From NCBI GenBank assembly GCA_028823995.1, contig JAPPFD010000022.1:18790-81432 (forward strand): DNA of 62,643 nt, given 5' to 3'. Below the pieces are notes generated by a model, which was not told the origin of the DNA, did not search any database, and was given only the letters and a program-made list of their open reading frames with translations. Shown one piece after another: positions 1 to 62,643 of this stretch (positions are counted from its first letter, which is position 1; the number at the start of each line of letters is the position of its first letter). Made by a program: the position numbers and the translations under genes. Origin of the DNA: a bacterium. Lineage in GTDB: Bacteria > Actinomycetota > Acidimicrobiia > Spongiisociales > ZC4RG35.

Positions 1-480
1 CGACGACTACTACGACTCGTGCGGCTGATTGGGGTTCGGGGACGCCTTATCGGGAGTGCACCGAGCAGGGTCTCACCAATTACGGGCCGAAGACCGGCCA
101 GAAGTGGATCGGGGGGAGGTATAAGAATCTGTACAACTGCACTGCTCCCACGACTACCACGACGGCGTCGACGACTACTACGACTCGTGCGGCTGATTGG
201 GGTTCGGGGACGCCTTATCGGGAGTGCACCGAGCGGGGTCTCACCAATTACGGGCCGCGGACGGGTCAGAAGTGGATCGGGGACAGGTACAAGGATTTGT
301 ATAACTGCACCGCTCCTACGACGACTACTACGACTCGTGCGGCTGATTGGGGTTCGGGGACGCCTTATCGGGAGTGCACCGAGCGGGGTCTCACCAATTA
401 TGGGTCGCGGACGGGTCAGAGGTGGATTGGGAACAGGTACAAGGATTTGTATAACTGCACCGCTCCTACGACGACCCCGT
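1..480 (+). repeat. Coding tandem repeats, three units of about 150-168 bp
   Basis: Near-identical units begin at 1, 169 and 319 and lie in the reading frame of the metallopeptidase. Each encodes a Thr-rich linker followed by a module with two Cys (REC and YNC). Units 2 and 3 are almost identical, which points to recent duplication; unit 1 has a longer linker. The array probably continues upstream of the window. Confidence 0.9.
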
Positions 481-2942
481 CGACGACTACTACTACGACA
501 ACTACTGCTCCTCCCGGTGGTGGCACGACGCCTGAGAACCCGGCAACGACTTCGGGTCCTACTTTGGGTACTGCGCCGGAGCTTCCTTATAGCGGCACGA
601 CCAGCGTGACTCTCCGGGTGAGTTACGGGGAGCAGTTCACAATGGTGGAGTATTACTACAAGTGTCCCACGAAGGCGGGTGGTGATCCGTTTGAGTCTGA
701 GGCGTCGGAGATATCGGTTAGTTCGTCCTCTTCTGTGGCTGGTGGGAGTGTGATATGGTCGGCGTCGGTGATCTTGGCGGGTGTGGTGACCGGCAGCGGC
801 CCGGATGAGTGCTACGGGGGTGCGGTGTCGTTGCATGTTCGTGTCTCCACGGATGGGACAGCGTGGTCGGAGTCGTCTTCCAGGAATGCAACGATCGGGG
901 ATCCGCCATCCAATTTGCACCCGGCGCCGACGCTGAGCAACCCTTCTTCCACTTCGATTGTGTACAACGCCACGAGCAGTGTCTCGATGACGGTCACCTC
1001 CACGACTGTGTTCACTGCGTGGGAGTACCGGTATGTCTGCTGGGAGGCGGATGGCGATCGTTACATGTCGGCGGTGGGTAACACCTGGCCTGCCAATCCG
1101 ACACCGTCGGGTCTGGATGAGACCGCTTGGTGGACGGTGAGGACCGGGGGTGAGGACAATCAATGTTTCAGCCGCCCACAGGCGGCGCAGGTGTGGTTGT
1201 ACGTGCGGGTCAAATCAGCTTCAACCTCCTGGTCCGATTGGGTGTACCACCCGTTGAGCATCGAACTGTCACCGGTGGCGCCAACGTTTTCGATGGTGTC
1301 GCACAACATGGCGAACAAGGTCGGGTACGGCGAAACCGTTGAAGTGTCCGCACTGGTTCACCACAGTTCCCGTTTCACCCGCGTGCAACAGTATGTGTCC
1401 TGCCAGAACCGGGACGGTGGTGACGTCGTTCTGAGGGGACCAAGTGATGGTAAGAGTCCGGTGTTCACCCGTTCGTCTTCCAGGACAAGGGACTGGGATG
1501 TGACCACAGGTGACGGCTCGGGTGAGTGTTCTCATAAAACCCCGACAGAGCGGTCCGTTCAGGTGACGTTGCTTGCCCGGGCGTGGACATCTTCGGGATG
1601 GTCCCAGTGGGGATCCTTTACGGTGCCGGTCGCCCCGCCCGCTTGCACGGTTGACGTGCCAGTTGACACCAACACCACGAAACAGGACCAATGGTTCGTG
1701 GACTGCACAGACATGCACGACCCAACGGGTGTGTACAAAGCGAAGCGCTACCGGGTCACCCTCCCGAACAGCACCGGCTACTTCCCAATGGTGATCAACG
1801 TGTCCTCAAAGGCCGGCTTCAAAATCACCCTCGTGGGAGGCTCCCCGTCGGTCCGGATCGACAGCAAAGAGGGCTCGAGCCAGGGGCCTGTACGTGGAGG
1901 GTCGTACAGCGGTCGCATGGTGAAGGCTCTCGGAGTAGCCCACACCACATACACCATCGAGATCAGCACCACCGAAACCAACACCACCGGCCCCTTCGGC
2001 ATGGTCATAGAATGGTTCGACCTGCAACCACCAACCAACCTCAAAGCCAACGGTCATACAACTCCGATTAATGCAACATTGGGAGAATCAATGGTTACTT
2101 GGCGCCCGGCTTATGGGGCCAAAGGATACAAAACGGAGTATTTGGCTTGTGCGCTTCCCCAAACCTGTAGCAACGTAGTTTGGCCCTCGCAGACAACCAC
2201 GAAGAGTAGGGCGACCTTATCCAATCTGCGCCTCAACACCCTGTATCAGATCAAAGTGTGGTCAACCCTCGATGGTCACACTTCCGACGAGTCTACAGTT
2301 GTTTACACCTACCCAACCACCGAACCACCATTACTCGACACGGTCGCCACACAAACATTCGCCGGTTACTGGTTTGCCAAGTCATATAACTACCTTTATT
2401 GTTCAGATCCCATTCCGTTGCCTACTACCACGACCACGATGCCGACGACCATAGTGTCCACTACGACAACGACGAGAGTGGATTGGGAAGGCTCCATACG
2501 GCAGGGTCTGGCCAAATGGCCATCCGTCACCGACAATATGGTCAGGGTACGTCGTAGTGTGGAGAAATGCGATGACAACGGTAGTGGGTTTATTGGTGCT
2601 GATGAGCTAGAGACCAATATGGTGTTCGTTACCTCTGATGCATACACTAGATCCTATTGTATGTTTAAACAACCCAATGCTATCGGTGCCTGCGCTAAAC
2701 CTAAATTCGAAGGAACTTCCCGTGTTGACACCAAGTTGGTCTTTGGTGTAGGTTTGGAAACGTTGTCCGATTACACCCTTTGTTTGACTCCTTATCGAGT
2801 AGCTGTGCATGAGGCAGGCCATGCCTTTGGCTTACTCCACAGTATGCTGACCGGTTCTGTCATGTACGAGGGAGACTTTTGTAATCCGCATGAATACGAC
2901 ATAGTCGCTATCAAGGCTTTGTATCAGAGTGTACAAGGATGA
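1..2942 (+). CDS. Secreted multidomain matrixin-like metallopeptidase (5' end outside window)
   Basis: The frame is open from the window edge (first full codon at 3), so the N terminus is missing; about 979 residues are visible. Order: three Thr-linked modules of about 50 residues with the core DWGSGTPYREC...YNC (residues 1-165), a Thr-rich linker, three related beta-sandwich-like repeats of about 100-120 residues with paired Cys, a domain resembling pre-peptidase C-terminal domains, a fibronectin III-like domain (about 680-780), a second Thr linker, then the catalytic domain. The zinc motif HEAGHAFGLLH (936-946) and a Met-turn SVMY (952-955) are those of M10/matrixin-type peptidases. A DDNGSG loop near 857 could bind calcium. 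Probably a secreted or surface enzyme. G+C falls clearly in the last third. Substrate unknown. Confidence 0.8.
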   Translation, partial: TTTTTRAADWGSGTPYRECTEQGLTNYGPKTGQKWIGGRYKNLYNCTAPTTTTTASTTTTTRAADWGSGTPYRECTERGLTNYGPRTGQKWIGDRYKDLYNCTAPTTTTTTRAADWGSGTPYRECTERGLTNYGSRTGQRWIGNRYKDLYNCTAPTTTPSTTTTTTTTAPPGGGTTPENPATTSGPTLGTAPELPYSGTTSVTLRVSYGEQFTMVEYYYKCPTKAGGDPFESEASEISVSSSSSVAGGSVIWSASVILAGVVTGSGPDECYGGAVSLHVRVSTDGTAWSESSSRNATIGDPPSNLHPAPTLSNPSSTSIVYNATSSVSMTVTSTTVFTAWEYRYVCWEADGDRYMSAVGNTWPANPTPSGLDETAWWTVRTGGEDNQCFSRPQAAQVWLYVRVKSASTSWSDWVYHPLSIELSPVAPTFSMVSHNMANKVGYGETVEVSALVHHSSRFTRVQQYVSCQNRDGGDVVLRGPSDGKSPVFTRSSSRTRDWDVTTGDGSGECSHKTPTERSVQVTLLARAWTSSGWSQWGSFTVPVAPPACTVDVPVDTNTTKQDQWFVDCTDMHDPTGVYKAKRYRVTLPNSTGYFPMVINVSSKAGFKITLVGGSPSVRIDSKEGSSQGPVRGGSYSGRMVKALGVAHTTYTIEISTTETNTTGPFGMVIEWFDLQPPTNLKANGHTTPINATLGESMVTWRPAYGAKGYKTEYLACALPQTCSNVVWPSQTTTKSRATLSNLRLNTLYQIKVWSTLDGHTSDESTVVYTYPTTEPPLLDTVATQTFAGYWFAKSYNYLYCSDPIPLPTTTTTMPTTIVSTTTTTRVDWEGSIRQGLAKWPSVTDNMVRVRRSVEKCDDNGSGFIGADELETNMVFVTSDAYTRSYCMFKQPNAIGACAKPKFEGTSRVDTKLVFGVGLETLSDYTLCLTPYRVAVHEAGHAFGLLHSMLTGSVMYEGDFCNPHEYDIVAIKALYQSVQG

Positions 2943-2959
2943 TCCCTGGGAAGGAAAGA

Positions 2960-4015
2960 ATGGTCAAGTTAGGTCTTGGTATTGTAGCTATAGGCATAAT
3001 CGCTGTTATAGCGTCTGCTTGCGCTGGAACAGGATCAGACAAAGAAATCGATAGTAGAGAGGCCTTTGGCGACGTCCCTTTGGTGTATCTACAGGAGGAG
3101 ATACCCGTCTGCAGTCCGGTTGCGGGTTCAGAGCGGGATCCTTGTGCGGTGCGAGGCGCTCCTAACCTGCCATCGTTTTCTGATATAGAATACTTGGAAG
3201 TTCCTAACTATTGGGATCTATATCATGATCCCGACGGTCCACTTTTCATTGCGTATCCCCACTTGGTGATGAGAGCAACGTTTGTTCCGAACACGACGCG
3301 GTGTTCCCTATATGAGAGAACCTTTCCCGCCTTTTTACCTTTTGACTTTCGTGATTCGGTGTTGATGTGTTTTGTTGATGCGAGGGTTAATGACTATGTG
3401 GTTGGGACCGGCCCTCCGACTTTGACTCTGGCGGCATTTACCCTTGTGGTGGGAGGAGGGTCCGTATTTGATTTCGAGCAGTACCGTGCAAGTACTGCGA
3501 GAGCTTATGAAGGCAGGGAGGGGGTGATGTTTCTCGCTCCTTCTGCCACCACGGTTGTGGAGGCGTGGTGGATGACCGAGTTTTGGGATGTCCAACGGAC
3601 CGGCGAGGCTGTGTCGGTGGTGGCGCCATACAGGGACTACTTTGAGGCGTGGAGGAGCAGGTTCACCGAGGAGGACCTTGCTCTGTTGGAGAGGCCGCTG
3701 AGCGAGTTCGAGAAGGTCATAAAGGAGGGTGCTGTGGCTCGCGTGGCGGAGACGGGGGGGCGGATTGCGGTGGGTGATGATTTGCCGATGTTGATCACCG
3801 ACGCCAATTTGCTGCGTCCCTATTATGAGGGGCCGGGGGTGGGAATCTCGTATGAGACGGATGCGCCGTTGCTGCCGCCGCCGGTTCCGGGAGGAGAAGA
3901 TCCGGAGCAGCCTCCGGTTACCACCGGTGAGGAGGATGACGGTTCGTCGGGTACGGTGCCGGTGCCTGATGGGGAGGACCAGCCGGATAGTGGCGGGAGC
4001 GGCGCCGGTCCTTGA
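2960..4015 (+). CDS. Lipoprotein of unknown function, coupled to the metallopeptidase
   Basis: 351 residues. The signal peptide runs to a lipobox-like ASAC with Cys21. I do not recognise the mature domain. It has several Cys, a Trp-rich stretch (VEAWWMTEFW) and a C-terminal tail of about 60 residues rich in Pro, Asp, Glu and Gly. ATG 2960 is chosen because GGAAGG lies 5 nt upstream; an in-frame ATG at 2939 overlaps the protease stop as ATGA and would add seven residues. The tight coupling suggests that it works with the protease, perhaps as a membrane partner or inhibitor (inference). Codon use and G+C in the first half are as low as in the protease 3' end, unlike the core genes further on. 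Confidence 0.75.
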   Translation: MVKLGLGIVAIGIIAVIASACAGTGSDKEIDSREAFGDVPLVYLQEEIPVCSPVAGSERDPCAVRGAPNLPSFSDIEYLEVPNYWDLYHDPDGPLFIAYPHLVMRATFVPNTTRCSLYERTFPAFLPFDFRDSVLMCFVDARVNDYVVGTGPPTLTLAAFTLVVGGGSVFDFEQYRASTARAYEGREGVMFLAPSATTVVEAWWMTEFWDVQRTGEAVSVVAPYRDYFEAWRSRFTEEDLALLERPLSEFEKVIKEGAVARVAETGGRIAVGDDLPMLITDANLLRPYYEGPGVGISYETDAPLLPPPVPGGEDPEQPPVTTGEEDDGSSGTVPVPDGEDQPDSGGSGAGP

Positions 4016-4041
4016 GGGGCGTTTGGCGGCTCGTGTCAGAG

Positions 4042-4101
4042 TCTGTGATGTACGAAGGGGATTATTGCAATCCTCATGCATGAGACATAGTCGCCATTAA
4101 G
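4042..4101 (+). pseudogene. Relic of a second metallopeptidase 3' end
   Basis: Translation gives SVMYEGDYCNPHA, stop, DIVAIK. This matches the end of the upstream protease (SVMYEGDFCNPHEYDIVAIK, about 2857-2919) over about 20 codons at both protein and DNA level. One codon has been lost and a stop falls at the Glu-Tyr position. It begins 27 nt after the lipoprotein stop. It looks like the remnant of a duplicated protease gene left after a deletion or recombination. No upstream part of a second copy is visible. Confidence 0.7.
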
Positions 4102-4118
4102 CCTCATGAAGGTTAGTT

Positions 4119-4976
4119 TCAATAGAGGGGTAGCCGGTTGTCGAGAGGTTCGCTCTTCCAAGCCTCCCAGAGCCACTCGTATGCCGGATCGGTGCATATC
4201 AGCCAATCCCGCCCCGGCTGGGGTCCGGCCATAACGTTCAGGTAGTACATGTGATGACCGGGGGCGGCCACGCAGGGCCCGTGGTATCCCCTCGGCACCA
4301 GGAATAGATCACCGCTGTGGACGGTCACGGTCTCATCGATTTCTGAGTCCAGAGTGTACGTGCGATGGAGCCCGAATCCCCCGGGCCCTTCGATCTCGAA
4401 GTAGTAGATCTCTTCCAGCGGGGTCTCGCCCTCGGCCAGTTCGTCGTGCTTGTGGGGAGGGTAGGACGACCAGTTCCCCGAGGGAGTGAGCACCTCCACC
4501 ACCAGCAGCTTGTCGGGACCCGGTACGTCGGCGGTCAGGAGGTTGTTGATCTGGCGGGTGGCCTGTCCGGCGCCCCGCAGATCCACCCTCACCCCGGAGG
4601 CCGGGTAATAGCGGGGCTCGGTGGCCTTGGTGGCCCGGGAGGTGGCGACGCAGAAGCGGCCGCCGCCGGTTGAGTGAATCGTCATCGTCGATCCTCGGGG
4701 GAGGAAGCACAGGTCGGTGAGGCCGGAGAACACATTGGTCCGCCCCTCCAACTCGAACGCCGCGTCGGGAGTCTCCACATGACATGAACCCTCCAGGGGA
4801 ACAACAGCGGCTTCGGCTTCGCCCAACTCGATGTTACGCTCCTGTCCCGCCGCCAGTTCGACCACCGTCAGGCCGCACCAGTCCCAGCCCGCCTCTTCGG
4901 GAGTCAGCCGGATAGGATCGGTCCCGTCCACCAGGGACCCTGCGGGCCGGAACAGGGAGGTCATGTCGCCAGCCAT
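4119..4976 (-). CDS. iolB: 5-deoxy-glucuronate isomerase
   Basis: 285 residues, full length for IolB. The enzyme converts 5-deoxy-glucuronate to 5-dehydro-2-deoxy-gluconate in myo-inositol breakdown. The protein has the double cupin layout of the KduI/IolB family: HKHDE followed by LEEIYYFEI in the second half supplies the metal-binding His and Glu, and VPRGYHGP near the end carries the last His. It is the downstream gene of a two-gene operon, 10 nt after the Cgl0158-type aldolase gene, facing away from the ABC transporter cluster. Family assignment is firm; the specific substrate follows from the family and the neighbouring iolD. Confidence 0.93.
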   Translation of the reverse strand: MAGDMTSLFRPAGSLVDGTDPIRLTPEEAGWDWCGLTVVELAAGQERNIELGEAEAAVVPLEGSCHVETPDAAFELEGRTNVFSGLTDLCFLPRGSTMTIHSTGGGRFCVATSRATKATEPRYYPASGVRVDLRGAGQATRQINNLLTADVPGPDKLLVVEVLTPSGNWSSYPPHKHDELAEGETPLEEIYYFEIEGPGGFGLHRTYTLDSEIDETVTVHSGDLFLVPRGYHGPCVAAPGHHMYYLNVMAGPQPGRDWLICTDPAYEWLWEAWKSEPLDNRLPLY

Positions 4977-4986
4977 CTCCGGGCGC

Positions 4987-5934
4987 CTAGAGGTCGGGGT
5001 GCACTATCCGCGCCGCCCTGTCGACCCAGCCCTCGACATCGTCGTCGGCAGGGTAGATCAGGCTGCGCCCGGCCACCAGTCCCCTGACGGTCGGCGCCTC
5101 CATCGCTTCGGCCCAGGAGGCCAAGAGCTCTTCGCCCCGATGCCCCGGGTCTCCTCCCAGGAGCAGGACCGGTAGGGAGGACGCGGCGAAGACCCTGAGG
5201 GGATCGGAACTTGGAGGAGGGAGCTTCAACCAGGTATAGGCGCTGGAGGGCCCCAGCCCGGAGGCAATGGCGATCACTCCGATCAGCGCTTCAGGGCTGG
5301 TGTCGATCTTGAGCGCTCCGTCCTCGTCCCGATAGGCGGGTAGGGGTTCAACCATCACCGCAAGGGGAGACTTCTGGGTGGTGATCACCCGGATCGCCCG
5401 GGCGCATTGGTAAATGGTCTTCAGGCTGTTTGGGTCATCGCGATCGATCCGGAGCAGGAGTTTTCCCCCGTCAAGATTCATCTTGAACAGACCACCCGTG
5501 TGGTAGGCGGTTATGGGATCGTCCAACTCCCAGGCGGACCCGCTAAGGCCGCCCCGGTTCATGGAGCCGAACACCACCTTGTCGTCCAGAAGCGACGATC
5601 CGGTCAGCGATCCCAGAAACAGCAGGTCCTCGACGATGTCGGGAGTGGCCAACAGACCGTCCACTCCCGGATGGGAAAGGGCAGTGCTCAGCCGGGAGAG
5701 GAGGTCCCGGCGGTCGGCCATGCGCATCGGATCCCCGCCCACGCCGATAGCCCCGCGGGCAGGGTGGTCGGCAGCCACCAGGAAAAGCCGGGTGCCGGTG
5801 GAGGTCCCGCCACTCAACTGGTCGTAAGGAGCAAGCAGGGGTCGGCGTCGACGACTCCGGGCAAGCTCCAGAGCCTTGTGCGGCGCATGGGCTCGGAGGT
5901 CGATCAGTCGCTTGTACAGGTCTGCGGTAATCAT
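4987..5934 (-). CDS. Cgl0158-family (beta/alpha)8-barrel aldolase of the inositol cluster
   Basis: 315 residues. The sequence resembles the Cgl0158 barrel proteins found in actinobacterial inositol clusters: VAADHPARG near residue 53, a central LLRIDRDDPNS, and VEPLPAYRDEDG as the strand carrying acidic residues. Such proteins are thought to act as class I-type aldolases on 2-deoxy-5-keto-gluconate 6-phosphate or a similar product, which would complete the pathway without iolJ (inference). ATG at 5934, first gene of the operon with iolB. The start is only 33 nt from a divergent lipoprotein gene, so both promoters must lie within or very near the coding ends. Confidence 0.75.
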   Translation of the reverse strand: MITADLYKRLIDLRAHAPHKALELARSRRRRPLLAPYDQLSGGTSTGTRLFLVAADHPARGAIGVGGDPMRMADRRDLLSRLSTALSHPGVDGLLATPDIVEDLLFLGSLTGSSLLDDKVVFGSMNRGGLSGSAWELDDPITAYHTGGLFKMNLDGGKLLLRIDRDDPNSLKTIYQCARAIRVITTQKSPLAVMVEPLPAYRDEDGALKIDTSPEALIGVIAIASGLGPSSAYTWLKLPPPSSDPLRVFAASSLPVLLLGGDPGHRGEELLASWAEAMEAPTVRGLVAGRSLIYPADDDVEGWVDRAARIVHPDL

Positions 5935-5967
5935 TGGCGTACGTCGTCTATAGAGTCGGTGCTGAAC

Positions 5968-6546
5968 GTGTCAACCTCCCAGAGATTAACGCAGAGGAAG
6001 TCAGGTCTCTTCCGTCTTCTGGCTGTCGGGTTGGCATTGGCCCTGATCCCCTCATGCGGGACCCCGTCCCCTTCGCTGGAGTTTCCCGAGGGAACCCCCG
6101 CCGACCTGCAGACTCTGAGCCAAGATGTCTGGGAGGAGTTCCTGACGGTCTTCCCCAACCAGTCGGACTGCATGGGCGTGGTGACCCTGGAGGGAGACTG
6201 GAACCTGGAAGGGTCGCGGGCCTTCTACCTCCCGGGCCAAGCCAAGGTGGTGCTGAAGATCCCGGCCACCGCCGGGCACCTGCGCCACTCACTGGTCCAT
6301 GAGTTGGCGCACCACGTCGAGCACGCCTGCCCCGACCACGCCCAGCTTCGAGCGGCGTTCCTGGCGGCCCAGAACCTGTCGGCGGACACTCCCTGGTTCG
6401 AGGGCCCCTCATGGGAGGAGACCCCGTCCGAGCAGTATGCCGAGACGGTGGTGAGGCTGGTGCTCGACAGGCCGGTCTGGAACTACCGGCTTTCTCTGAC
6501 TCCCGAGGCCGTGGCGACGGTGAGGGATTGGGGTGGAGGCCCATGA
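5968..6546 (+). CDS. Lipoprotein with HExxHH zinc-binding motif
   Basis: 192 residues from a GTG at 5968 (no clear ribosome binding site; start uncertain). A basic N terminus and hydrophobic stretch end in the lipobox IPSC with Cys30. The motif HELAHH (111-116) followed by VEHACPD looks like a metallopeptidase zinc site, and a conserved-looking WEETPSEQYAETVV could supply the third ligand, a Glu. This pattern occurs in small secreted proteins annotated as putative zinc metalloproteases. It is divergent from the aldolase/iolB operon and convergent with the ABC ATPase gene, so it is probably a single-gene unit. No link with inositol metabolism is evident. Confidence 0.65.
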   Translation: MSTSQRLTQRKSGLFRLLAVGLALALIPSCGTPSPSLEFPEGTPADLQTLSQDVWEEFLTVFPNQSDCMGVVTLEGDWNLEGSRAFYLPGQAKVVLKIPATAGHLRHSLVHELAHHVEHACPDHAQLRAAFLAAQNLSADTPWFEGPSWEETPSEQYAETVVRLVLDRPVWNYRLSLTPEAVATVRDWGGGP

Positions 6547-6570
6547 CGCGACCTCCACCCCTGGCAAGGA

Positions 6571-7353
6571 CTAGCTCCCTCGTCCGGTGGCTTCCGCCAA
6601 CTCGTGCTGGAGTTGTTCGAGGTCGGCGCCGCCGGCCATCATCTGGATCAGATGGTCGATCGGCACCTCTTCCTTGGCGTAGTCGCCGAGGATCTGACCG
6701 CGCTTGAGGATCACGAAGTGGTCCCCAACCGGGTAGGCGTGGTGGGGGTTGTGGGTGATGAAGATCACTCCGATTCCCCGGTTCCGAGCTTCGACGATAT
6801 ACCGAAGCACCACACCCGCCTGCTTGACTCCCAGAGCGGCGGTGGGCTCGTCCAGGATCAGCACCTTGGCGCCGAAGTAGACCGCCCGGGCGATGGCCAC
6901 CGACTGGCGCTCGCCACCCGAGAGGGTGCCGACCGGTTGGTCGGGATCCCGGATGTCGATCCCCATCTTGGCCATCTCCTCTCGGGTAATGCGCTTGGCA
7001 TTCTCGACATCGAAGAGCCCATTCTTTTGCAGCGGCTCCGAGCCCAGGAAGAAGTTCCGCCAGATGGACATCAGGGGGATCATCGCCAAGTCCTGGTAGA
7101 CGGTGGCGATGCCTGCGTTCAAAGCTTCCCGGGGCGACTCGAACAGAGTCTCATTGCCCTCGAAGAAGTACTTGCCCTCACTGGGCTTGTGGACGCCGGC
7201 CAGGGTCTTGATCAGAGTCGACTTTCCCGCACCGTTGTCGCCCAGGAGACAGGTGACCTCTCCGGGGCGAACGAACATGGACACGTTCTGGAGCGCGATG
7301 ACGCTGCCGAAAAACTTGGATACTCCTTGGATTTCCAGGATCTTGTCGCTCAT
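6571..7353 (-). CDS. Sugar (probably inositol) ABC transporter ATP-binding protein, CUT2 type
   Basis: 260 residues with a single nucleotide-binding domain: Walker [10 protein letters not shown] (38-46), signature LSGGERQ, Walker [12 protein letters not shown] and the switch His in ITHN. Most CUT2 ATPases (RbsA, XylG) have two fused domains; the one-domain form resembles FrcA-type proteins. Start ATG 7353 overlaps the permease stop as ATGA. With the permease and the upstream binding protein it forms a complete importer. The inositol substrate is inferred from the surrounding iol genes. Confidence 0.9.
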
Positions 7354-8384
7354 CGTTTGCTCGCTCTCTGTCGTATGAAGTTGTTGAAGATCACGGCCAG
7401 TACGAGGATGCCGCCCACGAACACGCGGAACCAGTCCCCGTCAACGCCGGTGATGATGATGCCCTGCTGCACCATGGCGAAGATCAATGCGCCGAACACC
7501 GGTCCGAGCACCGACCCGTAGCCGCCGGTCAGGAGGGTTCCGCCCACCACCACCGCGATGATGGCCTCGAACTCCTTGAGAGTGCCGCGCAGGGAGTCGG
7601 CGCTGTTGAGTTGGGTTGCCTGGATGAGGGCCACCGTGAACGCAGCGAGCGCAGTCACCATGAAGAGCGCGATCTTCAGCTTTGCCACAGGGACACCAAC
7701 GTTGCGGGCGGCGTTGGCGTCGCCCCCCGTTCCGAATATCCAGTTACCGATGTGAGTCTTCAACAGGACTATGGTCGCGATGGCCGCAATGACAATCCAC
7801 CAGATGATGGCGATGTCGAACCTGGCGCCGCCGAACTCTATCTTGGTGGCGAAGGCCGCGGCCCATCCGCCCGAGTCATAGTCCTCGAATCCACCCAACT
7901 GGGTCCGGTTGGTCATCAGTCGAGGAATGGCCACGGCCAGGCCCCGGAAGATGAACAACGACCCCAGGGTGATGATGAAGGACGGCAATCTGGTGGCCAT
8001 CACCAGCACTCCGTTGAAGAAGCCGGTGAGCAGGGTGATGATCAAGGCGATCAGCACCGCCATCCAGACGGGAAGCCCGAATCCACCGGCCTCGGCAGGG
8101 GTGATCAGCAGCATGATCGCCATTCCGGCGAATCCCACGATCGACCCGATCGAGAGGTCAAACTCACCGGCGATCATCAATAGCGCCACCGCCACTGCAA
8201 GGATTCCCAGCGGGGCGGCGCGGTTGAGGATGGCGGCGGTGGTGACCCACGACACGAAGTTGTTGTCGAAGGCCACGATGGCAAAGAAAACCCAAACCAC
8301 CACCAGGGCCAGAAACGCCCCGAACTCGGGTCTGGTCAGCAGCCGATTGGCGAGGCTCATTTGCCTTACCCGTTCGTCCGTCAT
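7350..8384 (-). CDS. Sugar ABC transporter permease, CUT2 type
   Basis: 344 residues, about ten hydrophobic segments, belonging to the RbsC/FrcC permease family (internal GSIVGFAGM and the late segment [19 protein letters not shown]). The start at 8384 is preferred over longer alternatives because AAAGGAGG lies directly upstream on the minus strand. A strong hairpin at 8449-8478 separates it from the binding-protein gene, so only a part of transcripts should continue into it. Overlaps the ATPase gene by 4 nt. Confidence 0.9.
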
Positions 8385-8448
8385 AGGACAACCTCCTTTG
8401 GTCTCGTCTCCTTTGGTCTCCTTGGGTAAGAACCTAGCAGGCAAAAGG

Positions 8449-8478
8449 AAAGGGAGGCCGGTAAACCGGCCTCCCTTT
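8449..8478 (-). terminator. Hairpin between binding-protein and permease genes (partial terminator)
   Basis: A perfect 13-bp stem AAAGGGAGGCCGG with loop TAAA, followed on the minus strand by CCTTTTGC. It lies after the binding-protein stop (8501) and before the permease start (8384). Such hairpins in solute ABC operons stabilise or terminate the binding-protein mRNA and lower expression of the membrane genes; that role is inferred here. Confidence 0.8.
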
Positions 8479-8500
8479 CAGACGGTTTCGGTTTGGCTGT

Positions 8501-9538
8501 CTAGCGCAGTCCCTCCTCCGCGAAGGAGATCACATCGGTTGCGTTGTCGGCCGTAACCAACTGCGGGCCGGTCAGGACCACCCTGTTCACGGAGCCGAGC
8601 GGGAGTCCGCCGGTCTCGTGGAACATCGTCAGCAGCACGATGGGCAGGTAACCCTGCGCGTACTGGTACTGGTCGATGGCGAAGGCCATGTCGCCTGCGC
8701 CGATCGCCTCCAGCACCTCTGGACCGAGGTCGAAGGTGGCCAGTTCCACCTGACCCAGCATGCCGATGTTCTCCATGGCGTTCAACGCCGGGATGGCGCC
8801 GGTCGGCCCCAGGGCCAGGACGCCGTCGGGGTTCCGGGAGGACAGGGCGCCTTCGATGGCGGCCTGCGCTCCGGTGGGATCGGCCAGGTCCACCGGGATG
8901 ACTTCCACGCTGCCGCCCAGCCCGTCTTCGAAGCCCTGGCAACGTGCGTCGAGGGCTGCGTTTCCGACTTCCTGGTTGATGCAGAGCGCGTTGCTCACTC
9001 CCATGGCGCTCATTTCCTGACCTGCGATCAGGCCGGCTTCGTACTCGGTCTGACCGACGTGGACCAGAACACCGAGGTCGGCGAAGACATCGGAGCCGGA
9101 GTTCATGGAGATCACCGGAATGCCGGCTTCCACGGCGGCGCGGATGCTCGGCCCGAGGGCGTCGGCGTCAGGAATGGTCACCACCAGCCCGTCAGGCTGG
9201 GAAGCCACCGCTGCGTCGATGATCTGGGCCATCTCGGCCATGTCGAACGTCCCGGGCGCCTGGTATACCACCGACACGCCCATGTCTTCTTCGGCTGCCT
9301 TCACGCCGTTGGCGGCCACCGACCAGAAGGGGTCGGAGGACTGGCCGTGGGACACCACTATGAAGTTGAGGTCGCGCTGGGCCACCGCGTCTGCCGGAGC
9401 CGTGGTGGGCTCGGGAGCGGCTCCCTCGGCGGCGGTGGTCTCAGGCGCGGCAGTGGTTTCAGCGGCGTCGTCTCCACCGCAGGCTGCCACTATGAGGGCC
9501 ATAGCCGCCAAAACAGCCAAGAGGTACTTGCTTCTCAT
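8501..9538 (-). CDS. Sugar (probably inositol) ABC transporter substrate-binding lipoprotein
   Basis: 345 residues. Signal peptide with lipobox VAAC (Cys20), then a Thr/Ala/Pro-rich linker of about 30 residues and a type I periplasmic binding fold of the RbsB/IbpA class ([20 protein letters not shown], then [19 protein letters not shown]). ATG 9538 follows AAAGGAG by about 9 nt. The gene has its own promoter with a perfect TATAAT and a palindrome at 9631-9659. First gene of the importer operon. Ligand not provable from sequence; inositol or a related cyclitol or sugar is likely from the neighbours. Confidence 0.9.
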
Positions 9539-9630
9539 AAGGACTCGTCTCCTTTCATGAATGGTTGTACAGTAGTCCGTCCGTGGAGACCGGACGACCT
9601 CCGGTCACCACGCGGATGACAACCTTCTTG

Positions 9631-9659
9631 ATTATATCGGTTTGATGCGAAGCGCATCA
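9631..9659 (-). promoter_or_regulatory. Promoter -10 box and palindromic operator of the ABC operon
   Basis: On the minus strand TATAAT (9631-9636) lies about 90 nt before the binding-protein start. Just upstream is the perfect inverted repeat TGATGCG-AAG-CGCATCA (9643-9659), which covers the -35 region and the stop codon of the preceding gene. This position fits a repressor site (LacI- or GntR-like; regulator not in the window). Confidence 0.6.
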
Positions 9660-10580
9660 TGTGGGCGGACTGTCTATCACCGGCGGACCTTCGATCAACC
9701 GGGCCAGATCCCGCAGATAATCGACGCTGATCGAGGCATCCTCCACCGGTCCTTGGCGGAGAGGAGGGGGTTGTCGGAGGACTTTGTCCTGCTCTATTAC
9801 ATACCACCCCTGATAACCGGCGCTCTCCAAGGCGGTGATCACGCCGCGGATGTCGACATCCCCCGCGCCCAGCGGCCGGAACAGGCCTGACTTCACGGCT
9901 TCTCGGAAGGGGACCTCTCCGGCTCGCACGCGAGAGGCCGCCGAGTCCTCGACATCCTTCAGATGGACATGGGCGACGCGGTCGGGCACCGAGCGGGCCA
10001 CCTCCAAAGGGTCGATTCCGGCAAGAAACATGTGCCCGGTGTCCAGGCAGAGGGAGACGTCGGTGTTGGCCAGCACTCGTTCCAGGTGCTGAGGTCTCTC
10101 CACCGCCATGCCCCAGTGTTGATGAAGCGCCACCTCCAGGCCCTCCTCGCCGGATTGAGCCACCAGTCGCTTGAGGTTGTGATCGAAGGTCTCCCAATGG
10201 GCGTCGCTCAGGCTGCCGGACCGGTCATAGCCCCGGCGGTCCAGGACGGCCCCCAGGACCAGGACCTCGGATCCGCAGGCGGACAGGGTCTTGATGGCGC
10301 GGTCCGCGTAGGCAGCCTGTTGCGGGCTTTCCGCCGGCAGGTGGAGCAGCAGCGGCACGAAGCCTCCCACCACCGACAACCCGACGGACGCCGCCCTTTC
10401 CCGAGCCTCCTCGGGGGTCTCACCCAGGAAGCCATCGGGGCCCAATTCCGTCGCGGAGAGGCCGATGTAGGCCATCTCTTCCAGCACGCGGTCGCTGGAG
10501 AGTAAGTGCCCCCAGCCGGGAGATCCGTCCACACCCCAACTGATCGGGGCTCCGGCGATGCGGTCCGCGAGGGGAATCAT
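9657..10580 (-). CDS. IolE-like inosose dehydratase / sugar isomerase-epimerase (TIM barrel)
   Basis: 307 residues of the xylose-isomerase-like TIM-barrel family. The N terminus GAPISWGVD is the counterpart of the IolE start, and VALHQHWGM, LCLDTGHMF and VAHVHLKDV carry the metal-binding Glu/His/Asp set. In the inositol pathway IolE dehydrates 2-keto-myo-inositol to the diketone that IolD hydrolyses; the position one gene downstream of iolD and the SDR supports this role. Start ATG 10580 overlaps the SDR stop as ATGA. A different sugar epimerase of the same superfamily remains possible. Confidence 0.8.
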   Translation of the reverse strand: MIPLADRIAGAPISWGVDGSPGWGHLLSSDRVLEEMAYIGLSATELGPDGFLGETPEEARERAASVGLSVVGGFVPLLLHLPAESPQQAAYADRAIKTLSACGSEVLVLGAVLDRRGYDRSGSLSDAHWETFDHNLKRLVAQSGEEGLEVALHQHWGMAVERPQHLERVLANTDVSLCLDTGHMFLAGIDPLEVARSVPDRVAHVHLKDVEDSAASRVRAGEVPFREAVKSGLFRPLGAGDVDIRGVITALESAGYQGWYVIEQDKVLRQPPPLRQGPVEDASISVDYLRDLARLIEGPPVIDSPPT

Positions 10581-11389
10581 GCGGGGCCCGGTGGGGGTGG
10601 AGGCTGGGGCGGACTGCCCGCTCCCTGAACCGACTGGTCGTAGTCGATCACGGCTCCGGTCATCAGCCCTGAAGCGTCGGAGGCCAGGAAGGCGATGGCT
10701 TCCGCTATCTCGCCGGCTTTCAGGAGTCTTCCGAAGGGCGACCCGGCCTCCGCTCTGGCCAACCAGTCATCTCCGGCCCCGCCCCCGGTTTGGGTGATGT
10801 GCTCGGCGGGAGTGTCGGCCCAGCCGGGTTGGAGGCAGTTGACCCTGATCCGGTCCCGCATCACCGAATAGGCGACATTGCGGGACAAAGCGGCCAGCGC
10901 GGCCTTGGATGCGGAATAAGGGGTGATGTGGGGGGGACCACCGTGAGCGGCCACCGACCCCACATTTACGATGGTTCCTCCTCTTCCCTCCCGTCTCATG
11001 ATCCTCACCGCCTCCTGCATCAGGAAGAAAGGAGAACGGAGGTTGGTAGCCATGATCTCGTCCCACTGATGGAGAGTGGTGGATTCGATGGACCCCCGGG
11101 CGGTGCTCCCCGCGCTGTTGACCAGGATGTCGATGCGCCCGAAGCTCCGGTCGGCAGTCTCGATTATTCGCCGGTATGCCGTTGGAAGCGCAAGGTCGGC
11201 CGCCACGAACACGGCCTCCGCGCCACCGTGGTCGGCGAGCGACCGGGCCACCGCCTCACCCCGACGGCGGCATCGCCCGGTCAACAGGATGGCTTCGGCT
11301 CCTCGCGCCGCCATCAATCGGGCGGTGGCTTCCCCCATGCCGGAGGTGCTGCCGGTGATGACGGCTGTCTTGCCCGCGAAAGGTTGCAT
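10577..11389 (-). CDS. Short-chain dehydrogenase/reductase in the inositol operon
   Basis: 270 residues of the classical SDR family: cofactor motif TGSTSGMG (12-19), NSAG (91-94), catalytic Ser145 and YSASK with Tyr158 and Lys162. The start at 11389 (MQPFAGKT) is chosen because the family begins there; longer frames run back into iolD. It lies 16 nt after the iolD stop and overlaps the IolE-like gene. It probably oxidises or reduces a cyclitol or keto-sugar intermediate (inference). The C-terminal tail has an odd Pro-rich end (PPQPPPPPGPA). Confidence 0.85.
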   Translation of the reverse strand: MQPFAGKTAVITGSTSGMGEATARLMAARGAEAILLTGRCRRRGEAVARSLADHGGAEAVFVAADLALPTAYRRIIETADRSFGRIDILVNSAGSTARGSIESTTLHQWDEIMATNLRSPFFLMQEAVRIMRREGRGGTIVNVGSVAAHGGPPHITPYSASKAALAALSRNVAYSVMRDRIRVNCLQPGWADTPAEHITQTGGGAGDDWLARAEAGSPFGRLLKAGEIAEAIAFLASDASGLMTGAVIDYDQSVQGAGSPPQPPPPPGPA

Positions 11390-11405
11390 CGTTCTCAGAG
11401 GACCT

Positions 11406-13247
11406 CTACACCCCGACTCGCTGTTGTTTCCGTTCGGCTTCGTACTGCCCCCTGGCAATCCTCACCAATTCCCGCTCGCTTACCTCGGGAATGCCCACCT
11501 CCCACCAGGCGCCTCCCTCGCCCCACTGATAGGGATGGGTCTCGATCACGATCACATAGGTACGGTCCGCCTCCTTGGCGCGCCGGTAGGCGGCGGGCAA
11601 CTGATCCAGTCTTTCAACCCGCTCGGCCAACGCACCCATGGAGCGGGCGTGTTCCACGAAGTCAACCCGGGCCATCCGTTGGTGGCGGGAAGAGGCCAAC
11701 AGATTGTTGAACTCCTCTCCTCCCACGTTGACCTGCAGCCGGTTGATGACGGCAAAACCACCGTTGTCGCACACGATCACGATCAGCTTGTGGCCAGAGA
11801 ACACGGTGGAGTAGATGTCGGAGTTCATCATCAGGTATCCGCCGTCTCCCACCCAGGTCACCACGTCCCGATCGCCGAGGGCCATCTTGGCGCCCCAAGC
11901 GCCGGAGATCTCGTATCCCATGGTGGAGTAGCCGAACTCGCAGTCGAAGGTCCCGGCCCGTTTCGACCTCCACCCCAAGTTGAGTTCACCGGGAAGCCCT
12001 CCTGCCGCGGAGAGGCAGTAGTCGTCGGGATCGCTGACCTGCCAAATGGTCTGGATCACCGACTGGTAGGCGGGGGGAGTGTCGGAACGAGTCAGCCAAC
12101 CGTCCAGATAGGTGTTCCACTCGTCCATCTGGGCCCGGCTGGTCTCCATCCACTCCGCCGGGGCCTGGTAGCCGCCCAGCAGGTCGTCGATCGCCTCCAA
12201 GCTCAGCCGGGCGTCGCCTATGACCGCTTGGGAGTGCTGCTTGAGCGCGTCCCAGCGGGCGGCGTTGACGGTGACGAAGCGCACCTCCGGGCGCTGGAAG
12301 GCGGTCCACGATCCGGTGGTGAAGTCCTGGAGCCGGGTGCCGACCGCCATTACCAGGTCCGCTCGGGCGGCCAGATAGTTGGCGGATGCTCCTCCGATCA
12401 CTCCGATGGTCCCTGCGTAGTTGGGATGGCTTTGCTCCATTACGGCCTTGCCGGCCACGGTCTCCACTACCGGTATGCCTCTCCGCACCGCGAAGTCGGT
12501 CAATTCCCGGCCGGCGTCGGAGTAATGGACGCCCCCGCCGGCGATGATCAGGGGCTGTCGGGCCTGTTTGATCAGGGCGGCGGCGGCCGCCGTGTCCCGG
12601 GAATCGGGGACAGGCCGGCGGATGTAGTGGACCCGCTCGGCGAAGAAGGCGCTCGGGTAGCTGTAGGCCTCCGACTGGACGTCCTGTGGAAGGGCGATGA
12701 AGGCCGGTCCGCAATCGGCGGGATCCAGCATGACTCCCAGGGCCTGGGGGAGGGACTGGACGATCTGCTCCGGCCGGGTGATGCGGTCCCAGTAACGAGA
12801 CACCGGCCGGAAGGTGTCGCACACCGTCGTGGTGGGGTCATCGAAGTTCTCCACCTGCTGCAGCACGGGATCGACGATCCGGTGAGTGAAGGTGTCGCCG
12901 CCGAACAGCAGTATGGGGAGCCGGTTGGCATGCGCCGCCGCCGCGGCGGTGATCATGTTGGTGCATCCCGGGCCGATCGAAGCGGACGCCACCATGATCT
13001 GTCGGCGGCGGCGGGCCTTGGCGAAGGCCATGGCCGCCAGGGCCATGCCCTGCTCGTTCTGTCCCCGCCAGGTGGGGAGTTGATCGGAGACCGGTTGGAG
13101 GGCTTCCCCCAAGCAACTGACGTTGCCGTGCCCGAAAATAGCGAAGACGCCGGGGAACAGCGGTACCGTCTCGCCGTCGATCACGGTCTTTTGGGCAATC
13201 AGCCATTTGACCACGGCTTGCGCCATCGTAAGCCGGATCGTCTCCAT
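11406..13247 (-). CDS. iolD: 3D-(3,5/4)-trihydroxycyclohexane-1,2-dione acylhydrolase
   Basis: 613 residues, typical for IolD, a thiamine-diphosphate enzyme that opens the ring in inositol catabolism. Visible: the N-terminal PYR domain with the activating Glu in GQNEQGMALAA, a central domain, and the C-terminal PP domain with VGDGGYLMMNSD followed by CDNGGF, the metal/ThDP-binding motif. ATG 13247 follows AAGGAGA by 9 nt. First gene of the iolD-SDR-iolE-like operon. A 7-bp inverted repeat at 13338-13356 upstream may be an operator. Identification is strong. Confidence 0.95.
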   Translation of the reverse strand: METIRLTMAQAVVKWLIAQKTVIDGETVPLFPGVFAIFGHGNVSCLGEALQPVSDQLPTWRGQNEQGMALAAMAFAKARRRRQIMVASASIGPGCTNMITAAAAAHANRLPILLFGGDTFTHRIVDPVLQQVENFDDPTTTVCDTFRPVSRYWDRITRPEQIVQSLPQALGVMLDPADCGPAFIALPQDVQSEAYSYPSAFFAERVHYIRRPVPDSRDTAAAAALIKQARQPLIIAGGGVHYSDAGRELTDFAVRRGIPVVETVAGKAVMEQSHPNYAGTIGVIGGASANYLAARADLVMAVGTRLQDFTTGSWTAFQRPEVRFVTVNAARWDALKQHSQAVIGDARLSLEAIDDLLGGYQAPAEWMETSRAQMDEWNTYLDGWLTRSDTPPAYQSVIQTIWQVSDPDDYCLSAAGGLPGELNLGWRSKRAGTFDCEFGYSTMGYEISGAWGAKMALGDRDVVTWVGDGGYLMMNSDIYSTVFSGHKLIVIVCDNGGFAVINRLQVNVGGEEFNNLLASSRHQRMARVDFVEHARSMGALAERVERLDQLPAAYRRAKEADRTYVIVIETHPYQWGEGGAWWEVGIPEVSERELVRIARGQYEAERKQQRVGV

Positions 13248-13648
13248 GCTCAGTCGTCTCCTTGGTTGTGTTCCCCGGGCGTCTCCCCGATGGCGCGATC
13301 CGGGTCGACATCGGAGCGTGCCATAGCTTCCAGGGCTCCCGATCCAAGCGATCGGGTCAAGCGGGATGATACTCCGTTCACTTCGCTCATCCTCCTAATC
13401 CGAGATGGTTTCGTGGGTGGAAGGGCGGTCTTTCCACCGTCGCCGGACGGTTCCGGCGGATGTTCCTATTCCCTCCGCGTTCCATTCCGCGGGATGATAT
13501 CGCTGCGGGTTGATGACCCTTGCCTCCCGTGCGGGGATGGATCGCGATGAGTCCTGCCGGGGATGGTCCCGGAAGTTCAGACCGCCTCAGGGGTTGGCAG
13601 ATATCATGGCTTCATGAGGGTTAGGGCCGACTAGCGCAGGGCAGGCAG
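13248..13648. other. Intergenic region between iolD and the YeiH-type gene
   Basis: About 400 nt with no convincing gene. It must hold two divergent promoters. Visible elements are the inverted repeat at 13338-13356 and a weak hairpin GGTGGAA (13416-13422) / TTCCACC (13432-13438). Reading frames through it have no family resemblance. Confidence 0.6.
13338..13356. promoter_or_regulatory. Inverted repeat upstream of iolD, possible operator
   Basis: CCCGATC-CAAGC-GATCGGG is a perfect 7-bp inverted repeat with a 5-nt spacer, about 90 nt upstream of the iolD start. It differs from the palindrome before the ABC operon, so it would need a different regulator or may be chance. Confidence 0.35.
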
Positions 13649-14926
13649 ATGAGCAAAACTTCCTGGAACAGCCCGCTTATCAGGTCCGAGGACTGGGTGT
13701 CGGTATGGCTGGGCGCCGCTTTGATCCTCCTGGCGATTGTCGGGGTGCGACCCGTCCTGCCTTCTTTCTCGTGGAGTGCTGGTTCGCCAGGCGGGTTGCT
13801 CTCGGCCGACAACGTGTTGGCAGCCCTGGTGCTGGGACTTCTGCTGATGGCGCTCTCTGCAGCGGGCCTCCGTCTGATGGGAGGGGATGTGAGGGCCTAT
13901 GTCGTCGGGTTTGCGGTCCTCTTCGGCCTGGGCTGGGCATCCCAGACGGTGGCGGGAATCCCCACCCTGAAGGAGTGGGGGATCAGTTACGTAATCGTCT
14001 CCCTGGTAGTGGGCCTGGTCATCTCCAACCTGGGCTCTGTCCCGCCATGGATGAAAGAGGCGGTCCGGACCGAGTACTACATCAAGACCGGACTGGTGAT
14101 TCTCGGCTCGTCCATCCTCTTTGGGGAGATCCTCCGCGCCGGCCTGTTCGGCCTGGGCCAAGCCCTGCTGGTCATCCTGGTGGTGTGGAGGTTCTGCTAC
14201 TGGTTTTGCCGCCGGATCCGGGTGGACAAGGAATTCTCGGTGATCCTGGCCACCGCGGTCTCGATCTGTGGCGTCTCGGCGGCCATCGCGGCCTGCGGCG
14301 CGGTGGGGGGTGACCGGAAGAAACTCTCCTATGTCACCTCCCTGGTGCTGATCGTGGCCGCTCCGATGGCGATCTTCATGCCCGCCGTGGCCGAAAGCGT
14401 GGGTTTGGCGCCGGTCGTGGCGGGCGCCTGGCTGGGAGGGACCATCGACACATCCGGCGCGGTGGTGGCCTCCGGGGAGATCCTTGGCGACTCGGCCTTG
14501 AACGCGGCGGTGATCGTGAAGTTCTCACAAAACGCCCTGTTGGGCCTGGCGGCCTTTGCCATATCACTGTGGTGGGCCTTCCGCGGCGCCGGTGACCGGG
14601 AGGAGCGACCCACCGCCCGGATGATCTGGGACCGGTTCCCCAAATTCGTGCTCGGGTTCATGGTGGTGTCCCTCCTGTTCTCCTTCCTGCTGAGTCCCGA
14701 GGTGGTCGACGCCACCGGCGGCCTGCTGAAAGGCATACGGACCTGGTGGTTCTCCCTGGCTTTTCTCTGCATCGGCCTCGAGACACGCTTCCGGGACCTG
14801 GTCTCGATGGATGGCGGCCGCCCTGCCGCCGGGTTCCTGGTTGCCCAGGGAGTCAACATTCTCTGGACGCTCGGGGTGGCCTGGCTGCTCTTCGGGGGCG
14901 TCCTGTTCTCGGTGCCGGACCTGTGA
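13649..14926 (+). CDS. YeiH/YadS-family putative anion (sulfate) exporter
   Basis: 425 residues with about ten to eleven hydrophobic segments, belonging to the conserved hypothetical 698 family (YeiH). Diagnostic stretches: YYIKTGLVILGSSILFGEI, the SICGVSAAIAACGAV segment, GGTIDTSGAVVASGEIL and the closing FLCIGLETRF. Members are described as putative sulfate exporters; one relative acts during taurine or sulfonate use, so excretion of sulfite or sulfate is a reasonable guess. ATG 13649. Stands alone, divergent from iolD and tail-to-tail with the Gfo/Idh gene (3-nt gap). Confidence 0.85.
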   Translation: MSKTSWNSPLIRSEDWVSVWLGAALILLAIVGVRPVLPSFSWSAGSPGGLLSADNVLAALVLGLLLMALSAAGLRLMGGDVRAYVVGFAVLFGLGWASQTVAGIPTLKEWGISYVIVSLVVGLVISNLGSVPPWMKEAVRTEYYIKTGLVILGSSILFGEILRAGLFGLGQALLVILVVWRFCYWFCRRIRVDKEFSVILATAVSICGVSAAIAACGAVGGDRKKLSYVTSLVLIVAAPMAIFMPAVAESVGLAPVVAGAWLGGTIDTSGAVVASGEILGDSALNAAVIVKFSQNALLGLAAFAISLWWAFRGAGDREERPTARMIWDRFPKFVLGFMVVSLLFSFLLSPEVVDATGGLLKGIRTWWFSLAFLCIGLETRFRDLVSMDGGRPAAGFLVAQGVNILWTLGVAWLLFGGVLFSVPDL

Positions 14927-14929
14927 GGG

Positions 14930-16129
14930 TCAGAGGGTCCCGACGCTCTCCCATGCGCCTGACTCCCAGGACCGGGCCATAGCCGCCTGGACCTGGGCCA
15001 CCCGCGCCGCCGCTTCGAAGTCGGGAGAGAACGTCGCCCCCGATCCGACCGCCTGCAAGAACTCGTACAACTCGATGAGCTTCAGGGCCTCGTAGCCGAT
15101 CGAATTCCCGTGGCCGGGGACGATGTTGCCCTGGTGGGGGAGCCAGTCTCCAGCCAGGACCTGGACGAACCCGTCGACGGGCTGCTCTTCGGGCAGGTAC
15201 AACTCCAGTGCGTTGAGCTTCTCGTGCGTCCAGGAGGCAGCCCCCTTGGTCCCGTTCAACTCGAAGGCCATGTCGCTCTGCGGGCCGACGATGGTCCGGT
15301 CGGACTCCAGGGTCCCCCGCGCACCGTTCTCGAATTCCACCAGGGCGCCGACATAGTCCTCGTTGGTCACCTGCCCGGTGGGATCGGCGACCGAGCCCAC
15401 GTCATAGTGGGTTCGGTTTCCGGGCATCGGAATGGGACGATGGGTGATGAAGGTCTCCCTGGTGGCCACCACCCGCCGGATGGGTCCGCACAGGAACAGG
15501 GCCATGTCGATGGCGTGGGACATGATGTCGGTCAGCGTCCCGTAGCGGGACTTCTCGGTGAATCGCCAGGTGAGCAGCGAGAGCGGGTCCCGCCCGTACA
15601 TCGAGAAGAACCGTCCCCTGTAGTGGGTGAGCCTGCCGAATCGTCCCTCTTGGATGAGGGTGTGCACATGCTGGACCAGCGGTACCCACCGGTAGTTGTA
15701 GCCGCATCCGGAAAGCACCCCGGCGGTCCGGATGGCGCGTGCGATGGCCATGGTGTCTTCGGGATGTCCCCCCACCGGCTTCTCGCAGAACACGGTCTTG
15801 CCGGCGGCAGCGGCTTCCTCGGCGATGGTCCGGTGCAATGCGTTCGGAGCGGTTATGTCGACGATGTCCACGTCGGGGTGGTGAACCACCTCTCTCCAGT
15901 CCGCGCCGCCCTTTTCATAACCGAAGTCCTCGACCGCAGTGGCGACCCGCGTCGAGACCGGATCCGCCATCGCCACCAGCCTCGGGCGGATGTCGCTCTC
16001 GGGAAAGTAGACCTCGATGTTCCTGAAGGCGCGGGTGTGGGACTGGCCCATCCATCCGAACCCGATCAGCCCGATCCCTGGGGCTTTCCTGCTCATCTCA
16101 TCGCGGCCGATCTGTGCGACAACGCTCAA
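14930..16129 (-). CDS. Gfo/Idh/MocA-family dehydrogenase
   Basis: 399 residues from a TTG at 16129, or 388 from ATG 16096 (MSRKAPGIGLIGFGWMGQ); neither has a clear ribosome binding site. The Rossmann motif GFGWMG is followed by VFCEKPVG, the conserved catalytic Lys stretch, then the C-terminal alpha/beta domain. The family oxidises inositols, glucose-type sugars and amino-sugars with NAD(P). It follows the 2-hydroxyacid dehydrogenase gene with almost no gap, so both belong to one operon. Inositol 2-dehydrogenase (iolG) activity is possible but not shown by the sequence. Confidence 0.87.
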   Translation of the reverse strand: MSVVAQIGRDEMSRKAPGIGLIGFGWMGQSHTRAFRNIEVYFPESDIRPRLVAMADPVSTRVATAVEDFGYEKGGADWREVVHHPDVDIVDITAPNALHRTIAEEAAAAGKTVFCEKPVGGHPEDTMAIARAIRTAGVLSGCGYNYRWVPLVQHVHTLIQEGRFGRLTHYRGRFFSMYGRDPLSLLTWRFTEKSRYGTLTDIMSHAIDMALFLCGPIRRVVATRETFITHRPIPMPGNRTHYDVGSVADPTGQVTNEDYVGALVEFENGARGTLESDRTIVGPQSDMAFELNGTKGAASWTHEKLNALELYLPEEQPVDGFVQVLAGDWLPHQGNIVPGHGNSIGYEALKLIELYEFLQAVGSGATFSPDFEAAARVAQVQAAMARSWESGAWESVGTL

Positions 16130-16131
16130 TC

Positions 16132-17127
16132 CTAGGCGCTGAGACCCGCCCGTTCCAGAACCTCGGGGTTGACCAGGTAGCTGGGGCGGCGCCCCGCCAT
16201 AACCGAGAGGACCTGGCTTATCGCCTCCGCCAGCATCCGTCCCTTGGCCTCCGTGGTCCAGGCCGCCACGTGAGGGGAGACCAACACGTTATCGAAGCCG
16301 AGCAACGGATGGCCGATCGGGAGCGGCTCGGGATCGGTGACGTCCAGGCCGACCGCCCGGAGATGGCCCGAGGAGACCGCCTCCACCAGCGCGTCGGTGT
16401 TGACCACCGGCCCGCGGGAGGTGTTGATCAAAATGGCGTCCGGTTTCATCAAATCGAGCATCTCCCGGTCGAACAGGTCCCGAGTATCGGGAGTGAGGGG
16501 CACATGGATGGAGACGACGTCGGCGGAGGCCACCATCCCCGCCAGATCAGGCGCCCGGGTTACGGACCCGAATTGCTCGTCGGTCAGATACGGGTCGAAT
16601 GCGGTTACCTCCATTCCGATGGCCGCGGCCATGGTGGCCACCCGGCGAGGAATCCGGCCGAATCCCACCAGGGCCAGAAGCTTTCGGTTCAGCTCCACCG
16701 CCCTGTGGTTCTTGATGCTTGCCAGATCGCCCTGTCGCAGTTGGCGCTGGAGGATGGGGAGACGCTTGGCGACTGCCAGCATCAGTGCGATCGCCTGCTC
16801 GGCGGTGGGGATGGTGGGTCCCTCGGGAAAGTTGCAAACACAGATCCCCCGCTCCGTGGCGTCCTCCACCACTATGGCGTCGTAGCCGATCCCGGTGCGG
16901 GCGATGATCGCCAGGTTCGGCACCCGGTCCATCACCTCCCCGTCGAACCGGCTGTGTCCCGCCAATATGGCCTTGGCCTCCTCGATGCCGCGGTAGGGGT
17001 CTCCTGGATCGCCCGGGCCCAGAACTCTTATTCCTGATTGGTGTACCTCGTCCATACCCGGCCAGTTGACGCGCTCGAACCAGACCGGATAGGGGGGTGA
17101 GGTGGACTCTGCTGTGGTGTTCGCCAT
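16132..17127 (-). CDS. D-isomer-specific 2-hydroxyacid dehydrogenase
   Basis: 331 residues. The family's NAD-binding domain sits at about 105-290 with LLALVGFGRIP (150-160), and the catalytic Arg (NTSRGPVV), Glu (DVTDPEP) and His (SPHVAAW) are present. The third Gly of GxGxxG is replaced by Pro160, which is unusual and could alter cofactor binding. It is closest in layout to phosphoglycerate/hydroxypyruvate-type enzymes, but the substrate is unknown. ATG 17127; first gene of an operon with the Gfo/Idh gene. Confidence 0.87.
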   Translation of the reverse strand: MANTTAESTSPPYPVWFERVNWPGMDEVHQSGIRVLGPGDPGDPYRGIEEAKAILAGHSRFDGEVMDRVPNLAIIARTGIGYDAIVVEDATERGICVCNFPEGPTIPTAEQAIALMLAVAKRLPILQRQLRQGDLASIKNHRAVELNRKLLALVGFGRIPRRVATMAAAIGMEVTAFDPYLTDEQFGSVTRAPDLAGMVASADVVSIHVPLTPDTRDLFDREMLDLMKPDAILINTSRGPVVNTDALVEAVSSGHLRAVGLDVTDPEPLPIGHPLLGFDNVLVSPHVAAWTTEAKGRMLAEAISQVLSVMAGRRPSYLVNPEVLERAGLSA

Positions 17128-17234
17128 GTTGGGCTAGGTTAGAAGGACTGCCAGGCGATCCTGCGGAACACCTGTCCGCTCTCCAGGTCCTGGAGAGGAC
17201 GCTGAGGAGTGCGGGGTAGTCCGCCTGGCGGAGA

Positions 17235-17558
17235 CTAGGGCGCCCCCCTTCTTCTGATCCTTCCCCACAGAAGCGCCAGGGCGAGGGCGACGAAAACCAA
17301 CCCCGCCATCAGGCGCCACCTGGTCAGGAGCAGCAACCCGCCTCCCGCAACCGCCAGGGCCACCCCCCACCTCATGGAACTGAGAGCCGGGTAGGCCAGC
17401 CACACGGCCCCCAGCAGGATGTCGGCCCGGAGCAGCACCGAGGCGGTCTCCGGATATCCCTGCCACCACGTCAGAGCGGAGGCCGCAGTGAGGCAGAGAA
17501 CGGCCACTCCCAGAAGCAGGCGGCGATAGTCGGGGGAGTCGGCGCGGTCTTCGCTCAT
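17235..17558 (-). CDS. Small membrane protein, unknown function
   Basis: 107 residues from ATG 17558 (or 109 from ATG 17564). Four hydrophobic segments separated by short loops, and a basic C terminus (GRIRRRGAP). I recognise no family. Divergent from gatC with about 50 nt between the starts. Tail ends 107 nt from the 2-hydroxyacid dehydrogenase start, and no gene is seen in that gap. Confidence 0.55.
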   Translation of the reverse strand: MSEDRADSPDYRRLLLGVAVLCLTAASALTWWQGYPETASVLLRADILLGAVWLAYPALSSMRWGVALAVAGGGLLLLTRWRLMAGLVFVALALALLWGRIRRRGAP

Positions 17559-17594
17559 CCCCATCAAGCTAGCGGTCAGGCGGCCGGGATTTTC

Positions 17595-17600
17595 TAAACT
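17595..17600 (+). promoter_or_regulatory. -10 box of gatCAB
   Basis: TAAACT ends 9 nt before the gatC ATG and there is no Shine-Dalgarno sequence between them, so the gatC message is probably leaderless or nearly so. Confidence 0.45.
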
Positions 17601-17609
17601 CCTTCTCCT

Positions 17610-17894
17610 ATGCCGATAGATGTCGATGTCGCCCATGTCGCCAACCTGGCGCGGTTGGCTCTGTCTCCGGACCTCCTGGACCGGTACCGGGAGGAGTTGG
17701 GGGTCATCCTGGACCATGCCTCCCGGGTGCAGGAAGTCGACACCTCCGCCGCCGTCCCGCTTGCTCATCCGCTGGGGCAGACCAACGTGTTCCGGGCCGA
17801 CGAGGTGCGCCCCTCCCTCGACCGCGATGAGGTGTTGGAGATGGCGCCGGAAACCCGGGACGGCTTCTTCGTGACCTCCCCGGCCCTGGACTGA
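17610..17894 (+). CDS. gatC: Asp-tRNA(Asn)/Glu-tRNA(Gln) amidotransferase subunit C
   Basis: 94 residues, the normal GatC length. The N-terminal helix VDVAHVANLARLALS and the DEVRPSLDRDEVL stretch are family hallmarks. GatC wraps around and stabilises GatA in the GatCAB complex, which converts Glu-tRNA(Gln) and/or Asp-tRNA(Asn) to the amidated forms. First of three adjacent genes; gatA follows 8 nt downstream. Confidence 0.95.
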   Translation: MPIDVDVAHVANLARLALSPDLLDRYREELGVILDHASRVQEVDTSAAVPLAHPLGQTNVFRADEVRPSLDRDEVLEMAPETRDGFFVTSPALD

Positions 17895-17902
17895 CCCGAC
17901 GG

Positions 17903-19387
17903 ATGCCCTCCGGACCGCTCTCGATAGGCGCCGCCGGCGCGGCGCTGCGTTCCGGGGAGGCCACCGCCGTCGAGTTGCTGGCGGCGGTGATGTCCCGGGC
18001 GGAGATGACCGAGTCGGAGTTGCACTGTTACCTCAACCTCGACCGGGAGGGGGCCATGGCGGCCGCCCGTCAGGCTGACAGAGAGTTGGACAGGGGGGAG
18101 GACCGGGGGCCTCTCCACGGTATCCCCGTGGCTGTGAAGGACAACATGTGCACCCGCGGGTTGGAGACCACCTGCTCCTCGAAGATCCTGGCCGGGTACC
18201 GACCCCCGTACGACGCCACCGCGGTGGCCCGTCTGCGGGAGGCGGGAGCGGTGATCGTCGGTAAGACCAACCTGGACGAATTCGCCATGGGCAGTTCAAC
18301 CGAGAACTCCGCCTACGGGCCCACCCGCAATCCCTGGGACACCGGCCGGGTCCCCGGGGGATCGTCAGGGGGTTCGGCGGCGGCGGTGGCGGCCGGATCG
18401 GCGATCGCCGCCCTGGGATCGGACACCGGCGGCTCCATCCGCCAACCGGCCTCCCTGTGCGGCGTGGTGGGGATGAAGCCCACCTACGGCCTGGTCAGCC
18501 GGTACGGGTTGGTGGCGTTCGCTTCCTCACTGGACCAGATCGGTCCGCTCACCCGCACGGTGGGGGACGCGGCGCTCCTGCTGTCCGCCGTGGCCGGCCA
18601 CGATCCGGCCGACGCCACTTCCTATGCCGGACGGGCGCCTGACTTCGCGGGAAGCCTGGACAGGGGCGTGGACGGGCTGAGACTGGGAGTGGTGAAGGAG
18701 TTGGGAGGGGATGGGTACCAGCCCGACGTGTCGGAGGCGACCGAGGAGATGCTCAATAAGCTGGCGGCCCAGGGCGCGGAGGTGATGGAGGTCTCCCTCC
18801 CGCTGTTTGATGTGGCGCTGTCCGCCTATTACCTGATCGCGCCTGCCGAGTGCTCGGCCAATCTCGCCCGGTTCGACGGGATGCGCTACGGGCTCTCCAT
18901 CAAGGGCTCCACCGCCTCGGCCACCATGGCCGGGACCCGCGCCGAGGGTTTCGGCCCGGAGGTGACCAGGCGCATCCTGCTGGGGACCTATGCCCTTTCA
19001 GCCGGGTACTTCGATGCTTTCTACGGGCAGGCTCAGAGAGTTCGCTCCCTGCTGCAAGCGGAGTTTGATGAGGCCTACCGCAAGGTGGACGTGCTCGTCT
19101 CCCCGACCAGTCCCACCACCGCCTTCCGGTTGGGCGAGCGGACCCAGGATCCCCTGGCTATGTACATGAGCGACATCTGCACCATCCCCTCCAACCTGTC
19201 GGGACATCCTGCCATCTCCGTGCCGATCGGCCTCGACTCCAAGCACCTGCCCATCGGCTTCCAGGTGATGGCGCCGGCTCTCGGTGAGCAGGTGATGATG
19301 GCCGTGGCGGCGGAGGTGGAGAGACTGGCCGGCTTTGACGCCCTGCCCCCGCCGGCGCTGGCCCCACCGCCCGGGGTGCCGCTGTGA
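17903..19387 (+). CDS. gatA: Glu/Asp-tRNA amidotransferase subunit A
   Basis: 494 residues, an amidase-signature enzyme that releases ammonia from glutamine for GatB. The Ser-cisSer-Lys triad is complete: Lys79 in VAVKDN, Ser154 in GGSSGGS and Ser178 in TGGSIRQP, at the numbering known for characterised GatA. ATG 17903. The stop overlaps the gatB GTG as GTGA, so synthesis of the two subunits is coupled. Confidence 0.97.
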   Translation: MPSGPLSIGAAGAALRSGEATAVELLAAVMSRAEMTESELHCYLNLDREGAMAAARQADRELDRGEDRGPLHGIPVAVKDNMCTRGLETTCSSKILAGYRPPYDATAVARLREAGAVIVGKTNLDEFAMGSSTENSAYGPTRNPWDTGRVPGGSSGGSAAAVAAGSAIAALGSDTGGSIRQPASLCGVVGMKPTYGLVSRYGLVAFASSLDQIGPLTRTVGDAALLLSAVAGHDPADATSYAGRAPDFAGSLDRGVDGLRLGVVKELGGDGYQPDVSEATEEMLNKLAAQGAEVMEVSLPLFDVALSAYYLIAPAECSANLARFDGMRYGLSIKGSTASATMAGTRAEGFGPEVTRRILLGTYALSAGYFDAFYGQAQRVRSLLQAEFDEAYRKVDVLVSPTSPTTAFRLGERTQDPLAMYMSDICTIPSNLSGHPAISVPIGLDSKHLPIGFQVMAPALGEQVMMAVAAEVERLAGFDALPPPALAPPPGVPL

Positions 19388-20826
19388 AGTGGGAGCCGGT
19401 GATCGGGATCGAGGTCCACGTGGAGTTGGACACCGACTCCAAGATGTTCTGCGGATGCCGGGTGTCCTTCGGCGATCCCCCCAACACCCATGTCTGCCCG
19501 GTATGCCTGGCCCTGCCCGGATCGCTCCCCGTGCCCAACCGGAAGGCGATCGAGAGGATCATCCGGCTGGGGCTGGCCCTCAACTGTCGAATCAACCCCG
19601 GCTCGGTCTTCCATCGCAAGAACTACTACTACGCCGATCTGCCCAAGAACTACCAGATCAGCCAGTACGACGTTCCCGTGTGCGTGGACGGTTGGTTGGA
19701 CGTCGAATCGGACGAGAGCCGGTTCCGGGTGGGGATCGAGCGGGTGCACATGGAGGAGGACACCGGAAAGTCGGTGCATGTGGGCGAGGGGGGAAGGATC
19801 CACTCGGCGGCGGAGACCCTGGTGGACTTCAACCGCGCCGGCACCCCCCTGGTTGAGATCGTCTCCCGTCCGGATCTGCGAAGCGCGGCCGATGCGCGAA
19901 CCTATGCCCAGGAGTTGCGAGCCGTCGTGGTGGAGACCGGGGTCTCCGACGCCCGGATGGAGAGAGGCTCGATCAGGTTCGACGCCAATGTGTCCATCCG
20001 CCCGGAGGGGAGCCCGGAGCTGGGCGTGAAGGTGGAGATCAAGAACATGAATTCCTTCCGATCGCTGGAGAAGGCCATTCGCTCGGAGATCGAGCGGCAG
20101 ACCGCGCTGGTCGCGACCGGTGAGAGGGTGGTGATGGAGACCCGGCACTGGGACGAGGAGGGGGAGGTCACCCACGGGATGCGCACCAAGGAGGGGAGTT
20201 CCGACTACCGCTATTTCACCGAGCCGGACCTGGCGCCCATGGTCTTCGACGGCTCCTGGGTGGAGGAGGCCCGGTCTCATCTGCCCGAGCTTCCCGCTCT
20301 CCGCCGGGATCGCTACCGCGGAATGGGAGTGAAGCCCGCCGCGGCCCGGGTGCTTGCCTCCTCGGACCCGCAACTCAGAAGCCTGTTCGAGGAGGCCGTG
20401 GAGTCCGGCGCCGATGCTGTGGCGGCTGGAAACTGGGTGACGGGCGAGGTGACCGCCTCTCTCCGGCGCAGGGAGGTCTCACTGGAGGATGTTCCGCTCC
20501 GGGGAGGCCAGATCGCCGCGCTGACCCGTTTGGTCAGTGAAGGCCGCGTGTCCGCCAGCGCCGCCCGCGAGGTCCTGGAGGGCGTGATGGACGGGGAGGG
20601 GAGTCCGTCCGAGGTTGCGACCCGGCGCAACCTGTTGCAACTCTCGGACCGCGCGGCTCTCGAAGAGGTGGTGGAAGAGGTGATGGCCGCCAATCCCGAG
20701 GCGGTGGAACGCTACCGATCGGGCGAAGGGAAGGTGCGAGGCTTCCTGGTTGGCCAGGTGATGAGAGCCACTTCCGGCCGCGCCGACCCTCGAGCGGTCA
20801 ATGAAATACTCTCCGCCCGACTGTAA
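19384..20826 (+). CDS. gatB: Glu/Asp-tRNA amidotransferase subunit B
   Basis: 480 residues from a GTG that overlaps the gatA stop. GatB kinase-like domain: EPVIGIEVHVELDT at the start, the Cys-rich zinc stretch (FCGCRVSF...HVCPVCLALPGSLPV), KNYYYADLPKNYQISQYD and MEEDTGKSVH. The C-terminal helical/YqeY tail runs to the end, where it contacts tRNA. Full length. Last gene of the operon. Confidence 0.97.
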   Translation: MKWEPVIGIEVHVELDTDSKMFCGCRVSFGDPPNTHVCPVCLALPGSLPVPNRKAIERIIRLGLALNCRINPGSVFHRKNYYYADLPKNYQISQYDVPVCVDGWLDVESDESRFRVGIERVHMEEDTGKSVHVGEGGRIHSAAETLVDFNRAGTPLVEIVSRPDLRSAADARTYAQELRAVVVETGVSDARMERGSIRFDANVSIRPEGSPELGVKVEIKNMNSFRSLEKAIRSEIERQTALVATGERVVMETRHWDEEGEVTHGMRTKEGSSDYRYFTEPDLAPMVFDGSWVEEARSHLPELPALRRDRYRGMGVKPAAARVLASSDPQLRSLFEEAVESGADAVAAGNWVTGEVTASLRRREVSLEDVPLRGGQIAALTRLVSEGRVSASAAREVLEGVMDGEGSPSEVATRRNLLQLSDRAALEEVVEEVMAANPEAVERYRSGEGKVRGFLVGQVMRATSGRADPRAVNEILSARL

Positions 20827-20867
20827 CTACGGGTTCACACCGGTCCGATAGGGGCTATCCCCCGTAG
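20827..20867. terminator. Possible bidirectional terminator between gatB and the LivJ-like gene
   Basis: CTACGGG (20827-20833) can pair with CCCGTAG (20861-20867), with an inner hairpin GATAG-GGG-CTATC. The genes on both sides converge here. No T-run follows, so termination is a weak inference. Confidence 0.3.
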
Positions 20868-22135
20868 GTGATGTACTCATCCAGGCTCTGGTCCGGGCGG
20901 GAGCCCCCGCTGTAGGTGAGGATGCGGTAGTTGGCCATCGACGGCTCTCCGACTTCCACGAACTCGTAGTCGCCTCCGATCCCCAGGTAATCGGGATCCC
21001 CTCCTGCCGAGATCAGGTCCCGGCACTGGACGAAAGTGCGGCACTTGGTCCCCGTCCGGGTCACGTCGTTGATCTCCCGGGCGATGAGGGTCGGGTCGGT
21101 GGAGCCTGCCACCTCCGCGGCGAGCGCGATGATGATGAGTGCGTCGTAGGTCTCGGCGCCGTAGCCGTAGATGCCGTGCACACCGCCTTCGTATGCGGTC
21201 TCGAGCCGGTCCGTGAAGGGGCGGATGGTCCTGAGGTCCACCGAGTTCTCGGCCCCCCGCATCCCGGTGAGGATGGAGGGGTCGGAGACGGAGCCCCCGA
21301 TGCTGGCGATGTGGCCGGCGGTCCCGTGAACGATGGTGTCTGAGGTGGGCCCGATCCCCCGTTCGTGCATGGTTGTCACCAGTGCAGCCGCCTCCTCGAA
21401 GCCGATGACGAAAACGGCGTCGGGGTCGGCGGCCACCAGCAGGTCCACTTCGGCGTCGAAGCTGTCGGTCCCGGGGGCGTAGGCGATGAAGGGATCGATC
21501 ACGCCTCCCAGTTCCTCGAAGCTGTCGCGGAAGGCTACGGCCAGCCCGGTCCCGTAGGACTCCTGCCGGTAGATCACCCCGACCGTCTCGATGCCCTCCG
21601 ACGCCATCAGTTGCGCCGTCATCGCCGATAGCAGCAGGTCGGGAGGGGCGGTGCGGAAGTACAGCCCGTTGTCGGGGTAGGTGGTGAAGTCGGGGGAGGT
21701 GTTGGATGGGGCGAACTGGATGACCCCGGCTCCGGTGATCTTGTCGATGACCAGCTTGGAGACTGCCGAACTGGCGGCGCCCACGATCGCATCCACCTCC
21801 AGGGCAAGAAGCCTGTCCACCTCGGGGTTGGCCACGTCCTGGCTGAGGTCCCCCGAGTCGGCCTCGTAGAGAGTGACCTCGGCGCCCAGCACCCCTCCGG
21901 CCGCATTGAGGTCCTCCAACGCCACCCGGGCTGCGGCTGTCAGGGTTGGGCCGAACGAAGCCAGGTCTCCGGTGATCGGGAACAGCGTTCCTATCACGAG
22001 GCCCCCGCCGTCGTCGGTCTCCGAGGTCGGCCCCGAGAACATCTCCCTGGCGGTCAGGCCAACCAGAATGAGGATGAACACAGCCACCCCGACCGTTCGT
22101 TTGGGGAATTTTCTGGAGCTTGTCTTGCGGGCCAA
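20855..22135 (-). CDS. Orphan LivJ-type (branched-chain amino acid) substrate-binding protein
   Basis: 426 residues. A single N-terminal hydrophobic segment (about 14-32) without a lipobox Cys suggests a membrane-anchored or secreted form. The rest is a type I periplasmic binding fold of the LivJ/Peripla_BP_6 class: IGTLFPITGDLASFGP, ADSGDLSQ, VGAASSAVSKLV, RQESYGTGLA and GYGAETYDA. No permease or ATPase gene is nearby, so it is either served by a transporter elsewhere or works as a sensor domain protein. ATG 22135. Confidence 0.85.
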   Translation of the reverse strand: MARKTSSRKFPKRTVGVAVFILILVGLTAREMFSGPTSETDDGGGLVIGTLFPITGDLASFGPTLTAAARVALEDLNAAGGVLGAEVTLYEADSGDLSQDVANPEVDRLLALEVDAIVGAASSAVSKLVIDKITGAGVIQFAPSNTSPDFTTYPDNGLYFRTAPPDLLLSAMTAQLMASEGIETVGVIYRQESYGTGLAVAFRDSFEELGGVIDPFIAYAPGTDSFDAEVDLLVAADPDAVFVIGFEEAAALVTTMHERGIGPTSDTIVHGTAGHIASIGGSVSDPSILTGMRGAENSVDLRTIRPFTDRLETAYEGGVHGIYGYGAETYDALIIIALAAEVAGSTDPTLIAREINDVTRTGTKCRTFVQCRDLISAGGDPDYLGIGGDYEFVEVGEPSMANYRILTYSGGSRPDQSLDEYITYGG

Positions 22136-22253
22136 TGTCTCTCCGGTGTCGGCGCGACCCCAAGAATAAGGAACCGGACGGCCGGGGTCTCTCCTTTTCG
22201 GCGGTCCCGGGCCGGGGGAAGACGGACCAGGGAGGCGGCGGCACTGCCAGAGG

Positions 22254-22259
22254 TAGCAT
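22254..22259 (+). promoter_or_regulatory. -10 box upstream of the tungstate transporter operon
   Basis: TAGCAT ends 7 nt before an ATG at 22267, the same arrangement as at several other genes in this window. Confidence 0.35.
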
Positions 22260-22266
22260 CAGCGCC

Positions 22267-22386
22267 ATGCGCACCGGGGTTTATCTGTTTCTGGTCCGGG
22301 GGGCTCCGGTGACCACCGTCGGGACTGTCTGCTACCTGGCTGACTCCCGGCGGAGTCCGGCGGGCCGGTCGCCGCACCGGCGCTGA
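22267..22386 (+). CDS. Possible 39-residue leader peptide before tupB
   Basis: A short open frame from ATG 22267, directly behind the -10 box at 22254, ending 12 nt before tupB. The product would start MRTGVYLFLVRGAP, have one Cys and end in a basic tail. It matches no family I know. It could be a leader peptide, a small protein, or chance in GC-rich DNA; the promoter position is its only support. Confidence 0.3.
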   Translation: MRTGVYLFLVRGAPVTTVGTVCYLADSRRSPAGRSPHRR

Positions 22387-22398
22387 GGCGGGGACAGG

Positions 22399-23091
22399 AT
22401 GGAGTTCCTGTGGGAAGTCTTGGCGGACGCGGTGGAGGTCCTGTCCCGGGCCGGGCCCGAACTCTGGATGGTGGTGGCCCTCACCCTCGCCGTCTCCGCA
22501 GCCTCGACCGGGATCGGCGTGCTGCTGGGGGTCCCGCTGGGAGCGGCTCTGGCGCTCGGCCGGTTTCGGGGAAGAGGGGTCCTCCGATTGGCGGTGAGCG
22601 TTGGCATGGGGTTCCCGCCCGTGCTGGCCGGACTCCTGCTCCTGCTGGTGTTCTGGCGGTCTGGTCCCCTGGGAGGCCTCGGTCTGATCTTCACCCCGGC
22701 CGCAATGGTGATCGCCCAGGTGGTCCTGGCGACTCCCGTGGCGGCCGGCGTCGTCTCGGGGTCCATCAGAGGTTTGGGCATGGTCCCCATGGAGCAACTG
22801 GCCGCTCTGCGGCTGGGGCGGGTGGCGCGGGGGATGGTCGCGGTGCGGGAGGCGAGGGCCGGGGTTGCCACCGCCGTGGCGGCCTCGTTCGGGAGGGTGG
22901 TGGCCGAGGTAGGGGCGGTGCTGGTGGTGGGAGGCAACATCGTGGGGGAGACTCGGGTGCTGACCACCCTGATAGTTGAGGAGTCGCGCCAGGCGCGGTT
23001 CGGAGCGGCGGTGGCGGCCGGGGCGGTGTTGCTGGTCATCGCCCTGTTCGTGAACGTGGCCGTTGGCCGGTTGGGAGGAGACGGCCCATGA
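22399..23091 (+). CDS. tupB: Tungstate ABC transporter permease
   Basis: 230 residues, five to six hydrophobic segments. The cytoplasmic loop shows the ABC-permease EAA-type motif (LGRVARGMVAVREARAGVATAV) and VVAEVGAVLVVGGNIVGETRVLTT, characteristic of TupB and related oxyanion permeases. ATG 22399. Overlaps tupC as ATGA. With tupC and tupA it imports tungstate (or molybdate) for pterin-cofactor enzymes. Confidence 0.85.
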   Translation: MEFLWEVLADAVEVLSRAGPELWMVVALTLAVSAASTGIGVLLGVPLGAALALGRFRGRGVLRLAVSVGMGFPPVLAGLLLLLVFWRSGPLGGLGLIFTPAAMVIAQVVLATPVAAGVVSGSIRGLGMVPMEQLAALRLGRVARGMVAVREARAGVATAVAASFGRVVAEVGAVLVVGGNIVGETRVLTTLIVEESRQARFGAAVAAGAVLLVIALFVNVAVGRLGGDGP

Positions 23092-24074
23092 GGGTCTCCT
23101 TGCGTTACCCGAGTCGTGATCCCGTGCTGGACGTGGAGGGACTGGAGTTGACCGAGGGTCGGCGGACGGTGGTCTTCGGGCCCAACGGAGCAGGCAAGAC
23201 CACCCTGCTGAGGTTGCTGGGGGGAACCCTCCCGGGAGGACCGGATTGGGAGTGCGCCTACCTGCCCCAGACGCCCCATCTCTTCCGGGGTGGGACCGGT
23301 TGGAACCTGGGGTTGGGCCTTGACGCCCGCCAATCCGCCCGCGCCGCCGAACTTGCCGCCCGACTGGGAATGGGAGACCGGCTGTCGGAGCCCGCCGCGG
23401 TGCTGAGCGGCGGGGAGAGACAGAGGATCGCCTTGTCCCGGGTTCTTGCCCGGCGGGAACCGTGGGTGCTGCTGGATGAGCCGCTGGCGCCGATCGACGC
23501 CGAGGACCGGGCGGCGGTGGCCAGGCTGATTGCCGAGGGGGTGGGAGAGCGGGGGGCTGTGATCGTCACCCACGACCTGGAGACGGCGGCCGCCCTGGGG
23601 ACCCACATGGCCGTGCTGGTGGAGGGTCGGCTGCGCCAGCAGGGACCTCTCGGAGAGGTGTTGTCTCATCCGAGCGACTCCCGGGTGGCGGGAGTGGTGG
23701 GGGTCTCCAACCTCTGGGAGGGCGTCGGGGTGGCCCGGAGTGGAGGCTTCGCGGTGGCCGAGGTGGGGTCTGTGCAGGTGTGGGGCGTCGGGAACATCGA
23801 GACCGGTACTCGGTGCCGGGTGCTGTTTCGGGGGGAGTCCGTGGCGATGCTGGGCGCCGGGGAAGGGTCCGGCTCGGTGCGTAACCGCTGGGCGGGCCGG
23901 GTGGCCGAGGTCCGTCAGGGGGGTCGCTGGGTGGAGTTGGAGGTGGACGTGGGGGGAGTGGAGGTCACCGCGGTGATTACTCCGGGGGCGATGGACGAGA
24001 TGGGCCTGGAGATCGGCTCGAAGGTGGTGACCGGGGTGAAGGCATCCGCAGTGCGGTTGCTCCCCGGCGGTTGA
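23088..24074 (+). CDS. tupC: Tungstate ABC transporter ATP-binding protein
   Basis: 328 residues. Walker [26 protein letters not shown] signature, Walker B VLLDEPLAPID and the switch His in VTHDLE. The last third (about residue 255 on) is an oxyanion-binding Mop/TOBE-like domain (NRWAGRVAEVRQGGRWVELEVDVGG), as in ModC/TupC proteins whose transport is inhibited by bound molybdate or tungstate. Start ATG overlaps the tupB stop; tupA begins 2 nt after it ends. Confidence 0.87.
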   Translation: MRVSLRYPSRDPVLDVEGLELTEGRRTVVFGPNGAGKTTLLRLLGGTLPGGPDWECAYLPQTPHLFRGGTGWNLGLGLDARQSARAAELAARLGMGDRLSEPAAVLSGGERQRIALSRVLARREPWVLLDEPLAPIDAEDRAAVARLIAEGVGERGAVIVTHDLETAAALGTHMAVLVEGRLRQQGPLGEVLSHPSDSRVAGVVGVSNLWEGVGVARSGGFAVAEVGSVQVWGVGNIETGTRCRVLFRGESVAMLGAGEGSGSVRNRWAGRVAEVRQGGRWVELEVDVGGVEVTAVITPGAMDEMGLEIGSKVVTGVKASAVRLLPGG

Positions 24075-24075
24075 G

Positions 24076-24879
24076 ATGGGAAGCCGGTCATGGCTGACGG
24101 CGGTCTTGGCGGCCGGGCTGGCGGCGGGGGCGTTGGCGGGATGCTCTCCTGACGAGACCAGGGTGACGGTGGTGGCGGGAACCACCCTGGTGGACGGGAG
24201 ACTCCTCGAAGAGGTGACCGCCGAGTATGAGGCGCAGCGTCCCGACGTGCGCTTGAGCGTGGTGGGCGCCCCGACTGCCCGGGCGTTGGCCCTGGCCGAG
24301 GCGGGATCGGCGGATGTGACCATCACCCACGACCCTTCGCTGGAGGAGCGCTTCATCTCCGAAGGAAGGGCGGAGTTGGCCGAGGAGGTGTTCTCGAGTC
24401 GGTTCATCCTGGCCGGCCCCCGGCGGGTGTCCGGGGCGCTGAGGGGATTGTCCGCCGTGGAAGCCTTCGGAAGGATCGCCGAGCAGGGTCACGTGTTCGT
24501 CAGCCGGGCTGACGGATCCGGCACCCACCAGGTGGAGAGGGACATCTGGGATCGGGCTGGGGTGGACCCGACCGGCATGCAGTGGTACGTGGAGACACGC
24601 CAGGGGATGGGTTTGACCCTGCAGGTGGCTTCCCAGAGGGAGGCGTTCGTCCTGGTGGAGTTGAGCGTCTTCCTGTCCGCGGGGGAGACCACCGGCCTGG
24701 TGGACGCGGCCCTGGACCCGGCAGGGCTGGACAACCCCTATCGGGCCATGGCCGTGAAGGGCTCTCCGGTGGCGGATGAGTCCCGGGCATTCGTCGAGTG
24801 GCTGGCGTCCCGGAGTGGACGGGAGGCCGTGAGAAGGGCGAACCTGGAGTTGTACGGCGCCCAGATATTCGAGCCGTAG
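24076..24879 (+). CDS. tupA: Tungstate-binding lipoprotein
   Basis: 267 residues. Signal peptide with lipobox LAGC, then a type II binding fold. VVAGTTLVDGRLLEEV and FVSRADGSGTHQVERDIW correspond to the TupA segments that hold the oxyanion (Thr-Thr near the N terminus and the Ser-Arg...Ser-Gly-Thr-His stretch). The order permease-ATPase-binding protein places tupA last, the reverse of the common tupABC order. Tungstate rather than molybdate is inferred from this family resemblance. Confidence 0.87.
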   Translation: MGSRSWLTAVLAAGLAAGALAGCSPDETRVTVVAGTTLVDGRLLEEVTAEYEAQRPDVRLSVVGAPTARALALAEAGSADVTITHDPSLEERFISEGRAELAEEVFSSRFILAGPRRVSGALRGLSAVEAFGRIAEQGHVFVSRADGSGTHQVERDIWDRAGVDPTGMQWYVETRQGMGLTLQVASQREAFVLVELSVFLSAGETTGLVDAALDPAGLDNPYRAMAVKGSPVADESRAFVEWLASRSGREAVRRANLELYGAQIFEP

Positions 24880-24913
24880 ACACGGGACCGATTCGGTAGG
24901 GTTTCGGTTGTCG

Positions 24914-26380
24914 ATGGAGAGATTCACCAAGATCGTGGCCACCCTGGGGCCGGCGGTGGCGTCCCCGGAGAAGATCAGGGAGTTGGTGGCGGCCGGGATG
25001 GATGTGGCCCGCCTCAACTTCTCCCATGGCGACCATGATCTCCACCGCCGGTTCATGGAGTGGGTGAGGGAGGCCGGGCAGCGGGAGAAGAAGACGGTGG
25101 CGGTGCTCCAGGACATCTCCGGTCCCAAGCTGAGGGTGGGGAGGGTGCCGGACGGGAGGATCTCCCTGCGCACCGGCGAACGGGTCTCCCTGGTTCCCGG
25201 GCACACGTCCCCGGTGGGCCGTAGCGCCATTCCCATCAATTATCCGAGGCTGCTCGAAGACCTGGGAGAGGGAGACGGGGTGGTGCTGGCCGACGGGCTG
25301 ATCAGGATGACGGTGGTGGAGAGACTTCCGGACCGACTGGTGGCCGAGGTGAGGTGGGGGGGCGAACTGACCAGCGGCAAGGGGGTGGCCTTCCCCGAGA
25401 CCATCCTGCGACTGCCTCCCGTCACCGATAAGGACCGGGCCGATCTGGCGTTGGGGTCAGAACTCGAGGTGGACTACGTGGCGGCGTCCTTCGTGCGGAC
25501 CGGCGACGACGTCCGGGCCATCAAGCAGTTGGCGGGGGTGGTGCCGGTCATCGCCAAGGTGGAGTTGGCGGCAGCCTATCAGAACCTGGACGGGATCCTG
25601 GCCGAGGCGGACGGGGTGATGGTGGCCAGGGGCGACCTTGGGGTGCAACTACCCCTGGCCCGGCTTCCCATCGTGCAGGCGGACATCCTGCGCCGGACCA
25701 ACCGCGCAGGGCTGATTTCCATCACCGCCACCGAGATGCTGGAGTCGATGACCCGCTCGCCCCGGCCCACCCGGGCGGAAGTGACCGATGTGGCCACCGC
25801 GGTGGCCGCCGGCAGCGACGCGGTGATGTTGTCCGCCGAGACGGCGGTGGGGGACTACCCCGTACGGGCCACCGAGGTGATGGCGGAGATCTGCGTCGAG
25901 ATGGAGAAAGAACTCCTGAAGGCCCATGACGATCCGGCGGTTCCCTATATCACCGCGGGCGGCGGCACCGCCTCGGCGGTCGCCCGTTCGGCCGTGGACG
26001 CGGCTCACAACCTGGGCATCGACACCCTGGTGGCCTTCACCGAGTCCGGGTCCACTGCCCTGCTCCTCTCCAAGTACCGGCCCCGAGCCCGCATCATCTC
26101 CTTCACTCCCGTGGTGCGCGCCCTGCGACAAGCGGCGCTCTATCGTGGAGTCACTCCCCTCGAGTTCGCCAGGAGGGACCACACAGACCTGATGTTCGCG
26201 GCAGCCGAGAAGATCCTGGAGAGGGAGGGGATTTGTGAGAGGGACGACCTGGTGGTGATGGTGGCGGGAACCCCTCCCAACCAGGAGGCCTCCACCAACC
26301 TGTTCAAGGTCCAATCCATCGGAGAGCGGCACCGCCGGACCTTCGCCCCGCAACGAGGGGTGGTCGGTCGCCGCCACTGA
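24914..26380 (+). CDS. pyk: Pyruvate kinase
   Basis: 488 residues. It shows TKIVATLGPA at the start, ARLNFSHGDH, the catalytic Lys stretch VIAKVE, MVARGDLGV, and the family signature ITATEMLESMTRSPRPTRAE. It makes pyruvate and ATP from phosphoenolpyruvate and ADP. A C-terminal regulatory domain is present, followed by a basic tail. ATG 24914 is used; a TTG at 24908 lies 6 nt behind a TAGGGT box and could be a leaderless start adding two residues. Single gene. Confidence 0.95.
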   Translation: MERFTKIVATLGPAVASPEKIRELVAAGMDVARLNFSHGDHDLHRRFMEWVREAGQREKKTVAVLQDISGPKLRVGRVPDGRISLRTGERVSLVPGHTSPVGRSAIPINYPRLLEDLGEGDGVVLADGLIRMTVVERLPDRLVAEVRWGGELTSGKGVAFPETILRLPPVTDKDRADLALGSELEVDYVAASFVRTGDDVRAIKQLAGVVPVIAKVELAAAYQNLDGILAEADGVMVARGDLGVQLPLARLPIVQADILRRTNRAGLISITATEMLESMTRSPRPTRAEVTDVATAVAAGSDAVMLSAETAVGDYPVRATEVMAEICVEMEKELLKAHDDPAVPYITAGGGTASAVARSAVDAAHNLGIDTLVAFTESGSTALLLSKYRPRARIISFTPVVRALRQAALYRGVTPLEFARRDHTDLMFAAAEKILEREGICERDDLVVMVAGTPPNQEASTNLFKVQSIGERHRRTFAPQRGVVGRRH

Positions 26381-26451
26381 GCGCATGTTGCGGTACGGCG
26401 TATTCCTCGGGCCGATCGGCGAGGGGTCCCGGAGGCGGCCGGGTCCCCGGC

Positions 26452-26457
26452 TAGAAT
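26452..26457 (+). promoter_or_regulatory. -10 box of the 99-residue protein gene
   Basis: TAGAAT lies 28 nt upstream of the TTG start at 26485, leaving room for a short leader containing AAAGGGG. Confidence 0.4.
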
Positions 26458-26484
26458 CTCCCGAGCGAAGATGAAAGGGGACCC

Positions 26485-26784
26485 TTGGGTCAGCAGATAG
26501 AGATCCTCTCCACCGAGATGGTCGGCGACGTCCTGGTGATCGACACCAACCGCACCCTGGGGGGCCAGGACGGGGAGAGCTATGGCGACTCCGAGGCCGC
26601 CCGGTCCGAGAAGACCTTTCCTGCTCGCCTTTCGGTCCGCTTGATGGACCTCGACCCCCACATCAACCGGGTCTTCACCCTGTCCAACACCCTCACCCTG
26701 CGCCGTTCGGGGGGATGGACCGAGGGGCAGGTGGAGCGGGTGTCAGAGTCGATCGGGGAGTTCTTTCTCTTCTATTCGGAATAG
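26485..26784 (+). CDS. Conserved-looking small cytoplasmic protein, function unknown
   Basis: 99 residues from TTG 26485, chosen because AAAGGGG ends 4 nt upstream and no ATG/GTG is available in frame. No signal peptide or membrane segment, no Cys. The predicted pattern is beta-rich (EMVGDVLVIDTNRTL, FPARLSVRLMDLD, RVFTLSNTLTLRR) with a C-terminal helix. I do not recognise the family. Codon use agrees with the core genes, so it is likely real. Tail-to-tail with the VanW gene. Confidence 0.6.
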   Translation: MGQQIEILSTEMVGDVLVIDTNRTLGGQDGESYGDSEAARSEKTFPARLSVRLMDLDPHINRVFTLSNTLTLRRSGGWTEGQVERVSESIGEFFLFYSE

Positions 26785-26823
26785 GTCTGGGGACGACTGT
26801 TCCTCCCGTCGGCCGGCGGGGTC

Positions 26824-28923
26824 CTACTGTTCGCCGTCGTCCACCGGCGCCTGTTCTTCCTCTTCCTCGATGGGGCCTTGACCGTCCTCCTCCTCGATGG
26901 GGAGTTGCCCTTCGTCTTCGGGCACCAGTTCGGGGAAGCGGTCGATGAGTTCCTCGGGCAACTCCGGGGCGACCTCCTCCTCGGGGTCGGGACACACCAC
27001 CTCCGCCCCTTCGGCGGGTGAGCCCACCGCGCCGGATCCCGCCCCCGGCGCCGTTTCCTGATCTTCGGGCGCCGTCAGCACTCCGGTATCGGTCAGATAG
27101 GCCATCAGGCAGGGATGCATCTCCACAATCTCCTGGCGAGGTATGTAGCGAACCGTCCAGATCCGGTTGTCGGTCTCCTCTCCCTGCCGGATGGTCCGGG
27201 TCACCTTCACGGTCCATCCCACTTTGGCGGTCTGGATTTCTTCAGCCTCGCCCGGGGCCAGTTCCGGGTTGGCGCGGTACAGGATCTCGGGTGGTTCCCG
27301 TTCCTCGGTGCGTTCCGAGAGCATGGCCGAGACCACCCGCGCCTGGGGTCCCCCCTCCGACAGGATTCTCAGACGGCCTTCCCCATCCCTCCAACGTCCG
27401 ATCAACACGCGTCCGTCGTTGTCGCCGAAGAACTTCACCGTTATGGAGGTGTCGGTGTACTCGGTCCTGATCAGCACGTGTGAGGGAGTGTCGTTGCGGA
27501 AGACCAGGTCCACCTCGGGCCAGTTGATGGTGGCTTCGATGCCCTCGGGATAGCGGGTGAAGTGAAAGCTATGGGTCTTGTGGGTGATGTCCTCATAACC
27601 GCCCCAGAAGACCGCGTTGTAGAACGTGGTGGCGAACTGGCTCACCCCGCCTCCCACGGTGTCGGTCAACTCTCCTCGCACCAGTGTGCCCGCCTCCACG
27701 AACCCGTCCTCCTCGGTCCTCTCTCCCACATGACGGTTGAGGCTGAATGTCTCCCCGGGCAGCACGAGGGCGTCGTTGACCCGGTCGGCGAAGAGTTGGA
27801 TGTTGGTGACCCGGGCCGCGCAGCAGTCGTGGTATGTCGTGTACTGGGACACCAGGTGGCGGATTCCCAGATTCTCGATGTCCTGGGTGGTCACGTGGGG
27901 CTGGGTGCCGGCGACCTTGGTCAGCACCCCCTGGCGCTCGCTGCCCGCCGCGAGAGTCTCCAGCATGTCGCCCACCGTGTCCACGTCGACCCCGATCCCC
28001 GTCTCCGAAGGATGGATGATCACCCGGTCGTTATCGTCGATTTCGTAGTAGGCGTTGACGGGAGGGGTCCCCACCTGATCGTTTATCGCCGACACCTTGC
28101 GGGTCACCAGGCGGCGGTCGATGGTCAACTGCACGGAAGGCGACCGATCAAGGTCGAAACTGAAGATTGTGGCGTCGGCTATCTCCTGGGCGGTGAACAC
28201 CAACTCGGCGTCGGTGTCGGGATCCTTGAAGACCACCGGGGCGGATATCCATAGCTCCACTGTCTCGACGGCGGCGGTGATCTGTTCGATGTCGGTGTCA
28301 GGCTCCACCAGCACGGTGCGCAAACGCACGGTCCCGCCCCCGTTCAGGGCTGCTGCCTTGATCTCCACATCGGCCTCCGAACTGTCCAGGAGCCAGCCCG
28401 GAGACGGGTAGCTGGGAACGGGTCGGCCGTTCACAAACTCCAGGGTTCCCTCTACCGGGCGTATGCCGTGCTGCTGGTCCAGGCCCTTGACGAAGTCCTC
28501 CACCAATGCCTGGTCGATGGCGGCCACCGGAACCAGGACAAGGGGGATGGGGTCGTCCCAGGGACTCCTGAGCCACCGCCTCCACCTGTTGACGAAGCTT
28601 CCCTGCCTTTCGTTTCGCATCGCTCGGTCCACCAGCTCCCCGATGTTCAGGCGATAGCCGAATTCGGAGGCCGTCACGGCGGACGGTTCGCCGTTGACCA
28701 CGATCTCGATCACCGCTTCCCCCTGCTGTGACTCCATCTCCGACAAGACGGCTTCGGCCTGGCTTCTGTCGAGGCCGGCGAGGCTCACTCCCGAGACTGT
28801 CACGGATCCGAGAACCACTCCCTGGTGGGATCGGCTCCACACCGCATAGCTGCCCAAACCGGCCATGATCAGGGCGGTTGTGCCGATCAGGGCGATCAGC
28901 AGCAGCCGGGAGGTGCGGGACAT
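26824..28923 (-). CDS. VanW-family cell-surface protein with peptidoglycan-binding-like domains
   Basis: 699 residues. One N-terminal membrane segment (about 7-28), then two repeats of the domain found in putative peptidoglycan-binding proteins (about 45-330), then the VanW domain (about 365-500: LPGETFSLNRHVGERTEEDGF, GGGVSQFATTFYNAVFWGG) with a CC pair just before it. A G5-like segment follows (AKVGWTVKVTRTI), and the tail of about 80 residues is very acidic. Anchored outside the membrane, it is probably involved in wall structure or antibiotic tolerance; the exact role of VanW is unknown. ATG 28923. Confidence 0.88.
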   Translation of the reverse strand: MSRTSRLLLIALIGTTALIMAGLGSYAVWSRSHQGVVLGSVTVSGVSLAGLDRSQAEAVLSEMESQQGEAVIEIVVNGEPSAVTASEFGYRLNIGELVDRAMRNERQGSFVNRWRRWLRSPWDDPIPLVLVPVAAIDQALVEDFVKGLDQQHGIRPVEGTLEFVNGRPVPSYPSPGWLLDSSEADVEIKAAALNGGGTVRLRTVLVEPDTDIEQITAAVETVELWISAPVVFKDPDTDAELVFTAQEIADATIFSFDLDRSPSVQLTIDRRLVTRKVSAINDQVGTPPVNAYYEIDDNDRVIIHPSETGIGVDVDTVGDMLETLAAGSERQGVLTKVAGTQPHVTTQDIENLGIRHLVSQYTTYHDCCAARVTNIQLFADRVNDALVLPGETFSLNRHVGERTEEDGFVEAGTLVRGELTDTVGGGVSQFATTFYNAVFWGGYEDITHKTHSFHFTRYPEGIEATINWPEVDLVFRNDTPSHVLIRTEYTDTSITVKFFGDNDGRVLIGRWRDGEGRLRILSEGGPQARVVSAMLSERTEEREPPEILYRANPELAPGEAEEIQTAKVGWTVKVTRTIRQGEETDNRIWTVRYIPRQEIVEMHPCLMAYLTDTGVLTAPEDQETAPGAGSGAVGSPAEGAEVVCPDPEEEVAPELPEELIDRFPELVPEDEGQLPIEEEDGQGPIEEEEEQAPVDDGEQ

Positions 28924-29027
28924 GGCGAGGGGAAGGAGGAGGAGATGACTCGGTAAAGTGTAGAGAAGGAGGAGAGACTATCTGGACCTCCTAAAACCGC
29001 CTCCGACCAGAACAGGACTGCCGGATC

Positions 29028-29567
29028 ATGGAAGCAATCACCGAATGGGCGTTCATTGAAGAAACGATCGGGACCCTGGTCACCGCCGCGGGCCTGTGGA
29101 TCGGTTACGCAGCCATAAAGAGGGCCGGAGAGCGGGTTGTCGCGGAGATGGCCGAACGCGGCGAGGAGCACGGCGCCAGGGCTGCGAGTCTATGGTCGCT
29201 GGTGCGGAGGATTGTGATGATCGCCCTGGTCATCACCGCGGGACTGATGATCATCTCGGTGTGGGGCTTGCCGTTGGCGCCATTCCTGGGGGTTGCCTCC
29301 GCCGCCGGCGTGGCGATCGGCTTGGGAGCGCGGGGCCTGGTGCAGAATGTCATTTCGGGGTTCTTCATCCTGCTCGAGGACCAGTACCGCATCGGCGACA
29401 GGATCAAGAGCGGGGCTGCTACCGGTGAGGTGATCGACATCCGTCCCCGGGTGACAATCCTGCGTGACGACGAAGGGGTGATCTACTACGTGCCCAACGG
29501 CGCGCTGGGCGGGTCGGTCTCCATGGTGTTCCCCCCCGAGTCCCCGTCCGAGGAATCCGCCTCGTAG
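29028..29567 (+). CDS. MscS-family mechanosensitive channel, short form
   Basis: 179 residues. Two to three hydrophobic segments, the last being the pore-lining helix with the Gly/Ala pattern GVASAAGVAIGLGARGLVQNVISGFFILLEDQ, followed by the beta domain YRIGDRIKSG...GEVIDIRPRVTILRDDEGVIYYVPNG. The large C-terminal cage domain of MscS is absent, as in minimal channels. Its 3' end overlaps the convergent MFS gene by 82 nt, so the Ser/Glu-rich tail is encoded on both strands. ATG 29028, divergent from the VanW gene. Confidence 0.85.
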   Translation: MEAITEWAFIEETIGTLVTAAGLWIGYAAIKRAGERVVAEMAERGEEHGARAASLWSLVRRIVMIALVITAGLMIISVWGLPLAPFLGVASAAGVAIGLGARGLVQNVISGFFILLEDQYRIGDRIKSGAATGEVIDIRPRVTILRDDEGVIYYVPNGALGGSVSMVFPPESPSEESAS

Positions 29568-30799
29568 GCAGCCCCGGGGTTTATGCCCCTCAGCACCCAG
29601 AGGGCCGTCAGGCCGATGAGCATCAGGGAGAACATCGCGGCATGGCGGCTCATGCCCAGGACGTCCACGATGAAGCCCCAGAGCAACGGGCCCAGGACCG
29701 CGGCGAAACGGCCCACCGTGGCGTACAGGCCGTAGAACTCGCCAACCCGCTCGGGTGGAGAGAGACCGGTCATCACCACCCGGTCGGTGGCCCAAAGTCC
29801 CCCCAGCGAGACGCCGCCCGACAGCCCGGCCACCCAGATCAACCAGGCGGCGCCCGACAGCGCCGCGGTCACGCCCAAGGCAATGGTGACCACCCAGAGT
29901 CCCAGGATCAATCGCAGACCGCGCCCCGGTCCCAAGCGCTCGGCCAACCAGCCGCCCAGGAACCCCCCGCCCATTGAGGCGGCTATGGCGGCGCCCAGGA
30001 GAACCGTCACCTGGGAGGTGGTCAGTCCCACTTCCTCGGTGGCGTATATCGCCAGGAAGCCTCCGATAAGGGTGTTGACGGTGTCGGTATAGCAGAACCT
30101 GCCCACCAGGAACCTGGTCAGGTTGGGATACTGGCGGGTGGCTTGCCACGATCTGAACAGGTCACTCATGATTCTCCGCAGAGGCGGGGGATCGCCCTGG
30201 ACCGGTGGACGGGGTGCGGGCCGGATCAGGAAGAAGGCGGGCAGGGAAAACACCGCGAAGCCAACCGCCAGGGAGCGGAACACCGCCGGGTAACCCCCAC
30301 CCACGCCCAAGACCAGGGTCCCGATGCCCAGTCCGATGAAAGACCCCAGATACCCGAGCGCCACGCCCATTCCGGAGACGCGACTGCGGGTTTCGGGGGT
30401 GCTGACATCCAACAGCAGGGCGTCGTAGACCGCGGAGCCAACATGGAATCCGATCAGCGAGACCCCGAAGATGAACATGGTCAGGAGGACCGGGCCCACG
30501 GCCAGCAGGGCGCTTCCGCAGACGGCCATCCCGGTGGTGATGGCCAGTACGCCGATCCTGTTCCCGCGGTAGTCGGTCCGGGTTCCCACCCAGGGCGCCA
30601 GGAACGCCACCACCAGGCCGGCGCCGCCGGTCGCCACCGACAGCGCCGAGTCCGGCAGGTCGTTCTCCACGATCCATTGGGGAAGGTAGAGCCCGATCAC
30701 CCCGAGGGCGAAGATGGTGTTGGCCAGGTCGTATCCGACCCACGCCCAGACCGACGAGCGGGCGGGTACCCAGCCGGATGAAGGCGTGTCCCGGTTCAC
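29486..30799 (-). CDS. MFS transporter of the UMF1/Atg22-like group
   Basis: 437 residues, twelve hydrophobic segments. The opening WAWVGYDLANTIFALGVIGLYLP is typical for UMF1-type MFS proteins, and loop 2-3 has GTRTDYRGNR. Start is GTG 30799 (MNRDTPSSG). Substrate unknown; relatives are annotated as putative amino acid effluxers. The C-terminal hydrophilic tail overlaps the mscS-like gene on the other strand. The gene may be co-transcribed with the MDR gene 22 nt upstream. Confidence 0.85.
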   Translation of the reverse strand: MNRDTPSSGWVPARSSVWAWVGYDLANTIFALGVIGLYLPQWIVENDLPDSALSVATGGAGLVVAFLAPWVGTRTDYRGNRIGVLAITTGMAVCGSALLAVGPVLLTMFIFGVSLIGFHVGSAVYDALLLDVSTPETRSRVSGMGVALGYLGSFIGLGIGTLVLGVGGGYPAVFRSLAVGFAVFSLPAFFLIRPAPRPPVQGDPPPLRRIMSDLFRSWQATRQYPNLTRFLVGRFCYTDTVNTLIGGFLAIYATEEVGLTTSQVTVLLGAAIAASMGGGFLGGWLAERLGPGRGLRLILGLWVVTIALGVTAALSGAAWLIWVAGLSGGVSLGGLWATDRVVMTGLSPPERVGEFYGLYATVGRFAAVLGPLLWGFIVDVLGMSRHAAMFSLMLIGLTALWVLRGINPGAAYEADSSDGDSGGNTMETDPPSAPLGT

Positions 30800-30821
30800 C
30801 GCGCGGTTGCCAACCGGCGCG

Positions 30822-31901
30822 TCAGAGGCTGATCGCCACCGAGATCAACTCTTCATGCCCCAACCGGCCGGCGGTGGCGGCCAGGGCCACGTGGGACTCG
30901 TCCAGCGGGAACTGATGGCTGACCAGGGTGTCGAGGCGGGGGTCTGTCTCCAATTGCTGGACTCCCCACTCGAACCCCTTCCGGGACGGCCCCAGCACCC
31001 CGACCACCTTTAACTGCTTGGTGACGATCACGTCGGAATAGAGCGAGGAGATGGGACGCCCGCCCTTGGTCGAGGCGAGTATCACCTGCCCTCCCGCACG
31101 CACTATCTCCAGAGCCACGTATATGGCCTCCGGATCGTTGGAGGTTACGTCCACCACCAGGTCCGGACGTTGTCCGAGGCTGTTTCCCACTGCCATCGCC
31201 AGGTCCTCGGCGCTTGCGTTGACGGTCAGGTCCGCGCCCAGGATGCGCGCCATCTCCAACCGGTCGGAGTCCACGTCCAGCCCGCTGATCCCCACCCATC
31301 CGGCGCCGGCGCTCTTGGCGGCGAGCAGACAGGCAAGCCCACGGGGCCCCGGGCCCAGGATGAGCACGTTCTCTCCCCGCTTCAGACGGGGCACTTCAAC
31401 CGCCCAAGTCCAGCCGTCAGCCAGGGAGTGGGCGATGGTGGCCGTCACCGCCGGGATGTCATCGCTGATGTGGTGGAGCCGGGCATTGGGGTCGAGATAG
31501 AGAGTCTCGGCCATCCCTCCCCAAAGTCCCGGGTGTTCGGTGGAGGGGAGCAACCCGTAGGTGTTGACCGGATAGCGCCGGGAGCAGAAGGACAGGCCGG
31601 CCATGCAGGATGAGCAACTCCGGCATCGAATGACCGGCTCCACCAGCACCCGGGAGCCGATCGGATAGGGCAGGTCCCCGTTGATGCTGTCGGCAATCCT
31701 CCCGACGACCTGTCTCCCCAGGATGAGGGGGTAGGTCAGTCTCGAGATCTCTCCCGCCCAGGCCTGGGCGTCGATTCCCGAGAGGGTGGTGGCTTCCACC
31801 GCCAGCCATCCGCCCTCCCGGACGGGGCGCCGGTTGAGGGTGGTGGCGCGCAGGGTGTGGGGCTCAACCAGTATCTGCGCCTTGACGCTGATTCCGCTCA
31901 T
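30822..31901 (-). CDS. Zinc-type medium-chain alcohol dehydrogenase-like protein
   Basis: 359 residues from ATG 31901, preceded by AGAGAGG; longer starts at 31934 and 31964 exist. MDR fold: structural-zinc Cys cluster CRSCSSCMAGLSFC (about 88-101) and the nucleotide-binding motif LGPGPRGLACL. The usual catalytic-zinc motif GHE near residue 65 is replaced by GRQVVGRI, so catalytic zinc binding is doubtful. Related to sorbitol/threonine dehydrogenase-like proteins. Substrate unknown. Confidence 0.8.
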   Translation of the reverse strand: MSGISVKAQILVEPHTLRATTLNRRPVREGGWLAVEATTLSGIDAQAWAGEISRLTYPLILGRQVVGRIADSINGDLPYPIGSRVLVEPVIRCRSCSSCMAGLSFCSRRYPVNTYGLLPSTEHPGLWGGMAETLYLDPNARLHHISDDIPAVTATIAHSLADGWTWAVEVPRLKRGENVLILGPGPRGLACLLAAKSAGAGWVGISGLDVDSDRLEMARILGADLTVNASAEDLAMAVGNSLGQRPDLVVDVTSNDPEAIYVALEIVRAGGQVILASTKGGRPISSLYSDVIVTKQLKVVGVLGPSRKGFEWGVQQLETDPRLDTLVSHQFPLDESHVALAATAGRLGHEELISVAISL

Positions 31902-32135
31902 CGCCGCCTCTCTGCTATCCGTCAGAGCGTACATATCCGAACGGGGTCCGCCGAAATCCCCCACGAACGGCGGATCGGGAGGAGGTTCCTCCGGTGCCGG
32001 CCATGGCGGGAGGGTGGCGCCCAGCCGGATGGCCCTGGAGGAAGGAGCGGAGGAGTCACCACAGCAGGCCGATTCGCCGCAGTGTGCAACTCCCTGGTTG
32101 TGTCTCCGTCTCCGGTCAGTTCCTGCGCCGGCGGA

Positions 32136-33317
32136 CTACCCCAGGAAATCGGTGAGGCGCCGGGCTCCCCGGGCCAGGTCGTGGTCGGAGAGGGCATAGG
32201 AGAAACGAACGAATCCGGGGGCGCCGAACGCCTCCCCGGGCACTATCGCCACCTTGATCTCTTCCAGAATGGCTGTGGCCAACTCTATGGTGTTGCTCAC
32301 CGTGCGGCCGCCGAGGCTCCGGCCCAGGAGCCCCGAGCAGTTGGGGAAGGCGTAGAAGGCGCCTTGAGGAATGATGCAGTCCATTCCGGTGATGCTCGAC
32401 AGGGCCTCGTAAAGGGCGCGCCGGCGCCGGTCGAAGGCCTCTCTGAATTGAGTCACCGACTGCTGTGGCCCGGTGAGGGCGGCCAATGCGGCATGCTGGG
32501 CGATGTTGCACACGTTGGAGGTGGAGTGGGACTGGAAGCCGCTGGCGGCCTTGATCACGTCCGCTGGTCCGACCATCCACCCCACCCGCCAGCCCGGCAT
32601 GGCATAGGCTTTGGCCACTCCGTTGACGATCACCCACCGGTCCTCCATGGAGGCCGCGATGGAGGAGAACTCCGCCCCGTCATAGACGAAGTGCTCATAG
32701 ATTTCGTCGGCTATCACCCAGATTCCCCGCTCCGACGCCCACGCAGCCAACTCCCTCACCATCGCGGGACTGTAAACGGCGCCGGTCGGGTTCGAGGGTG
32801 AGACAAATATGAGGGCTTTGGTGCGCTCGGTGACCACCCGGTCCAACTGGTCTATGGTGACCTGAAACCCGGTGGTCTGGTCAGCGAGAACCGGTACGCC
32901 GACTCCCCCTGCCAACTGGATGGTCCAGGGATAGGAGACCCAGTAGGGCGCCGGGACGATCACCTCGTCTCCGGGGTCCAGCAGGGTGGCGCAGGCAGCG
33001 AACACCGCATGCTTTCCTCCGTTGGTCACCAGGACCTGCGACGGGGAGACGTCCACTCCCGAATTGGCGTTGGTGGCGTCCGCCACCGCTTCTCGCAGGT
33101 CCGCCAGACCGGGGGTGGCGGTGTAGCGATGGTTCCCGACGTCGCCGCAGGCCTTGGCGGCGGCGGCCACGATGTGGTCGGGGGTGGGGAAGTCGGGCTC
33201 CCCCGGCCCGAAGCTGATGACGTCGTGCCCCGCCTCTCTCATCTGTTGGGCCTTGGCGGAGACCGCCATGGTTGCCGAAGGGGCGATGCTTCCGATCCGG
33301 TTTGAGATGCGATTCAT
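32136..33317 (-). CDS. Class I/II PLP-dependent aminotransferase (aspartate aminotransferase-like)
   Basis: 393 residues of the AspC class I-beta type: FGPGEPDFPTPDHI, VTNGGKHAVF, APYWVSYPW, the SPSNPTGAV stretch that binds PLP, DEIYEHFVYDG, the PLP Lys in NGVAKAYAMPGWRVGW, and the closing Arg in FVRFSYALS. It probably makes aspartate or glutamate from oxaloacetate or 2-oxoglutarate. ATG 33317. The 234 nt between it and the MDR gene show no gene. Confidence 0.92.
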   Translation of the reverse strand: MNRISNRIGSIAPSATMAVSAKAQQMREAGHDVISFGPGEPDFPTPDHIVAAAAKACGDVGNHRYTATPGLADLREAVADATNANSGVDVSPSQVLVTNGGKHAVFAACATLLDPGDEVIVPAPYWVSYPWTIQLAGGVGVPVLADQTTGFQVTIDQLDRVVTERTKALIFVSPSNPTGAVYSPAMVRELAAWASERGIWVIADEIYEHFVYDGAEFSSIAASMEDRWVIVNGVAKAYAMPGWRVGWMVGPADVIKAASGFQSHSTSNVCNIAQHAALAALTGPQQSVTQFREAFDRRRRALYEALSSITGMDCIIPQGAFYAFPNCSGLLGRSLGGRTVSNTIELATAILEEIKVAIVPGEAFGAPGFVRFSYALSDHDLARGARRLTDFLG

Positions 33318-33432
33318 AGGTGCAGAGGTTAATAGGTCGCGCGCCGGGCGGCGACACGGATCAGGTCACACAACCGTCGGCCGGTCGGCCCCGGCGAGCC
33401 TGGCTGGCGGCCGACCAACCCCGAACGTCCGG

Positions 33433-33735
33433 TCATCGGTCCTTTGCCGGTCGTCTCCTGCGGCGTCGGAGGAGTGCGAGGGCCTCCCAGACCAGGATGG
33501 CGGCGACCGCCACCGCGGCCATCAGGAGGATCATCGGGTAGGACCCGCTCCACCATAGGAAGTTGACTCCCACGGAGTGGGAGTTCTGGAGGACGAACCA
33601 GACCAGAAGGAGGGCCAGCGCTCCCCCTCCGGCCACCTTCCAGGGGAAGGACGTCTTCTCCGCACCCGGTCCCGATGGCGGCGTATCCGGTGTGGAGGGG
33701 CCGGCCTTGCCCTGGTCCCGGTTGGAATGCTTCAT
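33433..33735 (-). CDS. LapA-domain (DUF1049) membrane protein
   Basis: 100 residues from ATG 33735; longer frames exist but have a non-homologous basic/Pro-rich head. Hydrophilic N terminus, two hydrophobic segments (about 36-52 and 63-82) flanking FVLQNSHSVGVNFLWWSG, and a basic C terminus RRRRRRPAKDR. This is the layout of lipopolysaccharide assembly protein A-like small membrane proteins, common also in actinobacteria where the role is unknown. Divergent from the acidic protein gene at 33900. Confidence 0.75.
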   Translation of the reverse strand: MKHSNRDQGKAGPSTPDTPPSGPGAEKTSFPWKVAGGGALALLLVWFVLQNSHSVGVNFLWWSGSYPMILLMAAVAVAAILVWEALALLRRRRRRPAKDR

Positions 33736-33899
33736 ATCCAACCCGGATTGTACAAAACCCCTCGTCCCACCGGGCGCAACAGAAGGGCCGGCTGATCGGG
33801 GGGCCGGGGGTCTGCTCATCTTCTGGGCATAAGATTGTTTTACGCCCTCTTTATGAGGCATGCGGTAAAAGGGGAAGCGAGGCACGCCAAAGGAGAGTC

Positions 33900-34829
33900 A
33901 TGAAAGAGCCGTCCGATCAGGACTTGGAGGAAACTCCGTCCGCAGAGGAGAGCCCGGAGGTCGATGCACCTTTGGCGAAGAAGCGAGTCAGCGGGGCATT
34001 CAGCTTCCTGCGCGCTCCGTCTTTCTGGGGAGGGCTGGTGGTTGGATCGGTGGCTCTCGGCATCGGGGTGGCGATCGGACTGGGGGTGGACCGCTGGATG
34101 GACGACGACCGAGGCCGCGACTCTGATGAGCGGGGGCAGTTCGAAGTCCGTACCTTCCGCATGGACCCCTCCGGCGAGTGGGACAAGGAGGGTCCGCAGT
34201 GGCCTGGGGGAAAGCGCTTCTGGTTCCGCTTTCCCGCCGGGAAGCAGGGGGATTGGATGGAAGGCTGGGAGGGCAAGAAGCCGAGTAGGGAATTCGAAAG
34301 GGGCGGCTTCTCATGGAAGGATGGCCCGCGTGAGGGAGGGTCCTATCTCTCTGATGCGGAAGTGGCGCTGTTGGAGCGGTTCATCGACGTGATCGAGGAG
34401 GTCGTTGACGAGGTGGGGGACTATCTCGAAAGGGGTGGCTTCGATTCTCCCGGGGACCGGCGGTTCGGGCCTGCCCGGTTCTTCGAAGACGACTTCTGGA
34501 AGGACTTCGAAGGAAGCCTGTTCGGCGATGAGTACCGGAGGGGCGATAGGGAGTCCAAGAGCGATCCCGAAGGCTCCTGGGATGAAGACAAGGGCCCCTG
34601 GGATGACGAGGACGGGCCGTTCGGGGACTTCGGGTTCCCATTCGGTGAGTTCCTTCCCGGGTTCGCGTTCCTCGAGGACTGCGAACTGGACTCTTTGGAG
34701 CTTCCCGGCATCTTTGAGAACCTTCCCGGCGAAGAGGACGGTCTCGAAGGCGACGAAAGCATGGAGGACTTCTTCGAACAGATCGAAGAACTGTTCCGAG
34801 AAGCTTGCGAACCACCTTCAGGCGGCTGA
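33900..34829 (+). CDS. Very acidic single-pass membrane protein, unknown function
   Basis: 309 residues from ATG 33900, with AAAGGAG ending 4 nt upstream. One membrane segment (about 41-62, FWGGLVVGSVALGIGVAIGLGVD) behind a short cytoplasmic head. The outer part is dominated by Asp, Glu, Gly, Phe and Trp (DEDKGPWDDEDGPFGDFGF and similar) with a helix-rich central piece (VALLERFIDVIEEVVDEVGDYLE). No known domain. The composition suggests calcium binding or an intrinsically disordered surface role. A strong hairpin follows the gene. Confidence 0.65.
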   Translation: MKEPSDQDLEETPSAEESPEVDAPLAKKRVSGAFSFLRAPSFWGGLVVGSVALGIGVAIGLGVDRWMDDDRGRDSDERGQFEVRTFRMDPSGEWDKEGPQWPGGKRFWFRFPAGKQGDWMEGWEGKKPSREFERGGFSWKDGPREGGSYLSDAEVALLERFIDVIEEVVDEVGDYLERGGFDSPGDRRFGPARFFEDDFWKDFEGSLFGDEYRRGDRESKSDPEGSWDEDKGPWDDEDGPFGDFGFPFGEFLPGFAFLEDCELDSLELPGIFENLPGEEDGLEGDESMEDFFEQIEELFREACEPPSGG

Positions 34830-34842
34830 CGTTCCTGTTGGG

Positions 34843-34871
34843 GGATCAGGCCACATCATGTGGCCCGATCC
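34843..34871 (+). terminator. Hairpin terminator after the acidic protein gene
   Basis: GGATC-A-GGCCACA-TCA-TGTGGCC-C-GATCC: a 7-bp inner and 5-bp outer stem with one mismatch, 13 nt after the stop. No T-run, as is common for actinobacterial hairpin terminators. Confidence 0.6.
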
Positions 34872-34999
34872 TCTGGGAGCGGTAAGTCCAACAGCCCCGA
34901 CCTGATTGGTTCGGGGAAAACCTCAACTCCTCACTGCCGGGCCGGATCGGATTGGCTAGGGTATTAGGCAAACAGACTTGTCTCAGCAAGGAGGAAACC

Positions 35000-36370
35000 T
35001 TGACACCCAAACGATCTGATTACGGAGTCACCCGTCGCCAGTTCCTGGGAGGAACGTCAGCACTCATGGCCTTTGCGGCAATGGGTGGACTATCCAGCCT
35101 CTTGGCGGCCTGCGGCGGAGGGGATCCCACCGATGAAGGGGCGGAACCGGGTGAGGACTTCACCGGCGAGTTGGGGGTGCTGATAGGGACCCACATGGAC
35201 CCGATCAAGCAACTGCTCGAGCAGCACCAGGCCAACGTGGGATTCGCTCCCAACGTCGAAGAGGTCACCAGCCCCGATCTGCGCACCAAGCTGACCACTT
35301 CCTTCCTGGCTCAGAGTTCGCCCTGGGACGCGGTGTTCGTCACCGCCACGCTGGGAGCCGAACTTCAGCAAGGGGAGTGGCTCACCAACGCCGGTCCCTT
35401 CATGGACGAGCGGGTGAGGAGCGAACCGGACCTGTTGACCCGCGGCATGGGCGCCGTGGAGTTCGGCGGGGAGACCTGGGCGGTGCCGTGGACCATGGGG
35501 AGCCAGTTGTTGCACTGGAACAAGAAGCTCATGACGGACGCAGGGCTCGATCCCGACGCTCCGCTCGACTGGCATTCCACTCCCAACTCCTATGACACGT
35601 TCGTCGAGTACGCCAAAGCGATGACCGGGGAGCGGGACGGTGTCCAGTACTACGGGCTCACCGACGCCTGGGCCGACCAGCACGTTCTGTTCACCTGGGG
35701 CGGCATGCTCCACATGCATGGCGGCACCTTCCTCGACGAGGAACAGCAGCCGGCCTTCAACAGCGAAGCAGGGGTGGAAGCCCTCCAGAAGCTGCATGAC
35801 CTGCTTCACGTTCACAAGTGCATCGATCCCGCCGTCAGCACCTACACCTGGGTGTTCGACGCCACGCCCGGCTTCTTCGACGGCACGCGGGGCATGTTCA
35901 TCTCCTGGCCGTTCGTGGCAGGAGTGGCGGCCATTCCCGACGCCGCGCCGGGGATCGCCGGCCACAGCGCATTCGCTCCCAACCCGGCGGTTGTCACCAG
36001 CGGTTCGGTGGATGGGTCGGAGTTCTTCGGAGTCCCGGTGTATGCCGAGAACAAGGACGAAGCCTGGCGCCTCTTGGACCTGATCTCTTCCCGCGAGGGC
36101 CAGAGAGTTGTGGCCCTGGGCGGATGGGGTTCCATCTACAGCGGGGTTCTGAACGAGCCCGATATCGTGGAAGCCTTCCCGTTCTATCCGGCGCTGGCGA
36201 AGGCCTACGAGTATCCCGTGGAAGGCGGATGGTCCGAGGACCGTCCCCGCTGGACGCAGTTCCTCTCAGACGAGATCCACGAGGTGCTGGCGCAACGCAA
36301 GTCGCCCAAGCAGGCCCTGGATGACGCCGCTGCGGCCACGGTGGAAGCCCGAAAGCAGGACGAAGCGTAA
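35000..36370 (+). CDS. CUT1-type sugar-binding protein, Tat-exported lipoprotein
   Basis: 456 residues. TTG 35000 is chosen because AAGGAGG ends 5 nt upstream; the next start is far inside. The signal carries the twin-arginine motif TRRQFLGG and then a lipobox AAC, so the folded protein is probably exported by Tat and lipidated. The mature part is an extracellular solute-binding protein of family 1 (VGFAPNVEEVTSPDLRTKL, YGLTDAWADQHVLFTWGGML). Heads a five-gene operon with two permeases, an MBL-fold protein and a dehydrogenase. Ligand unknown, probably an oligosaccharide or polyol. Confidence 0.88.
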   Translation: MTPKRSDYGVTRRQFLGGTSALMAFAAMGGLSSLLAACGGGDPTDEGAEPGEDFTGELGVLIGTHMDPIKQLLEQHQANVGFAPNVEEVTSPDLRTKLTTSFLAQSSPWDAVFVTATLGAELQQGEWLTNAGPFMDERVRSEPDLLTRGMGAVEFGGETWAVPWTMGSQLLHWNKKLMTDAGLDPDAPLDWHSTPNSYDTFVEYAKAMTGERDGVQYYGLTDAWADQHVLFTWGGMLHMHGGTFLDEEQQPAFNSEAGVEALQKLHDLLHVHKCIDPAVSTYTWVFDATPGFFDGTRGMFISWPFVAGVAAIPDAAPGIAGHSAFAPNPAVVTSGSVDGSEFFGVPVYAENKDEAWRLLDLISSREGQRVVALGGWGSIYSGVLNEPDIVEAFPFYPALAKAYEYPVEGGWSEDRPRWTQFLSDEIHEVLAQRKSPKQALDDAAAATVEARKQDEA

Positions 36371-36386
36371 AACCGCGCCCGACTCC

Positions 36387-37316
36387 ATGACCCCTCAGGC
36401 GCAGGTGGTCGAGGTTCGGGCTGGCCGGACTCGCCGCCGCGGTCGTTTGATCGCGGCGGCGATGGTGGCCCCCGCCGTGTTGGTGGTGTGCGGGGTGTAC
36501 GCCTACCCGGCCCTCTCGACCCTGGCCTACAGCGTCTCCAAGATAGACCTGTCCCCCCGCTTCCGGATCGAGGGCTTCGTCTGGTTGAGGAACTTCATCA
36601 ACCAGTTGACCGATCCTCACTTTTGGCAGGCGACCTGGATAACCATCTACTTCGGCGTGATGCTCTGTCTGTTGACGGTGGTGCTGTCCTTTCTGATAGC
36701 CCTCCTCCTGAACAAGACGTTCTTCGGTCGGGGTCTGCTCAGGGTGACCGTCCTGCTTCCATGGGCGGTGCCGCCCGTCGCCTCCGGGGTGCTGTGGGTG
36801 CAGATGTTCCATGCTGAATTCGGATTCCTCAACGGACTGATCAGGGCATTCGGTGGAGAGGGGGGAATAATCTGGCTGGGAGGGTCGACCATCGCCCTGC
36901 ATTCGGTGCTGATCACCGAGGTGTGGAGGTGGATTCCGTTCGCCACCCTGTTCATCCTGGCCGGCCTGCAGATCGTGCCCAAGTCTGTCCGTGAGGCGGC
37001 CGCCATCGACGGCGCCGGTTCATGGCGGGGTTTCCGCCATGTGACCTTCCCGCTGATGCTGCCGGTAGTGGTGCCGGTGGTGATCTTCCTGTTCGTGTGG
37101 GCGATGAAGGTGTTCGACACCATCTTCGTTCTGACCCGCGGCGGCCCCACCCGGGGTACCACCACCCTCAACTTCCTGACCTACCGCCAGGGATTCGTAC
37201 AGTTCGACTTCGGGAACGCGGCGGCGACCGCATACCTCCTGTCTGCCCTGACGGTGGTGGTCATAGCCGGCCTGGGGTGGATGCTCGCCCGATCCCGGAA
37301 ACTGGCGGGAATGTAG
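36387..37316 (+). CDS. CUT1 sugar ABC transporter permease (MalF/UgpA-like)
   Basis: 309 residues from ATG 36387, six hydrophobic segments. The EAA loop reads VREAAAIDGAGSWRGFRHVTFPLMLP, matching the family motif that contacts the ATPase. It begins 16 nt after the binding-protein stop and ends 2 nt before the second permease gene. Confidence 0.92.
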   Translation: MTPQAQVVEVRAGRTRRRGRLIAAAMVAPAVLVVCGVYAYPALSTLAYSVSKIDLSPRFRIEGFVWLRNFINQLTDPHFWQATWITIYFGVMLCLLTVVLSFLIALLLNKTFFGRGLLRVTVLLPWAVPPVASGVLWVQMFHAEFGFLNGLIRAFGGEGGIIWLGGSTIALHSVLITEVWRWIPFATLFILAGLQIVPKSVREAAAIDGAGSWRGFRHVTFPLMLPVVVPVVIFLFVWAMKVFDTIFVLTRGGPTRGTTTLNFLTYRQGFVQFDFGNAAATAYLLSALTVVVIAGLGWMLARSRKLAGM

Positions 37317-37318
37317 CT

Positions 37319-38170
37319 GTGGCGGCGCTGGTGGGTACGTCTGCGGGACGCCGTCTCAAACGGGTGCTGACCTACGGCGCCGCCGTCCTGGTTCTGGTGG
37401 TGACGGCTTTCCCCCTCTACGGGATCATCCTGACCAGCATCCAGACCGAACCCGACATTCGCTCGGTTGATGTTGCGTTCGTCCCCACCTACATCGAGAC
37501 CGAGCACTACCAGCGGATTTTCGACGAGGCATCGGGCATCCCGGTGGCCGAGTCGATGGTGAACAGTCTGGTGGTGGCGCTGGCGACGGCTTTTCTGACA
37601 GTGGCGATCGCGGTGCCGGCCGCCTACGCGCTGCACCGGATGTCGGTTCCCGGGAGGAGGATCATCCTGGGCGGGTTCGCCGCCATCTACATCCTCCCCA
37701 CCCTGTTGTTCGTACTTCCCCTGTTCATCGCAGTGGTGCAATTGGGCCTCTACGACACCTACATAGGGCTGGTGCTTCCCTACACGGCTTTTACTCTGCC
37801 ATTCATGGTCTGGATCATGGGATCTTTCGTCCGGGCCATACCGGTGGAGGTGGAGGAGATGGCCCGGATCGACGGCGCCGGGCTTCGCCAGTTGATGTTT
37901 CGCATTATCATCCCCCTGCTCCGGCCCGGGATTTTCGCCGGGCTGCTGTTGGGCTTCATCCTCGCTTGGGTGGAGTTCCTGACCCCGTTGCTCTTCACCA
38001 GCGACCTTTCCGTCCTCACCGTGACCCTGGGTCTGTTCCGCTCGACGATGGATATCGCCATCGGGCAGTTGGCGGCAGCCACGGTTTTAACAGCCTTGCC
38101 GGTGATCCTCATCACCGCCATCTTCCAGCGCAACATCTCCGAGGTGGTGACGGCCGGGGTGGAGAGATGA
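37319..38170 (+). CDS. CUT1 sugar ABC transporter permease (MalG/UgpE-like)
   Basis: 283 residues from GTG 37319 (MAALVGTSAGRRLKR). Six hydrophobic segments; EAA loop VEVEEMARIDGAGLRQLMFRIIIPLL. Start is fixed by the position just after the first permease stop and a length normal for the family. No ABC ATPase gene follows; CUT1 systems often share one MsmK-like ATPase encoded elsewhere. Confidence 0.92.
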   Translation: MAALVGTSAGRRLKRVLTYGAAVLVLVVTAFPLYGIILTSIQTEPDIRSVDVAFVPTYIETEHYQRIFDEASGIPVAESMVNSLVVALATAFLTVAIAVPAAYALHRMSVPGRRIILGGFAAIYILPTLLFVLPLFIAVVQLGLYDTYIGLVLPYTAFTLPFMVWIMGSFVRAIPVEVEEMARIDGAGLRQLMFRIIIPLLRPGIFAGLLLGFILAWVEFLTPLLFTSDLSVLTVTLGLFRSTMDIAIGQLAAATVLTALPVILITAIFQRNISEVVTAGVER

Positions 38171-38235
38171 CAGGATCCCGTCTCCGAGAGAGCCGTCCGG
38201 GAGTTCGACTACCCCGGACATGAGAGGAGTGAATT

Positions 38236-38997
38236 ATGGGTAACCAGATAGATGTAGTCATCCAGCCGGTGGTGTTGAGATTCACCCTCCTGGATGACGA
38301 GGTGGTTTATTTCTTCGCCGCCGATACCGAGGCCGTCCTGGATGAGATGGAGTTGATGATGGGGATCAACCCGGAAAAGGACATGTTGTTCGACTCCAAC
38401 CTCGGGTTCCTACCGGTCTCCACCACCGTGCTGATCAGGGGAGAGAAGAACATCCTGGTCGATCCCGGCAACACCCACACCGGCTTCTACGGACAACTGG
38501 GCATAGGTCTGAAGAGATTCGGGGTGACGCCCGGAGACATAGACCTGGTGGTATGCACGCACTGTCATCACGATCACATGGGCAGCGCCGTGTCCATCCC
38601 CGGCGTCGACATCGTGCTGGGCGAGGGAGAAGCCGACTTCTGCGAGGAGTTGTACGGCGCCGCCGACACCGAGGCGCGCCTATCGGTTATGGGTCGTCTG
38701 ATCGAGGTGGGAAGGGGAGAGGAGTTGGAGTTGATGCCCGGGGTGGCGGCTATTTCGACGCCCGGACACACGCCGGGTCACATCAGTGTCTTGGCCGAGA
38801 ACGAGGACGGAGAGAAGGTGATTGTGGCGGGAGACACGGTGATGACCCGCGGGGAATACACGGACCGGACTTTCTCCCACTGGTATACCAGCGGGCAATT
38901 GCGGGAACTGCACTCCAGCCTGGACCGGCTCCAGGCCCTCCGCCCGGATACGGTGATGCCGGGCCACGACCGGGCCTTTACTCCCCGGGATAGTTGA
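38236..38997 (+). CDS. Metallo-beta-lactamase-fold hydrolase
   Basis: 253 residues. The metal motif THCHHDHMG (about 107-115), STPGHTPGH and VAGDTVM with a late MPGHD give a complete set of MBL-fold ligands for two metals. It resembles lactonase/glyoxalase-II-like members, so hydrolysis of a sugar lactone made by the neighbouring dehydrogenase is a sensible guess. ATG 38236, preceded by GAGAGGAG. Directly upstream of the Gfo/Idh gene (1-nt gap). Confidence 0.85.
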   Translation: MGNQIDVVIQPVVLRFTLLDDEVVYFFAADTEAVLDEMELMMGINPEKDMLFDSNLGFLPVSTTVLIRGEKNILVDPGNTHTGFYGQLGIGLKRFGVTPGDIDLVVCTHCHHDHMGSAVSIPGVDIVLGEGEADFCEELYGAADTEARLSVMGRLIEVGRGEELELMPGVAAISTPGHTPGHISVLAENEDGEKVIVAGDTVMTRGEYTDRTFSHWYTSGQLRELHSSLDRLQALRPDTVMPGHDRAFTPRDS

Positions 38998-38998
38998 C

Positions 38999-40012
38999 GT
39001 GGGCGCCCTGCGAACCGCGGTGGTGGGCACCGGAGCGATCGGTTCGCTCCACGCTCGCATCTACGCCGAGCATCCCTACTCCGAGTTGGTGGGGATCGTG
39101 GACGTCAACCCCCAGACGGCGGCGGAAGTGGCCGAACCGTTGGGAGTCCCCTGGTTCACCGAGGTGTCGGATCTGCTGTCGGCTTGCGAATTCGACGCTG
39201 CATCCGTGTCCGTGCCGGAGCATTATCGCTACGAGAGCGCCATGCCGCTGGCGCAGGCCGGCAAGCATCTGTTGTTGGAGAAGCCGCTGGCGCCCAGCCT
39301 GGCGGAGGCGGACCGGTTGATAGCCGACCTGCGGGAGACGGGGGTCCTCACCATGGTGAACTTCATCCTGCGGTTCGACCCCCGTTACTCGGAGGCTAAG
39401 GCGGCGGCCGCCAGCGGCAGGCTGGGGGACATCCACACCATGTTCACCCGCCGCCGCGGGTCATACCTCGGAGCCGACATCTACGGAGTGTGGACAGATC
39501 TCTTGATCTCCACCGGTATCCACGACCTGGACGCCATGGCTTGGCTGGCGGACTCGCCCGTGACCCGTGTGTATGCAGAGACCATCTCTCGCCGCCTAGC
39601 CGAGTACGGGCATGACGACTCCGCCATGGTGATGGTGCGCTTCGACAACGGCGCGATCGGCGTCCTGGAAACCAGTTGGGTGACGCCCAATCGTCTCCCG
39701 GCCGGTCTGGACGCCTGCCTGGAAGTGGTCGGAACCGGAGGCGCCGTGTTTGTCGACAGTTCCAATCATGGGTTGTCGATCATGGACGCCGAGACATACT
39801 CGAAGCCCGACCTCACCCACTGGCCCGTGATACTGGACCGGGTCGGGGGAGATCTGGCCGCATCCCTGGACCACTTCATTCGCTCGGTGAGAGCTGGTGT
39901 GGCTCCCGAGTTGACTCTCGATCAGGCCCGGCACGCCCAGGCGATGGTGGACGCCGCCAAGCGTTCGGCGGCCTGCCACGTCCCGACCCAACTCACCCCA
40001 CCTCCCGGCTGA
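38999..40012 (+). CDS. Gfo/Idh/MocA-family dehydrogenase
   Basis: 337 residues from GTG 38999. Rossmann motif GTGAIGSLHARIYAEHP, catalytic Lys in LLEKPLAPS, then the C-terminal domain with the active-site His in STGIHDLDAM. Last gene of the CUT1 operon, so it probably oxidises the imported sugar or polyol to a lactone or ketone, with the MBL protein opening a lactone (inference from order). Ends 18 nt from the convergent kinase gene. Confidence 0.9.
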   Translation: MGALRTAVVGTGAIGSLHARIYAEHPYSELVGIVDVNPQTAAEVAEPLGVPWFTEVSDLLSACEFDAASVSVPEHYRYESAMPLAQAGKHLLLEKPLAPSLAEADRLIADLRETGVLTMVNFILRFDPRYSEAKAAAASGRLGDIHTMFTRRRGSYLGADIYGVWTDLLISTGIHDLDAMAWLADSPVTRVYAETISRRLAEYGHDDSAMVMVRFDNGAIGVLETSWVTPNRLPAGLDACLEVVGTGGAVFVDSSNHGLSIMDAETYSKPDLTHWPVILDRVGGDLAASLDHFIRSVRAGVAPELTLDQARHAQAMVDAAKRSAACHVPTQLTPPPG

Positions 40013-40030
40013 GTCGCCCCCTCCCCGGTA

Positions 40031-40939
40031 TCAGAGTTCGAATCCCATCCCCTGTGGCAACTCGGCCAAGCGCGGGGGATCGGCGCCCGGGCGGGAGCAG
40101 GTGATGCCCGCCGCGACAATCGCCAACTGCAGCGCATCTCGCCAGTCCGCCAGTTCCATCCTGCCCAGTCCTTCGGGGTCCCCGGCGAGACCGAGTTTCC
40201 AAACCGACGCCAGGATTGCCGCCGCGAAGGTGTCCCCGGCGCCCACTTCGTCAGCCACCTCGACCGCTTCGGCGTCCGCCGAGAGTTCCCCGTCCGGGGT
40301 GTAAACCGTGGCGCCCGACTCTCCATGGGTGATAAAGACCACCGAGGGATTGCCTGACAGCAGTTCCGCGGCGCACTCCGCTCCACCCCGTCCGGGCCAT
40401 ATCCATGCCAGATCCTCGTCGGAGGCCCGGTAGATGTGGGCTCTGGCCAGCCAACGGTTGTGATAGTGATGCCAGCGGGCGGGGTCATCGATGATCTGGG
40501 GACGGACGTTGGGATCCACCGACACAATGCCCGGGTGCCGTTCCGCCAGACGGGCGAGGGTCTCAGCCGTGCGACCCCGGAACATCCCGAGGGTCCCGCC
40601 GTGGAGGATGTGGGGGCCCCTTCCGAGCCTATCCATTTCGACCGAAGTGAGCATCGTGTCGGCGGTGCCCGTCCCCTCGAAACGGAACTGCAGCTTGGGG
40701 GTGTGTTCAACGATGGCCCGGGCCGTGGCCTCGGGTCCGCGCTGGCATGCCCGAAGATCCACCCCGTTGTCCCTTAGGAATGTCCAGATCGCCTCTCCAT
40801 GGACGTCTGTTGAGACCCGGCCCACGAATGCGGATGGGACACCAAGGCGGGCACAGGCGACGGCCACGTTCATGGGTCCTCCGCCCGGCACGGGATCCGG
40901 AACCAGATCCACCAGTGCCTCACCGCAGCTAACGATCAC
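40031..40939 (-). CDS. PfkB-family carbohydrate kinase (fructokinase-like)
   Basis: 302 residues. N-terminal GEALVDLVPDPVPGGGPMNVAVACARLG (sugar-binding GG) and the C-terminal catalytic signature DEVGAGDTFAAAIL with the base Asp and oxyanion hole. The start ICSCGEALVD-type opening resembles fructokinases more than the inositol-pathway IolC kinase, which is longer. Convergent with the CUT1 operon and divergent from the M81 gene (32 nt between starts). Could phosphorylate the sugar delivered by the CUT1 system. Confidence 0.88.
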   Translation of the reverse strand: MIVSCGEALVDLVPDPVPGGGPMNVAVACARLGVPSAFVGRVSTDVHGEAIWTFLRDNGVDLRACQRGPEATARAIVEHTPKLQFRFEGTGTADTMLTSVEMDRLGRGPHILHGGTLGMFRGRTAETLARLAERHPGIVSVDPNVRPQIIDDPARWHHYHNRWLARAHIYRASDEDLAWIWPGRGGAECAAELLSGNPSVVFITHGESGATVYTPDGELSADAEAVEVADEVGAGDTFAAAILASVWKLGLAGDPEGLGRMELADWRDALQLAIVAAGITCSRPGADPPRLAELPQGMGFEL

Positions 40940-40971
40940 ATCCCACCTACCAATCGGTTAACTTAGGGGCA

Positions 40972-42549
40972 ATGATCCGAAGACAGCCTGCAACACCCGG
41001 CGGACAAGGGGTTCTCACAGAAGGTGGAGGCGTTGCAGGGCGGCCCGGTTCTGACGAGTCTTCCGCACGAGAACGGCTGAGGGTCGGATCCGGTCCGAGG
41101 ATAGGGGTCGCCTCCGTCTTTCAGGAGACCAACACCTTCAGCCCGAAGCCGACCGGCTGGGAGGACTTCACCGTGCTGGTCGGCGCCGAGGCGGTAGAGG
41201 CATTGAAGGGGACCAACACCGAGTTTGCAGGGGTGATGGCTGAACTGGAGCGACTGGGCGTCGAGGCGATTCCCCTGGTCTCGGCTTATGCACTCCCGTC
41301 GGGACGCGTCACGGAGGGGACCTTCCGGCGTCTTGTGGGGCTTCTGGACGCCGGTCTGGGAGAGGCCGGCCGGCTCGATGGACTTGTGTTGGCCCTGCAC
41401 GGGTCGATGACGTCGGAGTCGGTTTTCGACGCCGACTCGACGCTGATCGAGGTGGCCCGCCGCTGGATGGGCGCCGCTCCGGTGGGAGTGTGCCTGGACC
41501 TGCATGCCAACGTGACCACCCGGTTGGTGGAACTGGCGGATGTGGTGGTGGGATACCACACCGAGCCCCACGTCGACATGGGGGCGACCGGAGCGCGGAT
41601 CGCACGCCTACTGACCGCCGCCGTCCGGCAAGAGATATCCCCGGCCATGGCACTGGCCAAACGGGCCCTCCTTATTCCTGCCGAGGGGATGCGCACCGAT
41701 CTCGGTCCGATGTCGGAGGTCCGGGAACTCGCCGACCAAATGACCGTTGGCCGGGTGCTTGACATTTCGATCTTCCCGGTTCAACCCTGGCTGGATGTGC
41801 CGGAACTGGGTCTCGGGGTGCTGGTGGTCACCGACAACGACCCCGACGGCGCCCTGTTGATCGCCGAGGAACTGGCATATGAGGTCTGGCGGAGGCGGGG
41901 CCGGATGGTCACGCCCCGGATCATGACGCCTTCGGCGGCCTTCGCGAACGCGCGTCTGTCCTCGACCAGGCCCTTCGTGATGGCGCACACCGCCGACTGC
42001 CCCACAGCGGGAGCCTCCGGGGACGATCCGATCATGGTCACCGAGGCCGCCGAGTACGGGGCCGACCTCACGGTGATGCATTCGCTGCTGGATCCCCGGG
42101 CGGCGCGCCGGTTCGCCGATGAGGTGGGGAACTCGGTGCGACTGGAGGTGGGAGGAGCCTTCAACCCCTCGGCCCGCCCGGTCACCCTCGAGGGCACCGT
42201 CGCCAACGCAGGAGGGGGAACATATCGGCTCACAGGTCACTCCCACACGGGAATGGAAGTCTCGATGGGGGAGTGGGCGGTGGTGACCTCCGGTTCCCAC
42301 CACCTGCTGGTAACTTCCCAACCCTCCATCACCGGCGATCCCGCCACGTGGCGGCACGCCGGACTGGAGCCCGACCTCACGGACGTCCTGGTGGTGCGAT
42401 CGTGCAGTGATTACCGGCCGAACTTTGCGGCATCTGCTCCCGAAGCCATCACCCTCGACCTTCCCGGCGCCAGCACCCCGCGGCTGGAGAGCCTTCGCTT
42501 CCACCACGTCCCGCGACCCATCTACCCCATCGATCCGGTCCTGATCTGA
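40972..42549 (+). CDS. M81-family (MlrC-like) putative metallopeptidase
   Basis: 525 residues from ATG 40972. The family core starts only at about residue 43 (RIGVASVFQETNTFSP); the first 42 residues are low-complexity and have no counterpart, but no other in-frame start is visible. Motifs: GLVLALHGSM, VCLDLHANVT and GYHTEPHVDM with the metal-binding Asp/His, then a C-terminal MlrC domain. Named after the microcystin-degrading MlrC, but most members have unknown substrates. Followed 32 nt later by an M20 peptidase gene, with which it may act on an amide or peptide. Confidence 0.85.
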   Translation: MIRRQPATPGGQGVLTEGGGVAGRPGSDESSARERLRVGSGPRIGVASVFQETNTFSPKPTGWEDFTVLVGAEAVEALKGTNTEFAGVMAELERLGVEAIPLVSAYALPSGRVTEGTFRRLVGLLDAGLGEAGRLDGLVLALHGSMTSESVFDADSTLIEVARRWMGAAPVGVCLDLHANVTTRLVELADVVVGYHTEPHVDMGATGARIARLLTAAVRQEISPAMALAKRALLIPAEGMRTDLGPMSEVRELADQMTVGRVLDISIFPVQPWLDVPELGLGVLVVTDNDPDGALLIAEELAYEVWRRRGRMVTPRIMTPSAAFANARLSSTRPFVMAHTADCPTAGASGDDPIMVTEAAEYGADLTVMHSLLDPRAARRFADEVGNSVRLEVGGAFNPSARPVTLEGTVANAGGGTYRLTGHSHTGMEVSMGEWAVVTSGSHHLLVTSQPSITGDPATWRHAGLEPDLTDVLVVRSCSDYRPNFAASAPEAITLDLPGASTPRLESLRFHHVPRPIYPIDPVLI

Positions 42550-42568
42550 GGGGCCGGCCGGTCCTGGC

Positions 42569-42574
42569 TAATGT
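42569..42574 (+). promoter_or_regulatory. -10 box of the M20 peptidase gene
   Basis: TAATGT ends 7 nt before GTG 42582, with no ribosome binding site between them. Confidence 0.35.
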
Positions 42575-42581
42575 CTTGGAC

Positions 42582-43820
42582 GTGACTGATCTGACTCCTT
42601 CCGAACTCGATGTCCTCGCCTTCCTGGAGGAAACCGCCGACGAACAGTTGGCCTTCGCCCGGGAACTGATAGCCACCCCCAGCCCAACCCCGCCCGGTGA
42701 CGAGCGGGCGGTAGCCCTCCTGGTGAGGGAGCGTCTTGAGCGGCTGGGTATGACTGACATAACCGAGTTGGCGGCGGAGCCCGAACGCCCAAACCTGGTG
42801 GTGAGGATTCCCGGCGCCGGGGAGGGCCGGAACCTCATCCTGTCGGGCCATCTCGACACCAAGCCGGCCGGGGACATGTCCAGTTGGGAGACCGACCCCT
42901 GGGATCCGGTGATTCGGGACGGCGACCTCTACGGACTGGGCTCGGGGGACATGAAGGTGGCGGTGGCCGCCATGGTGTACTCGGCGGCGGCGCTGTCCCG
43001 CAATCGGGGATGGTCGGGAGAACTCCAACTGGTGTTCACCGCCGACGAGGAAGCGGGCTCGGCCCTGGGTTCCAAGTGGATGGCGGCGGAAGGCTACCTG
43101 CACGGAGACGCCGCCATCATCGGCGAGCCCTGTGGGGTGCTGTCCGAGTGGGAGCACATCGGGGTGGTCTCCCGGGGTGGGTTGCTCTTCAACATCCATG
43201 TGAAGGGCACCCAGATGCACTCCAGCGTCTCCGATCGGTTCAATCCGGTCAATGCCACGGTTGAGATGGCTTGGCTCATCCAGCGGATGCACGCCCAGAT
43301 GAAGAACTATCTCACCTACGAGCCCCACCATCTGGGGGGCCTCGGTCCCACCGTGAATGTGGGTGTCCTGGCGGAGGCAGGGGTCTACTACGGGGTGTAC
43401 CCGGGAAACGCCTGGTTCGGCTGCGACATCCGTCTCGTGCCTGGCATGACCCCCGAGAGCGTCACGGCCGACTTGGAGAGGTTCCTGGATGACGCGAGGG
43501 CAGACAATCCAAGGCTTCAGGCGGAGTTGGAGATCATAGGCGGCATCGAAGCCACCGAGATTCCCTTCGACCACCCCGTGGTCAGCGCTATCCAGCACGC
43601 CTCCTCCCATGTGCTCGGAAAGCGCCTGGAACCGGTCATCTTCCCCGGCGCCACCGACGCCTACAGCTTCCAAGCCACCGCAGGGATACCCTCGGTGGCC
43701 GCGTTCGGTCCCGGCTACCTCCCCCGCGCACATTCACCCAACGAGCACCTGGCCGTGGGTGGTGTGTACGAAGCCTCCCGCATCTACGCCCTTGCGGCGC
43801 TGAAGTATCTCGCCGAGTAG
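42582..43820 (+). CDS. M20-family peptidase/deacylase (ArgE/DapE-like)
   Basis: 412 residues from GTG 42582; a TTG at 42576 would add two. Metal ligands are in order: SGHLDTKPAGD (His, Asp), GLGSGDMK (bridging Asp), FTADEEAGS (catalytic Glu and metal Glu), GEPCG, and a late ARAHSPNEHL His. The dimerisation domain lies in the middle. It hydrolyses an acyl-amino acid or dipeptide; the substrate cannot be told from sequence. Probably functions with the M81 gene upstream. Confidence 0.9.
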   Translation: MTDLTPSELDVLAFLEETADEQLAFARELIATPSPTPPGDERAVALLVRERLERLGMTDITELAAEPERPNLVVRIPGAGEGRNLILSGHLDTKPAGDMSSWETDPWDPVIRDGDLYGLGSGDMKVAVAAMVYSAAALSRNRGWSGELQLVFTADEEAGSALGSKWMAAEGYLHGDAAIIGEPCGVLSEWEHIGVVSRGGLLFNIHVKGTQMHSSVSDRFNPVNATVEMAWLIQRMHAQMKNYLTYEPHHLGGLGPTVNVGVLAEAGVYYGVYPGNAWFGCDIRLVPGMTPESVTADLERFLDDARADNPRLQAELEIIGGIEATEIPFDHPVVSAIQHASSHVLGKRLEPVIFPGATDAYSFQATAGIPSVAAFGPGYLPRAHSPNEHLAVGGVYEASRIYALAALKYLAE

Positions 43821-43829
43821 CGATAGTTG

Positions 43830-43835
43830 TAAACT
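43830..43835 (+). promoter_or_regulatory. -10 box of the endonuclease/phosphatase-fold gene
   Basis: TAAACT ends 10 nt before ATG 43846; same short spacing as at gatC. Confidence 0.4.
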
Positions 43836-43845
43836 AGCGAAGACC

Positions 43846-44667
43846 ATGGTCAAGATTGTCTGCTGGAACATTGCACATCGACATGCCGCTTGGCAGTTTC
43901 TGCTCAATTGCGACGCGGACATTGCACTCCTGCAGGAGGCGGGGCCGCCTCCTGCTGATGTTGCCAGGCAGATCAAGGTGGGCCCGGCGCCATTCCTTGA
44001 TGCCGATGGGAAGAGTCTGTCGCGGGCGGCTGTTGTTAAGCTCTCCGATCGAGTTCAGGTGGAATGGCTGAAGCCCGTGCCAATCCACGAGGCTCGGGGA
44101 GGTGACTTCGTTGAGAGTCAACCGGGTTCCATTGCGGCCGCCATCATTTCCGCACCGCAAGGCGGACCGGAATTCGAACCATTCATCGCCGTCTCGATCT
44201 GTGCGGAATACGCCAGGGTTCACAGGTGCATAGGCAAGAACGACCGCATACTCGATGCTCCTTTACATCGGGTCATCTCCGACCTGTCGCTGCTGATTGG
44301 GCATGTAACGAGGCACCGCATTGTGGTGGCGGGCGACCTCACCATCTGGCATGGTTACGGCAGCCCCTCCTGGAAACGGCGCCACGACACTGTCTTCGAT
44401 CGTATGGAGGCCCTTGGGCTCCCTCTCGTCGGGCCAAAGCATCCTCATGGACGGCAGGCCGAACCTTGGCCGACCTGGTTGCCGAAGGACAGCCTGAACG
44501 TTCCCACTCACTACAACATAGGCGGATCTCCCGCCACGGCGACACACCAGCTTGATTATGTGTTCGCCTCACGGAGCATGGCGGAATCCGTAGAAGTGCG
44601 AGCTTTGAACGGCGTTGATGAGTGGGGGCCCAGCGATCATTGCAGAATAGAGATCACGGTCACCTGA
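43846..44667 (+). CDS. Endonuclease/exonuclease/phosphatase-fold protein, divergent
   Basis: 273 residues. Weak but complete pattern of the EEP fold: KIVCWNIAH at the start (Asn), DIALLQEA (metal Glu), VVAGDLTIWHG (catalytic Asp; the usual following Asn is replaced by Thr or Ile), HQLDYVFAS and GPSDHCRIEI (catalytic Asp-His). It may cut nucleic acid or remove a phosphate. Lower G+C than its neighbours, and placed between core genes and rnpB, which suggests acquisition by transfer. No signal peptide. Confidence 0.75.
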   Translation: MVKIVCWNIAHRHAAWQFLLNCDADIALLQEAGPPPADVARQIKVGPAPFLDADGKSLSRAAVVKLSDRVQVEWLKPVPIHEARGGDFVESQPGSIAAAIISAPQGGPEFEPFIAVSICAEYARVHRCIGKNDRILDAPLHRVISDLSLLIGHVTRHRIVVAGDLTIWHGYGSPSWKRRHDTVFDRMEALGLPLVGPKHPHGRQAEPWPTWLPKDSLNVPTHYNIGGSPATATHQLDYVFASRSMAESVEVRALNGVDEWGPSDHCRIEITVT

Positions 44668-44707
44668 GGGGAGTAGAAGGTTCCCGAAACCGGTTTGAAA
44701 ACAGGAG

Positions 44708-45083
44708 AGAACGAGCCCGCCTGTAAGCCGGATTCTGTGGGGACCGTCTCCGGTCCCCGGTGACCATCCATCTGGGATCACCGTCGCCGGTGACCTCCTG
44801 CGGCTCACCCGGGACTGATCAACGGGCCATTGCGTCCCTGCTTAGCCTTGCTCCAGGTGGGGTTTGCCAGCCGCCCCGGTCACCCGGGGCGCTGGTGGTC
44901 TCTTACACCACCGTTTCACCCTTGCCTGTGCCTCTCCCGAGGCCATCGGCGGTCTGTTCTCTGTGGCACTTTCCGTCGGGTCGCCCCGCCTGGGCGTTAC
45001 CCAGCACCCTGCCCTGTGGAGTCCGGACTTTCCTCAGGCGTCGGGATTCCCCTCCGCCCGCGGCCACCCGGCGAACTCGTTCT
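44708..45083 (-). ncRNA. rnpB: RNase P RNA, bacterial type A
   Basis: On the minus strand the RNA begins with a P1 strand AACGAGTTCGCC that pairs over 12 bp (two G-U) with GGCGGGCTCGTT at the 3' end. The hallmark GAGGAAAGTCCGGAC follows the 5' part (about 45022-45036), GACGGAAAGTGCCACAGA is the conserved P10-P12 area, and ACAGAATCCGGCTTACAGGC closes the 3' end. Catalytic RNA that matures tRNA 5' ends. Ends are set from the P1 pairing and are good to a few nucleotides. Confidence 0.95.
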
Positions 45084-45091
45084 TGCTGGGT

Positions 45092-45097
45092 ATGTTA
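45092..45097 (-). promoter_or_regulatory. -10 box of rnpB
   Basis: On the minus strand TAACAT lies about 9 nt upstream of the inferred RNA 5' end. No good -35 box is seen. Confidence 0.5.
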
Positions 45098-45191
45098 TGT
45101 CCTCATTGCTGCGTAATAATCGAGTTTTGGGGGAGTATCCAGGTCGGTCATAGCAAGCTTGACGTTGTCTGGGAACCGCGGAATCGGCGGA

Positions 45192-48100
45192 TCAGGCAAT
45201 GGCTGCACGATAGGAGGCAAACATTTCACCTGGCAAGGGACGTCGAAGCTGCCATATGATCCGCATGGGACGTTCGGACCTGTGCCGGACATAGTGCGCC
45301 TCACCGGCGCAGAAGTAGGGAGCGGTCCGTCCCTCTCTGGTTCTGTTCTCCCGAATGAAGAGAACGACGTTGCGGCCCCGGCTTTGGTGATGGATGTAGT
45401 TCTGGCCCCGCTGACTGTTGGCAGAAACCGTGGCCTGTGTCTCCCAGTGAAAAAGTTGATCGCTAATGGCGTAATCGAGATACCGGGTGGTCGGCGAATA
45501 GTGGGTTTCGCTCTTTTTTAAGGTTATGAAACACAGATCGGTGGAGGTCGCTTCATGCCAATAGACTCCTGCCTGGACCCGTAAAGGATTCGCGATAGTC
45601 GAGGTCCCCAAGCCGGCGAGAATCTCTTGGAGGGTGTAATGAGCATGCACCTGCAAAGGCACCTCTCTACCTCGCAAGCGAAGGGGCTCTTGCAAGTGGA
45701 CTATCTGATCTTCCAGAAGCGGCAGCAATTCGAGGATCTCCCTCCGGAGGCTGTCATACTGCCACAAGGCAGCTAAGGCTTGGTCGAGTGTCATGTACTG
45801 GCCTTTGCTGGGATTCAGCATTGTCATTAGCAGTGCCTCGAACTGTCGGCGGTTGTGATTGTCCAGCGCCTCTGCGGCTGGAGGCTTCTCGGCGGAGAGC
45901 AACTTTCGGTAGATCTCGATGCGGACTTTGTCGTCGATGTGCAGTATCCGTCCTATGCCCCTTCCGACCCGCTTCTCGTCACTGTTGCTGAGCGAGGTGT
46001 CGATCCCCGCAGCACGCCGAAGTTCTGTCCAGGTGCGGCCACCGCGATACACGTCATTGACGTCCAGGCCGGTTTCCGCCAAGAATTCGGCGAGTCCCAC
46101 GTCACCCAATAAGCGGAGTTCCTTGACGCGTTGTGTCCATCCGGTGGGCAGCGCTCTACGAATATTCTCCAAGATGATGCGACTAGCTATGGGATCCAGT
46201 TCGATCGAGCAACCCGCTGGCAGGTAGGGAAAACCTTGCTCGATGTCTCTCTGCAACTCACGGCGGGAGCGGCCCAGCATGCGGCGGAATCTCTCGTCAA
46301 ATCGGAAACCATTGGCCTGATGGCCCACGAAGTCCAATACAGTCAGCACGCTTTTGTCTGGTGCGCGACGCAAGCCGCGTCCGAGTTGCTGGAGATAGAC
46401 GGTGGCGCTCTCTGTTGGCCGCAACATCAGCACTACATCAACGGTGGGGAGGTCCACGCCTTCATTGAAGAGATCGACGGTGAATAGCACCTGAACATTG
46501 CCCTCCTCTAGGTCATTGAGCGCCTGCTGACGGTGTGGCGGGGACGTTTGCGAGGTGACTGCCGTAGCGTTCAACCCGGCGCGCTGAAAGCACTTGGCCA
46601 TGAAGTTGGCATGGGCGATGCTCACGCAGAAACCAAGAGCCCGCATCCTGCCCGGATCCCCGATGTATTCATGGACAGCCCTGATAACTTTGGCCGCCCA
46701 TATGTCGTCCGCGGTGTAAACCTTCGTTAGTTCGTCGGTGTCGTACCCCCTGCCTCGACGCCAGGTGACTTTCCGCAGATCGGTGCCGTCATGGGTTCCG
46801 AAGTAATGAAATGGCGACAAGAACCCCTGCTCGAGGGCATCCCACAACCGCAACTCGGCGGAGATGCGGTCGCCGAACCAACGCTTCACGTTGAGGCCGT
46901 CGGCCCGTTCCGGGGTGGCGGTCAATCCCAGAAGGTGTTTCGGACGGAGATGGTCGAGCAACGCCCGGTAACTGGCTGCGGCGGCGTGATGAAACTCGTC
47001 TACGATCACCACGCTGAACCGTTCGGGATCGAGAGATCTGGCATTTCGGGCGGTGATCGATTGTATGGAGGCGAAGACGTGGTCCCAGCGGGTGGGCCGG
47101 CTGCTCCCGGTCCACAATTCTCCAAATGCCCCTTTGCGTAGGACGTGCCGAAAGGTTGTGAGGCTTTGCTGCAGGATTTCTCTGCGGTGAGCTACGAACA
47201 GCAGGGTTGCCTTGGCCAACCGATTGCGAAGGTGACGGTAATCAAGAGCCGCCAGTACTGTTTTTCCGGTACCTGTCGCGGCAACAATCAAGTTGTGCGG
47301 ATAGCCCCTCTGACGGTCGACTCGAAGGCGTTCCAGTATCTGGCGCTGGAAAGGGTAGGGCTCTATCTGAAAGGGTGTGAGTATCGGGCTGATGCCTTGG
47401 CTCGCAAGGGTCGCGCTTGCGAAGCGTTCAGGATCGAAGGGTTCGAAGTGCGCATCCTCCCAATAGGTTTCGAAAGTCCGATGAAAAGCGGCGATTAGTT
47501 CTGGGTTGCGTCGTTGCGATGCTCTGACGTTCCACTCCAAACCCGTTACCTGGGCCGAGTGCGTGAGATTCGACGACCCGATATAAACGGTGGAAAAGCC
47601 AGTGTTACGTTGGAACAACCACGCTTTGGCATGAAGGCGGGTGGTGGAAGTGTCGTATGAGACCTTCACTTCACCGCCGATGTCGACAAGTTCTTGGAGG
47701 GCTCGCCGTTCTGTGGTACCGGTGTAGGTGGTCGTGATGACCCGAAGCCGTCTGCCGCTTTCCACGTGTCTCTTGAAGTGCGGCTTCAGATCACGGATGC
47801 CACTCCACCTTATGAACGCAAGGATCAGATCTATTCGGTCGGCAGACTGTATTTCAGCCTGAATCTCCTTCCCCACTGAGGGTTGTCCCCGGGAGTTGGT
47901 CATCAGCACCGTATCGCGAAGGGGTGTCAGAGGGCGGATGATGTGAATTGGTTCATCTGTGGGCGCTAGTGACTCCACAGCAGTCAGTCGTTGGACTTTG
48001 GAGTATCCGTCTAGGTCGGACGGCGGGATCATCCGACCAGTCTCCAACGCCTCCGCTTGGAGTTTGATGATGGCGTCGCGAACAGCTTTGGACAGGTCGA

Positions 48101-48305
48101 AGGCGGCGTGGTGGCGTTCAGATTCGGGAACCGCAGCGAGAGCCTCCCGAACCCACTCACCGAGCACTTCCCTCAATCGGTCCGGTAGTTCCCCAGGATC
48201 AACGGTCGAGACGTCGGCGCACAGACGTTGGGCAGGTAAAGCGCCAAGATGGGTCTTCAGAAGCTCGTCCACCAACTGGTCATAGAGCCCTGGATTGAGA
48301 TTCAC
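45192..48305 (-). CDS. PLD-domain DEAD/DEAH helicase (DUF3427 type)
   Basis: 1037 residues from GTG 48305. N-terminal helical head, a phospholipase D-like domain with RLHAKAWLF (about 223-231, HxK) and GSSNLT, then superfamily 2 helicase motifs: AATGTGKT (342-349), DEFHH (436-440), LTATPER (461-467) and QLGRGLRR. The long C-terminal part fits DUF3427. Such proteins join a nuclease-like and a helicase domain and often occur near defence genes, so a role against foreign DNA or in repair is plausible. G+C is clearly below the core level. Only one PLD motif, so a dimer would be needed for catalysis. Confidence 0.88.
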   Translation of the reverse strand: MNLNPGLYDQLVDELLKTHLGALPAQRLCADVSTVDPGELPDRLREVLGEWVREALAAVPESERHHAAFDLSKAVRDAIIKLQAEALETGRMIPPSDLDGYSKVQRLTAVESLAPTDEPIHIIRPLTPLRDTVLMTNSRGQPSVGKEIQAEIQSADRIDLILAFIRWSGIRDLKPHFKRHVESGRRLRVITTTYTGTTERRALQELVDIGGEVKVSYDTSTTRLHAKAWLFQRNTGFSTVYIGSSNLTHSAQVTGLEWNVRASQRRNPELIAAFHRTFETYWEDAHFEPFDPERFASATLASQGISPILTPFQIEPYPFQRQILERLRVDRQRGYPHNLIVAATGTGKTVLAALDYRHLRNRLAKATLLFVAHRREILQQSLTTFRHVLRKGAFGELWTGSSRPTRWDHVFASIQSITARNARSLDPERFSVVIVDEFHHAAAASYRALLDHLRPKHLLGLTATPERADGLNVKRWFGDRISAELRLWDALEQGFLSPFHYFGTHDGTDLRKVTWRRGRGYDTDELTKVYTADDIWAAKVIRAVHEYIGDPGRMRALGFCVSIAHANFMAKCFQRAGLNATAVTSQTSPPHRQQALNDLEEGNVQVLFTVDLFNEGVDLPTVDVVLMLRPTESATVYLQQLGRGLRRAPDKSVLTVLDFVGHQANGFRFDERFRRMLGRSRRELQRDIEQGFPYLPAGCSIELDPIASRIILENIRRALPTGWTQRVKELRLLGDVGLAEFLAETGLDVNDVYRGGRTWTELRRAAGIDTSLSNSDEKRVGRGIGRILHIDDKVRIEIYRKLLSAEKPPAAEALDNHNRRQFEALLMTMLNPSKGQYMTLDQALAALWQYDSLRREILELLPLLEDQIVHLQEPLRLRGREVPLQVHAHYTLQEILAGLGTSTIANPLRVQAGVYWHEATSTDLCFITLKKSETHYSPTTRYLDYAISDQLFHWETQATVSANSQRGQNYIHHQSRGRNVVLFIRENRTREGRTAPYFCAGEAHYVRHRSERPMRIIWQLRRPLPGEMFASYRAAIA

Positions 48306-48334
48306 CTAGAGTCTTCCCACCAACCGTAGAACAG

Positions 48335-48373
48335 TTACACCTTAATGCCATCGAATTATACGCCATGGTGTAA
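48335..48373. promoter_or_regulatory. Inverted repeat in the AT-rich upstream region of the helicase
   Basis: TTACACC (48335-48341) and GGTGTAA (48367-48373) are perfectly complementary across a 25-nt AT-rich spacer, 30 nt upstream of the helicase start. Could be an operator or a transposition scar. Confidence 0.35.
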
Positions 48374-48429
48374 TAAGCATTTAGGGCTCTCCTGGGGCTT
48401 TTGCGTATTCTCTAGCCACCGGCCGTTCG

Positions 48430-48816
48430 TCAGCGGCGGCCCGCCCACCATCCGGTGAGGCCGCCGAGGACCATTCCCAGGGCGGCTGCCGACAGTACCT
48501 GGAGGGGCGTGGTGCTGGCTCCACCCCGAGAGGCCAGCGTTACCAGGATTCCTACTATCACCAGCCCGGTGAGCGAGCCGTGGAAACGCTGGCCGATGGC
48601 GACTGTCCTCCCGGCCACCCATCCACCCACCAGCACTCCCACCAACAGGCCTGCCACAGCTCCGCCTCCTCGGCTGTCCGGGCTGCCGAAACCGGGGACG
48701 ATCTCCCAACCGAGTGCTCCCAGCCACCACTCGATAAGAGTGACGAGTGCCACCGCCAGCAGGCCCACCGCGGTCCCCATTACCAGCGCCCGCAAACGGA
48801 CTCTCGGAATTCTCAA
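48430..48816 (-). CDS. Small membrane protein, TIGR/YrzE-like architecture, function unknown
   Basis: 128 residues from TTG 48816 (AAAGGCG 6 nt upstream), or 116 from ATG 48780. Four hydrophobic, Gly/Ala-rich segments (TAVGLLAVALVTLIEWW, GAVAGLLVGVLVGGWVAG, LTGLVIVGILVTLAS, VLSAAALGMVLGGLTGWW), a layout like TIGR04086/YrzE-type proteins, but no diagnostic motif. Divergent from the aquaporin gene. Confidence 0.55.
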   Translation of the reverse strand: MRIPRVRLRALVMGTAVGLLAVALVTLIEWWLGALGWEIVPGFGSPDSRGGGAVAGLLVGVLVGGWVAGRTVAIGQRFHGSLTGLVIVGILVTLASRGGASTTPLQVLSAAALGMVLGGLTGWWAGRR

Positions 48817-48909
48817 AACGGTCGCCTTTCGGTTGAGGGTTGGCCCTGTTCCTGTAAGTCGAGAAGGGTAGAGTTTCGGGTAGTCATCGCATAGCCAGGA
48901 GGAAGCATC

Positions 48910-49542
48910 ATGAAGCAGTCGTATGTCGCCGAGTTGGTCGGCACATTCATCCTGGTGTCGATAGGGTCGCTGGCTGCTCTCTCCTCGGACGGGAACCTGT
49001 TGATCGTGGCCTTCGGGTTCGGGTTTGCCTTGATGATCGCCCTTTACTCGGTAGGTCATATCTCGGGAGGGCACTTCAACCCGGCGGTGAGCCTGGCTAT
49101 GCGGCTGGGAGGGTCCCTGAGCACCAATGACATGATCGGCTACTGGGTGGCCCAGGTCGTGGGTGCGGTACTTGCTTCGTTGGCGGTACTCGCCATGGCG
49201 GGGTCCGATGCGGTGGCCGACACCATGAACACCTACCGGGACACCGGCCCGGCATTCGGAGCCGAGATCCTTCTCACCGGGGCTTTCGTGTTGGTGATCA
49301 TGGTGGTTGCCGGCCACGGTCTCGGTCACGCAAGGACCGTGATCTCCCTGGCCTTGGTCGCCATCCACCTGGCCGGGGTGCCGATCTCCGGCGCCTCCGT
49401 GAACCCCGCCCGTTCGTTGGGTCCGGCGGTGGTGGCCGGCGACCTGAGCGGCATCTGGCTGTACATCGTGGCGCCGCTGGCGGGGGCCGTGGTGGCCTGG
49501 CTGGTCACCAGGGTGGCGCGCACCGGTCCGGTGGACGCCTAG
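48910..49542 (+). CDS. Aquaporin (MIP family)
   Basis: 210 residues, six membrane segments with two half-helices carrying NPA at 57-59 (GGHFNPAVS) and 165-167 (GASVNPARS). The short loop and Arg168 fit a water channel of the AqpZ type rather than a glycerol facilitator. AGGAGG sits 8 nt before ATG 48910. trpD starts 14 nt downstream on the same strand, so they may be co-transcribed. Confidence 0.93.
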   Translation: MKQSYVAELVGTFILVSIGSLAALSSDGNLLIVAFGFGFALMIALYSVGHISGGHFNPAVSLAMRLGGSLSTNDMIGYWVAQVVGAVLASLAVLAMAGSDAVADTMNTYRDTGPAFGAEILLTGAFVLVIMVVAGHGLGHARTVISLALVAIHLAGVPISGASVNPARSLGPAVVAGDLSGIWLYIVAPLAGAVVAWLVTRVARTGPVDA

Positions 49543-49556
49543 GCGGAGAACCCTGC

Positions 49557-50564
49557 ATGAACTGGTCCGAAATACTCGGAAAACTGACCGCCGGGGAGGA
49601 TCTGAGCCGATCCGAGGCTCGGGGGGCACTGGACGACATCATGAGCGGGCGGGCAACTGCGGCTCAGACCTCCGCGTTCCTGGTCTCCCTCCGTATCAAG
49701 GGCGAGACCACCGAGGAGATGGCCGGATTGGTGGAGACCATGCGCTCGGTGGGGGTGCGGGTCTCGATCGGGGAACCGGTGGTGGACACCGCCGGGACCG
49801 GCGGGGACCGCTCGGGTACCTTCAACATCTCCACCACGGCCGCCCTGATCGCAGCCGGGGCGGGCGCCAAAGTGGCGAAGCACGGCAACCGGTCGGCCTC
49901 GTCCAAGTGCGGGTCGGCGGACGTGTTGGAGGCCTTGGGGGTGGGAATCGAACTTGACCCCGAACAGACAGCCGAGATGGTCACGGAAGCAGGGTTCGGG
50001 TTCTTCTTCGCTCCGCGATACCACCCAGCCATGAAGTATGTCGTGCCCATCCGCCAGCAACTGGCCATACCCACCGTCTTCAATTTCCTGGGACCGCTCA
50101 CCAATCCTGCCGGCGCCACCCGTCAGTTGATCGGCGTCTATGACAGCCGGATGGCAGAGCGCATGATCGGGGTGCTGTCGCGCCTGGGGACCGAGCGGGC
50201 GCTGGTGGTCCATGCCGACGACGGGCTGGACGAGGTCTCGGTCTCCGGCCCCACCCGGGGGTTCCAACTGGTGGACGGCGAGGTGACGCCGGTGGTGCTC
50301 ACCCCCGAGGACTTCGGGATGGACCCGGCGGACGTCTCGGAGTTGATCGGCGGTGACGCGGAGACCAATGCTGCGATCCTGCGGTCCGTGCTGGCCGGTG
50401 AGACCGGCCCCCGGAGAGACGCGGCGGTGGCCAACGCGGCGGCCACCCTGATGGTGGCCGGTCTGGCCGAGACCCCGGGCGAAGGCGCCCGGTCGGCGGC
50501 CCGCTCCATCGACTCGGGAGCGGCCGCGGCAGTGCTCGACAGGGTGATCGACCTGAGCCGCTAG
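49557..50564 (+). CDS. trpD: Anthranilate phosphoribosyltransferase
   Basis: 335 residues, usual length. Second step of tryptophan synthesis. Motifs: GTGGD (80-84) for PRPP pyrophosphate, the KHGNRSASSKCGSADVLEALG stretch (108 onward) and VVHADDGLDE (metal Asp-Glu). No other trp gene is in the window, so the pathway is split. Good start ATG 49557. Confidence 0.95.
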   Translation: MNWSEILGKLTAGEDLSRSEARGALDDIMSGRATAAQTSAFLVSLRIKGETTEEMAGLVETMRSVGVRVSIGEPVVDTAGTGGDRSGTFNISTTAALIAAGAGAKVAKHGNRSASSKCGSADVLEALGVGIELDPEQTAEMVTEAGFGFFFAPRYHPAMKYVVPIRQQLAIPTVFNFLGPLTNPAGATRQLIGVYDSRMAERMIGVLSRLGTERALVVHADDGLDEVSVSGPTRGFQLVDGEVTPVVLTPEDFGMDPADVSELIGGDAETNAAILRSVLAGETGPRRDAAVANAAATLMVAGLAETPGEGARSAARSIDSGAAAAVLDRVIDLSR

Positions 50565-50634
50565 TCCGTGTCTTCCCGGCCGCGGCCGGAGCAAGTGGAG
50601 AAGGTTGAGTCGACCCTGCGAATCCGGTCAGGCT

Positions 50635-50640
50635 TATAGT
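50635..50640 (+). promoter_or_regulatory. -10 box of the first UGA-containing redox gene
   Basis: TATAGT ends 7 nt before the ATG at 50648, with no ribosome binding site between, implying a leaderless message. Confidence 0.5.
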
Positions 50641-50647
50641 TTCCGCC

Positions 50648-51175
50648 ATGGAGCGCCGCCACAGCCAGGTGGTTCTGGTCGGGATAGTCCTGTTCGCGTT
50701 TCTCACGGCTTCGTGTAGCTCCGGAATCGGGGAACCGGCCGAAGACTTCAACCTGGAGTTGCAAACAGGGGGCACCTTCGTGCTCGCTGAGCAGACGACC
50801 CCAGTGCTGCTGTTCTTCTGGGCGGAGTGGTGACCGGTATGCAAGCGGCAGTTGCCGGATATCGAAACGTTGGGCGCAGAATACGAGGGCCGGGCGGTTG
50901 TCCTGGCTCCTGCAGTTCAATCGAGCTTGGAGCGCGCCGCCGCGGTCGCCGGGCAGCTATTGCCCTCGGGCCTGGTGCCATGGGGTTTGGATGTTGACCA
51001 GGGGGTCTTCGCCGCTTACGGGTTCCGCGGCGTGCCTGCCGGCGCCATTGTGGCCTCCGACGGCACTCTGATGGACACCTGGCAGGGATCCAGGGATATC
51101 GATGAGATCAAGGCCCTATTGGACGGTCTGCTGTCGATGTCCGATGAAGCAATGGGGAGGGTTTCACCTTCTTAG
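50648..51175 (+). CDS. Putative selenoprotein 1: thioredoxin-like lipoprotein with UxxC
   Basis: 175 residues if UGA 50831-50833 is read as selenocysteine (U62). Signal peptide with lipobox TASC (Cys23), almost no linker (24-30), then a TlpA/thioredoxin-like domain: DFNLELQTGGTFVL, LLFFWAEW-U-PVC (Cys65), KRQLPDIETL, LVPWGLDVDQGVFAAYG and the cis-Pro loop GVPAGAIVASDG. The UGA lies exactly at the first active-site Cys. The frame continues 113 codons to TAG with clear similarity to the two paralogues. A hairpin follows the UGA directly. Probably a membrane-tethered extracytoplasmic thiol/disulfide or peroxide enzyme. Alternatives: UGA read as Cys, or a truncated 61-residue product. Confidence 0.85.
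50834..50858 (+). promoter_or_regulatory. SECIS-like hairpin 1
   Basis: Starts one nucleotide after the UGA. CCGGTA can pair with TGCCGG and TGC with GGCA, leaving a bulged GT; an alternative in the register of the other two genes is CGGC-AGTT-GCCG (50846-50857). The apical AGTT matches the loops of hairpins 2 and 3. Confidence 0.55.
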
Positions 51176-51261
51176 CACCTGGAAGAGGGCACTCATGTCG
51201 GGTCGCCCGAACCGGGAGGGCGCGCCTTGTGGATCTAAAGCGCATTGTGCCTGCTAATACC

Positions 51262-51267
51262 TATACT
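51262..51267 (+). promoter_or_regulatory. -10 box of the second UGA-containing redox gene
   Basis: TATACT ends 8 nt before ATG 51276, again without a ribosome binding site. Gene 2 therefore seems to have its own promoter in the 100-nt gap after gene 1. Confidence 0.5.
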
Positions 51268-51275
51268 TTTCCCAA

Positions 51276-52097
51276 ATGAAGCGTCGTGGACGTTGGTCGG
51301 GGATAGCAGGTCTGGTCCTGCTGTCGCTGGTTGCCGCGTCGTGCGGCGGAGGGTCGGATACCGGAGGTGAGCCGGCGGAGGTGACCGCCGCCGCGGACAC
51401 CGTTCCGGACACGACGGCCGCTCCCACAACCACCGCGGCCGCGCCGGCCACCACGGCCGCGGCGTCCACCGCTACCACCGAAGCAGCGACGGCAACCACC
51501 TCGGCGCCGACCACCACTGCGGCTCCCGACCCCGCTCCCACCGAGAGTGAAGCCGCACCCGAGACCCCGGCCGAGGAGCCCGAGACCACCACGACGACCA
51601 CGGTCCCGCCGCCGGAGCCCCTCGGGCCGCCGGCGCCGGACTTCACCCTGGAGTTGGGTACGGGAGGAACGTTCGTGCTCTCCCAGCAAACCACCCCGGT
51701 GGTGATCTTCTTCTGGGCGGAGTGGTGACCGGCGTGTCAGCGGGAGTTGCCCGCTGTAGATCGGTTGGCTGAGGAGTACGAGGGCCGGGTCGTCGTGGTG
51801 GCGCCGGCCTGGAAGTCAAGCCTGGAGGACACCGCCGACGCCGCGGCGCAGCTGATCCCCTCGGGCAAGGTGCTCTGGGGGCTGGACGAGACACAGGAGA
51901 TCTTCGCCGCCTACGGGGTGGGCGGCCAACCGGCCGGCGCCATAGTCGCCGCCGACGGGTCCCTGGTCGTCACCTGGCCGGGCGCCAGGGGCGGCGCGGC
52001 AATCCGGGAGGATCTGGATGCGCTGTTGAGCGGTAGCAACTCTTTCTCGATCGGCTCGGCTTCGGCTGGTTCAGCCACCCTCTCGGGTCCCGGGTGA
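51276..52097 (+). CDS. Putative selenoprotein 2: tethered thioredoxin-like lipoprotein with UxxC
   Basis: 273 residues with UGA 51726-51728 as U151. Lipobox AASC (Cys23), then a linker of about 97 residues made of Thr, Ala, Pro and Glu, then the redox domain: DFTLELGTGGTFVLSQ, VIFFWAEW-U-PAC (Cys154), QRELPAVDRLAEEYEG, LWGLDETQEIFAAYG, cis-Pro loop GQPAGAIVAADG. The part after the UGA is the one most similar to paralogue 1, which shows that it is translated and under selection. The stop overlaps the GTG of the third gene (GTGA). Role and alternatives as for paralogue 1; the longer tether should carry the domain further into the wall. Confidence 0.87.
51729..51764 (+). promoter_or_regulatory. 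SECIS-like hairpin 2
   Basis: A perfect 7-bp stem CAGCGGG-AGTTG-CCCGCTG (51738-51756) begins 9 nt after the UGA; CCG (51729-51731) and CGG (51762-51764) can close a short outer stem. Bacterial SECIS elements lie directly behind the UGA and present a GU-containing apical loop to SelB, as here. Confidence 0.7.
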
Positions 52098-53176
52098 ATG
52101 ACGTAGTACCGGCCTGGAGGTCGGTTTTGGGTCGGCTTCTGCTGACCCTCTCGGTGTTGGGCGGCCTCCTGTTGGGCGCCTGCGGATCCGAGGACACGGG
52201 TTCCCAGGCCGAGAGCGCCCCTGCACCGACCACCTCCGCTCCTGCGACCACCGCTCAACCCGAGGAGGCGCCCTCCACGGGTGTCGCAACCACGGCTGCG
52301 GAAGAGGGTGAAGAGGCGGTACCCACCACCACCGCTGCACCTGAACCCCCGACCACCACCACGGTTCCCCAGCAGGTCGAGGCCACCGCCCAGGAGGTGG
52401 AGGAGACTCCGACCCCGGAGAGCCCCACCACCACCGAGGCCGCCACCACAACCACGGAAGCCTCGACCACGACAACCGCCGCCACGACCACTACGGAGGC
52501 GCCCACTACGACCGCGGCGCCCACTACGACCGCGGCTCCCACCACCACTACCACGGTGGCGCCAACTACCACCACGACCAAGGCTCCTGCAACAGCCAGG
52601 AGGCCGCCGACCACCACTACCACGGTGGCGCCTACCACTACCACGACCAAGGCCCCTGCCACGGCCAGGAGGCCGCCGACCACCACCACGACCACCACAG
52701 TGCCGCCTACTACCACCACCACCACGGCTCCCACGACCACCACCCAGCCGCACAACCGGGAATCCGCTCCCGACTTCACCCTGGAGTTGGGAGACGGCGG
52801 CACCTTCACTCTCTCCGCCGAGCCCCGGCCCGTGTTCCTGGTCTTCTGGGCTGAGTGGTGACCGTCGTGTCAACGGGAGTTGCCCGTTATCGATGGTCTG
52901 GCCACCGAATACCAGGATCGGGTGGCGTTCGTGGCGCCGGCCTGGAAAGCCCCTTTGAGCGCCACCTCCAGCCGGGCGAACCAGTTGCTCAGGTCGGGAC
53001 TGGTCATGTGGGGACTGGACGAGAACCAGCGGATCTTCTCGGCCTACGGGGTGGGTTACCAGCCGGTGACCATCCTGGTTGGGGCCGACAAAACCATTGT
53101 CAAGACGTTGCATGGTGGACAGGGTGCCTCCACCCTGCGGGCGGCGATCGAAGAGTTGCTGTCGATCTCCGGCTAG
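52094..53176 (+). CDS. Putative selenoprotein 3: long-tether thioredoxin-like lipoprotein with UxxC
   Basis: 360 residues with UGA 52859-52861 as U256. GTG 52094 overlaps the stop of gene 2, so translation is coupled. Lipobox LGAC (Cys30), then a tether of about 194 residues that is almost only Thr, Pro, Ala and Val and holds two copies of a 23-residue repeat. The redox domain reads DFTLELGDGGTFTLS, FLVFWAEW-U-PSC (Cys259), QRELPVIDGLATEYQD, MWGLDENQRIFSAYG and the cis-Pro loop YQPVTILVGADK. The end (SLSIS-type helix) is intact. Same function class as the other two; most divergent around the cis-Pro, so its partner may differ. Confidence 0.87.
52541..52678 (+). repeat. Two 69-bp direct repeats in the tether of selenoprotein 3
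   Basis: Units start at 52541 and 52610 and encode TTTTTVAPTTTTTKAPATAR plus RPP. Third-position differences show that the duplication is not very recent. The region is prone to length change. Confidence 0.9.
52862..52896 (+). promoter_or_regulatory. SECIS-like hairpin 3
   Basis: Inner stem AACGGG-AGTTG-CCCGTT (52872-52888) and outer stem CCGTCG (52862-52867) with CGATGG (52891-52896, one G-U), separated by a small internal loop; about 35 nt, starting right after the UGA. Compared with hairpin 2, a G-C pair has become A-T on both sides, a compensatory change. Confidence 0.75.
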
Positions 53177-53219
53177 CTTCCCTGCGGTGCTGGGTGGGCC
53201 AATCCGGCGCTGACCGGGA

Positions 53220-53225
53220 CATAAT
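53220..53225 (+). promoter_or_regulatory. -10 box of the lipase-like gene
   Basis: CATAAT ends 9 nt before ATG 53235, no ribosome binding site. Confidence 0.35.
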
Positions 53226-53234
53226 TGCGTTCTG

Positions 53235-54629
53235 ATGAGACTCTGGGAATGGCTGCTCACCGGCGTGTGCGTGCTGGCGGTGCTGTGGCCGGCCCTGGAA
53301 GGCCGGCGTCCCCGCCGGGGCATCGCCGCCACGGTGCTGGTGGCCGTCCTGGCCTGGCAGTTCCTGGCGGAGGGTTTCCGCTGGCAACTCTGGGGGTTGT
53401 ACGTGGTCGCCCTGGGAATGGCACTGGGCGATGTACTCACCGGGGAGCGCCAACTGGTCTCCTACCAGCGCATCCGGAGAGCCGCCCTGGGTCTCCTGGG
53501 GGTCCTGTTGGTGGTGACCCCGGTGTGGGCGCTGCCGATCGTGGAGATACCCCCTCCCACCGGCCCCTACCAGGTGGCCACCACCAGCCTGGAGCTCTCG
53601 GGCGTGGACCGCGTGGAGGAGTACGGCCCCCACGCGGGGAGCTTTCGGCGGCTGATGGTCCAGGCCTGGTATCCCGCCAGGGCGCCCGAGGACGCCGAGC
53701 CGCTCACTCCCTGGGTGGCCGACCTGGACGTGGTCGGGCCGGCGATGGCCGAGTCGTTCGGGCTGCCGGGGTTCTTTCTGAATCACACCCGGTACACCCC
53801 CTCCCACAGCTACGGGGAGGCTGCTGCATACCGGGGAGAGATCCCCGTGATCATCTACTCCCACGGCTGGCGGTTGTTCCGCAACGCGGCGGTTCACCAG
53901 ATGGAGTCCCTGGCCAGCCATGGCTACCTGGTGATCGCGGTGGATCACCCCTACGGGTCGGTGGCCACCGTCTTCGGAGACGGCGAGATCGCCCTCCTGG
54001 ATCCCGAGGCGCTGCCCGATTCCGAAGAGGTGGGAGACGAGGCCTTCGAGGAGGCGGCCATCCGGCTGCTGGAGACCTATTCGGAGGATGTGCGCATGGT
54101 CATCAGGGGATTGGAACAGGGAGTGAACGGGCCCTTCGGCTGGCTGGCCGGGATGGCGGACCTGGACCGGCTGGGCATATACGGCCACTCCCTGGGGGGA
54201 GGCGCGGCGGTGAGGACCTGTCTCCTGGAGCCTGTCTGCCGGGTGGTGGCGGCCCTGGACGGGTGGGTGGAGCCGATCACCTCTGCGGAGCTCTCCGGCG
54301 AACTGGACGTGCCGTCGATGTTCATCCGCTCCGACCCCTGGCGGGAGTTGGAGAACGACCAGGTGCTGCGGGGACTGGTGGAGCGGAGCAACCGGCGGAC
54401 CTACTGGATAGGCGTCCAGAACACCGTTCACAGCGATTTCACCATCGCCCCGCTGCTCTCTCCCCTGGGTAGCCGCCTGGGGTTGAGAGGAACCATGCCG
54501 GTCGCCCAGGCGTTTGCGGTGGTCGACCATTACCTGGTGGAGTTCTTCGATCGGCACCTCCTGGGAGTCGGAGGCAGGGAGTTGACCGAGGCGCCGCCCG
54601 CCGGGGTCTCGTTCGAACTGATCCCCTAG
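53235..54629 (+). CDS. PAF-acetylhydrolase-like alpha/beta hydrolase with membrane N terminus
   Basis: 464 residues. Three to four hydrophobic segments in the first 110 residues, then an alpha/beta hydrolase domain of the platelet-activating factor acetylhydrolase isoform II type: YSHGW (oxyanion-hole area, about 211-215), the nucleophile Ser319 in YGHSLGGGAA, and a late His in NTVHSDFT. It probably hydrolyses a lipid ester or short acyl group at the membrane. It follows the three UGA genes on the same strand after 58 nt, and may be a separate unit. Convergent with the ccm operon. Confidence 0.85.
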   Translation: MRLWEWLLTGVCVLAVLWPALEGRRPRRGIAATVLVAVLAWQFLAEGFRWQLWGLYVVALGMALGDVLTGERQLVSYQRIRRAALGLLGVLLVVTPVWALPIVEIPPPTGPYQVATTSLELSGVDRVEEYGPHAGSFRRLMVQAWYPARAPEDAEPLTPWVADLDVVGPAMAESFGLPGFFLNHTRYTPSHSYGEAAAYRGEIPVIIYSHGWRLFRNAAVHQMESLASHGYLVIAVDHPYGSVATVFGDGEIALLDPEALPDSEEVGDEAFEEAAIRLLETYSEDVRMVIRGLEQGVNGPFGWLAGMADLDRLGIYGHSLGGGAAVRTCLLEPVCRVVAALDGWVEPITSAELSGELDVPSMFIRSDPWRELENDQVLRGLVERSNRRTYWIGVQNTVHSDFTIAPLLSPLGSRLGLRGTMPVAQAFAVVDHYLVEFFDRHLLGVGGRELTEAPPAGVSFELIP

Positions 54630-54642
54630 GAGGGGCTGAGCC

Positions 54643-55203
54643 TCACTCCGGCCGGCCGCTCCCGAGGATCAGGTCGATCTGGCGGCCCAGCGAGAGAGAG
54701 TCGGAGGGACCGGTGAACCTTGCGGCGACCACCCCGTCGGGTCCGATGAAGAAGGTCTCGGGGATCCCGAACACCCCGAATGCGATGGCGGCGCGACTCC
54801 CTGGATCGGCCGCGTACCTGACCAGGGGAGAGACGCCCAACTCGTTCAGGAAGGCGATCGAGTCGTCGAGGCGGTCCTGGTACGCCACCTGGATGAGGCG
54901 GACCCCCGAGTCCGAGAAGGCTTCGGCGACGGCCAGGAGGTCGGGATGCTCCACCCGGCACTCGAGGCACCACGAGGCGAAGAAGTTGATCACCGTCACC
55001 CGGGCCTCCGGGTCGGGGATGGCGATCTCGCCGGATCCATCCAGGAGGGGGAGGGTCAACACCGGGGAGGGCGCGCCGACCAGGGGCGAATCGGAGGGTT
55101 GGGGGTCCTCGGAGAGGCGGGTGGCGAACACCCCGGCAAGCACGGCCATGGCGGCGGCCACCGCCACCGCCAGCACCACCGCGGCTCGTCCCGGTCGCCT
55201 CAT
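54643..55203 (-). CDS. TlpA/CcmG-like thiol-disulfide protein, last gene of ccm operon
   Basis: 186 residues from ATG 55203 (ATGA overlap with the TPR gene; a GTG at 55212 would add three). One N-terminal membrane anchor (about 9-28), then a TlpA-like domain with NFFASWCLECRVEHPDL, where both Cys are ordinary, and the cis-Pro loop FGIPETFFIGPDG. It should keep apocytochrome or CcmH thiols reduced during haem attachment. Note the contrast with the three neighbouring paralogue-like domains that use UGA at the first Cys. Confidence 0.88.
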   Translation of the reverse strand: MRRPGRAAVVLAVAVAAAMAVLAGVFATRLSEDPQPSDSPLVGAPSPVLTLPLLDGSGEIAIPDPEARVTVINFFASWCLECRVEHPDLLAVAEAFSDSGVRLIQVAYQDRLDDSIAFLNELGVSPLVRYAADPGSRAAIAFGVFGIPETFFIGPDGVVAARFTGPSDSLSLGRQIDLILGSGRPE

Positions 55204-55988
55204 CTCGCGCACTCCTCACCTGCTCGGGCCGCCGCCAACTCGGCTGCCACCGTCTCCTCGGAGGAAAGCGCCGCGTTCGCCTCTTCAAGAAGGGGGACGG
55301 CTTCCGCCGCCTTCCCGGCGCCGCACCACAGGACGATGGCTTTGAAGTAGAGCGCCTGGGGATGGCCGGGAACCGCCTGGAGCGCCCGGTCCAGCGTATC
55401 GACCGCCAGCTCGATCTCTCCCGACCCCGCCCAGGCCATCCATCCCAGGCGGCTCAGCGCCTCCGCCTCTTCGGCGGCCGTCGGGCTGCGTTCCAGCACC
55501 CCTCGGTAATGGGCGAAGGCCCGCCCGAAGTCACCGGCCCGGAAGTAGCGTCCGGCCAGGGCGAGGCGCATGCCGTTGATCTGGGGGTGGTCGGCATTGG
55601 CGGAGATCACCGCCTCCATGGTCTCATTGGAGTACTGGGACGGATCGAACTCCCCCCCGTCGGCGTCGGCCTGGTCTTCGGGCTGGACGAACCATCCAAC
55701 CGAGATCACCAGTGCCGCCGCCGCGGTCCCCAGAATGGCGACGACCGTCACCCTCCCGGGTGTCCAGAATCGGGACCGGGAGTCCCGATCGGGAGACTCG
55801 GGGTCCGCCGGGACCGACGCCTCCCCGGCCAGCCTGAGCCGGGCTTCTTCTATCTCCTCGGTGTAGACCCGCCGGAGGCGCCGGGCGGTGGAGGGAGGTA
55901 TCTCATCGGTGGCGAGCTGTTGTTCCAACTCCTCCAGGTCCCGGGTGGCTTGATCGAGGCGCGCCTGCCAGTGGCTTTCCTCGCTCAC
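55200..55988 (-). CDS. TPR protein, CcmI/CycH-like
   Basis: 262 residues from GTG 55988, overlapping the ccmH stop as GTGA. N-terminal helical stretch rich in charged residues (about 1-60, coiled-coil-like), one membrane segment (about 77-97), then TPR repeats (MRLALAGRYFRAGDFGRAFAH and following). Occupies the place of ccmI, whose product presents apocytochrome c to the CcmFH ligase. Assignment rests mainly on position and architecture. Confidence 0.75.
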   Translation of the reverse strand: MSEESHWQARLDQATRDLEELEQQLATDEIPPSTARRLRRVYTEEIEEARLRLAGEASVPADPESPDRDSRSRFWTPGRVTVVAILGTAAAALVISVGWFVQPEDQADADGGEFDPSQYSNETMEAVISANADHPQINGMRLALAGRYFRAGDFGRAFAHYRGVLERSPTAAEEAEALSRLGWMAWAGSGEIELAVDTLDRALQAVPGHPQALYFKAIVLWCGAGKAAEAVPLLEEANAALSSEETVAAELAAARAGEECAR

Positions 55989-56408
55989 GGCGACTCCCTG
56001 ACCGACTCCGGGGGTACGGGCTTTCTGAGGCGGTAATAGGCCAGGAGGAGACCGGTCACCAACGCGGCGGCGGGGAGCGCCCACAGGAGGGCGGTTCTGG
56101 TCTGGAACGGGGGATCGAGCATCTGTGATTGGGGATAGGCCGCCATGAGCCGGTCAATTATCTGTTGGTCGGATCGGCCTTCGGTGATCATCTCCCGGAC
56201 ATAGCCCATCATGTCGGCGGCGTAGGAACTGGGGGACTCGGCGATGGACTCCCCCTCGCAGGCCGGGCACCGGACCTGTTTGCCGATCCGCTCGGCGCGG
56301 TCCTGGTCAACCGGGTCGGCGGTGGTTAGCGAGACGACCACGAAGGCGGCCAAGGCCAGGGTCACCAGGGGAGAGGCCCAACGGAGCAGGCTGCGCCGAC
56401 CGGCGGGA

Positions 56409-56416
<8 letters not shown>
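55985..56416 (-). CDS. ccmH: Cytochrome c maturation protein CcmH
   Basis: 143 residues from GTG 56416. N-terminal membrane segment, the redox motif VRCPACEGESIAES (RCxxC), a helical bundle (YAADMMGYVREMITEGRSDQQIID) and, after DPPF, a C-terminal membrane segment. CcmH reduces or holds the CxxCH thiols of apocytochrome c. Overlaps the ccmF stop by 8 nt. Confidence 0.92.
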
Positions 56417-58465
<2,049 letters not shown>

Positions 58466-58466
<1 letters not shown>

Positions 58467-58873
58467 CAGCGGGAGCCGTCGTCGGCCACCGGAGGCGCCT
58501 GGTAGTTCTCGTCATGGGAGATGAGGGCGCCGTCGGCCCGGTAGTCATCACCCAGCCAGGCTCCGTCCAGGAGTACGTTGACGTCCTCGTCGAACAGCAG
58601 GGGCGGAGTGTCGGTGAGGATCACCGGAATGGTGGAGGCGCCGTCGGTGACCTGGAACCGGAGAGGGTCCGATCCGGCATCCAGGGAACCCTCCACCACG
58701 ATGCCCGCCAGCCGGAACCGCCGCCCGTCGGGGAAGTCGGCTCGCTGGTCCACCGCTTCGCGCGGGGTGAGATAGTAGACCAGGTCGCTGTCGATGTTCC
58801 GGATCAGGAAGACTCCGGCTATCAGCATCGCCACCCCGACGAAGATCAGAAACGGCCAGCGGCGTGACTTCAT
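58466..58873 (-). CDS. ccmE: Haem chaperone CcmE
   Basis: 135 residues from ATG 58873. N-terminal membrane anchor, then the OB-fold domain (VYYLTPREAVDQ, RRFRLAGIVVEGSL, VTDGASTIPVILTDTPPLLFDE). The covalent haem ligand is in ISHDENYQAPP, the His form (HxxxY), not the Cys variant known from some archaea and bacteria. Longer upstream frames overlap ccmD and are not used. Confidence 0.94.
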
Positions 58874-58983
58874 CAGTCCGGGCGACTCGTCGCCCTTCGC
58901 CACCGGATCCCCAGGCGGAGGATGTAGCCCGCCAGGAGCCCGGCCGTGGCCAGATAGGCCGCCCAGACCCAGCCGATGTTCAC
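58873..58983 (-). CDS. ccmD: Small membrane protein CcmD
   Basis: 36 residues from GTG 58983: MNIGWVWAAYLATAGLL..., one membrane segment with Trp/Tyr at its start, then a basic tail (RLGIRWRRATSRPD). Size, topology and position between ccmC and ccmE are those of CcmD, which helps release holo-CcmE from CcmABC. GTG overlaps the ccmC stop (GTGA) and its TGA overlaps the ccmE ATG (TGATG). Easily missed because of its length. Confidence 0.85.
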   Translation of the reverse strand: MNIGWVWAAYLATAGLLAGYILRLGIRWRRATSRPD

Positions 58984-59684
58984 GCTTCGGCCTCACCCAA
59001 CCGGGGGACCGTCACCGGGCTCCGCGCGGGGGCTCTCTCGGCGGCCGCGGCCTCTTCCATGCGGGCCAGGGCGGTCCGGTAGACGAGCAGCGTCGCGTAG
59101 AGAAGTGTGAAGGCCGCCAGGTTCACCAACAGGGCCGAGACCATGGCGCCGTCCATCTGGATGCCGTCGGGCCGGATCGTCAAACCCTGGTGAAGAGTGC
59201 GCCACAGCTTCACCGAGAAGTAGACCAGCGGCACCTGCACCACGGCGACGGCGCCCAGCACCGACGAGCGGCGAGCCCGCAGGCGAGGGTCGACGGTGGT
59301 GCGGCGCAGCGCCAGGTAGCCCAGGTACACGAAGAACATCATGGCCGTGGTGGCCAGGCGGGCGTCCCCCCAGTCCCAGTAGGTCCCCCACACGGGCTTT
59401 CCCCAGATCATGCCGGTCGCCAGGGCGATGGCGGTGAACAGCACTCCTATCTCTGCGGATGCCTCGGCCGCCCTATCCCAGCTCATCCGCCGGGTGAACA
59501 GCCATCCGATGCTTGCGGCGGCGGTCACCCCGAAGGCCAGGAAGGCAAGCCAGGCCGACGGGACATGGATGTAGAGGATGCGGACGAAGTCCCCTTGGAG
59601 GAGGTCGGGGGGAGAGGTGAAAGCCAGGACCAGGCCGACTCCCAGCGCCACGCCGGTCAAGACTGCCAGCAACCTCTTTTTCAC
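58980..59684 (-). CDS. ccmC: Haem exporter/handling protein CcmC
   Basis: 234 residues from GTG 59684, six membrane segments. The WWD motif reads WGTYWDWGDARL (about 98-109), with flanking His in ILYIHVPSAW and TLHQGLT, the haem ligands of CcmC. It loads haem on CcmE. GTG start overlaps the ccmB stop as GTGA. The C-terminal tail is long and Ala/Arg-rich. Confidence 0.94.
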   Translation of the reverse strand: MKKRLLAVLTGVALGVGLVLAFTSPPDLLQGDFVRILYIHVPSAWLAFLAFGVTAAASIGWLFTRRMSWDRAAEASAEIGVLFTAIALATGMIWGKPVWGTYWDWGDARLATTAMMFFVYLGYLALRRTTVDPRLRARRSSVLGAVAVVQVPLVYFSVKLWRTLHQGLTIRPDGIQMDGAMVSALLVNLAAFTLLYATLLVYRTALARMEEAAAAERAPARSPVTVPRLGEAEA

Positions 59685-60358
59685 AGGGAAATCTCCTCCA
59701 GGGCCCGGGCCGACATCACTCCCGCGGCCGCCAGCCCGAGATCGGCGATGACCAGCACCAATACCCAGGTGATGATACTCTTGCCGGCCACCAGACTTTC
59801 CAGGCTCTGGGCGGCCCCCATCAGGAGCGGCACGGCCAGGGGCGCCATCAGCAGGGGAGCCAGGCTCGTCCGGGCCCGGAGCCCGATGGTCACGTCCCCG
59901 GCCAGGGTGCCCAGCATGGCCAGCCCCGCCGATGCAAGGATGATCACCGGCGCCATCAGCGCCCCGCCCGAGGGTGGGCGGTAGTCGTAGAAGATGATCA
60001 CCGGAACTATGAGCGTCCCGGCCACCGCCGCCAGGACCAGCCCCGAAGCGCCCGCTCGGCCCGCGAATCGGGCGGCGGGGTCCAGACCGGTCAAAGCCAG
60101 GGCGCGGCGCTGGGCCCGGGTCTCGAGAGCGGTCTGGCGCAGCACGATCATCATCCCGAACAAGAGGGTGATCAGCCAGTAAACGGGAGCGGCCAAGTCC
60201 CGGAGGAGCAGGGGAGAGGCGTTGGTCGCCAGGGGCGCGATCCAACTCGCCACCACCGCGAATGGAAACACCACCGTGAGCGCCTCCCCGCTCCGCAGTT
60301 CCACCCGCAGGTCCCGCAGGGCGATAAGGCCCGCCGATCGCCAGAACCCGCCGTTCAC
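59681..60358 (-). CDS. ccmB: Haem exporter permease CcmB
   Basis: 225 residues from GTG 60358, six membrane segments. Family features: RDLRVELRSGEALTVVFPFAVV near the start, LITLLFGMMIVLRQTALETRAQRRAL and LLMGAAQSLESL. Works with CcmA and CcmC in ATP-dependent release of holo-CcmE. The start overlaps the ccmA stop as GTGA. Confidence 0.93.
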   Translation of the reverse strand: MNGGFWRSAGLIALRDLRVELRSGEALTVVFPFAVVASWIAPLATNASPLLLRDLAAPVYWLITLLFGMMIVLRQTALETRAQRRALALTGLDPAARFAGRAGASGLVLAAVAGTLIVPVIIFYDYRPPSGGALMAPVIILASAGLAMLGTLAGDVTIGLRARTSLAPLLMAPLAVPLLMGAAQSLESLVAGKSIITWVLVLVIADLGLAAAGVMSARALEEISL

Positions 60359-61026
60359 GTGATCCTCCCGTCTCGCATCTCCACCACCCGGTCGACCCAG
60401 CCGGACAGCTTGGCGGCGTCGTGGGACACGCATAGGACGGCTCCGTCCCGGCGAGTTGTCGTCGCGATCAGGTGGTCGATGATCGGGGCGGCGTCCCGGT
60501 CGAGGCCGGCGTCCGGCTCGTCCAGCAGGACCAGCCGGGGGGAGCCGATCAGCAGTCGGGCCAGGTCGGCTCTCCGCAGCATCCCGTTGGAGCACCGCTC
60601 CGCCCTGATCCCCGCCGCGCCGCCGAGGCCGACCTGCTCCAGGACCAGTTGACCCCGGGAGGCGGGGTGCCCGGTCAGCCGGGCGCTGAGCGCCAGGTTC
60701 TCGCCCAGGGTCAGGTCGGGATAGAGAGCGGGGAGGTGTCCGGACCAGCCGATCCCGGCCCGGACCGCCGGGATTCGAGGGCCTGCGAGGGGGGCGCCCA
60801 GGACGGTGCCCGATCCTCCGGTGGGAGCTATGAAAGTGGCGACCACGCCCAGCAGCGTGGACTTGCCGGCGCCGTTGGGCCCGGCGACTCCCAGCGATTC
60901 CCCGGGACGGAGGGTGAGCCGGCAGTTGGAAAGCACCGGGGAGCCGCCCAGGGAGACGGAGAGGTCTACCAGATCGACCAGGGGAGGACTGGATGAGGAA
61001 GGTCGGATGCTGGGCGGACGGCTCAC
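60355..61026 (-). CDS. ccmA: Haem exporter ATP-binding protein CcmA
   Basis: 223 residues from GTG 61026, chosen because TACACT lies 8 nt upstream and the family begins near here; a longer frame to 61131 has no homologous head. Walker A GPNGAGKST, the CcmA-type LYPDLTLGENLALSARLTG, a degenerate signature CSNGMLRRADLARLL, Walker B LVLLDEPDAGLD and the switch His in VSHD. First gene of a nine-gene ccm operon. Confidence 0.92.
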   Translation of the reverse strand: MSRPPSIRPSSSSPPLVDLVDLSVSLGGSPVLSNCRLTLRPGESLGVAGPNGAGKSTLLGVVATFIAPTGGSGTVLGAPLAGPRIPAVRAGIGWSGHLPALYPDLTLGENLALSARLTGHPASRGQLVLEQVGLGGAAGIRAERCSNGMLRRADLARLLIGSPRLVLLDEPDAGLDRDAAPIIDHLIATTTRRDGAVLCVSHDAAKLSGWVDRVVEMRDGRIT

Positions 61027-61034
61027 CCGCTTTG

Positions 61035-61040
61035 AGTGTA
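61035..61040 (-). promoter_or_regulatory. -10 box of the ccm operon
   Basis: On the minus strand TACACT ends 8 nt before the ccmA GTG, indicating a leaderless operon message. Confidence 0.45.
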
Positions 61041-61093
61041 TGGGGATGGCCGCGGAACCGCTGAACCGGGTCGGTCCCCGGCAGGCGCAACCC

Positions 61094-61122
61094 TTGACAG
61101 GGTGCATGGAGCTCTGTAGATT
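61094..61122 (+). promoter_or_regulatory. Near-consensus promoter of the third Gfo/Idh gene
   Basis: TTGACA (61094-61099), a 17-nt spacer and TAGATT (61117-61122), about 97 nt before the start codon. The best sigma-70-type promoter in the window; the long leader may hold regulation. Confidence 0.7.
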
Positions 61123-61218
61123 TCGCGACATCCGTCAAGGAGAGGACCGGAAGGTTGTGATGCAATGACCTAGGCGTCCTCTCGGAGATCTCCCCTAGAG
61201 GAAAGAGCAGGAACAGCG

Positions 61219-62280
61219 ATGGGTAGCGGAAAGATCGGCTTCGGCCTGGTGGGCACCGGTATGTCGGGCGGCTTCATGGCCAGCGAAATGGACCACGTCG
61301 AGGGTGGGGAGTTGGTTGCCGTCTGCAGCCGGAACGAGGCCAACGTCCGGGGGTTCGCCGATGCCAATGGCGTCAAGCATTGGTTCACCGACTACCGGGA
61401 CCTGGTTCATCACGACGACGTCGATGTCGTGATCGTCTCCCTTCCCTCCGGTCTGCACGCCGACGTCACCATCGCCGCGTCCGACGCCGGAAAGCACGCC
61501 CTGGTGGAGAAGCCGATCGAGATTAACCTGGAGAGGGCCGACCGGATGATCGGCGCCTGCCGGGCCAACGGCACCAAGCTCGGGGTGATCTTCCAGATGC
61601 GCTTCGGCATAGTGGCCCGGACCCTCAAGGAGGCGGTGGACTCGGGCCGCCTGGGGCGGGTCTTCCTGGGCGACGCGATCGACAAGTCGGCCCGCACCAC
61701 CGCCTACTACAACTCCGCCGCCTGGCGGGGAACCAGGGAACTGGAGGGGGGCGGCTGTCTGATGACCCAGTCGATCCACATCATCGACCTCCTGCAGTAC
61801 CTGATGGGTCCCGTGCGCTCGGTGATGGGACGGGTCGCCACCCATGTCCACGACATCGAGATCGAGGACACCGCCACCGCCGTGGTGACCTTCGAGAGTG
61901 GAGCGACGGGGATCATCGAGAGCACCTCGTCGGTCCGGACCGCCCTCAAGTCCCGGGTGGAACTCCACGGGGACCGGGGCACAGTGGTGGCCAACGCGCA
62001 GTATGACAAGTTCCTGCTGTGGGACGTGGAGGGAGACGAGGGCCGGGTCGACGTGGAACCGACCTTCGAGTTGAGCGACATCGACGATCCCTGGGCCTAT
62101 CCCCAGTCCCGCCACCGGATCCAACTCCAGGACATGGTGGACGCCATCCACGAGGACCGCGATCCGGTCCTCACCGGAGAGGACGCCCGGGTGCCGCTGG
62201 CGATCATCATGGCCATCTACGACTCCTCCCGCGAGGGCAGGGAGGTCTTCCTGGATTCCTACCGGCCGCCGGTGTCCTGA
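61219..62280 (+). CDS. Gfo/Idh/MocA-family dehydrogenase (inositol 2-dehydrogenase-like)
   Basis: 353 residues from ATG 61219. Rossmann motif GLVGTGMSGGFMA (a shifted GxGxxG), catalytic Lys in LVEKPIEINLER, an active-site region GGGCLMTQSIHIIDLLQYL with the His, and a normal C-terminal domain. Resembles inositol- or sugar-dehydrogenase-like members that act with NAD(P). Divergent from ccmA and driven by its own strong promoter; no partner gene is seen before the window ends. Confidence 0.88.
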   Translation: MGSGKIGFGLVGTGMSGGFMASEMDHVEGGELVAVCSRNEANVRGFADANGVKHWFTDYRDLVHHDDVDVVIVSLPSGLHADVTIAASDAGKHALVEKPIEINLERADRMIGACRANGTKLGVIFQMRFGIVARTLKEAVDSGRLGRVFLGDAIDKSARTTAYYNSAAWRGTRELEGGGCLMTQSIHIIDLLQYLMGPVRSVMGRVATHVHDIEIEDTATAVVTFESGATGIIESTSSVRTALKSRVELHGDRGTVVANAQYDKFLLWDVEGDEGRVDVEPTFELSDIDDPWAYPQSRHRIQLQDMVDAIHEDRDPVLTGEDARVPLAIIMAIYDSSREGREVFLDSYRPPVS

Positions 62281-62486
62281 CAGCCGTTGCCTGACGGCGC
62301 CTTCAGGTTGCTCTTGTCAACCGGGGATGGTTTGTGGGCTGGCTTGGTTTGTCAACGCCAAGGGTCCCCGGAGTAAGAGTCGGAAGCACTTTGATGGCCT
62401 GCGAGGGGGGTGATCGCTACGTTTCGTTAGCAGTGACCGATTGAAAATAACGCGGTTCTTGCACCATTGTGTCTCTATTCTGTGCC

Positions 62487-62492
62487 TATAAT
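62487..62492 (+). promoter_or_regulatory. TATAAT box near the right edge
   Basis: A consensus -10 box ending 6 nt before an ATG pair at 62499 and 62502; no good -35 box. Confidence 0.4.
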
Positions 62493-62498
62493 GTGGCG

Positions 62499-62643
62499 AT
62501 GATGTTCGATATGCCCAAATCGTCGCGTTCTTTATGTAGTGCTCGTGCAGACGGTGCTGTTCGGGTTCCGTTGTTTGCCGTCTGGAGATCGGGGGGGTGT
62601 TTCTATCTTTTTTGCAAATCGGTTTGGGGGTGTTGGGGGTTGT
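62499..62643 (+). CDS. Possible 5' end of a gene running out of the window
   Basis: An open frame of 48 codons from ATG 62499 to the window edge (MMFDMPKSSRSLCSARADG...), preceded by TATAAT at leaderless spacing. The composition (many Cys and Trp) comes from TG-rich DNA and is not convincing as a protein. Listed only because of the promoter. Confidence 0.25.
   Translation, partial: MMFDMPKSSRSLCSARADGAVRVPLFAVWRSGGCFYLFCKSVWGCWGL

Follow-up and report, generated by a model that had tools for sequence, protein, structure and literature searches.

A tandem trio of predicted lipoproteins with in-frame UGA codons

The window, by which we mean the whole stretch of 62,643 nucleotides that was analysed, carries three adjacent genes, here termed g1, g2 and g3, for predicted lipoproteins with a ResA-like domain (Table 1). 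A preliminary description of this DNA had read each of them as passing in frame through FWAEW-UGA into P-x-C, and this is confirmed by coordinates and frames. Behind the nine-residue motif FWAEW-U-PxC the frames remain open for 110 (g1), 119 (g2) and 101 codons (g3), and the extensions can be aligned with one another, those of the other two genes showing 57% and 41% identity to that of g1. Upon read-through, matches above cut-off to the Pfam families PF00578, PF08534 and PF00085 span the UGA in the trio. With UxxC in place, g1, g2 and g3 reach AhpC-TSA scores of 49.2, 53 and 43.9 bits (cut-off 26) and Redoxin scores of 40.3, 48 and 41.6 bits (cut-off 26.6). The proposed lipoprotein nature of the products agrees with our own pattern test, which recognised a lipobox-type N terminus in all three proteins and in 101 of the 108 family copies described below, lipidation itself being predicted. 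The genes g2 and g3 overlap by GTGA, with the TGA stop of g2 lying inside the GTG start of g3, and g2 therefore carries one Sec-like UGA (Sec, selenocysteine) plus one stop-like UGA. Synteny identifies a trpD-like gene as the upstream neighbour of many family copies across the order.

Table 1. Features of the trio locus and its neighbourhood (positions in the window)
Feature	Position	Strand	Remarks
trpD-like gene	49557..50564	+	Glycos_transf_3 family (Pfam; the name trpD is our own); upstream of trio
g1, predicted lipoprotein, ResA-like	50648..51175	+	ATG start, TAG stop; predicted Sec, WUPVC
g1 lipobox Cys codon	50714..50716	+	LTASC; sequence reading and N-terminus pattern test
g1 in-frame UGA	50831..50833	+	first active-site Cys column, FWAEW-U-PVC
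g1 hairpin region	50843..50861	+	core CGGC-AGUU-GCCG; weak, -5.0 kcal/mol (stem alone), misses bSECIS limit
g2, predicted lipoprotein, ResA-like	51276..52097	+	ATG start, TGA stop; predicted Sec, WUPAC
g2 lipobox Cys codon	51342..51344	+	VAASC; sequence and pattern test
g2 in-frame UGA	51726..51728	+	FWAEW-U-PAC
g2 bSECIS-like hairpin	51738..51756	+	CAGCGGG-AGUUG-CCCGCUG; 7 bp, -12.2 kcal/mol
g3, predicted lipoprotein, ResA-like	52094..53176	+	GTG start, TAG stop; predicted Sec, WUPSC
g3 lipobox Cys codon	52181..52183	+	LLGAC; sequence and pattern test
g3 in-frame UGA	52859..52861	+	FWAEW-U-PSC
g3 bSECIS-like hairpin	52871..52889	+	AACGGG-AGUUG-CCCGUU; 6 bp, -7.2 (stem alone) to -8.0 (19 nt) kcal/mol
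PAF-AH-like hydrolase	53235..54629	+	PF03403, 73.2 bits; downstream of trio
Cys-type CcmG-like thioredoxin	54643..55203	-	FFASWCLEC; near end of convergent cytochrome-c maturation cluster
Remaining cytochrome-c maturation cluster	55200..59684	-	Pfam and synteny
TPR protein, CcmI-like (own naming)	55203-55988	-	cytochrome-c maturation cluster
CcmH	55988-56416	-	cytochrome-c maturation cluster
CcmF	56412-58466	-	cytochrome-c maturation cluster
Cytochrome c assembly protein, CcmC-like (own naming)	58983-59684	-	cytochrome-c maturation cluster

The family is order-wide, with low dN/dS behind the UGA

Genomes were searched with a domain profile (A3, 16 rows). At 1e-30, it matched 97 of the 138 genomes in the order, with 110 copies, 104 with TGA and six without a stop; further stops among the 104, a second TGA in one and TAG in two, are gene ends. 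At 1e-35, matches were found in 91 of 395 genomes of the class, all within the order. At 1e-22, 16 of 396 genomes of the phylum matched, seven belonging to the order and nine lying outside the class; these nine (4e-27 to 6e-23) include four with TGA. The idea that the selenoprotein is peculiar to the trio was thus not upheld, as the family is spread over the order, nearly always with UGA, and the triplication is the genus-specific part. Nor are selenoproteins as rare in actinobacteria as had been assumed: the available part of a 2006 survey counts 12 families and 19 proteins, with 12 of the actinobacterial listings coming from Symbiobacterium thermophilum, which was then placed in Actinobacteria (PMC1794560). 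A phage or mobile origin was rejected, a tblastn search of phage records with the g3 domain having returned two weak matches (26.6% and 43.1% identity).

The stretches fetched for closer analysis comprised 150 hits, 115 of them distinct, of which 108 form the FWAEW family and seven served as outgroup only; the second copy of G032 was left out, and the copy of G075 was dropped because its sequence is identical to that of the G078 copy. At the column of the in-frame UGA, the 108 copies have TGA in 102 cases, TGC in five and TGT in one, and the 102 distinct TGA copies, three of which are cut by a contig end, stem from 92 genomes. In other genera the same column holds Cys codons, in keeping with the assignment of the UGA to the first Cys of CxxC in all three genes. 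Within the genus, five further genomes have orthologues with UGA at the same place, though not each of them has all three. Over 99 codons behind the UGA, dN/dS was 0.03-0.23 in 11 pairwise orthologue comparisons, and together with the paralogue alignment and the Pfam matches across the UGA this bears out the earlier claim that these parts are translated and selected.

An RNA hairpin directly behind the UGA

The 40 nt from each UGA could be aligned free of gaps in 102 rows. They contain a proximal hairpin with a 7-pair stem and an AGUUG loop, which starts 9 nt after the UGA and has 16 nt between UGA and loop. In the 97 distinct rows, 90.3% of the stem cells are paired, both sides have changed in 37 cells, and covariation amounts to 0.215 versus 0.117 in shuffled alignments. 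None of 500 shuffles was as high on any of these three measures, on all of which the true register also exceeded slides of 1-3 columns; on further pair types it tied with slide -1. Double changes occurred in four pairs, a number equalled by 44 of 500 shuffles, the outermost pair is formed in just 60 of the 102 UGA copies, and unaided RNAalifold recovered three pairs at -0.52 kcal/mol. For the family as a whole, covariation speaks in favour of the hairpin. Of the 102 UGA copies, 81 encode the loop Leu by TTG and nine by TTA; none uses CTG, which accounts for 453 of 1217 Leu codons elsewhere in the same domains. The six Cys copies have CTC (three), ATG (two) or CTG (one) at this codon, and four of the six inner pairs are seen in no more than two of them.

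The available part of PMC13188914 defines a bSECIS element by a loop of 3-9 nt with G in the first two positions, a stem of 4-16 bp, a distance of 16-37 nt from the UGA and an energy of at most -7.5. With our own coding of these rules (unbulged stem, stem-loop energy alone), 86 of the 102 UGA copies passed, and 100 did so at -6 kcal/mol; the best hairpin was the proximal one in 91. Among the controls, the rules were passed by none of the six Cys copies, 192 of 2040 letter-shuffled sequences and eight of 50 terminal UGAs belonging to these genes. Within the window, g2 conforms in all points (-12.2), g3 falls narrowly short (-7.2) and g1 falls short (-5.0). Folding the region to minimum energy does not produce the g1 hairpin either (z 0.09), and since this hairpin is weak, the case for g1 draws on homology, selection and motif, and less on the hairpin. 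The terminal UGA of g2, one of the eight that pass, likewise has such a hairpin, so that the hairpin alone cannot separate Sec from stop, and we rejected it as sole proof of Sec. A common loop was sought at the UGA of selD in the same genome, where a stable stem (-19.9 kcal/mol, 45 nt) carries a different loop; a single loop shared by all selenoproteins of the genome is therefore unsupported.

In 12 UGA copies the proximal loop codon is CUC or CUU. Eleven of these have a 7-bp stem exactly 35 nt after the UGA, with the loop AGUU (seven) or GGUC (four), energies of -8.3 to -9.7 kcal/mol and a U-A to C-G exchange within the stem; L144, the one remaining copy, has neither. The GGUC hairpin is additionally present in four of the 90 UUG/UUA copies (L096, L100, L124 and L139), six others of which have some other stem of at least 5 bp at a spacing of 30-40, and no such distal stem was found in the six Cys copies. 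This was a post hoc finding, looked for after the sequences had been seen, and its simplest reading is that the signal relocated 19 nt downstream in some lineages via copies with both hairpins. These lineages offer a natural experiment in the movement of a selenocysteine signal within a gene.

Decoding of UGA and exchange of Sec for Cys

The genome assembly (2.94 Mb in 40 contigs, 94.8% complete) encodes a tRNA-Sec with the anticodon TCA, which is UCA in the RNA. The selA and selB genes adjoin on one contig, and a SelD is present whose own active site reads HGAG-UGA-GCK. The two computational checks proposed beforehand thus gave the expected result, one asking for selA, selB, selD and tRNA-Sec, the other for Cys at the UGA column in homologues.

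In a tree of 115 rows the family forms one group (99/97), and many forks are left unresolved by the small number of alignment columns. Sec is the widespread state, while Cys needs four changes, three of them forced by well-supported branches. The Cys cases comprise a three-genome clade (100/96) among Sec rows, the copies of G079 and G088, the latter sharing a starred group with two Sec rows, and the long-branched second copy of G090, the position of which is unsure. SelB exceeded the cut-off in 82 of 92 UGA genomes versus one of five Cys-only genomes (Fisher p 0.0013, kinship ignored), and the four Cys-only genomes devoid of SelB have no tRNA-Sec either. A tRNA-Sec candidate in G027 (51.6 bits, above the gathering score) is a tRNA-Ser, and G027 was counted as having no tRNA-Sec. 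G031 possesses SelB and tRNA-Sec, yet uses Cys. Ten UGA genomes have no SelB over the cut-off, five of which have a tRNA-Sec and the other five of which are 56-77% complete. As 30 of the 41 genomes in the order that lack the family also have SelB, the family is not the sole reason to retain Sec. Nature has run an experiment on Sec versus Cys here, in which the hairpin is lost with Sec and the machinery as well in four of five cases.

Judged from these sequence comparisons, the trio very likely represents selenocysteine-containing, lipid-anchored ResA-like oxidoreductases, predicted to reduce disulfides outside the cell membrane. The selenoprotein interpretation as a whole is supported by the machinery, the Cys homologues and the lipobox N termini. 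If the window is taken alone, it gives no more than in-frame UGAs at a Cys column, which an altered tRNA might decode as Cys or Trp instead of Sec. Such decoding is very improbable in a genome that encodes tRNA-Sec(UCA), SelA, SelB and SelD and that uses UGA as a normal stop: the 16 clear genes of the window end in TAG (eight), TGA (six) or TAA (two), g2 itself ends in a TGA, and 51 of the 102 UGA copies of the family also have a terminal UGA. Against it stand furthermore the retention of the hairpin in UGA copies and its disruption in Cys copies, and the lack of SelB and tRNA-Sec in four of five Cys-only genomes. Sequencing errors or gene decay, with the FWAEW half as the product or a pseudogene at the locus, would match two public proteins (P0006, P0007) that stop exactly at FWAEW, as automatic annotation gives, but can practically be dismissed given TGA at the same codon in nearly all distinct copies, the low dN/dS behind it and 84-122 open codons after the UGA in 134 TGA hits.

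Triplication, tethers and deviating residues of g1

Three copies are present in four of the six genomes of the genus (G000, G002, G003 and G005). G004 has two; the trpD-like match there ends 605 nt upstream of the UGA in g2, so that g1 is missing; G001 has one full and one partial copy on two contigs. The g1 and g2 orthologues group at 100/100, and g3 forms a separate set at 99/98. The tethers between lipobox Cys and domain comprise 7 residues in g1, 96 in g2 and 194 in g3 of the window, the latter two being Thr/Pro-rich. Across the genus they measure 7-8, 71-97 and 168-194 residues, and in 87 other copies 21-115 residues with a median of 55.

A Glu three residues after the second active-site Cys is found in 105 of the 108 copies. 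The three exceptions are the g1 proteins encoded in the window, in L025 and in L028, which have Gln at this column, that of ResA Glu80. The residue before the cis-Pro is Gln in 101 copies and Val in the same three proteins and in the g1 of L027. The E80Q variant of ResA is deficient according to the available part of PMC5909903, and g1 may therefore act differently.

Known relatives

The trio was not filed under ResA or CcmG, since scores against NCBIfam ResA (NF002854) are 46.3, 40.6 and 54.1 bits for g1, g2 and g3 where 170 are required, and since the CcmG fingerprint GVxGxPETF, as given in the available part of PMC5909903, is replaced by GFRGVPAGA, GVGGQPAGA and GVGYQPVTI; the likeness of work is retained. 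The predicted Sec in place of the first Cys sets the trio apart from Bacillus subtilis ResA and from CcmG/TlpA-like proteins. ResA, at 26% identity, differs further by the predicted lipid anchor and mostly long tether of the trio and by Leu before the cis-Pro, where the family mostly has Gln.

The available part of PMC13188914 lists two selenoprotein families with UxxC, 'Prx-like thiol:disulfide oxidoreductase' (PF00578) and 'Redoxin family protein' (PF08534), and UxxC selenoproteins with these domains also appear in the consulted parts of PMC9312934 and of the GOS survey PMC2398784. Compared by description, they share with the trio the UxxC and the Pfam domains over cut-off, and the kind of protein is therefore known. 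The FWAEWUxxC subfamily, the AGUUG hairpin and the tandem were not found in the available part of PMC13188914, the main text of which mentions neither lipoproteins nor actinobacteria. ResA-like WAxxUGC proteins (NF041054, WAxxUGC_long) likewise combine a ResA-like domain with Sec, but their motif is UGC versus UxxC in the trio, which scores 19.4-22.3 of the required 300 bits. The thioredoxin lipoproteins Etrx1 and Etrx2 of Streptococcus pneumoniae have Cys, whereas Sec is predicted for the trio, and work from two operons in partnership with CcdA and MsrAB2, as far as described in the available part of PMC3914529. A literature search, which covered few subscription journals, returned no description of the subfamily, the hairpin, the lipoprotein form or the tandem. 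Here, the UxxC selenoprotein is order-wide, predicted to lie outside the membrane, often located beside cytochrome c maturation genes and tandemly multiplied, and it is apparently an ancestral trait of this actinobacterial group, which entered the analysis as genome assemblies.

The family is sparsely represented in protein databases. A search of 5.8 billion sequences for short exact-word relatives gave seven matches at 1e-10, versus 104 UGA copies by genome search. Five of the seven are full-length with FWAEWC, and the two ending exactly at FWAEW indicate that annotation truncated those genes at the UGA.

Proposed function

During synthesis, SelB loaded with Sec-tRNA(UCA) would dock onto the hairpin beginning 9 nt after the UGA, Sec would be inserted and the remaining half of the thioredoxin fold would be translated. 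Once the protein is exported and lipidated, its UxxC site would attack the disulfide of a target, forming a selenenylsulfide with the resolving Cys, and a CcdA/DsbD-type membrane protein, one of which is encoded in the genome, could reduce it again. By fold and neighbourhood, apocytochromes c, or else other surface proteins whose cysteines are oxidised, would be the likeliest clients, and three copies with tethers about 7, 96 and 194 residues long may offer one chemistry at different distances from the membrane. Against a cytochrome c client, the cytochrome c maturation cluster already contains a Cys-type CcmG-like protein, its genes are convergent and do not share an operon with the trio, and the scores against NCBIfam ResA are low.

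We tentatively propose that membrane-side thiol reduction in the order, most likely in cytochrome c maturation, runs on an ancestral Sec-containing ResA, the RNA signal of which moved in some lineages. One genus would have gained a triplicated, graded set that spaces Sec from the membrane by about 7, 96 and 194 residues, and its innermost copy may have been retuned, with Gln for Glu and Val before the cis-Pro, to a different redox job. A similarly tentative possibility, modelled on pneumococcal Etrx1/Etrx2, is that the same selenoproteins support methionine sulfoxide reductase or peroxidase in the repair of oxidised surface proteins instead of serving cytochrome c maturation. The recurring neighbours, however, are trpD-like and cytochrome c maturation genes, no msr gene was seen among the annotated neighbours, nine of which were run against Pfam, and ResA is the better fold match, with the Glu retained in all but three copies of the family.

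Variant hairpins behind the UGA codon

In copies of the predicted Sec lipoprotein family in which the loop of the usual proximal hairpin (AGUUG, stem starting 9 nt behind the UGA) is altered, a second 7-bp hairpin with the loop AGUU or GGUC was found at a spacing of 35 nt behind the UGA. Both hairpins are present together in L096, L100 and L124, which are stretches from other genomes. The hairpins at spacing 35 look like SECIS elements that have been shifted inside the gene. The UGA copy of genome G065 has neither the usual hairpin, which it has lost, nor the distal one, although SelB is encoded in this genome; possibly, Sec decoding is declining there or a different signal is used. A second, divergent UGA copy is present in two genomes, G057 and G044, and has the motif WUPYC, a Thr preceding the cis-Pro and the compensated hairpin GCAAGGG-AGUUG-CCCUUGC.

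Features and their locations
Feature	Location	Remark
Spacing-35 hairpin	L092, L105, L109, L110, L112, L113, L119, L122, L128, L130, L131	altered proximal loop
UGA copy of G065	L144:874-913	usual hairpin lost
Divergent second UGA copies	L135:2634-3038; L141	
Stem behind terminal UGA of g2	window 52095-52139	7 bp, loop UGGA
SelD in-frame UGA	L021:1531-1533	HGAG-U-GCK; same genome as window
Recurrent gene order	window 48910-59684	also in relatives
FWESW-TGA-TVC protein	L167, TGA at 1594 of reverse complement	- strand

Further UGA codons and gene neighborhood

The stem behind the terminal UGA of g2, the second gene of the trio, is also present in the same-genus stretches L024, L025 and L028 and absent from L027. 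Readthrough would extend g2 by only U-M-T before TAA/TAG. The stem may merely reflect coding of the g3 signal peptide or, alternatively, may indicate leaky Sec decoding. The hairpin behind the SelD UGA differs from those of the trio in its loop.

The recurrent gene order comprises a trpD-like gene, the predicted Sec lipoprotein and a convergent cytochrome-c maturation cluster, often with an aquaporin (MIP) gene upstream.

In another part of the phylum, one family (loci L167 and L169) encodes a ResA-like protein of lipoprotein type that is more distantly related (FWESW-TGA-TVC), together with a Cys sister (FWESWCPVC). A TGA occurs in four of the five matching genomes of that family, its position at the column being confirmed in L167 only.
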